Shown in pieces: positions 1 through 50,058 of a DNA stretch of 50,058 bases. Position 1 is the stretch's first letter, and each line of letters opens with the position of its first letter. The stretch lies in contig NZ_JAIYEP010000028.1 of assembly GCF_020515525.1 (NCBI RefSeq), positions 1 to 50,058 on the forward strand, written 5' to 3'. The notes beneath the pieces are model-generated. The model had not been told where the DNA came from. It saw only the letters and a program-made list of their open reading frames with translations, and did not search any database. The position numbers and the translations under genes are program-made. Source of the stretch: Rhodococcus yananensis. Its GTDB lineage: Bacteria; Actinomycetota; Actinomycetes; Mycobacteriales; Mycobacteriaceae.

Positions 1-1
1 G

Positions 2-283
2 GTCCCGGAATCCGGGACCGGGCGACGACGGCGGTACTGCCGCCGCTCGTGCCGGCAACGCGCCTACGAGCAGCGGACGGCCGCGTCCGGTGGGCGGACC
101 GACCCCGACGGTGTGGTGCTCACCGCCGCGGAGGCGACCGCCGTCACCGACCGCGCCTACCTGGTGCGGTGCGCCGCCGAGGACGTCGCGACGGCGGTCG
201 ACGAAGACGCCGACACCGACGAGTTGCGCCGCCTGTGCGGGACACTGCTGGAACTGGCGCGCGACGCCGAACGGTTGCGGTGA
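2..283 (+). CDS. Small Cys-containing hypothetical protein, 5' end cut by window edge
   Basis: The frame is open from the first base to a TGA at 281-283, giving 93 C-terminal residues of a protein whose start lies outside the window. The first visible part is strongly basic and reads GRRRYCRRSCRQRAYEQR, with a CxxxC pair followed by Arg/Gln. Many short actinobacterial proteins carry a similar R-Y-C-x-x-x-C-R-Q-R-A-Y segment, thought to be metal- or nucleic-acid-binding; that comparison is from memory. The rest is acidic and Ala/Leu-rich, probably helical (about residues 45-93). It ends 27 nt from the convergent secreted-protein gene. No function is assigned. Confidence 0.6.
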   Translation, partial: VPESGTGRRRRYCRRSCRQRAYEQRTAASGGRTDPDGVVLTAAEATAVTDRAYLVRCAAEDVATAVDEDADTDELRRLCGTLLELARDAERLR

Positions 284-309
284 GCACCGGCCCGATCGGA
301 CCCACCGGT

Positions 310-903
310 TCAGGCGAAGAACCCGCCCATCGTGTACACGACCTGGCAGAACGCACCGTTGGTGTACCGGATCGATCCGAACAGGGCCCCCATGATCGCA
401 CCACCGCCGGTGGAGACGGTCGTCGACAGCGGACCGACGGCGGACTGGTCGAGAGTTTCGATGCCGCCGCGGTACGCCTCCATGTTCATCCACACGAACG
501 TCAGATCGGACGAGGCGATCGGTGCGGCGACGGTCGGTTCGACGTACACCCCGATCTGGCCGGGCAGCGCGGCGGCGTGCGGCCCCGGATGCACCCACGC
601 GTTGGTCATCGCGTAGGGGACGATGCCGCCGCCGCAGCCGGGCCCCAGAGTCGGTGCGGGCGTGCTGAACGGTTGGACGACGTTGCGCGGCGGCGGTTCG
701 AACGGATTCGCCGACCCGGAGTCGGCGACGAGCCGTTCGACCGCGGCGAGCATGTCGGGGGACTGCGCGGCGGCCTCGGCGCGCAGCACGTCGAGGGGAA
801 CCCCCGGTGGTGCGGGCTCGGCGGAGGCGTACGCGGGGGCGACCGCGACGACCGCGGCGGCGCCGAGCGCGGTCAGCAGTCGTAGGGTCCGGCGACGCGG
901 CAT
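310..903 (-). CDS. Secreted hypothetical protein with signal peptide
   Basis: This 197-residue protein starts at an ATG preceded on the minus strand by an AAAGGAG ribosome site. The N-terminus is a classical Sec signal: MPRRRT, then a hydrophobic Leu/Ala/Val core, ending at ASA-EP near residue 29, so the mature protein should be exported. No lipobox Cys is present. The mature part has a Pro-rich stretch (about residues 65-85) and a Gly/Ala/Val-rich C-terminal half. Two Cys (in GPGCGGG and AFCQVV) could form a disulphide. I recognise no enzymatic motif. Similar small secreted proteins of unknown role occur in Rhodococcus and Mycobacterium. It is transcribed divergently from the NRPS gene. Confidence 0.75.
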   Translation of the reverse strand: MPRRRTLRLLTALGAAAVVAVAPAYASAEPAPPGVPLDVLRAEAAAQSPDMLAAVERLVADSGSANPFEPPPRNVVQPFSTPAPTLGPGCGGGIVPYAMTNAWVHPGPHAAALPGQIGVYVEPTVAAPIASSDLTFVWMNMEAYRGGIETLDQSAVGPLSTTVSTGGGAIMGALFGSIRYTNGAFCQVVYTMGGFFA

Positions 904-1373
904 CGGGTGCTCCTTTACGGACGGGTGCGGGTCGGTGCGTCAGGCGAACGAGCCGAATCACCGGCTGTGAACCCTGTGATTCGAGATTCGACAATAGGCA
1001 CCGGTGACGCATCTCCGGGTGATTTCGGTATTTGTCGTCACGAAACCGACATTCACCCGCGACCGCACCCGATCGTCACCGAACCGCGATCGGAAAGTGA
1101 CCCACAGGGGTGTTTTCGGTGTTCACGGTGCGGTGTCCGGGCGGGCCACGCACCGCGCCCGGAGGCGACGTGCGGTGGTGGTGCCGTCGGGTCGCCGGAA
1201 ACCGCACCCGTGCCGGGAATCTGGTCTAGCTTGGGGGTTGCCGCCGACCCGACGGGTCGGGCACGACCGTGGGGCGCCGGTCGCGACGTCGGGTGCGGCC
1301 GGCGCCGCCGCGCGGCGCCTCGAAACGCAGATCCGGCCGTCCTCGCTTCTCGGAGGAGAAATTCGGAGGGGAA
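904..1373. other. 470-nt divergent intergenic region upstream of the NRPS
   Basis: No gene is supported here. The region separates the leftward secreted-protein gene from the rightward NRPS gene and should hold both promoters. A possible -10 element TAGCTT lies at 1227-1232 with no good -35, about 140 nt before the NRPS start. An imperfect inverted repeat at 1025-1049 (arms TCGGTA and AACCGA) could be an operator. No IdeR/DtxR-type iron box (TTAGGT...ACCTAA) is visible, which weakens an iron-regulated siderophore role for the NRPS. Confidence 0.5.
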
Positions 1374-4300
1374 ATGTCGTTGCGAGATCACCGGTTCCCA
1401 TTGCCCGACGACGCGCATCCCCTGTCGTCGGCGCAACGCTCCATCTGGTTCGCGCAACAAATGGCACCGGACGTGCCGATCTGCATCGCGCAGTACGTGG
1501 ATCTGCGCGGCGCGCTCGACATCGATCTGCTGCGCCGCGCCGGGTACACCGCCGGCCACGAGTTCCGGTCCGCGTTCCTGCGGGTCGTCGAGGTCGACGG
1601 GGAGCCCTACCAGTTCGTCGACCCGACGATCGCCGCGACGAGCATCCCGCTGCTCGACTTCCGCGACGCCGACGACCCGATGGCCGCGGCGCACACCTGG
1701 ATGGACGCCGACTACGCGCAACCGATGGATCTGGCCGTCGATCCGCTGGTGAACATGACCATCCTGCGGGTCGCCGACGACCGGCACCTGTGGTACAGCC
1801 GCATCCACCACGTCGCGCTCGACGGGTACGCGGCGATGACGATGGTCAACCGGATCGCCGAGTTGTACAGCGCCGGGCTCACCGGTACGACCCCGTCCGC
1901 GTCCCGCGCCGCGGATCTGCGCACCCTCTACGAGTGGGACCGCGACTACCGGGAGTCGGCGCGGTACCGCACCGACCGGGACTGGTGGCTCGACCGGGTC
2001 GCCGGACTCGAGGACGGCTCGAGCCTGGCGCGGCGCCGGGGTCCGGTCGCCGCGCATTCGCTGCTCACCGGCACGGTGCTGCCCGCACCGATGGTCGCGG
2101 CGCTGACCGCGACCGACGACGCCCCGGGCGTCTCGTCGACCGCCACGGTGATCGCCGCGTTCGCCTGCTATCTGGCGCGGATGACCGGGCGGGACGATGT
2201 GGTGATCAATCTGCCGGTGTCGGCGCGGACCACCGCGTTGGTCCGCCGCTCCGGTGGCATGCTCGTCAACACCGTGCCGCTGCACATCCGGCTGCAGCCG
2301 GACGACACCCGCAGCGAGCTGGTGGCGCGGGTGCAGCTCGAGCTGACCGGGGCGCTGCGACACCAGCGGTGCAGCCTCGAGGACGTCCGCCGCGAGAGCG
2401 GGGCGGCGGGGGATCCGCACCGCTACGCCGGCCCGATGGTCAACGTGATGCTGTTCCACCAGCAGATCTCCCTCGGCGACATCCGCGGTGACTTCCACAT
2501 CATGACCTCCGGCCCCGTCGAGGACCTGCTGGTCAACATCTATCTCAGCGGCACCCCGGCACGCACCCACCTGGATTTCCGCGGCAACCCGCACCGCTAC
2601 GACGAGGACGAACTGCGCGGCCACCACAGGGATTTCACGACCCTGCTCGACGCGTTCCTCGGCGCCGCGCCCGCCACCGCCGTCGCCGACATCGACCCGG
2701 TCACCGCCCGGGTGGGTCGGCAACGCCGACGCACCGCCACCGACCTCGCGTTCTGGCGGGCCCGATCGGCGGACCTTCCCGACCTGCTCGCGTTGCCCCC
2801 CGCCGCCGACGGGGACGACACCCACACCGTCGCCGAGGTGGATCCCTCTGTGTCCGCGGCGGCGCTGCGCGCGTTGCTGCCCGATCCCGCCGCGGGCGCG
2901 CACCGGCACGGTGCGGGCACGGACGACTCCGGCACGGACGGCTCTGCCCCCGACCCGGTCGCCGCGCCGGTACCGTTCGCGGTACTGCACGCCGCGCTCG
3001 CGGTGGTGCTGACCCGGCTCACCGGCACCACCGACACCCTCGTCGGTCACCGGCTCCACCACGATGGGCCGCTGCTGCCGCTGCGGCTGCGACTCGACCC
3101 CGCCGAACCGTTCACCACGGTCGTGGCGCGCGCCGCGGACACCGGCCGGGACGCCGCCGCGCACGCCGACGTCACCGACACCGAACTGGCGGCCGCGGGC
3201 ACACCCCCGATTCCCGTCGCCGTCACCGTCACCACCGGAGACGGTGACGGTGACAGTGACGGTGACGGGGGAGAGGGACACACCACCGACGGCACCGACC
3301 TGCACGTGCACGTGCGGGTCCACGACGATCGGGTGTTGCTGCGCGTCGCCCCGCGCGGCGACACCACCACCGCGACCACCACCGATTTCACCGGGCGGCT
3401 CGCCCGGATCCTGGCCGCGGCCGTCGCCGACCCGACCCGGCCGGTGGGGGACCTGCCGTTGACCGCCGCGCACGAACCCACCGGGCTGCTGCCGGCCCGC
3501 GGGCTGCCCCCGATGTCCGCGCAGACCTGGCCGGAACTGCTCACCGCGGTCGCCGCGATCGTGCCCGAGTCGACCGCCGTGGTGTGCGGTGACCGTGCGA
3601 TGACGTACGCCGAACTCGACGAGTGGTCCAATCGGCTCGCCCGGATCCTCGTCGCCGACGGTGCCCGCCCGGAAACCTTCGTGGCCATCGGCATCGCCCG
3701 CTCCCTCGAATCGGTCGCCGCGGTGTGGGCCGTCGCCAAGTCCGGTGCCGCGTTCGTGCCGGTCGACCCCGGTTACCCGGCCGACCGCATCGACTACATG
3801 CTCACCGACTCCGGTGCGGTGCTCGGGGTGACCACCGGTGCGCACCGCGCCGCGCTCCCCGACACCGTGCCGTGGTCGGTGCTCGACGACGATCCGGTCC
3901 GCGACCGCCTCGCCGCGGTGTCACCGGCCCCGCTCACCGACCGTGACCGTCCCACCGACCTGCAGTTCGATCATCCCGCCTACCTGATCTACACGTCCGG
4001 GTCCACCGGCCGCCCCAAGGGTGTCGTCGTGCCGCACCGTGGCCTGGCGAACCTGTCCGCGAGCCTGCACGCCCGCCTGACCCCGACCCCCGATGCGCGG
4101 GTCTCGCACTTCTCGTCCCCGAGCTTCGACGCCTCGATCTTCGAGTACATGACCGCGTTCGGGATCGGCGCGACCCTCGTGGTGGTGCCCCCGCACGTCT
4201 ACGGCGGCGAGGAACTCGCCCGGGTGCTGCGCGACCAGCACGTCACCCACGCGTTCTCCACCCCCGCCGCGCTGGCGTCCGTCGACCCCGCCGCCGTCGA

Positions 4301-5265
4301 CTGCGGTGTCGTCACCGTCGCCGGGGACACCTGCCCCCCGGAGCTCGTGGCGCGGTGGGCGCCGGGCCGACGCATGTTCAACGCGTACGGGCCCACCGAA
4401 ACCACCATCGTCGTCAACATCACCGCCCCGCTGATCGCGGGGGACACCGTCACCGTCGGTGCCCCGGTCTGCGGGGTCCGGGAGGTCCTGCTCGACACCC
4501 GGCTGCACCCGGTGCCCCGCGCGGTCGCGGGCGAGCTGTACATCGCCGGGCCCGGGGTGACCCGCGGCTACCACGACCGGCCGGCGCTGACCGCGACCCG
4601 GTTCGTCGCCGACCCGTACGGCCCACCCGGATCCCGGATGTACCGCACCGGCGACGTGGTGCGCTGGCACCGGCCCCGCACCGGCGACGACACCACCGAC
4701 ACCGTCGAACACCTGGGCCGCTCCGACTTCCAGGTCAAGGTCCGGGGTTTCCGCATCGAACTCGGGGAGATCGACGCGGCCCTGACCGGGCACGACGACG
4801 TCGTCTTCGCCGTCACGGTGGGCCGCACCGCCCCGTCCGGCGACACCCTGCTGGTGTCCTACGTGCTGCCCGGCACCGGACGCGTCGCCGACCCCGAGCA
4901 GCTCACCGCGCACCTGCGGACCCGGTTGCCCGCGCACATGGTGCCCGCCGCGATCGTCGTGCTCGACCGGATCCCGCTGACCCCCGTCGGGAAACTGGAC
5001 CGTCGGGCCCTGCCCGACCCCCGGTTCGGTGCCGCCGGCGGCCCCGCCCCCGGCACCGACACCGAACGGGCCGTCGCGGCGGTGTTCGCCGACCAGCTCG
5101 GTCTCGACGGGATCGGTCTCGACGACGGTTTCTTCGATCTCGGCGGCAACTCGCTGATCGCCACCCGCGTCCTGGCGCGCCTCAACGACACCCTCGGCAC
5201 CGACCTGGGGGTGCGTGCCCTGTTCGAGGCCCCCACGGTGCGGGCCCTGGCCCGCCGGTTGGCCG
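1374..5265 (+). other. NRPS module 1: starter C, C-domain remnant, A1, T1
   Basis: The first C domain (about 1400-2690) resembles the EntF condensation domain ([20 protein letters not shown]), a type that accepts an acyl group from a separate carrier. It is followed by a second, incomplete C region (about 2745-3470) and then A1 (about 3510-5020; core [11 protein letters not shown] at 3990). Pocket residues read by alignment to PheA are D-A-F-F-T-A-A-I-V-K, which I cannot assign to a known residue. T1 carries DLGGNSL with Ser codon 5151. Confidence 0.8.
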
Positions 5266-8200
5266 ACGCCGGGATCTCCGCGCGCCCCGCGCTTTCCGCC
5301 CGCCCCCGCCCCGAGCACGTGCCGGTCGCCGCGGCCGCACGCCGACTGTGGTTCGTCAACCAACTCGACACCACCTCCGCGGCCTACAACATTCCCGTCG
5401 CGATCGGCCTGCGCGGAACCCTCGACGTGCCCGCGCTGGCCGCCGCCGTCACCGACGTCCTCGACCGGCACGAGTCGCTGCGCACCCGCTACCCGGCCGG
5501 CCCCGACGGTCCCGTCCAGCAGATCCTGCCGACCACCCCCGTCGATCTGACGCCGCGGCCCGTCACCCCCGAGCAGCTGCCCGCGGCCGTCGACGCGTGC
5601 GTGCACGCGGGCTTCGACGTCGCCGTCGACCCGCCGGTGCGGATCCGGTTGCTGCGCCTGACCGACGACCACCACGTCCTGGCGGTCGTCGTGCACCACA
5701 TCGCCGCGGACGGCGCCTCGCTGGCGCCGCTCGCCCGCGATCTGATGACCGCGTATCTGGCGCGCCGCGACGGGCACCACCCCGACTGGGTGCCGCTGCC
5801 GGTGCAGTACGCCGACTACACCCTGTGGTTCGACGAACTGCTCGGCTCCGTCGACGATCCACGGTCCCGCGCCGGCACCCAACTCGCGTACTGGCGGGAC
5901 CGGCTCGCCGGTGCCCCGGAACTGCTGCCGCTGCCCACCGACCGGCCCCGGCCCGCACAACAGTCCTTCCGCGGTGGGACCGTCGACATCGACATCCCCG
6001 CCGACCTCTACCGGCGGGTGCGTGCGCTCGCGCGCCGCCGCGGCGCCACCGACTTCATGGTCGTGCACGCGGCCCTGACGGTGCTCCTCGCCCGACTGTC
6101 CGGCACCGACGACATCGTCGTGGGCACCCCCGTGTCGGGACGCGGCGAAACCGCCCTCGACGACCTGGTCGGCATGTTCGTCGGCACCGTCGCGTTACGC
6201 ACCGCCGTCCCCGCCGGCATCGGATTCGGAGACCATCTGCAGGCCGTGCGCGACACCGACGTCGCCGCGTTCGCGCACGCCGACGTGCCGTTCGACACGC
6301 TCGTCGACACCCTCGCGCCGACCCGCTCGGCGGCGCATTCCCCGCTGTTCCAGGTGATGCTCGCGTTCCAGAACAACGAACACGCCCACCTGCAACTACC
6401 CGACCTCACCGTCGACATCGACGAAATCGACACGGGCACCACCAAATTCGATCTGCACCTGCAGTTGACGACGGTCCCCGGCGACGACGGCGGCACCGTC
6501 GCGTTGCACGGTGCCCTGTCCTACGCGACGGACCTGTTCGACGCCGGAACCGCCGCCGCGTTCGTCGACCGGTTCGTGCGGGTGCTCACCGCCGCCACCG
6601 ACGATCCCCGCATCCCCGTCGGAGACCTCGACCTGCTCACCGACACCGAACGCGCCCGACTGCGCACCTTCGACGGTGCCACCGTCGACGTCCCCGCAAC
6701 CACCCTCGCGCAGATGTTCACCGCGCAGGTCACCGCGACCCCGCACGCCCCGGCGGTGACCTGCGGGGACCGCACCGTCGACTACGCGAGCTTCGACGCG
6801 GCCGCGACCCGGCTCGCGCATGCGCTGGCCCGCCGCGGCGCCGGACCCGAGCGCATCGTCGCGCTGGCCGCCCGCCGCAGCCTCGACATGATGGTGGGCC
6901 TGTACGCGATCGTCAAGACCGGCGCCGCGTACCTGCCCCTCGACCCCGACCACCCCACCGACCGCACCCGCTACGTCCTCGAGTCGGCCCGCCCCGTACT
7001 GCTGCTGACCACCACCGGCGACGCCGACGCCCTCACCGACGCCGTCGACGGCCGCGACATCCCCCTGCTGCGCATCGACGACCTCGACACCACCACCGAA
7101 CCGGACACCCCACTGGACGTACCCGTCCACGGCGACACCGTCGCCTACGTGATCTACACCTCCGGCTCCACCGGCCGCCCCAAGGGCGTGGCCGTCACCC
7201 ACCGGGCGATCGTCAACCGGCTCCACTGGATGCAGGACACCTACCGGCTCACCCACACCGACACGGTGCTGCAGAAAACCCCCCTCACCTTCGACGTGTC
7301 GGTGTGGGAATTGTTCTGGCCGTTGCAGACCGGAGCCCGGCTCGTGCTCGCCGCACCCGACGGGCACCGCGACCCCGCCTACCTGCTGCGCACCATCGAC
7401 ACCGAGACCGTCACCGTCGCGCATTTCGTACCGTCGATGCTCGCGGTGTTCACCGCCGCCGCCGGAGGCGGGCACGCCACCTGCCTGCGACTGCTGTTCG
7501 CGTCGGGGGAGGCCCTGCCCCCCGAGACCGCGGCCGCGACCCGCGCCGCACTCCCCGGCGCCGCCCTGCACAACCTGTACGGCCCCACCGAGGCCGCCGT
7601 CGACGTCACCGCGTGGCCCACCTCCGACACCGACACCGGCACCGTCCCGATCGGCACCGCCGTGTGGAACACCCGCGTGCACGTCCTCGACCGGCGACTG
7701 CACCCGCTGCCCCCCGGCGCCGTCGGCGAACTGTACCTGGCCGGGGTGCAACTGGCCCGCGGCTACCACGACCGGCCCGCCCTGACCGCCGACCGGTTCG
7801 TCGCCGACCCGTTCGGGCCCCCCGGATCCCGCCTCTACCGCACCGGTGACCTCGGGGTGCGCCGCCCCGACGGCGCCCTCGACTACATCGGCCGCACCGA
7901 CTTCCAGGTCAAGATCCGCGGACTACGCATCGAACTCGGCGAGATCGAACACGTCCTGCGCGGCCACCGCGACGTCGCGCAGGCCGCCGTGCTCGTGCAC
8001 CACCACGCCGACAGCGTGCTCACCGCCTACCTGGTCCCCGACGGCGACCGCACCGTCGACGTCGCCGCGCTCACCGCGCACCTGCGCAGCCGCCTCCCCG
8101 ACTACATGGTGCCCACCTCGTTGATCGTCCTCGACGCCCTACCCGTCGGCGCGAACGGCAAACTGGACCGCGCGGCGCTGCCCGCACCGGACCCGACCGC

Positions 8201-11200
8201 GACCGCCACCGGATACCTGCCGCCCCGCACTCCCGTCGAACACACCGTCGCCGACACCTTCGCCGAACTGCTCGAGGTGCCGCGCGTCGGGGTGCACGAC
8301 AACTTCCTCGACCTGGGCGGCACCTCGCTGCTGGCGATGCGGCTGGCGGCGCGCCTGTCCGCGACGCTCGGCACCGACCTCGGCATCCGCGACGTGTTCG
8401 ACCATCCCACCGTCGCGGACCTCACCGACCACGTCCACCGCGGCGCCGGCACCGGCCACCGCCCCGACCCGGTCGCCGGGCCCCGCCCCGACCCGGTACC
8501 GCTGTCCCCGGCCCAGCAACGCATGTGGTTCGTCAACCAGTTCGACACCACCTCCCCGGCCTACAACATCGCGGTGGCGTTGCGGCTGCGCGGGCACCTG
8601 GATCTCCCGGCGCTGCGCGCCGCCCTCGGCGACGTCGTCGCCCGCCACGAGAGCCTGCGCACCCGCTACCCGCTCACCGACGGCGGACCCGTGCAGGTCG
8701 TGCTGCCGGCCTCCGCGTCCACCACCGGCGACCTCACCGTCGACGTCGTGCCCGCCGACACCGTCACCGACACCGTCGACCGGATCATCGCCACCGGGTT
8801 CGACGTCGCCACCGAGATCCCCGTGCGGGTACGGTTGCTGCGCCCCACCGACGACGACCACGTGCTGGTGCTGGTCGTGCACCACATCTCCGCCGACGGC
8901 TTCTCCCTCGGCCCGCTCGCGCGGGACGTGCTCACCGCGTACACCGCCCGCCGCGGCGGGCACCACCCCGACTGGGCGCCGCTGCCCGTGCAGTACGCCG
9001 ACTACACCCTGTGGCAACACCGGGTGCTCGGCCCCGAAACCGACCCGCAGTCCACCGCCGCGCGGCAACTGGCGTACTGGACCGACCGGCTCGCCGGCAT
9101 GCCGGATCTGCTCGAACTGCCCCTGGACCGGCCCCGCCCGGTGCAGCAGTCCCGCCGCGGCGCGCACGTCCCGTTCACCGTCGACGCCGCCACCCACCGG
9201 GCGTTGACCGAGCTGGCGCGCCGCCACGACACGTCCCTGTTCATGGTGCTGCACACCGCGCTGGCGGTGCTGCTGGCGCGCCTGTCGTCGAGCCGCGACA
9301 TCGCCGTGGGCACCCCCGTCGCCGGGCGCGGCCACCGGCACCTCGACGACCTCGTCGGCATGTTCGTCGGCACCGTGGTGCTGCGCACCGACATCGACGA
9401 CACCGCCCCGTTCGCCGACCTGCTCCGCGGTGTCCGCGACACCGACCTCGCCGCGTTCGACCACGCCGACATCCCGTTCGAACGTCTCGTCGAGGTCCTC
9501 GACCCACCCCGCTCCACCGCGTACACCCCGCTGTTCCAGGTGCTGTTCGAATTCCAGGACATCGAACGCCCCACGGTGACCCTGCCCGACCTGACCGTCA
9601 CCGTCGTCGACCGCGCCCCCACCCTGTCCCTGTTCGACCTGCAACTGACCGTCGCCGAAACCGTCGACGAGCACGGCCCCGCCGGGATCACCGCGTCGTT
9701 CACCTACGCCACCGACCTGTTCGACGCCGACACCGTCGCCTCGTTCGCCGACCGGCTGCGCCGCATCCTCGACGCGATCACCACCGACGACACCGTCGTC
9801 GTCGGCGACATCGGCATCGTCACCGGGCGGGAACTCGCCGCGCTCGCCCCCGCCCGCGGGCTCCCCCCGGTCGCGCCCCGGCAGTGGCCGGAGATGCTCA
9901 CCTCCGTCGCCGCGATCCTGCCCGACTCGGTCGCGTTGACCTACCGCGGCCACGACCTGACCTACCGGGACCTCGACGACCGCTCCACCCGCCTCGCCCG
10001 CCTCCTCATCGGGCACGGCATCGGACCGGAAACCGTGGTGGCCCTGGGCATCCCCCGATCCCTCGACTCGGTCACCGCGGTGTGGGCGGTCACCAAGACC
10101 GGCGCGGCGTTCGTGCCCGTCGACCCCACCTACCCACCCGACCGCGTCGACTACATGCTCACCGACTGCTCCGCGGCGCTCGGCGTGACCACCGCGGCCC
10201 ACCGGCCGTCACTGCCCGCGACCGTGCCGTGGCTCGTCCTCGACGACCCGCAGACCCACGCGCGGCTCGCCGCCACCGAGACCACCGCGATCACCGACGC
10301 CGACCGCACCACCGCGCTGCGCTTCGACCATCCCGCCTACCTGATCTACACCTCCGGCTCCACCGGCCGCCCCAAGGGGGTGGTCGTCACCCACCGCGGC
10401 CTGACCAACCTCAACGCCGAGGTCCGCGACCACTTCGACATCACCCACCACGCCCGCATCTCCCACCTGGCGTCCCCGAGCTTCGACGCGTCGATCTTCG
10501 AATACACCAAGGCGTTCTGCGCCGGCGCGACCCTGGTGATCGTGCCGCCGGACATCTACGGCGGCGACGAACTGGCCCGCTACCTCCGCGACCAACGGGT
10601 CACCCACGCGTTCATCACCCCCACCGCGCTGGCCTCCCTCGACCCCACCGGCCTCGACACCCTGAAGGTCCTCGTCGTCGCGGGGGAGGCGTGCCCCCCG
10701 GAACTCGTGGCGCGGTGGGCACCCGGCCGCCGCATGTTCAACGGCTACGGCCCCTCCGAAGCCACCATCGAAACCAGCGTCAGCCCCGCCCTGCACCCCG
10801 GGCACACCGTCACCGTCGGTGGACCCGCCGTCGGCTTCCACCAGGTGGTCCTCGACGACCGACTGCACCCCGTCCCCGTCGGGGTCGCCGGGGAACTGTA
10901 CATCGCCGGTCCCGGCGTGGCCCGCGGCTACCATCGGCGCCCCGACCTGTCCGCCGCCCGGTTCGTCGCCGACCCCTACGGCACCACCGGCGAACGCATG
11001 TACCGCACCGGCGACATCGTGCGGTGGCGCGGCGACGGCACCGTCGAATACCTCGGCCGCTCCGACTTCCAGGTCAAGGTCCGCGGATTCCGCATCGAAC
11101 CCGGCGAGATCGACGCGGCCCTGACCGGCCACGACGACATCGTCTTCGCGCACACCCTCGGGCACACCGCCCCGTCCGGCGACACCGTCCTGGTGTCGTA

Positions 11201-14200
11201 TGTGCTGCCCGCCACCGGACGCACCGTCACCCCCGCCGCGTTGCGCACCCACGCCGCATCCCACCTGCCCGCGCACATGGTGCCCGCCGCCGTCGTCGTC
11301 CTCGACGAGATCCCCCTGACCCCCGTCGGCAAACTCGACCGCCGTGCCCTGCCGGTGCCCGACCTGTCCACCACCGGCGGCGACTACCGGGCACCCGGCA
11401 CCGATCTCGAAGTCGCCCTCGCCGACATCATCGCCGACGTCCTCGGCCACGAGCGGATCTCCGCCGACGACAACTTCTTCGACCTCGGCGGCAACTCCCT
11501 GATCGCCACCCGCGCCGTCGCCCGCATCAACGAGACGCTCGGCACCGACGCCGGGGTCCGCGCCCTGTTCGAAGCCCCCACCGTCGCCGCGCTCGCCGAC
11601 CGCATCCTCGACGACCACGGCGGCCACGACGGCATCCCGCTGACCGCCGGGCCCCGCCCCGACCGCGTCCCCCTCGCCCCCGCCCAGCAACGCATGTGGT
11701 TCGTCAACCAGTTCGACACCACCTCCGCCGCCTACAACATCCCCCTCGCCCTGCAGCTGACCGGCCCCCTCGACACCGACGCCCTCGACGCCGCCGTCCA
11801 CGACGTCCTCGACCGGCACGAAGCCCTCCGCACCTGGTATCCCGGCGACGACCACGGGCCCCGCCAACTGGTCACCACCGCCGACCGGGTCGTCGCCACC
11901 GTGCCCGTCGACGACGTCACCGACATCGACGCCACCACCCGCATCACCGACCTGATCGGCACCGGCTTCGACGTCGCCACCGCCGTTCCCGTGCGCATCC
12001 GGCTGCTGCGCCGCACCACCACCGACCACATCCTCGTGGTCGTCGTGCACCACATCGCCGCCGACGGCGCGTCCATGGCACCGCTGGCCCGCGACCTGGT
12101 CACCGCGTACACCGCCCGCGCCGCCGGCACCGCCCCCGACCGGACGCCGCTGCCCGTGCAGTACGCCGACTACGCGCTGTGGCACCGGCACCTGCTCGGC
12201 GACCTCGACGACCCCACCTCCGTCGGTGGGCGCCAACTCGGCTACTGGCGGGACCGGCTCGCCGACCTCCCCGACCTCCTCGACCTGCCCACCGACCGGC
12301 CCCGCCCCACCCGGCAGTCCTTCCGCGGCGACACCGTCCGGTTCACCGTCGATCCGGCCCTGCACACCCGGCTGCGGACCCTCGCCGCCGCGCACGACGC
12401 CACCGTGTTCATGGTCGTGCACACCGCGCTGGCGGTGCTGCTGGCGCGCCTGTCGTCGAGCCGCGACATCGCCGTGGGCACCCCCGTCGCCGGGCGCGGC
12501 CACCGGCACCTCGACGACCTCGTCGGCATGTTCGTCGGCACCGTGGTGCTGCGCACCGCCGTCGACACCGGCAGCGGCTTCGCGGACCTGCTCCGCGGTG
12601 TCCGCGACACCGACCTCGCCGCGTTCACCCACACCGACCTGCCGTTCGAACAACTCGTCGACGAACTCGCCCCGGCCCGCTCCACCGCGCACGCCCCGCT
12701 GTTCCAGGTGATGCTCGAATACGGCAACACCGAACGCGCCCACCTGCAGCTCCCCGACCTGACCGTCACCGCCCTCGACGCCGACACCCACGTCGCGAAG
12801 TTCGACCTGCAACTGAACATCGCCGAGCACCCCGCCGGGCACCTCGACGCCGCCCTGACCTACGCCACCGACCTGTTCGACGCCGCCACCGCCACCGCCA
12901 CCGCCGACCGGTTCCTGCGTCTCCTCGACGCCGCCACCGGCGACCCGCACCGCCCCGTCGGCGACCTCGACCTGCTGCTGCCGGGCGAACACCCCGCACC
13001 CCCCGCACCCCCCGCACCCACCGGCACCGGGGACACCCTGCTCGACCTCTACGCGCGCGGCGCCGCACACGACCCCGCGGCCGTCGCGGTGACCGACGCG
13101 GACACCACCGTCACCTACGCGGACCTGTCCGCGCGGGTGCACCGGCTGGCCCGGTTGCTCATCGACCGTGGCGCCGCCCCCGGCACCCTCGTCGCGGTCG
13201 CGTTGCCCCGCACCACCGACGTGGTCGTGGCGTTGCTCGCGGTCCTGCACAGCGGAGCCGGGTACCTGCCCGTGGACGTGTCGTACCCCCCGGACCGTCT
13301 CGCCTTCATGTTCACCGACGCCGACCCCGTGACCGTGCTCACCACCACCGCGGACGCGGCGACCCTGCCCGACGCCGCCCCCGACCCGATCCTGCTCGAC
13401 GACCCGCAGGTCACCGCCCGCCTCGCGGCCCTGCCCACCGACCCGATCGACGACACCGAACGCCACGCCACACCGCACCCCGGATCCACCGCGTACGTCA
13501 TCTACACGTCCGGGTCCACCGGCCGACCCAAGGGCGTGACGGTGCCGCACCGCACCGTCGTGACCCTCCTGCGCGACACCCGCGGCCTGTTCGGTTTCGA
13601 TCACACCGACGTGTGGACACTGTTCCACTCGTACGCCTTCGACTTCTCCGTGTGGGAATTGTGGGGGGCGCTCGCGCACGGCGGTCGCCTCGTCGTCGTC
13701 GACTACCACACCGCCCGCACCCCCGACCGGTTCCTGACGTTGCTCCGCGACGAACACGTCACCGTGCTCAACCAGACACCCACCGCCTTCACCCAACTCG
13801 TCGACGCCGACACCGCCGCCGGCGTCACCCACCCCCTCGACCTGCGGTGGATCATCTTCGGTGGGGAAGCCCTCGACCTGCAGTTGCTCGACCGCTGGTA
13901 CCGGCGGCACGACGACACCGCCCCCACCCTGGTGAACATGTACGGCATCACCGAAACCACCGTGCACGTCACCGCGCTGCCACTGACCCGCGACTCGGCG
14001 GCCACCGCCACCGCCAGCCTCATCGGCACCTCCCTCCCCGCGCTGCACCTGCACATCCTCGACGACCGGCTGCATCCCGTGCCCCCCGGCGTGACCGGCG
14101 AACTGTACGTCTCCGGTGGGCAACTCACCGACGGCTACCACCGGCGACCCGACCTGACCGCCGCCCGCTTCGTCGCCGACCCGTTCGGCGGCACCGGGCA

Positions 14201-17200
14201 CCGCCTCTACCGCACCGGGGACCGGGCGCGCCGCACCCGCCACGGCGACATCGAATACCTCGGCCGCACCGACTTCCAGGTGCAGCTGCGCGGCTTCCGC
14301 GTCGAACTCGGCGAGATCGAGGCGGCCCTGACCCGCAGCATCGGGGTGTCCCGCGCCGTCGTCGTCGTCCACCACGACGACCGCACCGACACCGACCGGC
14401 TCGTCGGGTACGTGGTGCCCGAACCCGGCACCGACCTCGACGTCGACACCGTCCTCGCCGACGCCGCCACCGACCTCGCCGCCTACATGGTGCCCGCCGC
14501 CGTGACCGTGCTCGACACCCTGCCGGTGACCGCCCACGGCAAACTCGACCGGCGGGCCCTGCCCGCACCGGACTTCGCGGCCCGCAGCCGCACCACCCGC
14601 GCCCCGGCCGGCGACACCGAAACCCGCCTGGTGACCCTGTTCGCGCAGGTCCTCGGCCTCGACACCGTCGGCGTCGACGACTCCTTCTTCGCGCTCGGCG
14701 GCGACTCGATCATGTCCATCCAGCTCGTTTCCCGCGCCAAGGACCTCGGGTTGACCCTGACCCCCCGCGACGTGTTCGAACACAAGACCCCCGCCGCCCT
14801 GGCCACCGTCACCACCACCGCCGAGGCCCCCACCGTCCTCGACGAACTGCCCGGCGGCGGCCTCGGCGACATCCCGCTGCCCCCGATCGTGCAGTGGATG
14901 CTCACCCGCGGCGGCAGCCACCACCGTTACGCGCAGGCGGTGCTGCTGCGGCTGCCCGCGGCGCTGCCCGCCGCGGACCTGACCGCGGTGCTGCAGGCCG
15001 TACTCGACCGGCACGACATGCTCCGCGCCCGCCTGCACCACGACCCCACCGCCGCGCACGGCACCCGCCTGACCGTCGACGCACCCGGCGCCGTCGACGC
15101 CGCCACCGCGATCCATCGCGTGCCGGTGACCAGCGCCGCCGACAGCGACGACTTCTTCGCGTTGGCCGCCACCGAACTCGACGCCGCCGCCGACCGCCTC
15201 GACCCCGCCACCGGCACCGTGCTGCAGGCGGTGTGGTTCGACGCCGCCAGCGGCGCCGGCCGGCTGCTGCTGGTGATCCACCACCTGGCCGTCGACGGCG
15301 TGTCCTGGCGGATCCTGGTGCCCGACCTCGCCGCGGCGTGGGCGGCCCGCACCGCCGCACCCGCCGATCCACCCGCGACACTGCTCCCGGCGTTCACCGG
15401 CACCTCCGTGCGCCGCTGGGCGCACGCCCTGCACGACGCCGCCGCCACCGACGACCGGCACCGCGAACTCGACTTCTGGACCCGCACCCTCGACGTCACC
15501 GACCCCCCGCTCGGACACCGGCCCGCCGACCCGGCCCGCGATACCACCGCCACCGTCGTCACCATCGCCACCGACCTGCCCACCACCGTCACCGACACCC
15601 TGCTGACCACCGTCCCGGACCGCTTCCACGGCTCCGTCGACCACGGGCTGCTGACCGCCCTGGCGTTGGCGGTCACCGCGTGGCGCCGCGACCGCGGCAC
15701 CGACACCACCCGACTACTGCTGACCGTCGAGGGCCACGGCCGCGACAGTACCGCCGCGACCGGCGCCGACCTGTCCGGCACCGTCGGCTGGTTCACCACC
15801 ATCCACCCGCTGCTGCTCGACCTGACCGGCGTCGACATCGACGCCGCGTTCGCGGCCGGCCCCGCCACCGGCCGCGCCGTCAAGACCGTCAAGGAACACC
15901 TCGCCGCGGTACCCGATCACGGCACCGGATACGGGTTGCTGCGCTACCTGCGCGCGGACACCGCCGCGCACCTCGCGGCGCTACCCACCCCGCAGATCAG
16001 CTTCAACTACCTCGGCCGCCCCACCGCCGGCACCGCCGGCACCGCCGCGCCGTGGATGCCGGTCGACGGCTTCGACCGCGGCGGCACCCAGAACCCCGAC
16101 ATGCCCGCCGCCGCCGTCATCGACATCAACGCCGTCACCGTCGACACCGACACCGGTCCGGTGCTGCGGCTGCACTGGTCCTACCCGGCCGGACTGCTCG
16201 ACCACACCGACCTCACCGACCTCACCGACCGGTTCACCGCCGCCGCGACCGCCGTCGCACGGCACGCCCGCACCCCCCACGCCGGCGGCCTGACCCCCTC
16301 GGACCTGCCGTTGGTGCGGCTGCACCAGGACACCATCGACGCCCACGAACACCGCTACGGGCCCCTCGACACGATCTGGCCCGCCGCGCCCCTGCAAACC
16401 GGCCTACTGTTCCACGCGCTGCTCGCCGGCGACGCCCCCGACGCCTACGTGGTGCAACTGGTCCTCGACATCGACGGGGACCTCGACACCGACCGGCTGC
16501 GCCGCGCCACCGCGCACCTGCTCACCCGCCACCCCAACCTGCGGGCCGCGTTCACCACCGACACCACCGACGGCCCCGTGCAGATCGTGCCCAGCCATGT
16601 GGACGTCCCGTTCACCGTCGCCGACACCACCGACGACCCCGACCCCGACGAGGCCGCCGCGCACCTCCTCGACACCGACCGGCGCACCCCCTTCGACACC
16701 ACCCGGCCACCGCTGCTGCGGGTGACCGTCGTACACACCGGCGGCACCCGCCACCGGGTGGCGCTCACCAACCACCACCTGCTGCTCGACGGCTGGTCCA
16801 CACCGGTGCTGCTGCGCGAACTGCTCACCCTGTACGCCACCGGCAACGACACCACCGCGCTGGACCGCCCCCACAGCTTCGGGACGTTCCTGGCGTGGCT
16901 CGCCGACCGCGACGCCGACGCCTCGGTCGACGCATACCGGCGGGCCCTGACCGGCCTCGACCAACCCACCCTGCTGGCCCCACACCACGACACCACCCTC
17001 TCCGGAACCTCCCGGGATCTGGACGTGCACCTGACCGCCGCGCTGTCGACCCGACTCGACCGGGTCGCCGCGGACCGCTCGGTGACCGTCAACACACTGA
17101 TACAGACCGCGTGGGCGCTCGTGCTCGGCGCACTCACCGGCCGCCGCGACGTGGTGTTCGGCGCCACCGTGTCCGGTCGGCCACCACAGATCGACGGTAT

Positions 17201-20200
17201 CGAGACGATGATCGGGCTGTTCATCAACACCGTGCCGGTACGCATCACCATCCGCGACGACGACACCGTCGGCTCCCTCCTCGACCGGGTGCAGGCCGAA
17301 CAGGCCGCGCTGCTCGACCACCACCACGTGAACCTGACCACCCTCGACGCCCGACTCGGCGCCGCCGCCCGCTTCGACACCCTCACCGTGTTCGAGTCGT
17401 ACCCGATGGACACCACCGGGTACGCCGACACCGACCTCGGCGGCATCCGCGTCACCGGCGTGACCGGACACGACGCCGCGCACTACCCGCTGAGCATCGT
17501 CGCGCACACCGACACCACCGCACACCTCCGCATGAAATACCTGCCCGAGGTGTTCGACCGCGACCAGGTCGCGACGATCGCCGACCGGATCGTGCGGGCC
17601 CTGACCGCGCTCACCGGCGACCCGGCCGTGCCCCCGACCCACATCGACGTGCTCTCCGACCCCGAACGCCGCGCGCTGCTCCCGGTCCGCGGACCCGACG
17701 GCGGCTCCACCCTGACCCTGCCGGAACTGCTGGCCGCGACCGTCGCCGCGCACCCGCACACCATCGCCGTCACCGACGGACACCGGTCCCTGACCTACCG
17801 GCAACTCGACTCCGCCGCCGGCACCCTCGCCGCGGCCCTGCGCGCGGCAGGGGCCCGACCGGAAACGTTCGTGGCGCTCGGCATCGCACGGTCCCTCGAA
17901 TCGGTCACCGCGATGTGCGCGATCACCCGCACCGGCGCGGCGTTCGTGCCGGTGGATCCGCGGTATCCGGCCGACCGGGTGGCGTTCATGCTCGACGACT
18001 GCGGGGCCACCCTCGGGGTGACGGTGCCCGCGCACCGCGCGCAGCTGCCCGACACGGTGCGGTGGCTCGACGTGCACCCCGACGTGCACCCCGACGTGCA
18101 CCCCGACGCGCACACCGCCACCGCGACCGCCACCGCGACCACCACCGCGGCGCCGCACCTCGATCAGGCGGCGTACCTGATCTACACGTCCGGGTCCACC
18201 GGCCGCCCCAAGGGAGTGCTCACCACCCACCGCAGCCTGCACAACTTCGCGCTCGACCAACGCGACCGGTTCGGTGCCGGCCCCGGCGCGCGGGTCATGC
18301 ACGTCTCGTCCCCGAGCTTCGACGCCTCGATCTTCGAGTACCTGCTGGCGTTCGGGTCCGGCGCGACCCTGGTGGTGGTGCCCCCGGATCTGTACGGGGG
18401 GCGGGAGTTGGGCCGGTTCCTCGCCGACACCGCCGTCACCCACGGATTCATCACCCCCGCGGCGCTGGCATCCCTGGACCCCACGGACGTGCCGGCACTG
18501 ACCGACCTCGCGGTCGGTGGTGAGGCGTGGCCCGCGGAACTGCTCGACACGTGGGCACCCGACCGGCGGCTCGTCAACGCGTACGGGCCGACGGAAACCA
18601 CGATCATGGTGGCGATCAGCACCCCACTGCACCCCGGTGACGACCCGATCCTCGGTCCACCACTGCGCGGTGCCCGCGCCGTGGTCCTCGACACCCGGCT
18701 GCGGCCCGTCCCGATCGGGGTGGCCGGGGACCTGTACGTTGCGGGAGTCGGTCTGGCCCGCGGCTACCATCGCCGCCCCGATCTGACCGCCGGACGGTTC
18801 GTGCCCGACCCGTACGGCCCGCCCGGAACCCGCATGTACCGCACCGGGGACGTGGTGCGGTGGATCGGGGACCCGGATCGTGGGGTGCAGCTCGAGTACG
18901 TGGGTCGCTCCGATTTCCAGGTCAAGATCCGCGGGTTCCGTGTCGAGCTCGGCGAGATCGATGCGGTGCTCACCGCGCACCCGACGGTCGGGTTCGCGGT
19001 GACCGTGGCCCGCACCGCACCGTCCGGCGACAGCGTTCTCGTCGCCTACTGCCATCCCGCACCCGACGCGACCATCGACCCGGAAGCATTGAAAGACCAT
19101 GCGACACAGCACCTGCCGTCGCACATGGTGCCGTCGACGATCGTCGCGCTCGAGCAGATCCCGCTGACCCCCGTCGGGAAACTCGACCGCCGCGCCCTTC
19201 CCGAGATCGACCTGACCGGCAGCGACCACCCCCACCGGGCACCCGCCCCGGGCCTGGAAACCGTCGTCGCCGACACCCTCGCCGACGTCCTCGGCCTCGA
19301 CACGATCTCCGCCGACGACGGATTCTTCGACCGCGGCGGCAACTCGCTCGCCGCGACCCGCGCCGCCGCGCGGCTGAGCGAACACCTCGACCGCGACGTG
19401 CCGGTGCGCGCCGTGTTCGAACACCCCACCGCGATCGAACTGGCCGCGCACCTCACCCACACCGGCACGGTGCCCGCCCCCGGCGGGCCGGTCGCCACGC
19501 TGCGCCCCGACCGCATCCCACTCTCCCCGGCGCAGGCCCGACTGTGGTTCCTCAACCAGTTCGACACCGCATCGGCCGCCTACAACATTCCGTTGGCGAT
19601 CCGGCTGAGCGGGCACCTGTCCCCGGCGGCCCTGTCCGCGGCCCTGCACGACGTCCTCGCCCGCCACGAGGCGCTCCGCACCGTGTACCCCGCCGACGCG
19701 CAGGGCCCACGGCAACGCATCCTCGACCCCGCCGACGTGCCCCTGACCCTCGACGTGGTGCCCGCCACCGACGACACGATCACCGCCGCCGTCACCGACT
19801 TCGTCACCGCCGGATTCGACGTGACCATCGACGTACCGATGCGGGCCCGGGTGTTCGCGCTCGGCCGCGACGAACACCTCGCCGTCCTCGTCGTACACCA
19901 CATCGCCGCCGACGGCGCATCCCTGCCACCACTGGCCACCGACCTGATGACCGCCTACCGGGCCCGCACCCGCGGGGACACCCCGGTCCACCCGCCGCTG
20001 CCCGTGCAGTACGCCGACTACACCCTGTGGCAACTCGACCGGCTCGGCGACCCCACCGACGACACGTCCCCGGCCGCCACCCAACTGCAGTTCTGGCGCG
20101 AGACACTCACCGGCCTGCCGGACGTGCTGACGTTGCCCACCGACCGGCCCCGCCCCGCCCAACAGTCCTTCCGCGGCGACATCGTCCGATTCACCGTCGA

Positions 20201-23200
20201 CACCGGACTGCACACCCGGATCCGAGCCCTGGCCGCCGCGCACGACACCACCGAATTCATGGTGCTGCACACCGCGCTGGCGGTGCTGCTGGCACGCCTG
20301 TCCGGCAGCGACGACATCGCCGTGGGCACCCCCGTCGCCGGGCGCGGACACCGCACCCTCGAACCGCTCGTCGGCATGTTCGTCAACACGATCGTGCTGC
20401 GCACCCCCATCGACGCCGCCGCAGCGTTCGCCGATCTGCTCGACGACGTCACCCGCCGCGACCTCGACGCCCTCGACCACAGCGACATCCCGTTCGACCG
20501 GGTCGTCGAAGCCGTGGACCCGGCCCGCTCCACGGCACAGTCCCCGTTGTTCCAGGTATCCCTCGAATTCCAGGACGCCCCGATCGGCACCACCGCGACC
20601 GGCGGGGACCACACCGCACTGGAACTGCCGCACCTGAGCGTGCACGGCGTGGCACTCGACCCGACGGTGTGCAACTTCGACCTCGAACTGCTCGTCGCAC
20701 CCGGGAACCCCACCGACCCCACCACCGGACTCGCCGCCGCCTTCGTGTACGCGACGGACCTGTTCGACCCCGGTACCGTCACCGGGCTCGCCGACCGACT
20801 GGTACGGCTGCTCACCGCCGTCACCGCCGACCCACACCACCGCGTCGGCGACCTCGACCTGCTCACCCCCGACGAACACCACACACTCGTACCGGCCACC
20901 GGCCCCCACAGTGCCGGAGCCCGCACCTGGCCCGCCCTGCTCGACGACGCCGTGGCCGTCGACCCGGACGCCGTCGCGGTCCTCGACACCGACCGCACCC
21001 GCACCTACCGCGATCTCGACACCGACGCCACGGCACTGGCACGGCTCCTGCTCGCACGCGGCGCCGGACCCGACAGCGTCGTCGCGCTCGCATTGCCCCG
21101 CTCCCTCGACTCCGTCACCGCGGTGTGGGCGGTGACCCGCAGCGGCGCCGCGTTCGTACCCGTCGACCCCACCTACCCACCCGACCGCATCGACCACATG
21201 CTCCGCGACTCCGGCGCCCGCATCGGGGTGACCGTCACCGCGCACCGCGCCGCCCTGCCGGACACCGTCGCCTGGCTCGTCGTCGACAGCGACGACACCG
21301 CCGCCGAACTCGCCGCCGCCGACACCTCCGCGATCACCGACGCCGACCGCCCGCAGCAACTGCACCCCGATCATCCCGCCTACCTGATCTACACCTCCGG
21401 GTCCACCGGCCGCCCCAAGGGCGTGACCGTCACCCACCGTGGCCTCGCCGACCTCGCCGCCGAAGAACGCGACCGTCTGCAGGTGCAGCCCGGTGACCGC
21501 GTCTCGCACCTGGCGTCCCCGAGCTTCGACGCCTCGATCTTCGAGCAGATGATGGCGGTGTCCGCCGCCGCGACCCTGGTGATCGTGCCGCCCGGCATCT
21601 ACGGCGGCGACGACCTCGCCGACGTCCTGCACACCCGCGCCGTCACCCACGCGTTCATCACCCCGACCGCACTCGCCTCCCTCGACCCCGACCGGGTGCC
21701 CGAACTGCGGGTGCTGCTCGTGGCGGGGGAGGCATGCCCCCCGGAACTGGTCGCACGCTGGGCCGACGACCACCGCATGATCGACGCATACGGGCCCACC
21801 GAGGCGACCATCATGACGTCGCTGACCGACCCGCTGACCGTCGACACCGCGGTGACCATCGGCCGTCCCTCCCGCGGATTCACCGCCGTGGTCCTCGACA
21901 CCCGGCTGCGGCCCGTCCCCACGGGCGTCGCGGGGGAACTGTACGTCGCCGGCGGTGGCCTCGCCCGCGGCTACCATCGCCGCCCCGATCTGACCGCCGG
22001 ACGGTTCGTGCCCGACCCGTACGGCCCGCCCGGAACCCGCATGTACCGCACCGGGGACGTGGTGCGGTGGATCGGGGACCCGGATCGTGGGGTGCAGCTC
22101 GAGTACGTGGGTCGCTCCGATTTCCAGGTCAAGATCCGCGGGTTCCGTGTCGAGCTCGGCGAGATCGATGCGGTGCTCACCGCGCACCCGACGGTCGGAT
22201 TCGCCCACACCCTCGGGCACACCGCACCGTCCGGGGAAACCGTGCTGGTGTCCTACGTACACCCCACCACCGGCGCGACCGTGGACCCGGCGACGCTGCG
22301 CCGACACGTCGGCGACACCCTGCCCGCACACATGGTGCCCACCGCCGTGACGGTCCTCGACCAGATCCCGCTGACCCCCGCCGGGAAACTCGACCGCGGT
22401 GCCCTGCCCACCCCGGACCTGACGGCCCGCGCCGGCACCGGACGCACCCCCGACGGCGACCTCGAACGCCTCGTCGCCGACGTGTTCACCGCCCACCTCG
22501 GGGTGCCCGGACTCGGCGCCGACGACAACTTCTTCGACCTCGGCGGCACCTCACTGCTCGCCACCCGCCTCGTCCCCGACCTCGCGCGGCGCCTCGGCCG
22601 CCGGGTGACGCTGCCGGAGTTGTTCACCCACCCGACGGTCGCGGACCTCGCCGCGCACCTGGCCGCGGGGCACCGGGCCGGTGTCGACGACGCCCTGCGG
22701 GTGCTGGTGCCGCTGCGCGAGACCACCTCGCCCGCACCGGCGGTGTTCTGCGTGCATCCGGCCGCGGGCCTGGCCTGGGCGTACACCGGTCTCGCCCAGC
22801 ATCTCGGGGACCGTCCGGTGTACGGGCTGCAATTGCCCACCCTCTCCGGCGGCGACACCGCCGCGAGCATCGGGGCGCTGGCCCGCCGTTACGCCGACGA
22901 GATCCGCCGCGTCCGGCCCCGGGGCCCCTACCATCTGCTGGGCTGGTCCCTCGGGGGCATCGTCGCGCATGCCGTCGCAGTGGAACTGCAACGCGACGGT
23001 GCCACGGTGGACACCCTGGCGCTGCTCGACACGCACCTGACGGTGCCGGGCACCACCACGCCCGCGGTCAAGGACATGCTCCGCGACCTGGGGGTGGGCA
23101 CCAACGGTGGACCCGACCCCAGCTACGAGGACGCGCTGGCACTGCTCGAGGAGACCCTCGGTGACGGCACCGGGTTGACCGCCCAGCACCTCGAACGGCT

Positions 23201-23495
23201 GCACGCGGGGTCCGCGGCAGCGGCCCGCGCCGCGCGCCTGCACACCCCGGCCACCTTCCACGGGGACGTGTTGTTCTTCACCGCGACGCGTTCCACGGTG
23301 TCGGTGCCGGCGGTCGCGGCGTGGCACGACGCCGTCGACGGCACCATCCACCAGTACCGCATCCCGTGCGAACACCACGAGATGGTGTCGCCCGGCGCGG
23401 TCGCGACGATCACCGCGGTGCTCACGGCGCGGTTGCGCGACAGCGACGCGGTGCTGCGGCAGCACACGCGCGGGATCGGATCGACGTCACATTGA
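1374..23495 (+). CDS. Six-module non-ribosomal peptide synthetase with starter C, one E domain and terminal TE
   Basis: One uninterrupted gene encodes about 7373 residues. The ATG at 1374 is chosen because a GGAGGGGA ribosome site sits just before it and the protein then begins directly with a condensation domain; upstream in-frame sequence is low-complexity. Domain order: C(starter)-partial C-A1-T1; C-A2-T2; C-A3-T3; C-A4-T4-E; C-A5-T5; C-A6-T6-TE. Phosphopantetheine Ser are at about residues 1260, 2318, 3375, 4445, 5991 and 7060; HHxxxDG motifs at about 145, 1441, 2503, 3559, 4636 (E), 5134 and 6175; TE Ser 7192 in GWSLGG. Six A domains imply a hexapeptide, X-Ser-X-D-Thr-X-X, possibly N-acylated and released or cyclised by the TE. 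Ser and Thr follow from pocket residues; the acyl cap and cyclisation are inference. No MbtH gene, phosphopantetheinyl transferase, tailoring enzyme or exporter lies adjacent. The product is unknown; siderophore or lipopeptide are both possible. Confidence 0.95.
3221..3272. repeat. GACGGT-type microsatellite and inverted repeat in NRPS module 1
   Basis: CGTCACCGTCACC at 3221-3233 is followed by GGTGAC-type repeats at 3243-3266. Together they form an inverted repeat and, in frame, encode a Gly-Asp run ([12 protein letters not shown]). It sits in the linker of the incomplete C region. Confidence 0.8.
5300..8450 (+). other. NRPS module 2: C-A-T, predicted Ser
   Basis: The C domain has HHIAADG at 5694 and looks like an L-to-L type. 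The A domain (about 6690-8180; [11 protein letters not shown] at about 7155) has [21 protein letters not shown] and [12 protein letters not shown]. These give pocket code DVWHFSLVDK, identical to the Ser code of EntF. The T domain Ser codon is at 8325. Confidence 0.85.
8480..11640 (+). other. NRPS module 3: C-A-T, substrate unassigned
   Basis: The C domain has HHISADG at 8880. The A domain (about 9860-11370; core [11 protein letters not shown] at about 10347) gives pocket D-A-F-F-V-A-G-I-E-K. The acidic residue at the position equivalent to PheA 331 could favour a basic side chain, but I know no matching code. The T domain Ser codon is at 11496. Part of the C domain is duplicated exactly in module 4. 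Confidence 0.75.
9250..9390 (+). repeat. 141-bp exact intragenic repeat, copy 1 (C domain, module 3)
   Basis: Bases 9250-9390 are identical to 12418-12558 by eye. They encode the C-domain segment around [24 protein letters not shown]. Identity at every synonymous site points to recent gene conversion or duplication. Confidence 0.85.
11650..16280 (+). other. NRPS module 4: C-A-T-E, predicted D-Thr
   Basis: The A domain (about 13020-14570) has FDFSVW, LNQTP, IFGGEAL and [12 protein letters not shown], giving DFWNIGMVHK, the well-known Thr code. T4 has GGDSIMS (Ser codon 14706), the form usual before an epimerase. The E domain (about 14870-16270) has HHLAVDG at 15279, and the next C domain is of the D-to-L type, so the residue should be delivered as D-Thr or D-allo-Thr. 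Confidence 0.85.
12418..12558 (+). repeat. 141-bp exact intragenic repeat, copy 2 (C domain, module 4)
   Basis: This is the partner of 9250-9390, at an offset of 3168 nt, which is about one module length. Another identical stretch begins about 30 nt further on in both copies. Confidence 0.85.
18069..18149 (+). repeat. 12-bp tandem repeat in the A5 linker
   Basis: GACGTGCACCCC occurs three times in a row (18069-18104), plus a partial fourth copy, and then runs into ACCGCCACCGCG-type repeats. In frame this is DVHP repeated, then a Thr/Ala run, directly before the YTSGSTG core of A5. Expansion or contraction by one unit would keep the frame. Confidence 0.9.
18756..18991 (+). repeat. 236-bp exact intragenic repeat, copy 1 (A5)
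   Basis: Bases 18756-18991 match 21963-22198 without a difference by eye. The block encodes the A-domain subdomain from [10 protein letters not shown] through GELGEID-type motifs. Confidence 0.9.
19490..23495 (+). other. NRPS module 6 and thioesterase: C-A-T-TE
   Basis: The C domain has HHIAADG at 19896. A6 (about 20900-22410) gives pocket D-A-F-F-L-A-A-I-M-K, close to A5 and unassigned. The T domain Ser codon is at 22551. The terminal type I thioesterase (about 22700-23440) starts VLVPLRE, has FCVHPAAG, the nucleophile GWSLGG (Ser codon 22947), an Asp in ALLDTH and a His in EHHEMV. It releases the finished peptide by hydrolysis or macrocyclisation. Confidence 0.85.
21963..22198 (+). repeat. 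236-bp exact intragenic repeat, copy 2 (A6)
   Basis: This is the partner of 18756-18991, at an offset of 3207 nt. Both ends fade abruptly into diverged sequence, the pattern expected from gene conversion. Confidence 0.9.
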
Positions 23496-23532
23496 TACCG
23501 CCGCGGCCGGTGCCACCGGGGTGGGGGCGGGG

Positions 23533-24273
23533 TCACCGGGGTGGGGGAGCGGCGTCCATGCGGGTGGCCAGCGCGTCGAGGACGCGGTCGAGACCGAACA
23601 CCCAGGCGGCGTCGGGACTGTAGGAGGTGTTCATCGCCTCCCCGGCGGCGGCACCGACACGCCGCGCGAGCGGATACGCCTCACCGACATACGCGGCGAG
23701 CCGATCCTGCCAGGCTCCCCAGAGGTCGGCCATGTCCACGGCCGCCGCGGCGGATCGGCGGGCACGCGCGGACGCCCGCACGAAGTCGGCGACGAACGTG
23801 CCCGCCGCATCCCGGTCGACGTCGCTCAGGCCGGTGCCGTCGAAGGCGTGCAGGTCACGGTCGTACTTGGCGATGGTGCCCGGCCCCAGCGCCAGCCGCG
23901 GGTCGGTGACCTCGAGCAGCCACGGGTGCGCGGTGTACAGCGCGAGATCCGCGGCGGCGACCCGCCGGACCCGGTCCCGCCATCCGTCGTCGGCGTCGGC
24001 GGCCGGGCCGGCGTGACGACCGTGCACCGCGTCGGCCATGAGCACGAGCAGATCGTCGCGGGAGCCGATGTGGGGGTACAGGGCCATGGCGGTCACCCCC
24101 AGGTGCGCGGCGAGCCGTCGGACGGTCACGGCATCGAGTCCGTCGGTGTCGGCGAGGGTGATGGCCGCGTCGACGGCCCGGGAGGTGGTGATCTTCGCCT
24201 GTGGGCCGCGGGTGCCGCGGCGTGGCGCGTCGGGGTGGTCGCGCCAGAGCAGGTCGAGCAGGTCACGGGCCAT
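23533..24273 (-). CDS. TetR-family transcriptional regulator
   Basis: The protein has 246 residues from the ATG at 24273, which follows a strong GGAGGAATTC ribosome site on the minus strand; an in-frame ATG further upstream lacks one. After about 25 residues it has a TetR-type helix-turn-helix: AVDAAITLADTDGLDAVTVRRLAAHLGVTAMALYPHIG, with the recognition helix at TAMALYPHI. The remainder is the helical ligand-binding and dimer domain. It is divergent from a VOC-domain gene 86 nt away, and an inverted repeat between them is the probable operator, so it most likely represses itself and that gene. The ligand is unknown. Its 3' end lies 37 nt from the NRPS stop, convergent with it. Confidence 0.9.
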   Translation of the reverse strand: MARDLLDLLWRDHPDAPRRGTRGPQAKITTSRAVDAAITLADTDGLDAVTVRRLAAHLGVTAMALYPHIGSRDDLLVLMADAVHGRHAGPAADADDGWRDRVRRVAAADLALYTAHPWLLEVTDPRLALGPGTIAKYDRDLHAFDGTGLSDVDRDAAGTFVADFVRASARARRSAAAAVDMADLWGAWQDRLAAYVGEAYPLARRVGAAAGEAMNTSYSPDAAWVFGLDRVLDALATRMDAAPPPR

Positions 24274-24309
24274 GAATTCCTCCGAGGTGCACATCCGACA
24301 CAAACTCTC

Positions 24310-24327
24310 TACACTGAATACAGTATA
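24310..24327. promoter_or_regulatory. Probable TetR operator between divergent genes
   Basis: An 18-bp imperfect inverted repeat, TACACTGAATACAGTATA (core ACTG-AATA-CAGT), lies in the AT-richer gap between the tetR start (24273) and the VOC gene. Its position, symmetry and base composition fit an autoregulatory TetR site. No binding data are implied. Confidence 0.55.
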
Positions 24328-24359
24328 CGTCGTACAAGATTCTTTCCCTGGAGGTCGTC

Positions 24360-24737
24360 ATCGAGATCACCGGCACCGCCCTGTCCCTGAACGTCCCCGA
24401 CCCCACCGCGTCCGCCGACTTCGCCGCCACCCACTTCGGATTCACCGAAGCCATGTCCGCCGACGGGTTCATCTCCCTGACACACCCCACCGCCGGGGTG
24501 AACCTCGTGTTCCTCCGCACCGGCCTACCCACCTTCACACCCGCCACCATCGCCGGCGACGCCGGCCAAGGACTGCTCATCGCGTTCGTCGTCGACGACC
24601 TCGACACCGAATACGCCCGCATCGCCGCCGCGGGCGCCGACGTGGTCACCGCACCGGAAACCGAACCGTGGGGAGAGCGGTACTGCCAGTTCACCGACCC
24701 CAACGGGCTGGTATGGCAACTCGTCCAGTGGGTGTGA
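24360..24737 (+). CDS. VOC (glyoxalase/bleomycin-resistance fold) protein with apparent ATC start
   Basis: The frame encodes about 125 residues of a vicinal-oxygen-chelate protein (IEITGTALSLNVPDP ... WGERYCQFTDPNGLVWQLVQWV). The first in-frame ATG is at 24453, which would delete the first beta strand and helix of the fold. A strong GGAGG at 24350-24354 sits five nt before an ATC codon at 24360, exactly where ATG is expected, and the sequence from there looks like a normal VOC N-terminus. I therefore place the start at 24360 and flag the codon. The alternatives are a base error or a mutated start. Role unknown; it is probably controlled by the divergent TetR. Confidence 0.7.
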   Translation: MEITGTALSLNVPDPTASADFAATHFGFTEAMSADGFISLTHPTAGVNLVFLRTGLPTFTPATIAGDAGQGLLIAFVVDDLDTEYARIAAAGADVVTAPETEPWGERYCQFTDPNGLVWQLVQWV

Positions 24738-24787
24738 CCGGCGCGGTCGACACCACACTCGACGGGTGACCCGGGCGCCGTCGGCCC

Positions 24788-25357
24788 TCACCCCACTTCC
24801 GTGAGCACCGCCGGCGCCCACACCGGCCACCGGATCACACCGACCGGCTCACCCGCCGCGAACCGCGCCACCGGATCCGGCGTCCCCGACGCCGTGTCGT
24901 ACACCGTCGCCTGATCCGCACGACCGATCGCCTCGACCACCAGCGGCCACAACCGTCGGTACCGCGACCGGATCTTGTCCTCCGGCACCGAATGCCCCCC
25001 GGACACGACACGGTGCGCCACCCGCCGCACCGACATCGCCTCCGGCACCAGCATCACGTGCAACACCACCGTGAACCCCGCAGCCCGCGCCCGATCGATC
25101 AGATCGAGCTTCGACGGATGCGAGAACACCGTCTCGGCGATGAACGAGCGCCCCTCGGCGACGAACCGGTCCCGCACCGCCGCCGCGACCTGCGCCGCCT
25201 CGTACGACATCTCCTCGGCCCGCTCCCGCCACCGCTGCCGCGCGATCACATCGGCGTTGACGAACACACTGCCCGGCAGCAGGGGAGCGAGCGACAACTC
25301 CACGAACGTCGACTTCCCCGCACCGTTCGGCCCGACGATCAGATCCAGCCGCCTCAT
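24788..25357 (-). CDS. Zeta-toxin-like P-loop kinase
   Basis: The product is 189 residues with an N-terminal Walker A GPNGAGKST (about residues 8-16), VNADVIARQRW, and AETVFSHPSK, the order seen in zeta/PezT-like kinases that phosphorylate UDP-N-acetylglucosamine. It is shorter than PezT and may be a chromosomal variant with another substrate. The ATG overlaps the stop of the upstream gene by four bases (ATGA), so translation is coupled. The upstream gene is a ParD-like antitoxin candidate, making this a likely toxin-antitoxin pair. The kinase fold is clear; toxicity is inferred. Confidence 0.8.
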   Translation of the reverse strand: MRRLDLIVGPNGAGKSTFVELSLAPLLPGSVFVNADVIARQRWRERAEEMSYEAAQVAAAVRDRFVAEGRSFIAETVFSHPSKLDLIDRARAAGFTVVLHVMLVPEAMSVRRVAHRVVSGGHSVPEDKIRSRYRRLWPLVVEAIGRADQATVYDTASGTPDPVARFAAGEPVGVIRWPVWAPAVLTEVG

Positions 25358-25740
25358 GCCTCCTCGAGCACCACCGTCGTGCCGTCCGGCCGGCGCTCGA
25401 CCAACCGGCCCTGCTCGTCGAGCACCACCGTGGTGACACCGCGCGCGGCGAGCACCGCCGGATAGTCGGTGTCGGCGAGCCGGTCGGTGAGGCGGGCGTC
25501 GATCTCGGCGTTGAACAATCGACCCTCGGCGTCGGTGAGGTCGCCGGTCGGGCGGGTGCCGGCGAGCGCGTCGTGGACGCGACGCAGGGACGCCGTCTCG
25601 TGGGCGGTCATCGCGCGCCCGATCCGCGCCCAGTACTCGAGTTGCTGGCGGCCGGTGCGGTTCTGCCGGCCACCCTCGGCGATGGCACTGTCGACGAGTT
25701 CGGCGTCGAAACGGGTGACCTTGTCGGTGGACGGAGCCAT
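25354..25740 (-). CDS. ParD-like antitoxin
   Basis: A 128-residue protein starting at ATG 25740, five nt after an AGGAGG on the minus strand. The N-terminal part (MAPSTDKVTRFDAELVDSAIAEGGRQNRTGRQQLEYWARIGRAM) matches what I know of the ParD-like antitoxin family: a beta strand followed by helices for a ribbon-helix-helix-like DNA-binding fold. The charged C-terminal half (TDAEGRLFNAEIDARL, then VVLDEQGRLVERRPDGTTVVLEEA) probably wraps the toxin. It precedes and overlaps the zeta-like toxin gene. It may autorepress the pair, though no operator was identified with confidence. Confidence 0.75.
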   Translation of the reverse strand: MAPSTDKVTRFDAELVDSAIAEGGRQNRTGRQQLEYWARIGRAMTAHETASLRRVHDALAGTRPTGDLTDAEGRLFNAEIDARLTDRLADTDYPAVLAARGVTTVVLDEQGRLVERRPDGTTVVLEEA

Positions 25741-25842
25741 CACGACCTCCTCGTGTTGCAGTCTGCTACCGATCGTAGCTCAGTGATACCACCCTCGTCG
25801 TCCGCGACGAAACCGGGGCGCGTCACCGTCCACGAACACGCC

Positions 25843-25848
25843 TAGACT
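25843..25848 (+). promoter_or_regulatory. Candidate -10 element of the methyltransferase gene
   Basis: TAGACT lies 38 nt before the ATG at 25881 and fits a sigma-70-type -10. It is followed by a pair of 6-bp arms, TGTGAT (25848-25853) and ATCACA (25864-25869), that could bind a regulator near the transcript start. Confidence 0.4.
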
Positions 25849-25880
25849 GTGATGTACACCACAATCACAGGAGGTGGCTG

Positions 25881-26954
25881 ATGAGCACCCCGGAGACACC
25901 CGCCCTCGACACCACCGAACTCGAACGAGTCCTCGGACAACTCGTCACCGACATGGGAGCCGCCGTCAACGGCGCACTCGTCCTGACCGGCATGGATCTC
26001 GGGCTGTGGCGCGCACTCGACGGCGCCGGGCCCCTGACCGTCCACGCCCTCGCCGACCGGACCGGCATCCGCGAACGCTACCTGCGCGAATGGTGCTCCG
26101 CGCAGGCCGCGAGCGGCTACCTGCGCTACGACGCCGACACCGACACGTTCACCCTGTCCCCGGAACAGGCCATGGCCTTCGCCCGCGCCGACAGCCCCGT
26201 CTACCTCGCCGGCGGCTACCACCTGATCAGTTCCGTGTTCAAGGACCGCGAACGCGTCACCGAACGCATCCGCGCCGGCGAGGGATTCGGCTGGCACGAA
26301 CACGACCCGGAACTGTTCACCGGCACCGAACAGTTCTTCCGCCCCGGCTACCGCGCGAACCTCGTCGACGCGTGGCTACCCACCCTCGACGGGGTCGTCG
26401 ACCGACTCACCCGCGGCGGGCAGGTCGCCGACGTCGGTTGCGGGCACGGCGTCTCCAGCACCCTGATCGCACAGGCCTTCCCACACTCGACCGTGCACGG
26501 ATTCGACTACCACGACGCGTCCATCGCCCGGGCACGCGAACTCGCCGCCGAACAACACGTCGGCAACACCGAGTTCACCGTCGCCTCCGCCACCGACTAC
26601 CCGGGACACGGATACGACCTGATCTGCTTCTTCGACGCCCTCCACGACATGGGCGATCCCGTCGGGGCGCTCCGGCATGCCCGCGCCGCCCTGTCCGACG
26701 GGGGCACCGTCATGCTCGTCGAACCGAACGCGCACGACACCCTCACCGACAACCTCAACCCGGTTTCCCGGATGTACTACGCGGCCTCGACGATGCTGTG
26801 CACCCCCTCGTCACTGAGCCAACCCGTCGCCCTCGGGCTCGGCGCCCAGGCCGGCGAGCACCGACTCGCGCAGGTCGCCGCCGAAGCAGGTCTCGGCACC
26901 TTCCGGCGTGCCGCCGAGACACCCTTCAACCTCGTCCTCGAAGCACGACGGTGA
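25881..26954 (+). CDS. Class I SAM-dependent methyltransferase with N-terminal winged helix (Rv2258c-like)
   Basis: The 357-residue protein begins after an AGGAGG ribosome site. Residues about 20-100 form a winged-helix dimerisation domain (GAAVNGALVLTGMDLGLWRAL ... LADRTGIRERYLREWCSAQAASGYL). The Rossmann methyltransferase domain has motif I VADVGCGHGVS (about residue 182), an acidic residue after strand 2 in HGFDYHD, and FFDALHDM for motif IV. The layout resembles M. tuberculosis Rv2258c, a methyltransferase of unresolved substrate. It stands alone between the toxin-antitoxin pair and a convergent VOC gene. It could tailor the NRPS product but is 2.4 kb away with unrelated genes between. 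Confidence 0.85.
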   Translation: MSTPETPALDTTELERVLGQLVTDMGAAVNGALVLTGMDLGLWRALDGAGPLTVHALADRTGIRERYLREWCSAQAASGYLRYDADTDTFTLSPEQAMAFARADSPVYLAGGYHLISSVFKDRERVTERIRAGEGFGWHEHDPELFTGTEQFFRPGYRANLVDAWLPTLDGVVDRLTRGGQVADVGCGHGVSSTLIAQAFPHSTVHGFDYHDASIARARELAAEQHVGNTEFTVASATDYPGHGYDLICFFDALHDMGDPVGALRHARAALSDGGTVMLVEPNAHDTLTDNLNPVSRMYYAASTMLCTPSSLSQPVALGLGAQAGEHRLAQVAAEAGLGTFRRAAETPFNLVLEARR

Positions 26955-26975
26955 CGCGTTCCCCGACGCCCCGCA

Positions 26976-27014
26976 CCGCGGGACACCGGGGGAGAGGTGG
27001 ACCCCGGACCGCGG
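26976..27014. terminator. Bidirectional hairpin between convergent genes
   Basis: Arms CCGCGG...CCGGGG (26976-26991) and CCCCGG...CCGCGG (27002-27014) pair into a 12-bp GC stem with a bulge. It fills the gap between the methyltransferase stop (26954) and the convergent VOC stop (27016). There is no T-tract, as is usual for actinobacteria. Confidence 0.55.
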
Positions 27015-27015
27015 A

Positions 27016-27369
27016 TCAGCGCGACAGGGGACGGTAGAAGACGAGTCCGTTGCCCTTGTTGTCGTACACCACCGCGCGGCGTTCGTGCGCATCATCGTAG
27101 GGACCCTTGACGATTCCACCACCGGACTCCTCGACGGCCTTCGCCGCGGCATCCACGTCGTCGGTCTTGACACCGACGACGACCTGGCCGTGGATGGGAT
27201 GATCGACGGCCGTCGCCAGCGCGATGGTGACCGGGCCACCGTCGATCGCCGCGAAGTGCGCGCCGTCGCGGAACTTCAGCGGCATCCCCAACGTCTCGGT
27301 GTAGAACCTGATCGACTCGTCCAGATCGTCGGTCGACAGCACGATCATCTTCACTTCGTGGCCACTCAC
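27016..27369 (-). CDS. VOC-family glyoxalase-like protein
   Basis: A protein of 117 residues with GTG start at 27369, chosen because AGGAGG lies seven nt upstream and homologous VOC proteins begin near here (SGHEVKMIVLSTDDLDESIRFYTETLGMPLKF). It is a single two-module beta-alpha-beta-beta-beta protein ending in VVYDNKGNGLVFYRPLSR, with candidate metal-site residues in each half. Substrate cannot be read from the sequence; such proteins may act as dioxygenases, isomerases or resistance proteins. The open frame continues upstream to 27684 but that part is low-complexity and has no ribosome site. Confidence 0.8.
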   Translation of the reverse strand: MSGHEVKMIVLSTDDLDESIRFYTETLGMPLKFRDGAHFAAIDGGPVTIALATAVDHPIHGQVVVGVKTDDVDAAAKAVEESGGGIVKGPYDDAHERRAVVYDNKGNGLVFYRPLSR

Positions 27370-27523
27370 GTGACATCCTCCTTCGTCGAAAGTGCGCTCA
27401 GCGTAGCGCCGTTCGGGCGCGCGCGCCGAGAGTCGGACGTCCCTGCCGCGGCGGCACACCGACACGGGGCAGGCAGCAGGGACACCCTCGGAGAACGGAG
27501 ATCGCGTGCGCGGATGCCACCGC

Positions 27524-27568
27524 ACCCCGACCCCAGTTTCGTCACAGTGACGTAATGGGGGTCGGGGT
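27524..27568. repeat. 45-nt concentric palindrome
   Basis: Outer arms ACCCCGACCCC (27524-27534) and GGGGTCGGGGT (27558-27568) pair perfectly. The inner arms CGTCAC (27540-27545) and GTGACG (27547-27552) share the same centre at 27546. It could be a cruciform or hairpin, or a protein-binding site. Confidence 0.8.
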
Positions 27569-27829
27569 ACCGGCCGTGGGGAGTGGTGGTCGAGACCGGA
27601 ACGGTCGTCGACTGCCGCGTCGACACAACCACCACGTCGACACAACCACACGGTGCCGCATCGCACACGGCGCCCGATGCGCACCCGCCGATCACCCGGG
27701 GCACCACGACGTGCGGGCGCGCCCCGGACCGACGCGGATCTCGTCGTGGATCACGATGCGGGGACGCGGCCATCCACCGGACGGGTCCGACGAATCCCGG
27801 CGACGACCCGAAGAACCCCCGGTCCCAAA

Positions 27830-27857
27830 TGTGCCGATAATCTACATTATGTCAACT
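27830..27857 (+). other. Chromosomal dif site (XerC/XerD recombination site)
   Basis: The 28-bp site has left arm TGTGCCGATAA (27830-27840), a 6-nt centre TCTACA and right arm TTATGTCAACT (27847-27857). Compared with E. coli dif the right arm matches at 9 of 11 positions and the left at 8 of 11. It also fits the actinobacterial dif pattern I recall (CCGATAAT, then ACATTATGTCAA). It is AT-rich in a very GC-rich setting and lies in the largest gene-free stretch of the window. XerC and XerD resolve chromosome dimers here, and FtsK loads toward it, so this marks the terminus. Confidence 0.85.
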
Positions 27858-28198
27858 TACGCGGAATCGGCCCTGCCCGACCGGGGTCGGAGCCTCCGCG
27901 GCGCGCATCTACGCGCACACGTTGGGCCGTGCGGGACCCCGCGGCCGCACGCCCGCGATCCGGCGCCGCCGTCCCGACCCGGAGGCCGAATCCGCCACCG
28001 GCGGGTTTCGCGCCCCACAGCCCGGGACGGTCACCGACGATCGGCGCCGCAGACGATCGGCGACGTGGCAGCGCCCACGCACACGACGACATGCCACGAC
28101 CCGCGGATCACGGGTGCACGGGACGCACCGCCGCGACCTCGGCCCGTTCCGCGGCACACCCCCGCTCGGCGCCGTCCCCACCCACCCAAAAATGATCT

Positions 28199-28239
28199 TG
28201 ATGGATAATCACCGTTATCCATCATTTCGTCACGTGACG
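28199..28239. promoter_or_regulatory. AT-rich inverted repeat followed by a 12-bp palindrome
   Basis: Arms TGATGGATAA (28199-28208) and TTATCCATCA (28215-28224) pair perfectly around six nt. Four bases later comes the perfect palindrome CGTCACGTGACG (28228-28239). The pair lies about 190 nt before the pentapeptide-repeat gene and looks like operator DNA or a structured site linked to dif. Confidence 0.5.
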
Positions 28240-28427
28240 CTACGATCTCGCGGCGCGCGCACGCTGCTACGCTGCGGGCAGTGATCGACATCCGTACCGC
28301 GTGACCACGTCCGCACCGCAGCGTCCCCCGCGGCGCCCCTCGCAGGCGGTGGCGATGCCGCATGCCCGGGTCGGGACCACCCTCCCGACCCCCGCGCCCG
28401 CATCGACCCCACCTCCACGGAGATCAC

Positions 28428-29285
28428 GTGAACACCACTCCCCTGCCCTTCGGCACCCGCCCCACCGCCGACGACGACCGTTCGACACTGCACGGCGACT
28501 GCCTCCGATGCCACGCATTATGTTGCACCGCACTCGGTTTCGAGCGCTCGGCCGATTTCGCCGTCGACAAACCGGCCGGCACACCGTGCCCGCAACTCGC
28601 CACCGACCACCGCTGCACCATCCACGACGCCCTGCGTGCCCGCGGCTACCGCGGCTGCACCGTGTACGACTGCTTCGGCGCCGGACAGATCGTGTCCGCC
28701 GCCACCGCAGACCGACACCCCGGACGGGCCCGTACCGCCTTCCCGCGGGTGCAGCACCTACACGAGATGCTGTGGCATCTGCACGACGCCGCCCACCGCA
28801 CCTACGACCCCGACACCGCCGCGGACGCCCGCGCCCTCACCGAGGAGATCCACACCGCCGTCACCGCCGTCACCGCCGTCACCACGGGGACGACACCCAA
28901 CCGCACCGAACCCGACATTCCGGATCTGCATGCCCGCGTGCGGGCCCTGCTCCGCGGCGTCAGCGACGAGATCCGCGGATCCTACCCCCCGATCGACGAG
29001 GACCGGCCCCGGCTCGCGGCCGGCGTCGACCTCGCCGGCGCCGACCTGCGCCACCGCCGCGTGTACGCCGCGGATCTGCGCGGCGCCTGCCTCATCGGCG
29101 CCGACCTGCGCGGCTGCGACCTCACCGACGCCGATCTGCTCGGCGCGGACCTGCGCGACGCCCGCATCGACGACGCTGATCTGTCCCGCGCCCTGTACGT
29201 GACCTCGCCGCAGATCGGGGCGGCGCGCGGCAACCGGTGCACCCGCCTTCCCGCCGACATCCCGCCACCGTCACATTTCCGGTGA
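28428..29285 (+). CDS. Cys-rich N-terminal domain fused to pentapeptide repeats
   Basis: The 285-residue protein starts at GTG 28428 after a GGAG; the frame upstream is Pro/Arg-rich and non-coding in character. Residues about 20-70 hold a Cys cluster (HGDCLRCHALCCTALGF ... PCPQL ... HRCTIHD ... GCTVYDCFGAG), probably binding zinc or an Fe-S cluster, somewhat like YkgJ-type proteins. The middle is helical. The C-terminal part (about 200-260) is a short pentapeptide-repeat run: VDLAGADLRHRRVYAADLRGACLIGADLRGCDLTDADLLGADLRDARIDDADL, which should form a right-handed beta helix. Function is unknown. The gene is the first one beyond dif on this side. Confidence 0.8.
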   Translation: MNTTPLPFGTRPTADDDRSTLHGDCLRCHALCCTALGFERSADFAVDKPAGTPCPQLATDHRCTIHDALRARGYRGCTVYDCFGAGQIVSAATADRHPGRARTAFPRVQHLHEMLWHLHDAAHRTYDPDTAADARALTEEIHTAVTAVTAVTTGTTPNRTEPDIPDLHARVRALLRGVSDEIRGSYPPIDEDRPRLAAGVDLAGADLRHRRVYAADLRGACLIGADLRGCDLTDADLLGADLRDARIDDADLSRALYVTSPQIGAARGNRCTRLPADIPPPSHFR

Positions 29286-29430
29286 CCGCATCTCGGTGGA
29301 CCCCTCTCGGTGGACACGACCGATTCGGCGGTCGGGGCCGGTAGGCGTCCCGGCGGGTACCGAGGGGAACATGTGTGCGAGTACCGTGCACAACAGCGGA
29401 ACGACAACGCCGAGACCGGGAGGCCACGCC

Positions 29431-30474
29431 ATGACGAGCCGGGACGAACCGGGCCTGTGGGACTGGGTGACGTCGTACCTGGAGACCCTGCAGACCGCGA
29501 AACGGTCCGCGCACACCGTCAAGGCGTACCGGCTCGACCTCCTCGGAGTGTGCACCGCGCTCGCTGCCGCGCGCGGCAGCGAGGTGGCGGCGTTGCTCGT
29601 CGAGGATCTGACGATCCGGGCGTTGCGGTCGGCGTTCGCGGAGTTCGCCCGCGAGCGCCGACCCGCGTCGGTGCGGCGCGCCTGGTCGGTGTGGAACAAC
29701 TTCTGTAATTTCCTGGTCACCGAGGGGGTGTCGGAGGGCAATCCGATGGCGTCGATCACCCAGCCCAAACGCCCCGAGCACACCCCGAAATCGTTCACCC
29801 CGGCCGCGGTCGACCAACTCGTCGACACCGTCACCCGTGACGCCGCGCATCCGGCGGAGTCGGCACGGGACTGGCCGGGCCGCGATCTCGCGTTGATCGC
29901 GACGCTGCTGTTGACGGGGATCCGCTCGGAGGAGCTGATCTCGTTGAATCTGTCGAGCATTCTCGGCGGGACCGCCGCTCCGGTGTTGCGGGTGCACGGC
30001 AAGGGCGCGGTGGAGCGGGAGATCCCGCTCGAGGACAGTTGGACGGCGATCGTGTCGGCGTATCTGGAGGAGCGGTACACCCGCTTCCCTCCCCTGCGTC
30101 GCACGGTCCTGGCGGCGCGGACGGATCTGCCGGTGTGGGAGCGGCATCCCGGCGACGATCCGTTGTTCGTGGGGGCGGACGGCACGCGGATCACGCGGGG
30201 CACGCTGCAGTACCGGGTGCGGCGGGTGTACCGGCGGGCCGGTATCGAGTCCGAACGCAAACGTGGGGCGTTGGCGCACGCGTTGCGGCACACGTTCGCG
30301 ACGAGTCTGGCGGACAGCGGCGCGACGATGATCGAGTTGCAGCAGCTGCTGGGTCACCGGTCGTTGCAGACGGTGCAGATCTACACGTCGGCGACGAACG
30401 AGGCGGTGCGGCACGCGGCGCGGCACAATCCGGTGTACGGGCTGCTCGGCGAGCGTTCCGACGACGCGCGGTGA
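29431..30474 (+). CDS. Tyrosine recombinase / integrase, Xer-like
   Basis: A 347-residue protein from ATG 29431 behind GGGAGG. The N-terminal SAM-like core-binding domain (about 1-115: WVTSYLETLQTAKRSAHTVKAYRLDL) precedes the catalytic domain with the full set of residues: Arg165 in LTGIRSEEL, His283 and Arg286 in HALRHTFAT, His309 in LLGHRS, Tyr318 nucleophile in TVQIYTSAT. It cuts and rejoins DNA through a 3'-phosphotyrosine. It is longer than usual XerC/XerD (about 300 residues), so it is probably not the housekeeping dif recombinase, although it lies 1.6 kb from dif. No att-type direct repeats or phage genes flank it. Confidence 0.9.
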   Translation: MTSRDEPGLWDWVTSYLETLQTAKRSAHTVKAYRLDLLGVCTALAAARGSEVAALLVEDLTIRALRSAFAEFARERRPASVRRAWSVWNNFCNFLVTEGVSEGNPMASITQPKRPEHTPKSFTPAAVDQLVDTVTRDAAHPAESARDWPGRDLALIATLLLTGIRSEELISLNLSSILGGTAAPVLRVHGKGAVEREIPLEDSWTAIVSAYLEERYTRFPPLRRTVLAARTDLPVWERHPGDDPLFVGADGTRITRGTLQYRVRRVYRRAGIESERKRGALAHALRHTFATSLADSGATMIELQQLLGHRSLQTVQIYTSATNEAVRHAARHNPVYGLLGERSDDAR

Positions 30475-30605
30475 TCCGGGGGTGCGGGGTGCTCGACCCG
30501 ATCACCCTGTGAGGTCCGGTGTCAGCTGCAAGACTGGGTGCCGAACCGTCCGAACGCGGTGGGCCCCACCGGTGGGGTCGCGCCGCGGACTGTGAAGGAG
30601 CTTGC

Positions 30606-32027
30606 ATGAGCGTGCAGCCGGTCCCGTCTCCTCGTCATCGTGTCGTCGTCATCGGATCCGGGTTCGGTGGGTTGTTCGGCACCCAGGCGCTCGCCCGCGC
30701 CGACGTCGACGTCACCCTGGTCGCACGGACGACCTATCACCTGTTCCAGCCGCTGCTGTATCAGGTGGCGACGGGGATCCTGTCGGTCGGTGACATCGCT
30801 CCGGCGACCCGCATGGTCTTGCGTAAGCAGGACAATGCGCAGGTGTTGCTCGGGGAGGTGGAGACGATCGACCTGGCGAACAACACGGTCACGTCCCGGT
30901 TCCTGGACCGGGTCACGGTCACCGGGTTCGACAGTCTGATCGTCGCGGCCGGTGCGGGCCAGTCGTATTTCGGCAACGACCATTTCGCCGAGTTCGCGCC
31001 GGGAATGAAGAGCATCGACGACGCCCTGGAGTTGCGGGGCCGGATCCTGGGGGCGTTCGAGCAGGCGGAGTTGTCGTCGGACCCGGAGGAACAGGCCCGG
31101 TTGCTGACGTTCGTGGTGGTCGGTGCCGGCCCCACCGGGGTGGAGTTGGCGGGGCAGATCGCGGAGTTGTCGCGGCGCACGTTGCGGGGTGCGTTCCACA
31201 ACATCGATTCGACGCAGGCGCGGGTGGTGCTGCTCGACGGCGCGGCCGATGTGCTGCCGGTGTACGGCGGCAAGTTGTCGAGGAAGGCCCGCCGGACCCT
31301 GGAGGGGCTGGGGGTGGAGATCCAGTTGGGGGCGATGGTCACCGACGTCGACGCGCACGGGTTGACCGTCAAGGACAAGGACGGCGGCGAACGCCGGATC
31401 GAGTCGCAGTGCAAGGTGTGGTCGGCGGGGGTGGCGGCCAGTCCGCTCGGCCGGCAGCTGGCGGAGCAGAGCGGCGCGGGGATCGATCGGGCCGGTCGGG
31501 TGGAGGTGTTGCCGGACCTGTCGCTGCCGGGGCACCCGAACGTGTTCGTCGTCGGGGACATGATGTCGCTCGACAAGTTGCCGGGGCTCGCGCAGGTCGC
31601 GATGCAGGGCGGTCGGTACGCGGCGCAGCAGATCGTGGCGTCGCTCGATGGCGCGGATCCGGCGCGGCGGGCCCCGTTCAAGTATTTCGACAAGGGCAGC
31701 ATGGCGACGATCTCGCGGTTCAGTGCGGTCGCGAAGGTCGGCAGGCTCGAGATCAGCGGGTTCCTCGGGTGGATCGCGTGGTTGTTCATCCACCTGCTGT
31801 ATCTGGTGGGGTTCTCGTCGAAGTTGTCGACGCTGGTGTCGTGGGCTCAGGCGTTCTTCTCGGCGGGCCGCAACGAGATGGCGGCGACCGAGCAGCAGGT
31901 GTTCGCGCGGATCGCGATCGAACGGATGCGGGAACTCGAGGACGCACCGGAGTCCTCGGAGTCTTCCGCGACCGCCGCGACCGCCGCGTCCTCGGAGGCC
32001 TCGGCCGGGCGGGAGGCGACCGGCTGA
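30606..32027 (+). CDS. ndh: Type II NADH dehydrogenase (NDH-2)
   Basis: The 473-residue flavoprotein starts at ATG 30606 behind AAGGAG. It passes electrons from NADH to menaquinone at the inner face of the membrane without pumping protons. The FAD-binding motif VVVIGSGFGGLFG lies near residue 14 and the NADH-binding motif VVVGAGPTGVELAGQIAEL near residue 172; GHPNVFVVGDMMSL is the second FAD segment. The C-terminal FLGWIAWLFIHLLYLVGFSSKLSTLVSW is the amphipathic membrane anchor, followed by a low-complexity Ser/Ala tail. Length and motifs are normal for mycobacterial Ndh (Rv1854c). It is monocistronic, ended by a strong hairpin. Confidence 0.95.
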   Translation: MSVQPVPSPRHRVVVIGSGFGGLFGTQALARADVDVTLVARTTYHLFQPLLYQVATGILSVGDIAPATRMVLRKQDNAQVLLGEVETIDLANNTVTSRFLDRVTVTGFDSLIVAAGAGQSYFGNDHFAEFAPGMKSIDDALELRGRILGAFEQAELSSDPEEQARLLTFVVVGAGPTGVELAGQIAELSRRTLRGAFHNIDSTQARVVLLDGAADVLPVYGGKLSRKARRTLEGLGVEIQLGAMVTDVDAHGLTVKDKDGGERRIESQCKVWSAGVAASPLGRQLAEQSGAGIDRAGRVEVLPDLSLPGHPNVFVVGDMMSLDKLPGLAQVAMQGGRYAAQQIVASLDGADPARRAPFKYFDKGSMATISRFSAVAKVGRLEISGFLGWIAWLFIHLLYLVGFSSKLSTLVSWAQAFFSAGRNEMAATEQQVFARIAIERMRELEDAPESSESSATAATAASSEASAGREATG

Positions 32028-32039
32028 CGCGGCCCGTGA

Positions 32040-32086
32040 CGGGACCGGCCCGGCCGTTGCGGTGTGCAGCGGCCGGGCCGGTCCCG
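32040..32086. terminator. Strong bidirectional terminator hairpin
   Basis: A perfect 17-bp GC stem (arms 32040-32056 and 32070-32086; core GGGACCGGCCCGGCCG) with a 13-nt loop lies between the ndh stop (32027) and the convergent thioesterase stop (32103). Confidence 0.85.
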
Positions 32087-32102
32087 GGCGTGTCGGTTCG
32101 GG

Positions 32103-32555
32103 TCAGTGGCCGAGCCGGTCGCTGTCGTCGACGTTGGCGAGGCGGACCTGCCCCTGCGCGATGGTGCGGTCGCGGTCGTCGACGATCTGCACGCGCCACA
32201 GCTGCTGGGTGCGTCCGCGGTGTACCGGAACCGCGGTGGCGGTGAGGACACCGTCGCGGGCGGCGCGCAGGAAGTCGGTGTTGTTGTTGACACCGACGAC
32301 GTTGCCGCGGTCGCCGAGCCACACTGCGGCACCCATGCTCGCCAGGGTTTCGATGACCGCGCAGTACACCCCGCCGTGCACGATGCCGTAGGGCTGGTGG
32401 TGTTCCGGGGTCACGGTCCAACGGGCCCGGACGACGTCGCCGGTCAGCTCCACGAACTCGAGCCCGAGGGCGGCACCGAACCCGGTGCGGTTGAGCGTGG
32501 TGACGTCCGCGGGGTCGAGGGCCGGCGCGGGGGTCCGGGTGGTCTGCTCGCTCAT
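32103..32555 (-). CDS. Hotdog-fold PaaI-type thioesterase (Rv1847-like)
   Basis: A 150-residue protein. After an unstructured N-terminus it has GFGAALGLEFVELTGDVVRARWTVTPEHHQPYGIVHGGVYCAVIETLASMGAAVWL, where HGG starts the central hotdog helix and Glu in VIETLAS is the likely catalytic acid. It should hydrolyse acyl-CoA thioesters as a tetramer in the cytoplasm. The conserved N-N-T-D-F-L segment follows. I recall the M. tuberculosis homologue Rv1847 beside blaI and gnd1; here the iron locus lies between them. Confidence 0.85.
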   Translation of the reverse strand: MSEQTTRTPAPALDPADVTTLNRTGFGAALGLEFVELTGDVVRARWTVTPEHHQPYGIVHGGVYCAVIETLASMGAAVWLGDRGNVVGVNNNTDFLRAARDGVLTATAVPVHRGRTQQLWRVQIVDDRDRTIAQGQVRLANVDDSDRLGH

Positions 32556-32737
32556 GGGGTCTCCGTGTCGGTGGGTCGTGCCGGTCGGTACCGGTGTCCG
32601 TGGACCGATGCTAGGGCATCGGGATACGCGGCGGCGGCGAGCGGTGCCGATGGGGTGGAACGGAACCGGCGGGATGGACCGGGAGTCTCTGCAGCCCTCA
32701 GGACTCCGGCGCGGTCCGGTGGTTGTTCCGCCCACCA

Positions 32738-33493
32738 CTATAGGGAAGGCTGCCCTAATCCGGCAAGTCCCCGGACGGGGAAACCCGCGGCGACGAACGC
32801 GTCGAGGAGTCGCTGGCCGCGTCGCGCGGCGTCCCGGTGGGACGCGCCCGCGAGGATCGGTAGTTGCGCGGAGCCGGTGACCACCGCGCGTCCGACCATC
32901 GACCAGAACCGGGCGCCGCCGAGTGGGGCACACCGGTCCACCGCCGTGTGGACGGCCGTCAGCGCGGTCACGGCGCGGTGCGCGGTCCACACCGCCATGG
33001 CGGCTTCGCAGGGCAGCACGACCGTGCCCGGGCCGCCGGCGGCCCGGTCGCCGGGCAGTACCCGCAGGGTGTCGTCGGCCACACCCGCCCAGTCCACACA
33101 GCCGTCGCTGTCCTGGTGCAGCCACAGATTGTCCAGACCCGGATCCCACACGCGCCCGTCGAGGGCGAAGGGCGCCAGGACCCGCCCGACGATCGCGTGG
33201 ATGAGGGTCGCGGCGACCTGCTCGGCGGCGATACGCGGGTCGTCGGTGTCTTCGAGTGCACGGCGGTAGAGCAGGTCGATGCGCTGGGCGCGTTCGCTGC
33301 CGCCGAGGTACCACCAGCGCCGTTTGGGTTCTTCGTCGATGCAGGCCACCGCGTACACGCGGGGGGCGCCCGCGGCGAGGGTCCGCAGCCGTGTGCGGGT
33401 CTCCTCGAAGGGGCCGACGGGGTGGGCCCGGGCGGGGTCCGCGGAAGCGGGCGGGGGCGCGACCGTGGTCGGCGGCAGCAGCAGCGTCGTCAT
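32738..33493 (-). CDS. FhuF-like siderophore iron-reductase family protein lacking the C-terminal Cys motif
   Basis: The 251-residue protein begins at ATG 33493 behind AGGAGG, divergent from the fec operon and sharing its iron box. The middle resembles the FhuF/IucA-C-like region: AAEQVAATLIHAIVGRVLAPFALDGRVWDPGLDNLWLHQDSDGCVDW. FhuF proteins reduce ferric siderophores with a 2Fe-2S cluster held by four Cys near the C-terminus (C-C-x10-C-x2-C). That motif is absent: the C-terminus ends GRRLLDAFVAAGFPVRGLAGLGQPSL-like with no Cys, and the four Cys present are scattered. It may therefore be a non-redox siderophore-binding or release protein, or a truncated form. Context supports a role in ferric-siderophore use. 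Confidence 0.7.
   Translation of the reverse strand: MTTLLLPPTTVAPPPASADPARAHPVGPFEETRTRLRTLAAGAPRVYAVACIDEEPKRRWWYLGGSERAQRIDLLYRRALEDTDDPRIAAEQVAATLIHAIVGRVLAPFALDGRVWDPGLDNLWLHQDSDGCVDWAGVADDTLRVLPGDRAAGGPGTVVLPCEAAMAVWTAHRAVTALTAVHTAVDRCAPLGGARFWSMVGRAVVTGSAQLPILAGASHRDAARRGQRLLDAFVAAGFPVRGLAGLGQPSL
32740..32758. promoter_or_regulatory. Degenerate IdeR/DtxR-like box overlapping the fhuF-like stop
   Basis: ATAGGGAAGGCTGCCCTAA matches the 19-bp consensus TTAGGTTAGGCTAACCTAA at 14 positions. It overlaps the 3' end of the FhuF-like gene and lies about 185 nt upstream of the leftward thioesterase gene. It may be functional or a remnant. Confidence 0.4.
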
Positions 33494-33531
33494 CCGACAC
33501 CTCCTGTTCGACGTGATCGAAACAATGTGGC

Positions 33532-33550
33532 TTAGGTAAGCCTAACCATT
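33532..33550. promoter_or_regulatory. IdeR/DtxR-type iron box in the divergent iron-uptake promoter region
   Basis: TTAGGTAAGCCTAACCATT matches the iron-box consensus at 14 of 19 positions, including the central GG/CC half-sites. It lies 39 nt upstream of the fhuF-like start and about 145 nt upstream of the permease gene, so Fe-loaded IdeR should repress when iron is ample. Confidence 0.75.
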
Positions 33551-33618
33551 TCATCCGGGTGGGGGTCGGCGCAACCCCGGCTCCCCCGTGACCCCGCCCA
33601 CCCCCGTGACAGCGGGAA

Positions 33619-33637
33619 ATAGGATTCCGTAACCTAA
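33619..33637. promoter_or_regulatory. Second IdeR-like half-conserved box upstream of the fec operon
   Basis: ATAGGATTCCGTAACCTAA matches the consensus at 13 of 19 positions; the right half-site TAACCTAA is perfect. It lies 57 nt before the GTG of the first permease. Confidence 0.55.
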
Positions 33638-33693
33638 CCCCAGACCGGGCCGACTTCGACCGCGGTCTCCGCCACGAGGAGCACCCCACGCAC

Positions 33694-35121
33694 GTGACCA
33701 CCACCCGACCACCCGAGATCCCCGCCGCCGTCACCGCGCCGCCCGGGCCGTCCCTGCCGGTCCGCCGGGCCGGCGCCGAACTCTTCGACATGCTGCTGCT
33801 CGCCGTCCCCGTGCTCATCGGAGTGCTCCTCGTCGACACCCTCGGCGAGGCCAACGGCGGCGGACAGACCGATCGGCTCGTCTTCGGTGGCGCCGCCGCC
33901 CTGGTCGCCGCCGGATTCCTGCTGTGGAACCGGGGGATCCGCGAGGGCCGCACCGGGACCTCCCTCGGCAAGCAGTGGACCGGTGTACTCACCCGCGACC
34001 CCGACACCGACGGCCCCGTCGGCACCCTCCGGGCCCTGTTCCGCGTCCGCACCCAGGTGGTCACCGCGCGCGAGGCGGCGCTCGACGGTTTCGCTCCGCG
34101 TCCCCCGGACACGTCGGTCGCCGCGATCCGCCGGCGGCGCCTCGGCGGCCTCGCCGTCCTGCTGATCCTGCTGGTCCTGGTGCTGCTCGCGTCCGTCGCC
34201 ATCGGCGCCCGACCGATGACGTTCGCGGAGGTCTACCACGCGCTCGTGGTCAACGACGGCGCCGAAACCGATGTCATCGTGCAGTCGCTCCGCGTCCCCC
34301 GCACCCTGCTCGGCCTCGTCGTCGGCATCGCCCTCGGCGTCGCCGGCGCCCTCATCCAGGGACACACCCGCAACCCCCTCGCCGACGCCGGGCTCCTCGG
34401 CATCAACGGCGGCGCCGCGCTGCTCGTGGTCCTGTCCATCTACCTGTTCGGCACCAGCACCCCCATCGAATACCTCTGGTTCTCCTTCGCCGGTTCCCTT
34501 CTGGCCAGCGTCGTCGTGTTCGGTTTCGCCTCCATCGGCAACGGCGGGTCGAGCCCACTGAGCCTCGCCCTCGCCGGCGCCGCCGTCGCCTTCTTCCTCC
34601 AGGCGATGGTGCAGACCATCGTGCTGCTCGACCAGACCAGCCTCGACGGCTTCCGCTTCTGGGTGGTCGGTTCCGTCGCGGGACGCGGATTCGACGTGTT
34701 CTGGCAGGTCCTGCCGTTCATCGTCGCCGGGCTCGTCATCGCGCTGGCCTCCACCCCCGGCCTGAACGTACTGAGCCTCGGCGACGACGTCGCCCGCTCC
34801 CTGGGCACCAACATCGCCCTGACCCGGGTGATCGGCATCACCGTCATCACGATCCTCACCGGCGCCGCCACCGCCGCCTGCGGCCCCATCGCGTTCGTCG
34901 GCCTGATCGTGCCGCACATCGCCCGCGCCATCACCGGCCCCGACTACCGGTGGCTCGTGCCCTACGCCGGGCTGCTCGGCGGGGTCCTGCTGGTACTCGC
35001 CGACGTCATCGGCCGCATCGTGGTGCGCCCCGGGGAACTGCAGGTCGGCATCGTCCTCGCGCTCGTCGGCGCCCCGTTCTTCATCGCACTCGTGCGTCGC
35101 CGGAAGCTGGTGTCACTGTGA
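33694..35121 (+). CDS. Iron-siderophore ABC permease with N-terminal RDD domain
   Basis: A 475-residue fusion starting at GTG 33694; AGGAG lies further upstream than usual. Residues about 24-130 (RRAGAELFDMLLLAVPVLIGVLL ... GTSLGKQWTGVLTRDPDTDGPVGTLRALFR) look like an RDD membrane domain: two hydrophobic helices, then a G-T-S-L-G-K segment. Residues about 145-475 are a complete FecCD-type permease with RRLGGLAVLLILLVLVLLA, RVPRTLLGLVVGIALGVAGALIQGHTRNPLADAGLLGINGGA, and the ATPase-coupling loop GDDVARSLG. It forms half of the membrane channel, with the next gene as partner. FecCD permeases are normally about 330-350 residues, so the extra domain is clear. Its stop overlaps the next start (GTGA). 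Confidence 0.9.
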   Translation: MTTTRPPEIPAAVTAPPGPSLPVRRAGAELFDMLLLAVPVLIGVLLVDTLGEANGGGQTDRLVFGGAAALVAAGFLLWNRGIREGRTGTSLGKQWTGVLTRDPDTDGPVGTLRALFRVRTQVVTAREAALDGFAPRPPDTSVAAIRRRRLGGLAVLLILLVLVLLASVAIGARPMTFAEVYHALVVNDGAETDVIVQSLRVPRTLLGLVVGIALGVAGALIQGHTRNPLADAGLLGINGGAALLVVLSIYLFGTSTPIEYLWFSFAGSLLASVVVFGFASIGNGGSSPLSLALAGAAVAFFLQAMVQTIVLLDQTSLDGFRFWVVGSVAGRGFDVFWQVLPFIVAGLVIALASTPGLNVLSLGDDVARSLGTNIALTRVIGITVITILTGAATAACGPIAFVGLIVPHIARAITGPDYRWLVPYAGLLGGVLLVLADVIGRIVVRPGELQVGIVLALVGAPFFIALVRRRKLVSL

Positions 35122-36275
35122 CCGACTCGACGAAGACCACCGTCCCGACGACCCCCCCGACCGGCACCGACCACCGCGCCGGCGTTGCGTGGCGCCGCTC
35201 CCCCGTCCACGTCTCCACCGCCGTGCCCAGCCGTCCCGCGTTCCGCATCGGCGCGTTCTCGCTGGTGTGGCGCGGCCGCATGGTGCTCGTGTGCGCGCTG
35301 CTGGCGGCCGCGGCGTTCCTGCTGCTGTGCATCGGACTCGGTCGCGGCGACTACCCGATGTCCGTCCCCCAGGTCATCGAGGTGCTGCTCGGCGGCGGGG
35401 AACGCATCGAACGGTTCATCGTCCTCGACCTGCGACTGCCCCGCGGCATCGGCGGACTGGTCGTCGGCGCCGCACTCGCGGTGTCCGGCGCCATCACCCA
35501 GTCGCTGTCCCGCAACGCCCTGGCCAGCCCGGACATCCTCGGCATCACCGCCGGTGCCAGCGCCGCCGCGGTCGCACTGCTCGTCGTCACCGGCGGCGGC
35601 ACCGTCGTCGGGGTCCTCGCATCCCTTGGGCTGCCCCTCGCCGCGCTCACCGGCGGCATACTCACCGCCGCCGTGATCTATCTGCTCGCCTGGAAACGCG
35701 GCGTCGACGGCTTCCGGCTCGTGCTCATCGGTATCGGTGTCAACGCGATGCTCGTCGCCGTCACCAACTGGATGCTGGTCAGCGCCGACATCAACGACGT
35801 CTCCCGCGCCCAGGTGTGGCTCACCGGTTCCCTGAACTCCATCAACTGGAGTCAGATCGTGCCCGCCGGCATCGCACTCGCCGTCATCGGCATCTGGACC
35901 CTGATCGCCACCTTCACCATCGGCGCGTTGCGGCTCGGCGACGACACCGCCCGGTCCCTCGGGGTGAAGCTGCAGACCCAACAGGCCCTGCTGCTCGTCG
36001 CCGCGTGCGGACTCGCCGGTATCGCCGTCGCCGCCGCCGGCCCGATCGGATTCGTCGCGCTCGCCGCCCCGCAGGTCGCGATGCGCCTGGTCCGTTCCGC
36101 CGGGCCACCGATCTTCGCGTCCGCCCTCACCGGCGCCGCCCTCGTCGTCGGCGCCGACATCATCGCCCGCACCATCCTGCCGGTGTCCCTGCCCGTGGGG
36201 CTCGTCACCTCCGCGCTCGGCGGCCCGTTCCTGCTGTATCTGCTCGTGCGTTCGAATCGGAAGGTATCGGCATGA
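35118..36275 (+). CDS. Iron-siderophore ABC permease (FecCD family)
   Basis: The 385-residue permease starts at GTG 35118, overlapping the previous stop by four bases. After a 60-residue polar N-terminus it has the typical hydrophobic helices, with LRLPRGIGGLVVGAALAVSGAITQSLSRNALASPDILGITAGASAAAVALL near residues 100-150, and the coupling loop GDDTARSLGVKLQ. It should pair with the RDD-fused permease to form the heterodimeric channel. It overlaps the ATPase gene by ATGA, so all three are translationally coupled. Confidence 0.93.
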   Translation: MTDSTKTTVPTTPPTGTDHRAGVAWRRSPVHVSTAVPSRPAFRIGAFSLVWRGRMVLVCALLAAAAFLLLCIGLGRGDYPMSVPQVIEVLLGGGERIERFIVLDLRLPRGIGGLVVGAALAVSGAITQSLSRNALASPDILGITAGASAAAVALLVVTGGGTVVGVLASLGLPLAALTGGILTAAVIYLLAWKRGVDGFRLVLIGIGVNAMLVAVTNWMLVSADINDVSRAQVWLTGSLNSINWSQIVPAGIALAVIGIWTLIATFTIGALRLGDDTARSLGVKLQTQQALLLVAACGLAGIAVAAAGPIGFVALAAPQVAMRLVRSAGPPIFASALTGAALVVGADIIARTILPVSLPVGLVTSALGGPFLLYLLVRSNRKVSA

Positions 36276-37195
36276 CCGACATCCAGCCCCACACCGCCGA
36301 CACCACCGGTCCCGGGCAGGCGCAACCACGCCTGACCGCCCGCAACGTCGCGCTCGGCTACGGCGACCGCGTCATCGTCGAGGACCTCGACCTCGACATC
36401 CCCACCGGGGTCGTCACCACCATCATCGGCCCCAACGGCTGCGGCAAATCCACCCTGCTGCGCGCGCTGAGCCGACTCCTCAAACCCCGCACCGGCAGCG
36501 TCGTCCTCGACGGCCGCGACGTCACCTCCATGCGCACCCGCGACGTCGCCCGTGTCCTCGGGCTGCTTCCCCAGGCGCCCACCGCACCGGAGGGGCTCAC
36601 CGTCGCCGACCTCGTCGCCCGCGGCCGGCACCCCCACCAGTCGTGGATCCGGCAATGGTCCTCCGACGACGAGGGCGAGGTGTCCCTCGCCCTCACCCGC
36701 ACCGGCATCGCCGACCTCGCCGACCGGCCCGTCGACGAACTGTCCGGTGGGCAACGTCAACGTGCCTGGATCTCCATGGCCCTCGCGCAGGGCACCGACA
36801 TCCTGCTGCTCGACGAACCCACCACCTACCTCGACCTCGCCCACTCCGTGGAGGTCCTCGACCTCGTCGACCAGTTGCACAGCGAACTCGGTCGCACCGT
36901 CGTGATGGTGCTGCACGACCTGAACCTGGCCGTGCGCTACAGCGACCACCTCGTCGTGATGAAACAGGGACGCATCGTCGCGACCGGCGCCCCCTCCGAG
37001 ATCATCTCCGTCGACCTGCTCCACGACGTGTTCGGGCTCGACGCCTCCGTCATCGCCGATCCCGTCTCCAGCCGGCCGCTGATCGTGCCCATCGGCACCC
37101 GCCACGTGTACGGCACGATCGGTGGGGACGCCCCACCCGTCGACCACACCGCGGTCCCCGGGCATGCCCCCGCACCCATGGTCGACGCCGGATGA
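36272..37195 (+). CDS. Iron-siderophore ABC transporter ATPase (FecE/FepC type)
   Basis: A 307-residue ATPase from ATG 36272. Walker A is IIGPNGCGKST, the Q-loop LLPQAP, the signature LSGGQRQRAW, Walker B ILLLDEPTTYLDL and the switch His MVLHDLNLA. It powers the two permeases encoded just upstream. A Pro/Ala/Asp tail of about 35 residues follows the core. No substrate-binding lipoprotein gene is present in this operon, so the receptor must be encoded elsewhere. Confidence 0.95.
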   Translation: MTDIQPHTADTTGPGQAQPRLTARNVALGYGDRVIVEDLDLDIPTGVVTTIIGPNGCGKSTLLRALSRLLKPRTGSVVLDGRDVTSMRTRDVARVLGLLPQAPTAPEGLTVADLVARGRHPHQSWIRQWSSDDEGEVSLALTRTGIADLADRPVDELSGGQRQRAWISMALAQGTDILLLDEPTTYLDLAHSVEVLDLVDQLHSELGRTVVMVLHDLNLAVRYSDHLVVMKQGRIVATGAPSEIISVDLLHDVFGLDASVIADPVSSRPLIVPIGTRHVYGTIGGDAPPVDHTAVPGHAPAPMVDAG

Positions 37196-37249
37196 TGCAG
37201 GTCACCACCGTGCACCACACCTACGACCGAGGGTAGTACGCACAAAGGT

Positions 37250-37266
37250 CGGAGACTCCGTAGAAT
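37250..37266 (+). promoter_or_regulatory. Palindrome and -10 element for a leaderless blaI transcript
   Basis: CGGAGACTCCG (37250-37260) is a perfect palindrome around one base. It is followed directly by TAGAAT (37261-37266), a good -10. The ATG is six nt after it, so the mRNA probably starts at or next to the start codon. The palindrome would sit in the promoter spacer, a natural autoregulatory site. Confidence 0.5.
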
Positions 37267-37272
37267 CGCCCT

Positions 37273-37686
37273 ATGGCAGCACTCGGCGATCTCGAACGAG
37301 CAGTGATGGACCACCTCTGGGCGTCCACCGAACCCCAGACCGTACGGCAGGTCCACGAAGCCCTGTCCGCGCGACGCGCCCTCGCATACACCACCGTCAT
37401 GACCGTTCTCCAACGCCTCGCGAAAAAGAACCTCGTCATCCAGCAACGCGACGACCGCGCCCACCGCTACCTGCCCGTCCACGGCCGCGACGAACTCGTC
37501 GCCGGACTGATGGTCGACGCCCTCGACCAGGCCGACGAAACCGCCGGGCGCGCCGCCGCCCTCGTCCACTTCGTCGGCCGTGTCGGCGCCGACGAAGCCG
37601 CCGCCCTGCGCGCGGCACTCGCCGATCTCGAGGCCCGCCACGCCACCGACGACACGGCCGACCGCGGCACCGGCCGAGCAAGCTGA
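37273..37686 (+). CDS. blaI: BlaI/MecI-family winged-helix repressor
   Basis: A 137-residue regulator: MAALGDLERAVMDHLWASTEPQTVRQVHEALSARRALAYTTVMTVLQRLAKKNLVIQQRDDRAHRYLPV is the winged-helix DNA-binding domain with recognition helix AYTTVMTVLQRLA. The rest is the helical dimerisation tail. In staphylococci such repressors are cleaved when a BlaR1 partner senses beta-lactam; in M. tuberculosis Rv1846c (BlaI) controls its own locus. No Shine-Dalgarno is visible; a TAGAAT hexamer just before the ATG suggests leaderless translation. The next gene, 13 nt on, is its M56 peptidase partner. Confidence 0.9.
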   Translation: MAALGDLERAVMDHLWASTEPQTVRQVHEALSARRALAYTTVMTVLQRLAKKNLVIQQRDDRAHRYLPVHGRDELVAGLMVDALDQADETAGRAAALVHFVGRVGADEAAALRAALADLEARHATDDTADRGTGRAS

Positions 37687-37699
37687 CACACTCGACTCC

Positions 37700-38650
37700 A
37701 TGAACGCGACCACGGCGCTGGTATTCGGGATACTCGCGCTTCTCCTCGCGGGCCCGATGCCCCGGCTGCTCGCCCGCGCCACCTGGCCGCACCGGAATCC
37801 GCGGGCCGCCCTCGTCCTGTGGCAGGCCATCGCGCTCGCCGCGGTCCTCTCCGCCTTCAGCTGCGGACTGGCCATCGCCGCCCGACTCCTCGTGCCCGGC
37901 CCCGACGGCCGCCCCACCACCGGCCCCCTCGACGAGATCGACGCCCTCGGGTTACCCCTGTGGCTGATCTACATCATCGTGTTCGCCCTGACCCTGTTCG
38001 TCGGGGCCCGCCTGATCTTCTCCACCATCCGTGTGGGCATCCGCACCCGCCGCCGCCGCTCCCGCCACCGCATGCTCGTCGACCTCCTCGACCGCCGCGA
38101 CATCCACGGCGCCGTCCGGCACCTACCCCACGTGCGGATCCTCGACAACGCCGACCCCATCGCCTACTGCCTGCCCGGCATCCGGCACCGCGTCGTCCTG
38201 TCCGAAGGCACCATCGGCTCCCTGACCGACGACGAACTCCGCGCGGTCCTCCGCCACGAACACTCCCACCTGCGGGCCCGCCACGACCTCATCCTCGAGG
38301 CGTTCACCGCCGTGTACGAAGCCTTCCCCCGCTGGGTCCGCTCCCGCTCCGCGCTCGGCTCCGTGCAACTGCTCGTCGAGATGCTCGCCGACGACTCCGC
38401 CGTCCGCGCCACCGGACCCACCCACCTGGCCCGCGCCCTCGTCACCTGCGCCGGCTCCCCCACCCCCACCGGCGCCCTCGCCGTCGGCGGCCCCTCCACC
38501 CTCCTGCGTGTCCGCCGCCTCTCCGGCCCCGGCCCCGACCTGACCGTCTCCGCCTGCGCCTACATCGCCGCCGCCGCCATCCTCGTCGTCCCCACCGTCG
38601 CCGTCGCCGTGCCCTGGCTCACCGAACTGACCCTCCTGTTCTCCCACTGA
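37700..38650 (+). CDS. M56-family membrane metallopeptidase (BlaR1-like, Rv1845c-like)
   Basis: The 316-residue protein starts at ATG 37700. Hydrophobic segments at about residues 5-22, 35-57 and 82-105 precede a cytoplasmic zinc-peptidase domain with HEHSH (the HExxH motif) in VLRHEHSHLRARHDL, followed by a late acidic residue in EMLADDSAVR. One more membrane helix lies at the C-terminus (AYIAAAAILVVPTVAVAVPWL). It lacks the extracellular penicillin-binding sensor of BlaR1, so its signal is unknown. It presumably cleaves BlaI encoded just upstream. The gene order blaI-peptidase-gnd matches what I recall for M. tuberculosis. Confidence 0.88.
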   Translation: MNATTALVFGILALLLAGPMPRLLARATWPHRNPRAALVLWQAIALAAVLSAFSCGLAIAARLLVPGPDGRPTTGPLDEIDALGLPLWLIYIIVFALTLFVGARLIFSTIRVGIRTRRRRSRHRMLVDLLDRRDIHGAVRHLPHVRILDNADPIAYCLPGIRHRVVLSEGTIGSLTDDELRAVLRHEHSHLRARHDLILEAFTAVYEAFPRWVRSRSALGSVQLLVEMLADDSAVRATGPTHLARALVTCAGSPTPTGALAVGGPSTLLRVRRLSGPGPDLTVSACAYIAAAAILVVPTVAVAVPWLTELTLLFSH

Positions 38651-38702
38651 TCGTCCGCCCGTTCGATTTCGATCACGCACCGATTCGGGGGAAGCTGTAC
38701 CC

Positions 38703-40154
38703 ATGACCGTCGAACACACCGCCACATCCCGCGCCCAGATCGGCGTCACCGGACTGGCCGTCATGGGATCGAACATCGCCCGCAACTTCGCCCGCCACGG
38801 CTACACCGTCGCCCTGCACAACCGCAGCATCGCCAAGACCGACGCGCTGCTCGCCGAGCACGGCGACGACGGCGACTTCGTGCGCACCGAAACCATCGAC
38901 GAGTTCGTCGCCGCCCTCGAGAAACCCCGCCGCGTCCTGATCATGGTCAAGGCCGGTGACGCCACCGACGCCGTCATCGACGAGCTCGCCGCCGCCCTGG
39001 ACCCCGGCGACATCATCATCGACGGCGGCAACGCCCTCTACACCGACACCATCCGCCGCGAAGCCGCCCTGCGCGCCCGCGGCCTGCACTTCGTCGGCGC
39101 CGGCATCTCCGGCGGTGAGGAAGGCGCCCTGCACGGGCCGTCCATCATGCCCGGCGGCCCCGCCGAATCCTACGCAGCGCTCGGCCCCCTCCTCGAAGCC
39201 ATCTCCGCGCACGTCGACGGCACCCCCTGCTGCACCCACGTCGGCCCCGACGGCGCCGGCCACTTCGTCAAGATGGTGCACAACGGCATCGAATACGCCG
39301 ACATGCAACTCATCGGCGAGGCCTACGCTCTGCTGCGCAACGCCCTCGGCTACGACGCCGCCGCCATCGCCGACGTCTTCGCCGACTGGAACACCGGCAC
39401 CCTCGAGTCGTACCTGATCGAGATCACCGCCGACGTCCTGCGCCAGACCGACGCCGCCACCGGCAAACCCCTCGTCGACGTCATCGTCGACTCCGCCGAG
39501 CAGAAGGGCACCGGCCGCTGGACCGTCAAATCCGCCCTCGATCTCGGTGTCCCCGTCACCGGCATCGCCGAAGCCGTGTTCGCGCGTGCCCTCTCCGGAT
39601 CCCGCGACCAACGCGCCGCCGCCCACGGACTCGCCGCCGGCACGCTCGGCACCGCCCCCACCGACGCCGCACAGTTCACCGAGGACATCCGCGCCGCCCT
39701 CTACGCCTCCAAGATCGTCGCCTACGCGCAGGGCTTCGACCAGATCGCCGCGGGCAGCACCGATTACGGCTGGGACATCGACCGTGCCGCCATGGCCACC
39801 ATCTGGCGTGGCGGCTGCATCATCCGCGCCCAGTTCCTCAACCGCATCAAAGAGGCCTACGACGCCGATCCCGCACTGCCCAGCCTGATCCTCGCCCCCT
39901 ACTTCCGCGAGGCCATCGAAGCCGGCATCGACAGCTGGCGGCGCGTCGTCGTCACCGCCACCACCCTCGGCATCCCCGTGCCCGCGTTCGCGTCGTCACT
40001 GTCGTACTACGACGGTCTGCGCGCCGACCGGCTCCCCGCCGCCCTCACCCAGGGGCAACGCGACTTCTTCGGTGCGCACACCTACGAGCGCACCGACAGG
40101 CCCGGCAAGTTCCACACCCTCTGGAGCGGCGACCGCACCGAGATCGAGGTCTGA
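38703..40154 (+). CDS. gnd: 6-phosphogluconate dehydrogenase, NADP-dependent, decarboxylating
   Basis: The 483-residue enzyme converts 6-phosphogluconate to ribulose 5-phosphate, CO2 and NADPH in the oxidative pentose phosphate pathway. ATG 38703 follows GGGGAAG. The coenzyme site is IGVTGLAVMGSNIARNFARHGYTVALHNRS; GGEEGALHGPSIMPGG and the catalytic-Lys segment HFVKMVHNGIEYADMQ come next; the family signature reads IVDSAEQKGTGRWT. Length is that of the long dimeric class. It corresponds to M. tuberculosis gnd1 (Rv1844c). Confidence 0.96.
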   Translation: MTVEHTATSRAQIGVTGLAVMGSNIARNFARHGYTVALHNRSIAKTDALLAEHGDDGDFVRTETIDEFVAALEKPRRVLIMVKAGDATDAVIDELAAALDPGDIIIDGGNALYTDTIRREAALRARGLHFVGAGISGGEEGALHGPSIMPGGPAESYAALGPLLEAISAHVDGTPCCTHVGPDGAGHFVKMVHNGIEYADMQLIGEAYALLRNALGYDAAAIADVFADWNTGTLESYLIEITADVLRQTDAATGKPLVDVIVDSAEQKGTGRWTVKSALDLGVPVTGIAEAVFARALSGSRDQRAAAHGLAAGTLGTAPTDAAQFTEDIRAALYASKIVAYAQGFDQIAAGSTDYGWDIDRAAMATIWRGGCIIRAQFLNRIKEAYDADPALPSLILAPYFREAIEAGIDSWRRVVVTATTLGIPVPAFASSLSYYDGLRADRLPAALTQGQRDFFGAHTYERTDRPGKFHTLWSGDRTEIEV

Positions 40155-40166
40155 CCGGCCCCGACC

Positions 40167-41057
40167 GTGACCGGCACCGCGGCAGCGTCCGTGGCGTGCG
40201 CCCTCGCCGCCGCGGTGCTGTTCGCGGCCGGCAGCGTCGCACAACACCACGCCGCCACCACCACCGGGCCGCTGCTGACCAGCTTGATCCGCAGCCCCCG
40301 CTGGTGGGCCGGGCTCCTCGGCGACGGCGGCGGCTACGCCCTGCAGGTCGCCGCTCTCGCGCTCGGCGCGATCCTCGTCGTGCAACCCCTGCTCGTCACG
40401 TCCCTGCTGTTCGCCCTGCCGATGTCCGCGTACCTCACCGGCCGGTGGCCCACCCGCACCACCTGGCTGCTCGCCGCCGGACTGTGCACCGCACTCGCGG
40501 TGTTCCTGATCGTCGGCAATCCCACCGCCGGCGGCGGCAACCCCGACGACGCCCGGTGGTCGTGGCCACTGGCCGGGGCCCTGACCGTCACCGCCGCCAC
40601 CGCTGCCATCGGCGCCGTCGCCCGCACCCCCGGTGCGCGTGCCCTCGCCCTCGGCGCGGCCGGCGGCACCCTCTTCGGTGTCGCCGCCGCCCTGACCGCC
40701 CACGTCGCCGACCTGATCACCCGCGGTGTCCCCACCGTCCTCGGCTCCTGGCAGACCTGGATGCTGTGCACCACCGGGCTCGCCGGCTACTACCTGCAGC
40801 AACGTGCCTTCCACGCCGGGCCGCTCACCGCGTCACTGCCCGCGCTGACCGTCGCCGAACCCCTCACCGCCGTCGCGCTCGGCATCACCGCGCTCGGCGA
40901 GCATCTCGACACGGACGGACCGCACCTGATCCTGGTCCTCGCCGCCGTCGGTGTGCTCCTGGCCACGACGGTCGCGCTGTCCCGGCGGTCCGCCGCCGAC
41001 GACGCCGCGGTCACGCCCGGGACAGCACCGCCACCAGGAAACCCGACGCCGGAGTGA
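40167..41057 (+). CDS. DMT-superfamily (EamA-like) transporter
   Basis: A 296-residue integral membrane protein from GTG 40167, 12 nt after gnd and possibly co-transcribed. About nine hydrophobic segments are visible (for example SVACALAAAVLFAAGSVAQ, VAALALGAILVVQPLLVTSLLFALPMSAYLTG, LILVLAAVGVLLATTVALS), arranged as two repeats ending in a polar tail. LVVQPLL and TVAEPLTAVALG are typical of EamA-type exporters. Substrate is unknown. Its 3' end overlaps the convergent methyltransferase gene by 47 nt. Confidence 0.82.
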   Translation: MTGTAAASVACALAAAVLFAAGSVAQHHAATTTGPLLTSLIRSPRWWAGLLGDGGGYALQVAALALGAILVVQPLLVTSLLFALPMSAYLTGRWPTRTTWLLAAGLCTALAVFLIVGNPTAGGGNPDDARWSWPLAGALTVTAATAAIGAVARTPGARALALGAAGGTLFGVAAALTAHVADLITRGVPTVLGSWQTWMLCTTGLAGYYLQQRAFHAGPLTASLPALTVAEPLTAVALGITALGEHLDTDGPHLILVLAAVGVLLATTVALSRRSAADDAAVTPGTAPPPGNPTPE

Positions 41058-41622
41058 ACGGACGCAGATCCCACGTCGACAACCGCAGATCCACCGTCAA
41101 CCCCGAGGCCTCCGCGTCCGCGAAGAACTCGTCGAAGTCGTACCCGCGCTCGGCACCGAATCCCACGACTGCGCGACCGTCGGGTGCCAGGTGCCGGGCG
41201 AACCCGGTGAGCACCGCCCGGCGCGTCTGCGGAGCGAGGAACGTGACCACGTTGCCGGCGCACACGATCGCGTCGAAGTCGGCGGGCACCCCGCGGGCCG
41301 GCAGATCCAGTTCGGCGAGGTCTCCGATCAGCCACGTCGGGCCGGGATGGTCCTGTTCGGCGGCGGCGATCAGCACCGGATCGACGTCCACCCCGACGAC
41401 GGTGTGCCCGGCCTCGTGCAGATGGGCCCCGACCCGACCCGGACCGCACCCGGCGTCGAGCACCCGTGATTCCCGGTCGAGCATCGCATCGATCAGTCGG
41501 GCCTCGCCGACGATGTCGTCGCCCTGCTCCGCCATCGCCCGGAACCGTTGCACGTACCACGTCGAATGCTCCGGATCGGCCGCCGTGATCTCCTCCCATT
41601 GGCTGCGGATGCGTTCGCCCAT
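41011..41622 (-). CDS. Class I SAM-dependent methyltransferase
   Basis: A 203-residue protein from ATG 41622; GAGGAGG lies nine nt upstream, though GTG 41628 is also possible. Motif I is VLDAGCGPGRVGAHL (about residue 57), the acidic residue after strand 2 is in VVGVDVDP, and motif IV is DFDAIVCAGNVVTFL. This is a compact small-molecule methyltransferase of unknown substrate. Its 3' end overlaps the end of the convergent DMT transporter gene. Confidence 0.85.
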   Translation of the reverse strand: MGERIRSQWEEITAADPEHSTWYVQRFRAMAEQGDDIVGEARLIDAMLDRESRVLDAGCGPGRVGAHLHEAGHTVVGVDVDPVLIAAAEQDHPGPTWLIGDLAELDLPARGVPADFDAIVCAGNVVTFLAPQTRRAVLTGFARHLAPDGRAVVGFGAERGYDFDEFFADAEASGLTVDLRLSTWDLRPFTPASGFLVAVLSRA

Positions 41623-41799
41623 GGTCACCAACCTCCTCGTCCCGGTGATCCGCCGGCGCGGACCGATCTCACCGTCACGCCCACCCTAGGCGTTGCCGCA
41701 CGCGCCGCCGCGCACCGCACGATTCCCGGCGGGACGCGACCGGTCGGCGGGGGCCGCTTCCGCCGTCGGCACCGGACGCCGGCCCCGGTGCCCACGACA

Positions 41800-42573
41800 T
41801 CACCCGAGTAACACCGTGTCGACCAGCACGTATGCCGCGACCGCGAACACCAGGTAGGCGAACCACCGTTGCAGCCGTTCGGTGTCGATGCGGGCCCCGA
41901 AGTGGCCGGCGACGACGGATCCCGCGATGGCGGCGCCGGCGAACGCGGCCGTGACGGCCCAGTCGACGTCGGCGGTGTTCAGATGCGCCACGAGCCCGGC
42001 GGCGGAGTTGACGACGATGACGGCCAGCGACGTGCCGACGGCGATCCGCATCTCGACGCCGAGCAGCAGAACCAGTGCCGGGACGATGAGGAATCCTCCG
42101 CCGACACCGAACAGCCCGGTCATCACTCCGACCGCGAACCCGGCCGGTATCGAGCGCATCGTGCACCGGCGCCAGTCGATTCCGGATTCCGTCGTCCTGC
42201 AGGACGTGCCGACTCCGTCGTTGTCCGAGAGCATCCGCAGCCCGGAGATGATCATCACCCCGGCGAAACCGAGCAGCACCGCGGACTGCGGGAGCAGGCG
42301 GCCCACCGCGCTGCCCACGAACGTTGCGGGGATGCCCGCGGCGGCGAAGACGGCGGCGAGGCGCCATTCGATCCGGCGGGCACGAATCCTCGGTATCAGG
42401 GCGACTGCCGACGCCGTCCCGACGACCAGCAGCGAGACGGGGATCGCCTGTTCGATGTCCAGTCCGATCGCGTACACCAACGCGGGTACGGCCAGGATCG
42501 AGCCGCCACCGCCGAGGAGGCCCAGGAGGACGCCGATGGCGACCCCCAGGCTCAGCGTGATCGTCAGTGTCAT
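41800..42573 (-). CDS. TauE/SafE-family sulfite/sulfur-anion permease
   Basis: A 257-residue membrane protein starting at ATG 42573, with AAGGAC upstream. It has about eight helices and the two diagnostic repeats GVLLGLLGGGGSILAVPALVYAIGL (N-terminal half) and GVMTGLFGVGGGFLIVPALVLLLGVEMRIAVGTSL (C-terminal half). The family exports or imports sulfite, thiosulfate or organosulfonates. It is divergent from a persulfide-dioxygenase-like gene with CsoR/CstR-type operators in between, so it probably removes sulfite made by that enzyme. Confidence 0.9.
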   Translation of the reverse strand: MTLTITLSLGVAIGVLLGLLGGGGSILAVPALVYAIGLDIEQAIPVSLLVVGTASAVALIPRIRARRIEWRLAAVFAAAGIPATFVGSAVGRLLPQSAVLLGFAGVMIISGLRMLSDNDGVGTSCRTTESGIDWRRCTMRSIPAGFAVGVMTGLFGVGGGFLIVPALVLLLGVEMRIAVGTSLAVIVVNSAAGLVAHLNTADVDWAVTAAFAGAAIAGSVVAGHFGARIDTERLQRWFAYLVFAVAAYVLVDTVLLG

Positions 42574-42685
42574 GTCGCATCGTCCTTGCAGTCGTGTCGA
42601 CGAGATGTTCGTGCCGGTGCCCCGTTCGAGTCCCGCCGTTTCGTGGACCCTTGTGGCCGTCGGTCGGCGCCCCCCTCCCGCGACA

Positions 42686-42701
42686 ATACCCCATAGGGTA
42701 T
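42686..42701. promoter_or_regulatory. CsoR/CstR-type operator 1
   Basis: ATACCCCATAGGGTAT has 6-bp arms ATACCC/GGGTAT around CATA. It lies on the tauE side of the divergent promoter region and resembles operators of the CsoR/CstR family. Confidence 0.7.
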
Positions 42702-42772
42702 ATTGACCAGGGGTGACATCGCCGATCGGCACGCGCCGGAACGTGATCCACCCGATGTCGAGTCGCCTCACC

Positions 42773-42801
42773 TTGATACCCCCCGGGGTATATGCCATAC
42801 T
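42773..42801 (+). promoter_or_regulatory. Promoter of the persulfide-dioxygenase gene with CsoR/CstR-type operator 2 in its spacer
   Basis: The -35 TTGATA (42773-42778) and -10 CATACT (42796-42801) are 17 nt apart. The perfect palindrome ATACCCCCCGGGGTAT (42776-42791; 7-bp arms) fills the spacer, so a bound repressor would block RNA polymerase directly. Confidence 0.7.
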
Positions 42802-42838
42802 GGGGTCACCCCACCACCCGTCCGATCGGAGGACACCC

Positions 42839-44218
42839 ATGCTTCTCGAGCAGTACTACATCGAGTGCCTCTCCCACGCCTCCTACCTCATCGGTGACCG
42901 CACCACCGGCCGCGCCGTCGTCGTCGACCCCCGCCGCGACATCGACGAGTACCTCACCGACGCCGACCGCCACGGACTCACGATCGAAGGGGTCATCAAC
43001 ACCCACTTCCACGCCGACTTCGTCTCCGGACACCTCGAACTACTCGACGCCACCGGAGCCTGGATCGGCTTCGGCGAATCCGCCCACACCGACTACCCCA
43101 TCCGCCGCCTCCGACACGGCCAACACCTCAGCCTCGGCGACGTCGACCTCGAAATCCTCGCCACCCCCGGCCACACCTGGGAATCCATCAGCGTGCTCGT
43201 CCGCACACACCCCGACGCCACCCCCACCGCCGTCCTCACCGGCGACTCCCTGTTCATCGGCGACGTCGGCCGACCCGACCTCGCCAACCTCGGCGACAGC
43301 TCCACCACCGACCTCGCCCGCGCCATGTACCGCACACTGCACGACACACTGCTCACGCTGCCCGACACCGTCACCGTCATGCCCGCCCACGGCGCCGGCT
43401 CGTCCTGCGGAAAAAACCTCTCCAGCGAACTCACCTCCACCATCGGAGAACAACGCCGCACCAACCCGGCCGCGCAACCCATGAGCGAAGACGACTTCGT
43501 GGCGATGATCACCGACGGACAACCCGCAGCCCCCACGTACTTCTCCGCCGACGTCGCACTGAACAAAACCGACCGGGCACGATTCGACCCGCACCACCGC
43601 ATCCCCGAGATCACCACCGACCGACTGCGCACCGAACTGACCGCCGGCGTCCGCGTCCTCGACACCCGCACCCCCGACGACTTCGCCGCCGGCCACCTCC
43701 GCGGCTCCGTCAACGTCGGATTCGACGGACGATTCGCCGAAACCGGCGGCATGGTCGCCGACATCGGAGACCGCATCCTGCTCATCACCTACCCCGGCGA
43801 CGAACAAGCCGCCGCCCTGCGCCTGGCCCGCATCGGATCCGACGGCGCCGCCGGCTACCTCACCGTCGACACCACCGGAACATTCCCCACCGACCTCACC
43901 GACCTCGTCACCACCGCACCCCGCACCACCGTCACCGAACTGAACCGACTACGCGCGGCGGACGAGATCACCGTCCTCGACATCCGCAATCCCGGCGAAC
44001 GCGAATTCGGTGTCATCCCCGGAGCCGTCCACATCCCCCTCCCGCACCTGCGCGACCACCTCGACCGGATCCCACGCGACCGCCCCCTCGTCGTGCACTG
44101 CGCAGGCGGCTGGCGCTCGAGCGTGGCCGCATCACTGCTCCGCGCCGAAGGACTCGACCACGTCAGCGACCTGATCGGCGGCTACGACGCCTGGACCACC
44201 GACCGCCACCACACCTGA
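42839..44218 (+). CDS. Persulfide dioxygenase-rhodanese fusion (CstB-like)
   Basis: The 459-residue enzyme starts at ATG 42839 after CGGAGGAC. Residues 1-240 form a metallo-beta-lactamase-fold domain with INTHFHADFVSGHLEL (metal site, about residue 55), TPGHTWES, TGDSLFIGDVGRPDL and PAHGAGSSCG. Two rhodanese domains follow: about 265-350 (VLDTRTPDDFAAGHL), which lacks a catalytic Cys, and about 360-455, with Cys421 in VVHCAGGWRSS. CstB-type proteins oxidise persulfide to sulfite and move sulfane sulfur to form thiosulfate. The operators upstream and TauE opposite fit sulfide/persulfide detoxification. The HADF form in place of HADH is usual for this subfamily as I recall it. Confidence 0.9.
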   Translation: MLLEQYYIECLSHASYLIGDRTTGRAVVVDPRRDIDEYLTDADRHGLTIEGVINTHFHADFVSGHLELLDATGAWIGFGESAHTDYPIRRLRHGQHLSLGDVDLEILATPGHTWESISVLVRTHPDATPTAVLTGDSLFIGDVGRPDLANLGDSSTTDLARAMYRTLHDTLLTLPDTVTVMPAHGAGSSCGKNLSSELTSTIGEQRRTNPAAQPMSEDDFVAMITDGQPAAPTYFSADVALNKTDRARFDPHHRIPEITTDRLRTELTAGVRVLDTRTPDDFAAGHLRGSVNVGFDGRFAETGGMVADIGDRILLITYPGDEQAAALRLARIGSDGAAGYLTVDTTGTFPTDLTDLVTTAPRTTVTELNRLRAADEITVLDIRNPGEREFGVIPGAVHIPLPHLRDHLDRIPRDRPLVVHCAGGWRSSVAASLLRAEGLDHVSDLIGGYDAWTTDRHHT

Positions 44219-44255
44219 CCCGCCCACCACCGAACCAACCCGAGGAGAACACCCC

Positions 44256-44423
44256 ATGTGCTACCCCACCACCTGCAACACCTGCCGCAAGACCACCTGG
44301 GGCGGATGCGGACAACACGCCGACACCGTCATGCGATCCGTCCCCGCCGCCGACCGCTGCAACTGCACCCGAACCGACACCGCCCCGAAAACCGGATTCC
44401 TCCGATCCCTGTTCGGCCGCTGA
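44256..44423 (+). CDS. 55-residue Cys-rich small protein
   Basis: A small gene 37 nt after the dioxygenase gene, with GAGGAG before ATG 44256. The product begins MCYPTTCNTCRKTTWGGCGQH and has a further pair in RCNCTRTD, so seven Cys in 55 residues, ending LRSLFGR. The MCxxxxCxxCxKxTWxGCGxH pattern is one I recognise from many short actinobacterial proteins of unknown role, probably zinc-binding. Its position in the persulfide operon suggests a thiol, sulfur-relay or metal function, but that is inference. It is likely co-transcribed with the fusion enzyme. Confidence 0.8.
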   Translation: MCYPTTCNTCRKTTWGGCGQHADTVMRSVPAADRCNCTRTDTAPKTGFLRSLFGR

Positions 44424-44505
44424 CCGACAACCACCGCACCGAACCACCACACCCGGGCCCGCCACTCGGCGACCCGGCACCCGGACACGCCCCAGGAGAA
44501 CAGAC

Positions 44506-46665
44506 ATGACCCGCGCGGACACCGTGCACGCCGACACTCCGCCAGACACGCCGACCCCCCGGGCCGGAACACTCGGCCGACTCGGCGCAACGATGGTGGG
44601 ACAGGCACGCTGGGTCTTCGGGATCTGGCTCCTCACCCTGATCGCGCTCGGCGCCGCCGCACCGAGCGTGTTCACCTCACTGGCCGGCGCCGGCTGGCAG
44701 GCCAACGGCTCCGAATCCGTACAGGTCCGCGAACTGGCACAGGAACACTTCGGCGGGAACTCCTCCGCCGCAGTGCAGGTCGTCGTCCACTCGGACACCA
44801 CCCCGATCTCCGACCCCGCCGTCCAACGCGTCCTCGACGACGCCACCGCCCTCTTCCGCGCCGACCCCCGATTCGGGGACGTGATCGCGCCCCGACCCGG
44901 CATGACGATCAGCCCGGACGGGCACACCGGCATCCTCATCGCCGGCGCCGACGCCGACACCGACGACATGGTCGCCGCCGTCGACGACCTCAAAGGCGAC
45001 CTGACCGCACTCGGCACCGACGACATCGAGGTCTACCCCACCGGCGCGTCCGCACTGTGGAGCGACTTCAACAAAGCCAACCACGACGCGATGATCCAGG
45101 CCGAGATGATGTCCTGGCCCGTCACCCTCGCGATCATGGTGCTCGCATTCGGATCACTGGTCGCCGCCGGACTTCCGCTGCTCCTCACCCTCGCCGGCCT
45201 CGTCGCCTCCGCCGGAGGACTGGTACTCCTCAACAGCGTCACACCGATCTCCGTGTGGGCCATGAACTTCGCCATGATGTTCGCACTCGCCCTCGGAATC
45301 GACTACGCCCTGTTCATCGTCGCCCGGTTCCGCGACGCACTCCGCAAGACCGGCGACCCCCGCGCCGCCGTCGCCGAAACCATGGACACCGCAGGCAAGG
45401 CGGTCGTACTCTCCGGCCTGACCGTCCTCGTGAGCCTGTCCGCCGTACTGCTCGTCCCCGCACCCGCCGTGCGCACCATGGCCGTCGGAATCATGCTCGC
45501 GGTCACGTTCGTCCTCGCCGCGACGCTCACCCTGCTCCCCGCCGTGCTCGGCAGACTCGGCACGAAGGTCAACGCGGGATCGCTGCCCTACGCCAAGCGT
45601 CAGACACACGAATCCCCCCGGTTCACCGCCTGGGCCACCCTGCTGCACAAGCACCCCTGGCCCTTCGCCGTCGGTGCCGTCGCCGTGCTCGTCGCGCTGT
45701 CGGTCCCGGTGTTCCGCCTCGACGTCGCGATGCCATCCATCCAAGTCGTCCCGGCCGACGCCCCCGTGCGACAGGGCTACGAACTCGTCCAGCAACAGAT
45801 GGGTGAAGGCGCCCCCGGCATGCTCCAGATCATCGCACCCACCCACTCCGCCGACACGGCAGCGGCCACCGCAGCGGCCACCGACGGCATCGCAATGGTC
45901 ACCGCACCGATGCCCACCACCGACGGAACCGACCACGTGATGCTGCAGGCGATCCCGACGGTCGACCCGTCCGACCCCGAGATGAGCACCATCCTCGACA
46001 GTCTGCGCACCGACCTACCGGTCGACGCGCTCGTCGGCGGCGCACCCGCAGAGAACCTCGACCTGCAACAGGCCCTCGACGACTACCTCCCGATCATCAT
46101 CGGCGTCATCCTGGCGCTCGGCTTCCTGCTCCTGCTGGTCGCGCTGCAGGCACCACTGATCGCCCTGATCGGCACCATCGTCAGTCTGCTCTCCACCGCC
46201 GCCGCCTTCGGTGTGGCCACACTGATCTTCCAGGACGGACACGGAGCAGGCCTGCTCGGATTCACACCGCAGGGCTTCCTCGACGGGTGGGGACCGGTGT
46301 TCTTCTTCGCCATGATCTTCGCCATCGCCATGGACTACACCGTGTTCCTGCTCTCGACCGCGAAGGAACACTACGAGAAGTCCGGCGACCCGAAGGTCGC
46401 ACACGTGATGGGGCTCGCACACTCCGGCCGGATCATCCTCGCCGCCGCCGCGGTGATGGTCGCGGTGTTCTTCACCTTCGCCCTCGCCGAGCCGCTGCCA
46501 CCGAAGGAGATGGGCATCATCCTGGGCGTCGCCGTGCTCCTCGACGCGGTCCTGGTCCGGCTCGTGCTGCTCCCCGTCGCGTTGCGGCTGACCGGCCATG
46601 CCGCCTGGTGGTCACCGACCTGGCTGCGCCGGGCCCTGCCGAAGATCAGCTTCGCCCACGGCTGA
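44506..46665 (+). CDS. MMPL-family RND transporter
   Basis: A 719-residue inner-membrane protein with AGGAG before ATG 44506. After a 30-residue cytoplasmic lead come TM1 (WVFGIWLLTLIALGAAAPSVF), an extracytoplasmic loop domain (about 55-190), TM2-6, a second loop (about 400-530) and TM7-12. The proton-relay Asp-Tyr pairs are visible in ALGIDYALFIVARFR (first half) and FAIAMDYTVFLLSTAKEHY (second half). It should move lipids, siderophores or hydrophobic compounds out by proton motive force. It lies 82 nt after the Cys-rich gene and may belong to the same transcript. No MmpS partner is seen. Substrate is unknown. Confidence 0.92.
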   Translation: MTRADTVHADTPPDTPTPRAGTLGRLGATMVGQARWVFGIWLLTLIALGAAAPSVFTSLAGAGWQANGSESVQVRELAQEHFGGNSSAAVQVVVHSDTTPISDPAVQRVLDDATALFRADPRFGDVIAPRPGMTISPDGHTGILIAGADADTDDMVAAVDDLKGDLTALGTDDIEVYPTGASALWSDFNKANHDAMIQAEMMSWPVTLAIMVLAFGSLVAAGLPLLLTLAGLVASAGGLVLLNSVTPISVWAMNFAMMFALALGIDYALFIVARFRDALRKTGDPRAAVAETMDTAGKAVVLSGLTVLVSLSAVLLVPAPAVRTMAVGIMLAVTFVLAATLTLLPAVLGRLGTKVNAGSLPYAKRQTHESPRFTAWATLLHKHPWPFAVGAVAVLVALSVPVFRLDVAMPSIQVVPADAPVRQGYELVQQQMGEGAPGMLQIIAPTHSADTAAATAAATDGIAMVTAPMPTTDGTDHVMLQAIPTVDPSDPEMSTILDSLRTDLPVDALVGGAPAENLDLQQALDDYLPIIIGVILALGFLLLLVALQAPLIALIGTIVSLLSTAAAFGVATLIFQDGHGAGLLGFTPQGFLDGWGPVFFFAMIFAIAMDYTVFLLSTAKEHYEKSGDPKVAHVMGLAHSGRIILAAAAVMVAVFFTFALAEPLPPKEMGIILGVAVLLDAVLVRLVLLPVALRLTGHAAWWSPTWLRRALPKISFAHG

Positions 46666-46696
46666 TCGGCGGCGACACCCCCAGGGCACGCACCCC

Positions 46697-46749
46697 CGCC
46701 GAGGATCGCCACGGTTTCTCCACCCGGGAGACGGTGGCTATCCTCGGCG
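46697..46749. terminator. Extended 53-nt concentric hairpin after the MMPL gene
   Basis: Arms CGCCGAGGATcGCCAC (46697-46712) and GTGGCtATCCTCGGCG (46734-46749) pair with a single c/t mismatch. Inner bases continue the stem with GU pairs to a 5-nt loop. It lies 31 nt downstream of the MMPL stop and ends 30 nt before the next gene. Confidence 0.65.
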
Positions 46750-46779
46750 TGTGGGCGTCGACCGAGGAACCGTCTGATC

Positions 46780-47751
46780 TTGAGCACAGCCGAACCACCC
46801 CCTGCGCACGCACGCACCGCCGCCGCTCCCGGCACGACGCCGGGCAGCACGATCCTGGCCGAAGCGCAATGGACAGCCCGACGCGACCGCCACCACCGAG
46901 CCGTCGACGACCTGCTCGCCGGACACCTGCACCGGCGCGCGGCGCGGGAGAAGCACCCGGTGCACGACTTCCTGTTCACCTACTACAGCTACCGGCCGGG
47001 ACAGTTGCGACGCTGGCATCCCGGATACGGCACGGTACTGCTCGGTGACGCGACCCGCGAGTTCCGGGACCACCCGGCGTACGAACGGGTGGACGTCGAC
47101 GGTCGGCGTGGAATCCGGGTCCGCGTCGACGTGCTCGATCAGCGCCGCGACACCATCGACTTCGTGGCCCGGTTGCTCGCGGCGACGGCGGCGCGGCCGC
47201 CGCAGTTCGGGTGCTTCGGGTTGCACGAATGGGCGATGGTGTATCGCACGGACGACGATGACCTGCGCCACTCCCAGGTCCCGCTGCGTCTCGGTCACGC
47301 ACGGACCGACGCGGTGGTGGAATCAATGCAGTTGCGATGCAGTCATTACGATGCGTTCCGGTTCTTCACCCCGGATGCCGCGCCACGCAACATGCTCGAA
47401 CTCACCCGCACCGACCGGACGGCACACGAGCAGCCGGGCTGCCTGCACGCCGGCATGGACCTGTACAAGTGGAGTCACAAGCTCGCGCCGCTGGTCGACT
47501 CCGACCTGATCCTGCAGTGTTTCCGGCACGCCTGGACGGCTCGTGAACTCGACATGAGGGCCAGCCCGTATGATCTGAGCGACTACGGCTACTCGCCCAT
47601 CACGATCGAGACCGCCGCGGGACGCGCACACTACGTCCGCGAGCAGTCGGCGCTCACCACCCGCGCCGCAGCGCTCAGGCAGGAGCTGCTGAATCGATGC
47701 ACCGCCCTGGGTGCGTGCCGATCCGACGCACCGCTGGCTACCGGCGGGTAA
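46780..47751 (+). CDS. Conserved actinobacterial hypothetical protein, TTG start
   Basis: The frame encodes 323 residues from TTG 46780, with GAGGAA about 10 nt upstream; no in-frame ATG or GTG near the N-terminus has a better site. After a low-complexity lead, the conserved core reads [33 protein letters not shown], later [15 protein letters not shown] and [29 protein letters not shown]. Many His and aromatic residues suggest a ligand or metal site. Databases often label such proteins '3-methyladenine DNA glycosylase' as far as I recall, but I see no motif that supports this. It lies upstream of malate synthase with a 70-nt gap. Confidence 0.75.
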
Positions 47752-47774
47752 CATTTGTGGTGTTTTCTGTGCAA

Positions 47775-47792
47775 CCGGGCCTCGCGGCCCGG
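47775..47792 (+). promoter_or_regulatory. Leader hairpin upstream of malate synthase
   Basis: CCGGGCC and GGCCCGG form a perfect 7-bp stem with loop TCGC, 29 nt before the glcB ATG. It may terminate the upstream gene or shape the glcB 5' leader. A TTTTCTGTGCAAC stretch just before it faintly resembles a RamB site. Confidence 0.4.
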
Positions 47793-47821
47793 ACGTACGA
47801 CGAACCGGAAAGAGTGAGGTT

Positions 47822-50008
47822 ATGACTGAACGCGTGCAGGTCGGCGGACTCCAGGTCGCGAAGGTGCTCTACGACTTCGTCAACGACGAAGCCATCCCCG
47901 GCACCGGTGTGGACGCGAACGCGTTCTGGGCCGGCGCCGACAGCATCATCCACGATCTCGCCCCCAAGAACCGCGCACTTCTCGCCAAGCGGGACGACCT
48001 CCAGGCACAGATCGACACCTGGCACCGCGACCGCGCAGGCAAGACCATCGACCCCGCCGAATACAAGGCATTCCTCCAGGAGATCGGCTACCTCGTGCCG
48101 GTTCCCGCACCGTTCGAGGTCACCACCGCCGACATCGACGCGGAAATCGCCACCACCGCCGGACCCCAACTCGTCGTGCCGGTGCTCAACGCCCGTTTCG
48201 CGCTCAACGCCGCCAACGCCCGCTGGGGTTCGCTGTACGACGCCCTCTACGGCACCGACGCCATCTCCGAAGAAGGCGGAGCCGAGAAGACCTCCGGCTA
48301 CAACAAGGTCCGCGGCGACAAGGTCATCGCCTGGGCCCGCGACTTCCTCGACAAGGCCGCCCCGCTGGCCACCGGCTCCCACACCGGCACCACCGCCTAC
48401 GTCATCGAGGACGGTGCACTGAAGGTCACCCTCGCCGACGGCACCGTCACCGCCCTCGCCCAGCCCGAGAAGCTCGTCGGCTACCTCGGCGACCCCGCCG
48501 CCCCCACCTCCGTGCTGCTGCGCAACAACGGCCTGCACATCGACATCCAGATCGACGCCGCCTCCCCGATCGGCAGCACCGACACCGCCGGCATCAAGGA
48601 CCTCGTCCTCGAATCCGCCGTCACCACCATCATGGACTTCGAGGACTCCGTCGCCGCCGTCGACGCCGACGACAAGGTCGTCGGCTACCGCAACTGGCTC
48701 GGCCTCAACCGCGGCGACCTCGCCGAATCCTTCGACAAGGGCGGCAAGACCCTCACCCGCACCCTCAACCCCAACCGCGTCTACACCGGCATCGACGGCA
48801 CCGACCTCGAACTCCACGGCCGTTCCCTGCTGTTCGTCCGCAACGTCGGTCACCTCATGACCAACCCCGCCATCCTCGACAGCGACGGCAACGAAGTCCC
48901 CGAAGGCATCCTCGACGCCCTCGTCACCAGCCTGTGCGCCACCCACGGCCTGCACACCGACGAAGCCCACGGCCCCCTCGCCAACAGCCGCACAGGCTCC
49001 ATCTACATCGTCAAGCCCAAGCAGCACGGCCCCGAGGAATCCGCCTTCACCACCGAGCTGTTCGGCCGCGTCGAAGACGTCCTCGGCCTGCCCCGCAACA
49101 CCCTCAAGGTCGGCATCATGGACGAGGAGCGTCGCACGACCGTCAACCTCGCCGCATCCATCGAAGCCGCATCCGCACGTGTCGCGTTCATCAACACCGG
49201 CTTCCTCGACCGCACCGGCGACGAGATCCACACCTCCATGGAAGCCGGCGCCGTCGTCCGCAAGGCCGACATGAAGAAGCAGCGTTGGATCGCCGCCTAC
49301 GAGGACTGGAACGTCGACACCGGCCTCGCCGCCGGACTGCAGGGCAAGGCACAGATCGGCAAGGGCATGTGGGCCATGACCGACCTCATGCACGACATGC
49401 TCGTCCAGAAGATCGGCCAGCCGAAGGCCGGCGCCAACACCGCGTGGGTCCCGTCCCCCACCGGCGCCACCCTGCACGCCACCCACTACCACGAGGTCGA
49501 CGTCTTCGCCGTCCAGGACGAACTGAAGAAGGGTGGTCGCCGCGCCACCGTCGACGACATCCTCACGATCCCGCTCGCCGAGAACACCGACTGGTCCGAC
49601 GCCGAGAAGCGCGAGGAACTCGACAACAACTGCCAGTCGATCCTCGGCTACGTCGTCCGCTGGATCGACCAGGGCGTCGGATGCTCCAAGGTCCCCGACA
49701 TCCACGACGTCGCACTCATGGAAGACCGCGCCACCCTGCGCATCTCGAGCCAGCTCCTCGCGAACTGGATCCGCCACGGCGTCGTCACCGAAGCCGACGT
49801 CGTCGCCTCCCTCGAACGCATGGCACCGGTCGTCGACCGCCAGAACGAAGGCGACGCCGCGTACAAGCCGATGGCACCGAACTTCGACACCAACATCGCC
49901 TTCCAGGCCGCCAAGGAACTCATCCTCGAAGGCACCACGCAGCCCAGCGGCTACACCGAGCCGATCCTGCACCGCGCCCGCCGCGAGTACAAGGCCGCCA
50001 ACGCCTGA
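47822..50008 (+). CDS. glcB: Malate synthase G
   Basis: A 728-residue monomeric enzyme from ATG 47822, behind GTGAGG. It condenses glyoxylate with acetyl-CoA to malate, the second step of the glyoxylate shunt, in the cytosol. Recognisable segments are [65 protein letters not shown] and [16 protein letters not shown], which carries the Mg-binding Glu. The TIM-barrel, the inserted domains and the C-terminal plug ([35 protein letters not shown], which holds the catalytic Asp) are all present. Length is normal for the G isoform (M. tuberculosis GlcB, Rv1837c, is about 741). No isocitrate lyase gene is nearby. It ends at a strong hairpin terminator. Confidence 0.97.
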
Positions 50009-50032
50009 CCCTCGACACCGGACCGACAGTGG

Positions 50033-50058
50033 GGCCCCGATCCGACCGGATCGGGGCC
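50033..50058 (+). terminator. Hairpin terminator of malate synthase gene
   Basis: Arms GGCCCCGATCC (50033-50043) and GGATCGGGGCC (50048-50058) form a perfect 11-bp stem with a 4-nt loop, 25 nt after the stop codon and ending at the window edge. Confidence 0.85.

Follow-up and report, generated by a model that had tools for sequence, protein, structure and literature searches.

Two single-recombinase systems, XerS/difSL of streptococci and lactococci and XerH/difH of Helicobacter and Campylobacter, are described as replacing the canonical XerC/XerD pair (PMC5357621). A third, XerL/dif of the Legionellales, combines a single recombinase with a palindromic site near the terminus (PMC9765430). 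For actinobacteria, a dif sequence has been proposed in Frankia alni (PMC3025954) and serves as our reference below.

The window analyzed here is a stretch of 50,058 nucleotides that makes up the entire contig C28 of the draft assembly of Rhodococcus yananensis. It contains a canonical dif, a second Xer-type site close by and a gene for a third Xer-like tyrosine recombinase; the original prediction for this DNA described the first of these features and included neither the second site nor the recombinase. Like XerS/difSL and XerH/difH, the additional module consists of one Xer-like recombinase and one dif-like site that often lies beside the gene. Those systems replace XerCD/dif, whereas the canonical pair and dif are retained here, and the difSL center measures 11 bp compared to 6 bp in the second site (PMC5357621). 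XerL resembles the module in that its gene can be plasmid-borne or lie >400 kb off with a site still present on the chromosome, but XerL hosts have no XerC, XerD, XerS or XerH orthologues and no canonical dif a few hundred bases off, both of which differ from the situation here (PMC9765430). When set against the actinobacterial XerC/XerD dif (PMC3025954), the dif itself is no different: the arms, the 6-bp center and the single copy are alike, as are the position opposite the origin (in complete relatives) and the presence of XerC and XerD genes, and the adjoining second site is the only difference. The module thus shares with single-recombinase Xer systems the catalytic set and one two-arm, short-center site near the terminus, but it does not replace XerC/XerD, which all 28 genomes searched encode, including the 21 that have the module. 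Because the canonical pair is retained, we do not file the module under XerS, XerH or XerL and liken it to them only in its working. The literature search, in the accessible portions of the papers, returned no second dif-like site and no dif-linked third recombinase in actinobacteria; subscription papers lay mostly outside its scope and the absence is unproven.

The dif site occupies positions 27830–27857 of the + strand and consists of a XerC arm (TGTGCCGATAA), the center TCTACA and a XerD arm (TTATGTCAACT). All 28 bases are located exactly there, with the two arms and the 6-nt center that the original prediction had described. It agrees with the published Frankia alni dif in 22 of its 28 bases, where the runner-up position in the window reaches 17. 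None of 100 shuffled windows contained a dif match at ≤3 mismatches. The arm matches to E. coli dif given earlier (8/11 and 9/11) fit the E. coli sequence. Within the complete draft genome (4,246,627 bases in 178 contigs) this is the single dif match at ≤3 mismatches, and no other or better copy of the kind that would have spoken against the prediction was found. At ≤2 mismatches, the dif core CCGATAATNNACATTATGTCAA is present in 57 of 61 genomes (this one and 60 relatives), with multiple matches in seven of the 57. Across the order, 272 of 298 genomes have it, the present one counted. The genome also encodes the XerC/XerD pair, with scores of 365 and 275 bits against NF001399 on contigs C47 and C3, respectively; the 275-bit match is slightly under the curated cut-off of 279, as is likewise the case in many of the 28 genomes in which the pair was sought. 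On account of its sequence, its single copy, its conservation in relatives, its position opposite dnaA in 18 relatives and the accompanying XerC/XerD pair, 27830–27857 is a genuine canonical chromosomal XerCD dif. A chance resemblance is ruled out by the shuffles, the single genomic copy and the conservation.

The original prediction further held that the window probably spans the replication terminus. We sought and found dnaA in 25 of 25 complete or near-complete relatives and computed the position of dif for 18 of them, in which it falls at 0.453–0.557 of the main chromosome from dnaA. The position of dif opposite dnaA in these relatives supports the terminus assignment for the window, whose own genome is a draft. 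The GC skew of one complete congener (G011), sampled as 40 stretches of 20 kb, is weak: its cumulative minimum falls at the sample starting at 2,440,001, with dif at 2,424,489, and the difference between the left and right sides has p=0.06. A replication terminus usually coincides with the cumulative skew maximum, not the minimum. The window contains no polarity switch of KOPS (E. coli-type motif) at dif, as all 15 motifs are on the minus strand, 11 to the left of the site and four to the right. In six relatives (G011, G017, G010, G001, G026 and G283), the stronger canonical recombinase gene (362–379 bits) is located ~45–118 kb from dif.

With the start codons that we chose, dif lies within a non-coding stretch of ~1.06 kb (27370–28427) flanked by a glyoxalase-family gene and a pentapeptide-repeat protein gene. 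The earlier proposal that dif explains why this region is non-coding is incomplete, since the gap houses two sites. An Rfam scan of the window returned nothing above gathering scores. The second Xer-type site, at 28198–28225, reads TTGATGGATAA-TCACCG-TTATCCATCAT and has an 11-6-11 layout, with arms that are 10/11 palindromic and an asymmetric 6-bp center. It shares the inner bases ATAA/TTAT with dif, from which it is separated by 367 bp (center to center), and a genome-wide search at ≤3 mismatches finds its 24-base core nowhere else. In an alignment of 18 Rhodococcus genomes over the region, dif and the second site are the sole conserved islands, and in all 18 the second site is 362–499 bp from dif on the XerD-arm side. 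Across 97 distinct second sites, the arm-to-arm match exceeds that of all 2000 shuffles at five of six variable positions, counts that are inflated by the sites having been chosen partly for symmetry, drawn from all available loci and being related by descent. None of the 97 centers is palindromic.

The recombinase gene, at 29431–30474 (+), encodes 347 amino acids from the chosen ATG. It is separated from the second site by the pentapeptide-repeat gene (28428–29285, +), which is probably not a module component. A longer frame starting at 29296 matches Pfam Phage_integrase at 3.9e-25. Residues R165, K191, H283, R286, H309 and Y318 are invariant among eight aligned recombinases and constitute what we take to be the catalytic set of the family, which is complete here. 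Among the NCBIfam models tried, XerC scores best at 174.5 bits (cut-off 335), followed by XerD at 155.3 (330), XerA at 123.9 (220) and XerS at 61.9 (267), all of which are under the curated cut-offs, so that none of the four models claims the protein. Each of the 28 genomes searched, of which 21 have the module and seven lack it, keeps the canonical pair as two stronger matches of 242–382 bits, and 29431–30474 is a third recombinase besides canonical XerC/XerD. An orthologue is present in 18 of 18 Rhodococcus genomes, at 78–87% identity in the other 17. A phage origin was considered and rejected: nine phage records match the recombinase at E≤1e-10, at identities of only 26.5–31.5%, and viral contigs contain no exact match to the window's own version of the 22-base core of the second site. 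A further Xer-like recombinase (156–165 bits), besides the dif-linked one, is encoded ~12–44 kb from dif in six genomes of family f15 that were searched (G050:C1:848570, G064:C3:3840359, G083:C1:2123422, G257:C1:2642315, G265:C1:5488126 and G327:C1:1821656).

We searched the same 298 genomes of the order for both elements of the module, using alignment A1 at E≤1e-40 for the recombinase and the pattern TSATGSATAAN6TTATSCATSA at ≤2 mismatches, anywhere in the genome, for the site. The recombinase was found in 84 genomes and thus lacking at this threshold in 214, and the site was found in 89. The site is present in 81 of the 84 genomes with the recombinase and in eight of the 214 without (Fisher p ~2e-59, relatedness ignored), and the reversed pattern used as a control had no matches in any row. 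Three of the eight site-only genomes (G118:C177, G246:C261 and G301:C339, drafts of one genus) have contig ends within ~170 bases of the site, at the place expected for the start of the gene; the region is perhaps poorly assembled as a result of recombination. The other five all belong to genus g42 and include G217 and G150, in which a site is found 0.8 and 3.6 kb from dif, respectively, without the recombinase. Among the three genomes with the recombinase and no site at the threshold, G261 has a more-mismatched site, and G077 and G191 have no recognizable one. In G310 the match that was counted is elsewhere in the genome and a weaker site adjoins its dif. Scoring of 3-kb stretches around dif separates the two groups: all 10 recombinase-encoding genomes score ≥18.5, and all 20 that lack it score ≤16.

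A comparison of distances reveals that the second site is tied to dif rather than to the gene. In several families the site is ~0.25–1.4 kb from dif, even where the gene is 0.05–1.6 Mb off. Within Rhodococcus the site remains ~0.4 kb from dif in 18 of 18 genomes while the distance of the gene varies, from 1.2 to 62 kb in the 14 that have gene and dif on the same contig. The order dif-site-gene is observed in 41 of 41 loci (40 from f15 and one from f8), with 330–1406 bp between dif and the site; this count excludes three of 43 f15 members for which no dif was found at ≤2 mismatches; in two of these three, dif is present at three mismatches. For family f14, we examined 20 of 32 gene regions and found dif within 1 kb of the gene in 13 and none within 8 kb in the remaining seven. 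In those seven genomes and two more (nine of nine), the site is ~340–615 bp from dif and the gene is 0.14–1.6 Mb off or on another contig.

The same arrangement extends to named genomes, some of which also belong to these sets. Among the best 80 of at least 349 relatives, 49 have dif (≤3 mismatches) within reach, and the site is 257–1339 bp away in 46 of these 49, a site score reached by none of 123 control stretches. The 46 include Rhodococcus, Williamsia, Amycolatopsis, Lentzea, Kutzneria, Kribbella, Nocardiopsis, Micromonospora and Actinoplanes. The three exceptions are L137 (Mycobacterium lehmannii) and L167 (Kineococcus), which have no second site near their dif-like match, and L206, which is barely under the threshold. 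Of the 46, 19 have the module on the XerD-arm side and 27 on the XerC-arm side, and it is therefore not one unchanged inherited arrangement. Seven of seven sampled f15 genomes of genus g60 (G105, G139, G153, G203, G235, G285 and G323) lack dif at ≤3 mismatches and also lack the second site and the recombinase; judging by this joint absence, both systems are altered or lost in the genus.

The reading that we favor, at a probability of roughly 0.7, is that of a terminus with two Xer systems side by side: XerCD/dif and a predicted single-recombinase module that would unlink chromosomes at the same place. This reading brings together the sequences, the co-occurrence and the tight anchoring of the site to dif with the gene sometimes far away. 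The architecture of the module and the co-occurrence of its parts suggest that the recombinase putatively recombines the 28198–28225 site, and the position of the site points to a putative role in chromosome unlinking at an FtsK-served terminus, as a back-up to XerCD/dif or in the same zone. XerC and XerD, whose genes lie elsewhere, would bind dif, while the recombinase, or a relative that is sometimes encoded far away, would bind both near-identical arms of the second site. Two second sites on sister chromosomes could then synapse, and strand exchange across the asymmetric 6-bp center would resolve dimers or links, by analogy with Cre, XerH and XerS at their sites. The closeness of the second site to dif suggests that this would happen where FtsK joins the two termini. 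The plasmid relatives described below may perform the same task for plasmids. A counterpoint is that canonical XerC and XerD are present in every one of the 28 genomes tested, and a second dimer-resolution system is therefore not required. Also to be set against the reading are the 214 of 298 genomes that do without such a recombinase, the cases of a recombinase with no recognizable site (G077, G191, L137, L167 and three of 10 plasmids), the sites near dif in G217 and G150, which have no recombinase, and the lack of a KOPS polarity switch at dif in the window.

More tentatively, and at somewhat less than even odds, many actinobacteria may have two orthogonal unlinking systems at one composite terminus, where the site must stay within ~1.5 kb of dif and the third recombinase is horizontally mobile, plasmid-related and probably makes use of the FtsK/XerCD-dif synapse. 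The systems described in the accessible literature consist of XerCD/dif or of a single-recombinase substitute; a second conserved site, if true, would mean one terminus with two systems. The question of why one system is insufficient would become testable, with the removal of catenanes, cells that lack active FtsK, growth as filaments or during sporulation, and plasmid-chromosome coordination as candidate circumstances. The module would also illustrate how a plasmid-type resolution unit could be recruited to a chromosome terminus.

Relatives of the recombinase are encoded on 58 PLSDB plasmids, from Mycobacterium (32), Rhodococcus (18), Mycolicibacterium (six), Prescottella (one) and Corynebacterium (one), with identities of ~38–45% among the 40 matches listed. 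We examined 10 plasmids, two of which carry an identical recombinase protein, and identified a palindromic Xer-type site 40–954 bp before the gene on seven and no site at the threshold on the other three. The arms of the Rhodococcus plasmid sites (TTGCTAGATAA and TTGCTACATAA) are unlike those of the chromosomal site. The plasmid records examined annotate the gene merely as 'tyrosine-type recombinase/integrase', and the present analysis offers a likely role for it.

A tree of the recombinases places the proteins of the module, plasmid copies included, apart from the canonical ones with 100/100 support, under midpoint rooting and with a program warning that the long branch of the weaker canonical row meets the branch of the module; it includes 12 canonical rows (11 of the stronger XerD-like type and one weaker) and leaves out three far paralogues. 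Within the module, Kribbella falls inside Pseudonocardiaceae, and Williamsia and the g42 chromosome G310, both of which have dif ~0.5 kb from the gene, are placed beside plasmid and mycobacterial copies. These placements indicate that the module moved between lineages, and its placement at dif probably arose more than once.

In genus g42, the recombinase is present in four of 34 genomes. G164 encodes it on a 191-kb contig and has a site 939 bp from the chromosomal dif, with no recombinase in the 19 kb examined around that dif, an arrangement reminiscent of Coxiella, in which XerL is plasmid-borne (PMC9765430). In G061 and G241, where the recombinase is likewise on a plasmid, the chromosomal dif has no second site within 5 kb. 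Three plasmid-sized contigs of the genus (G061:C2, G241:C2 and G164:C1) each contain two copies of the second site 10–99 kb apart, between which inversion or deletion would be possible.

The plasmid relatives, the tree placements that imply movement between lineages and the patchy presence in g42 are also what would be expected if the recombinase and its site were the remnant of a mobile element (a plasmid or an IMEX) that entered at dif, in which case the linkage would be historical rather than functional. We consider this the strongest of the alternatives and nonetheless improbable, as an element of this kind would not readily account for the presence of the module in all 18 Rhodococcus genomes or for a dif-site distance that is short across several families while the gene distance is variable. 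The site is moreover conserved where its surroundings are not, which suggests selection on it, and the phage matches are as distant as noted above. An IMEX bounded by two dif copies was considered separately and set aside, since the single dif copy in the genome leaves no dif-bounded element.

It is also conceivable that only the ordinary dif matters, with the palindrome serving as an operator for a regulator, such as one controlling the recombinase gene, and the third recombinase being a stray integrase. In the 41 f15 and f8 loci the palindrome indeed precedes the matched portion of the gene by 23–220 bp, and on five of the 10 plasmids examined it precedes the annotated start by 40–102 bp, as an operator would. 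Against this, the site remains with dif when the gene is elsewhere, both in Rhodococcus and in the nine f14 genomes, and this makes the operator reading unlikely. The 11-6-11 layout with inner ATAA/TTAT is the design of a Xer site, and conservation of the gene in all 17 congeners is not what a stray integrase would be expected to exhibit. On balance, we give the operator and stray integrase little credence. The idea that XerC/XerD themselves use the second site as an accessory or alternative target (a second dif) and are modulated by the third recombinase draws on the dif-like arm length, center length and inner bases and on the constant closeness to dif, but is very doubtful because the site tracks the third recombinase while XerC/XerD are in all 28 genomes tested and because seven of the 10 plasmid copies have their own site upstream of the gene. 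A module of one recombinase and one site working alongside XerCD/dif thus remains our preferred reading of the locus.

Other parts of the window encode two further features. A ParD-like antitoxin gene and a zeta-toxin-like kinase gene, which overlap by four bases at 24788–25743 (–), ~2 kb from dif, likely form a toxin-antitoxin pair. The left half of the window is dominated by a single open frame of 7408 codons (1269–23495, +) that contains condensation, AMP-binding and carrier domains in the 2000 residues scanned and encodes a giant non-ribosomal peptide synthetase. At 33694–35121 lies the gene for a FecCD-type permease with an RDD domain, and the occurrence of both in the same window makes a siderophore cluster likely.
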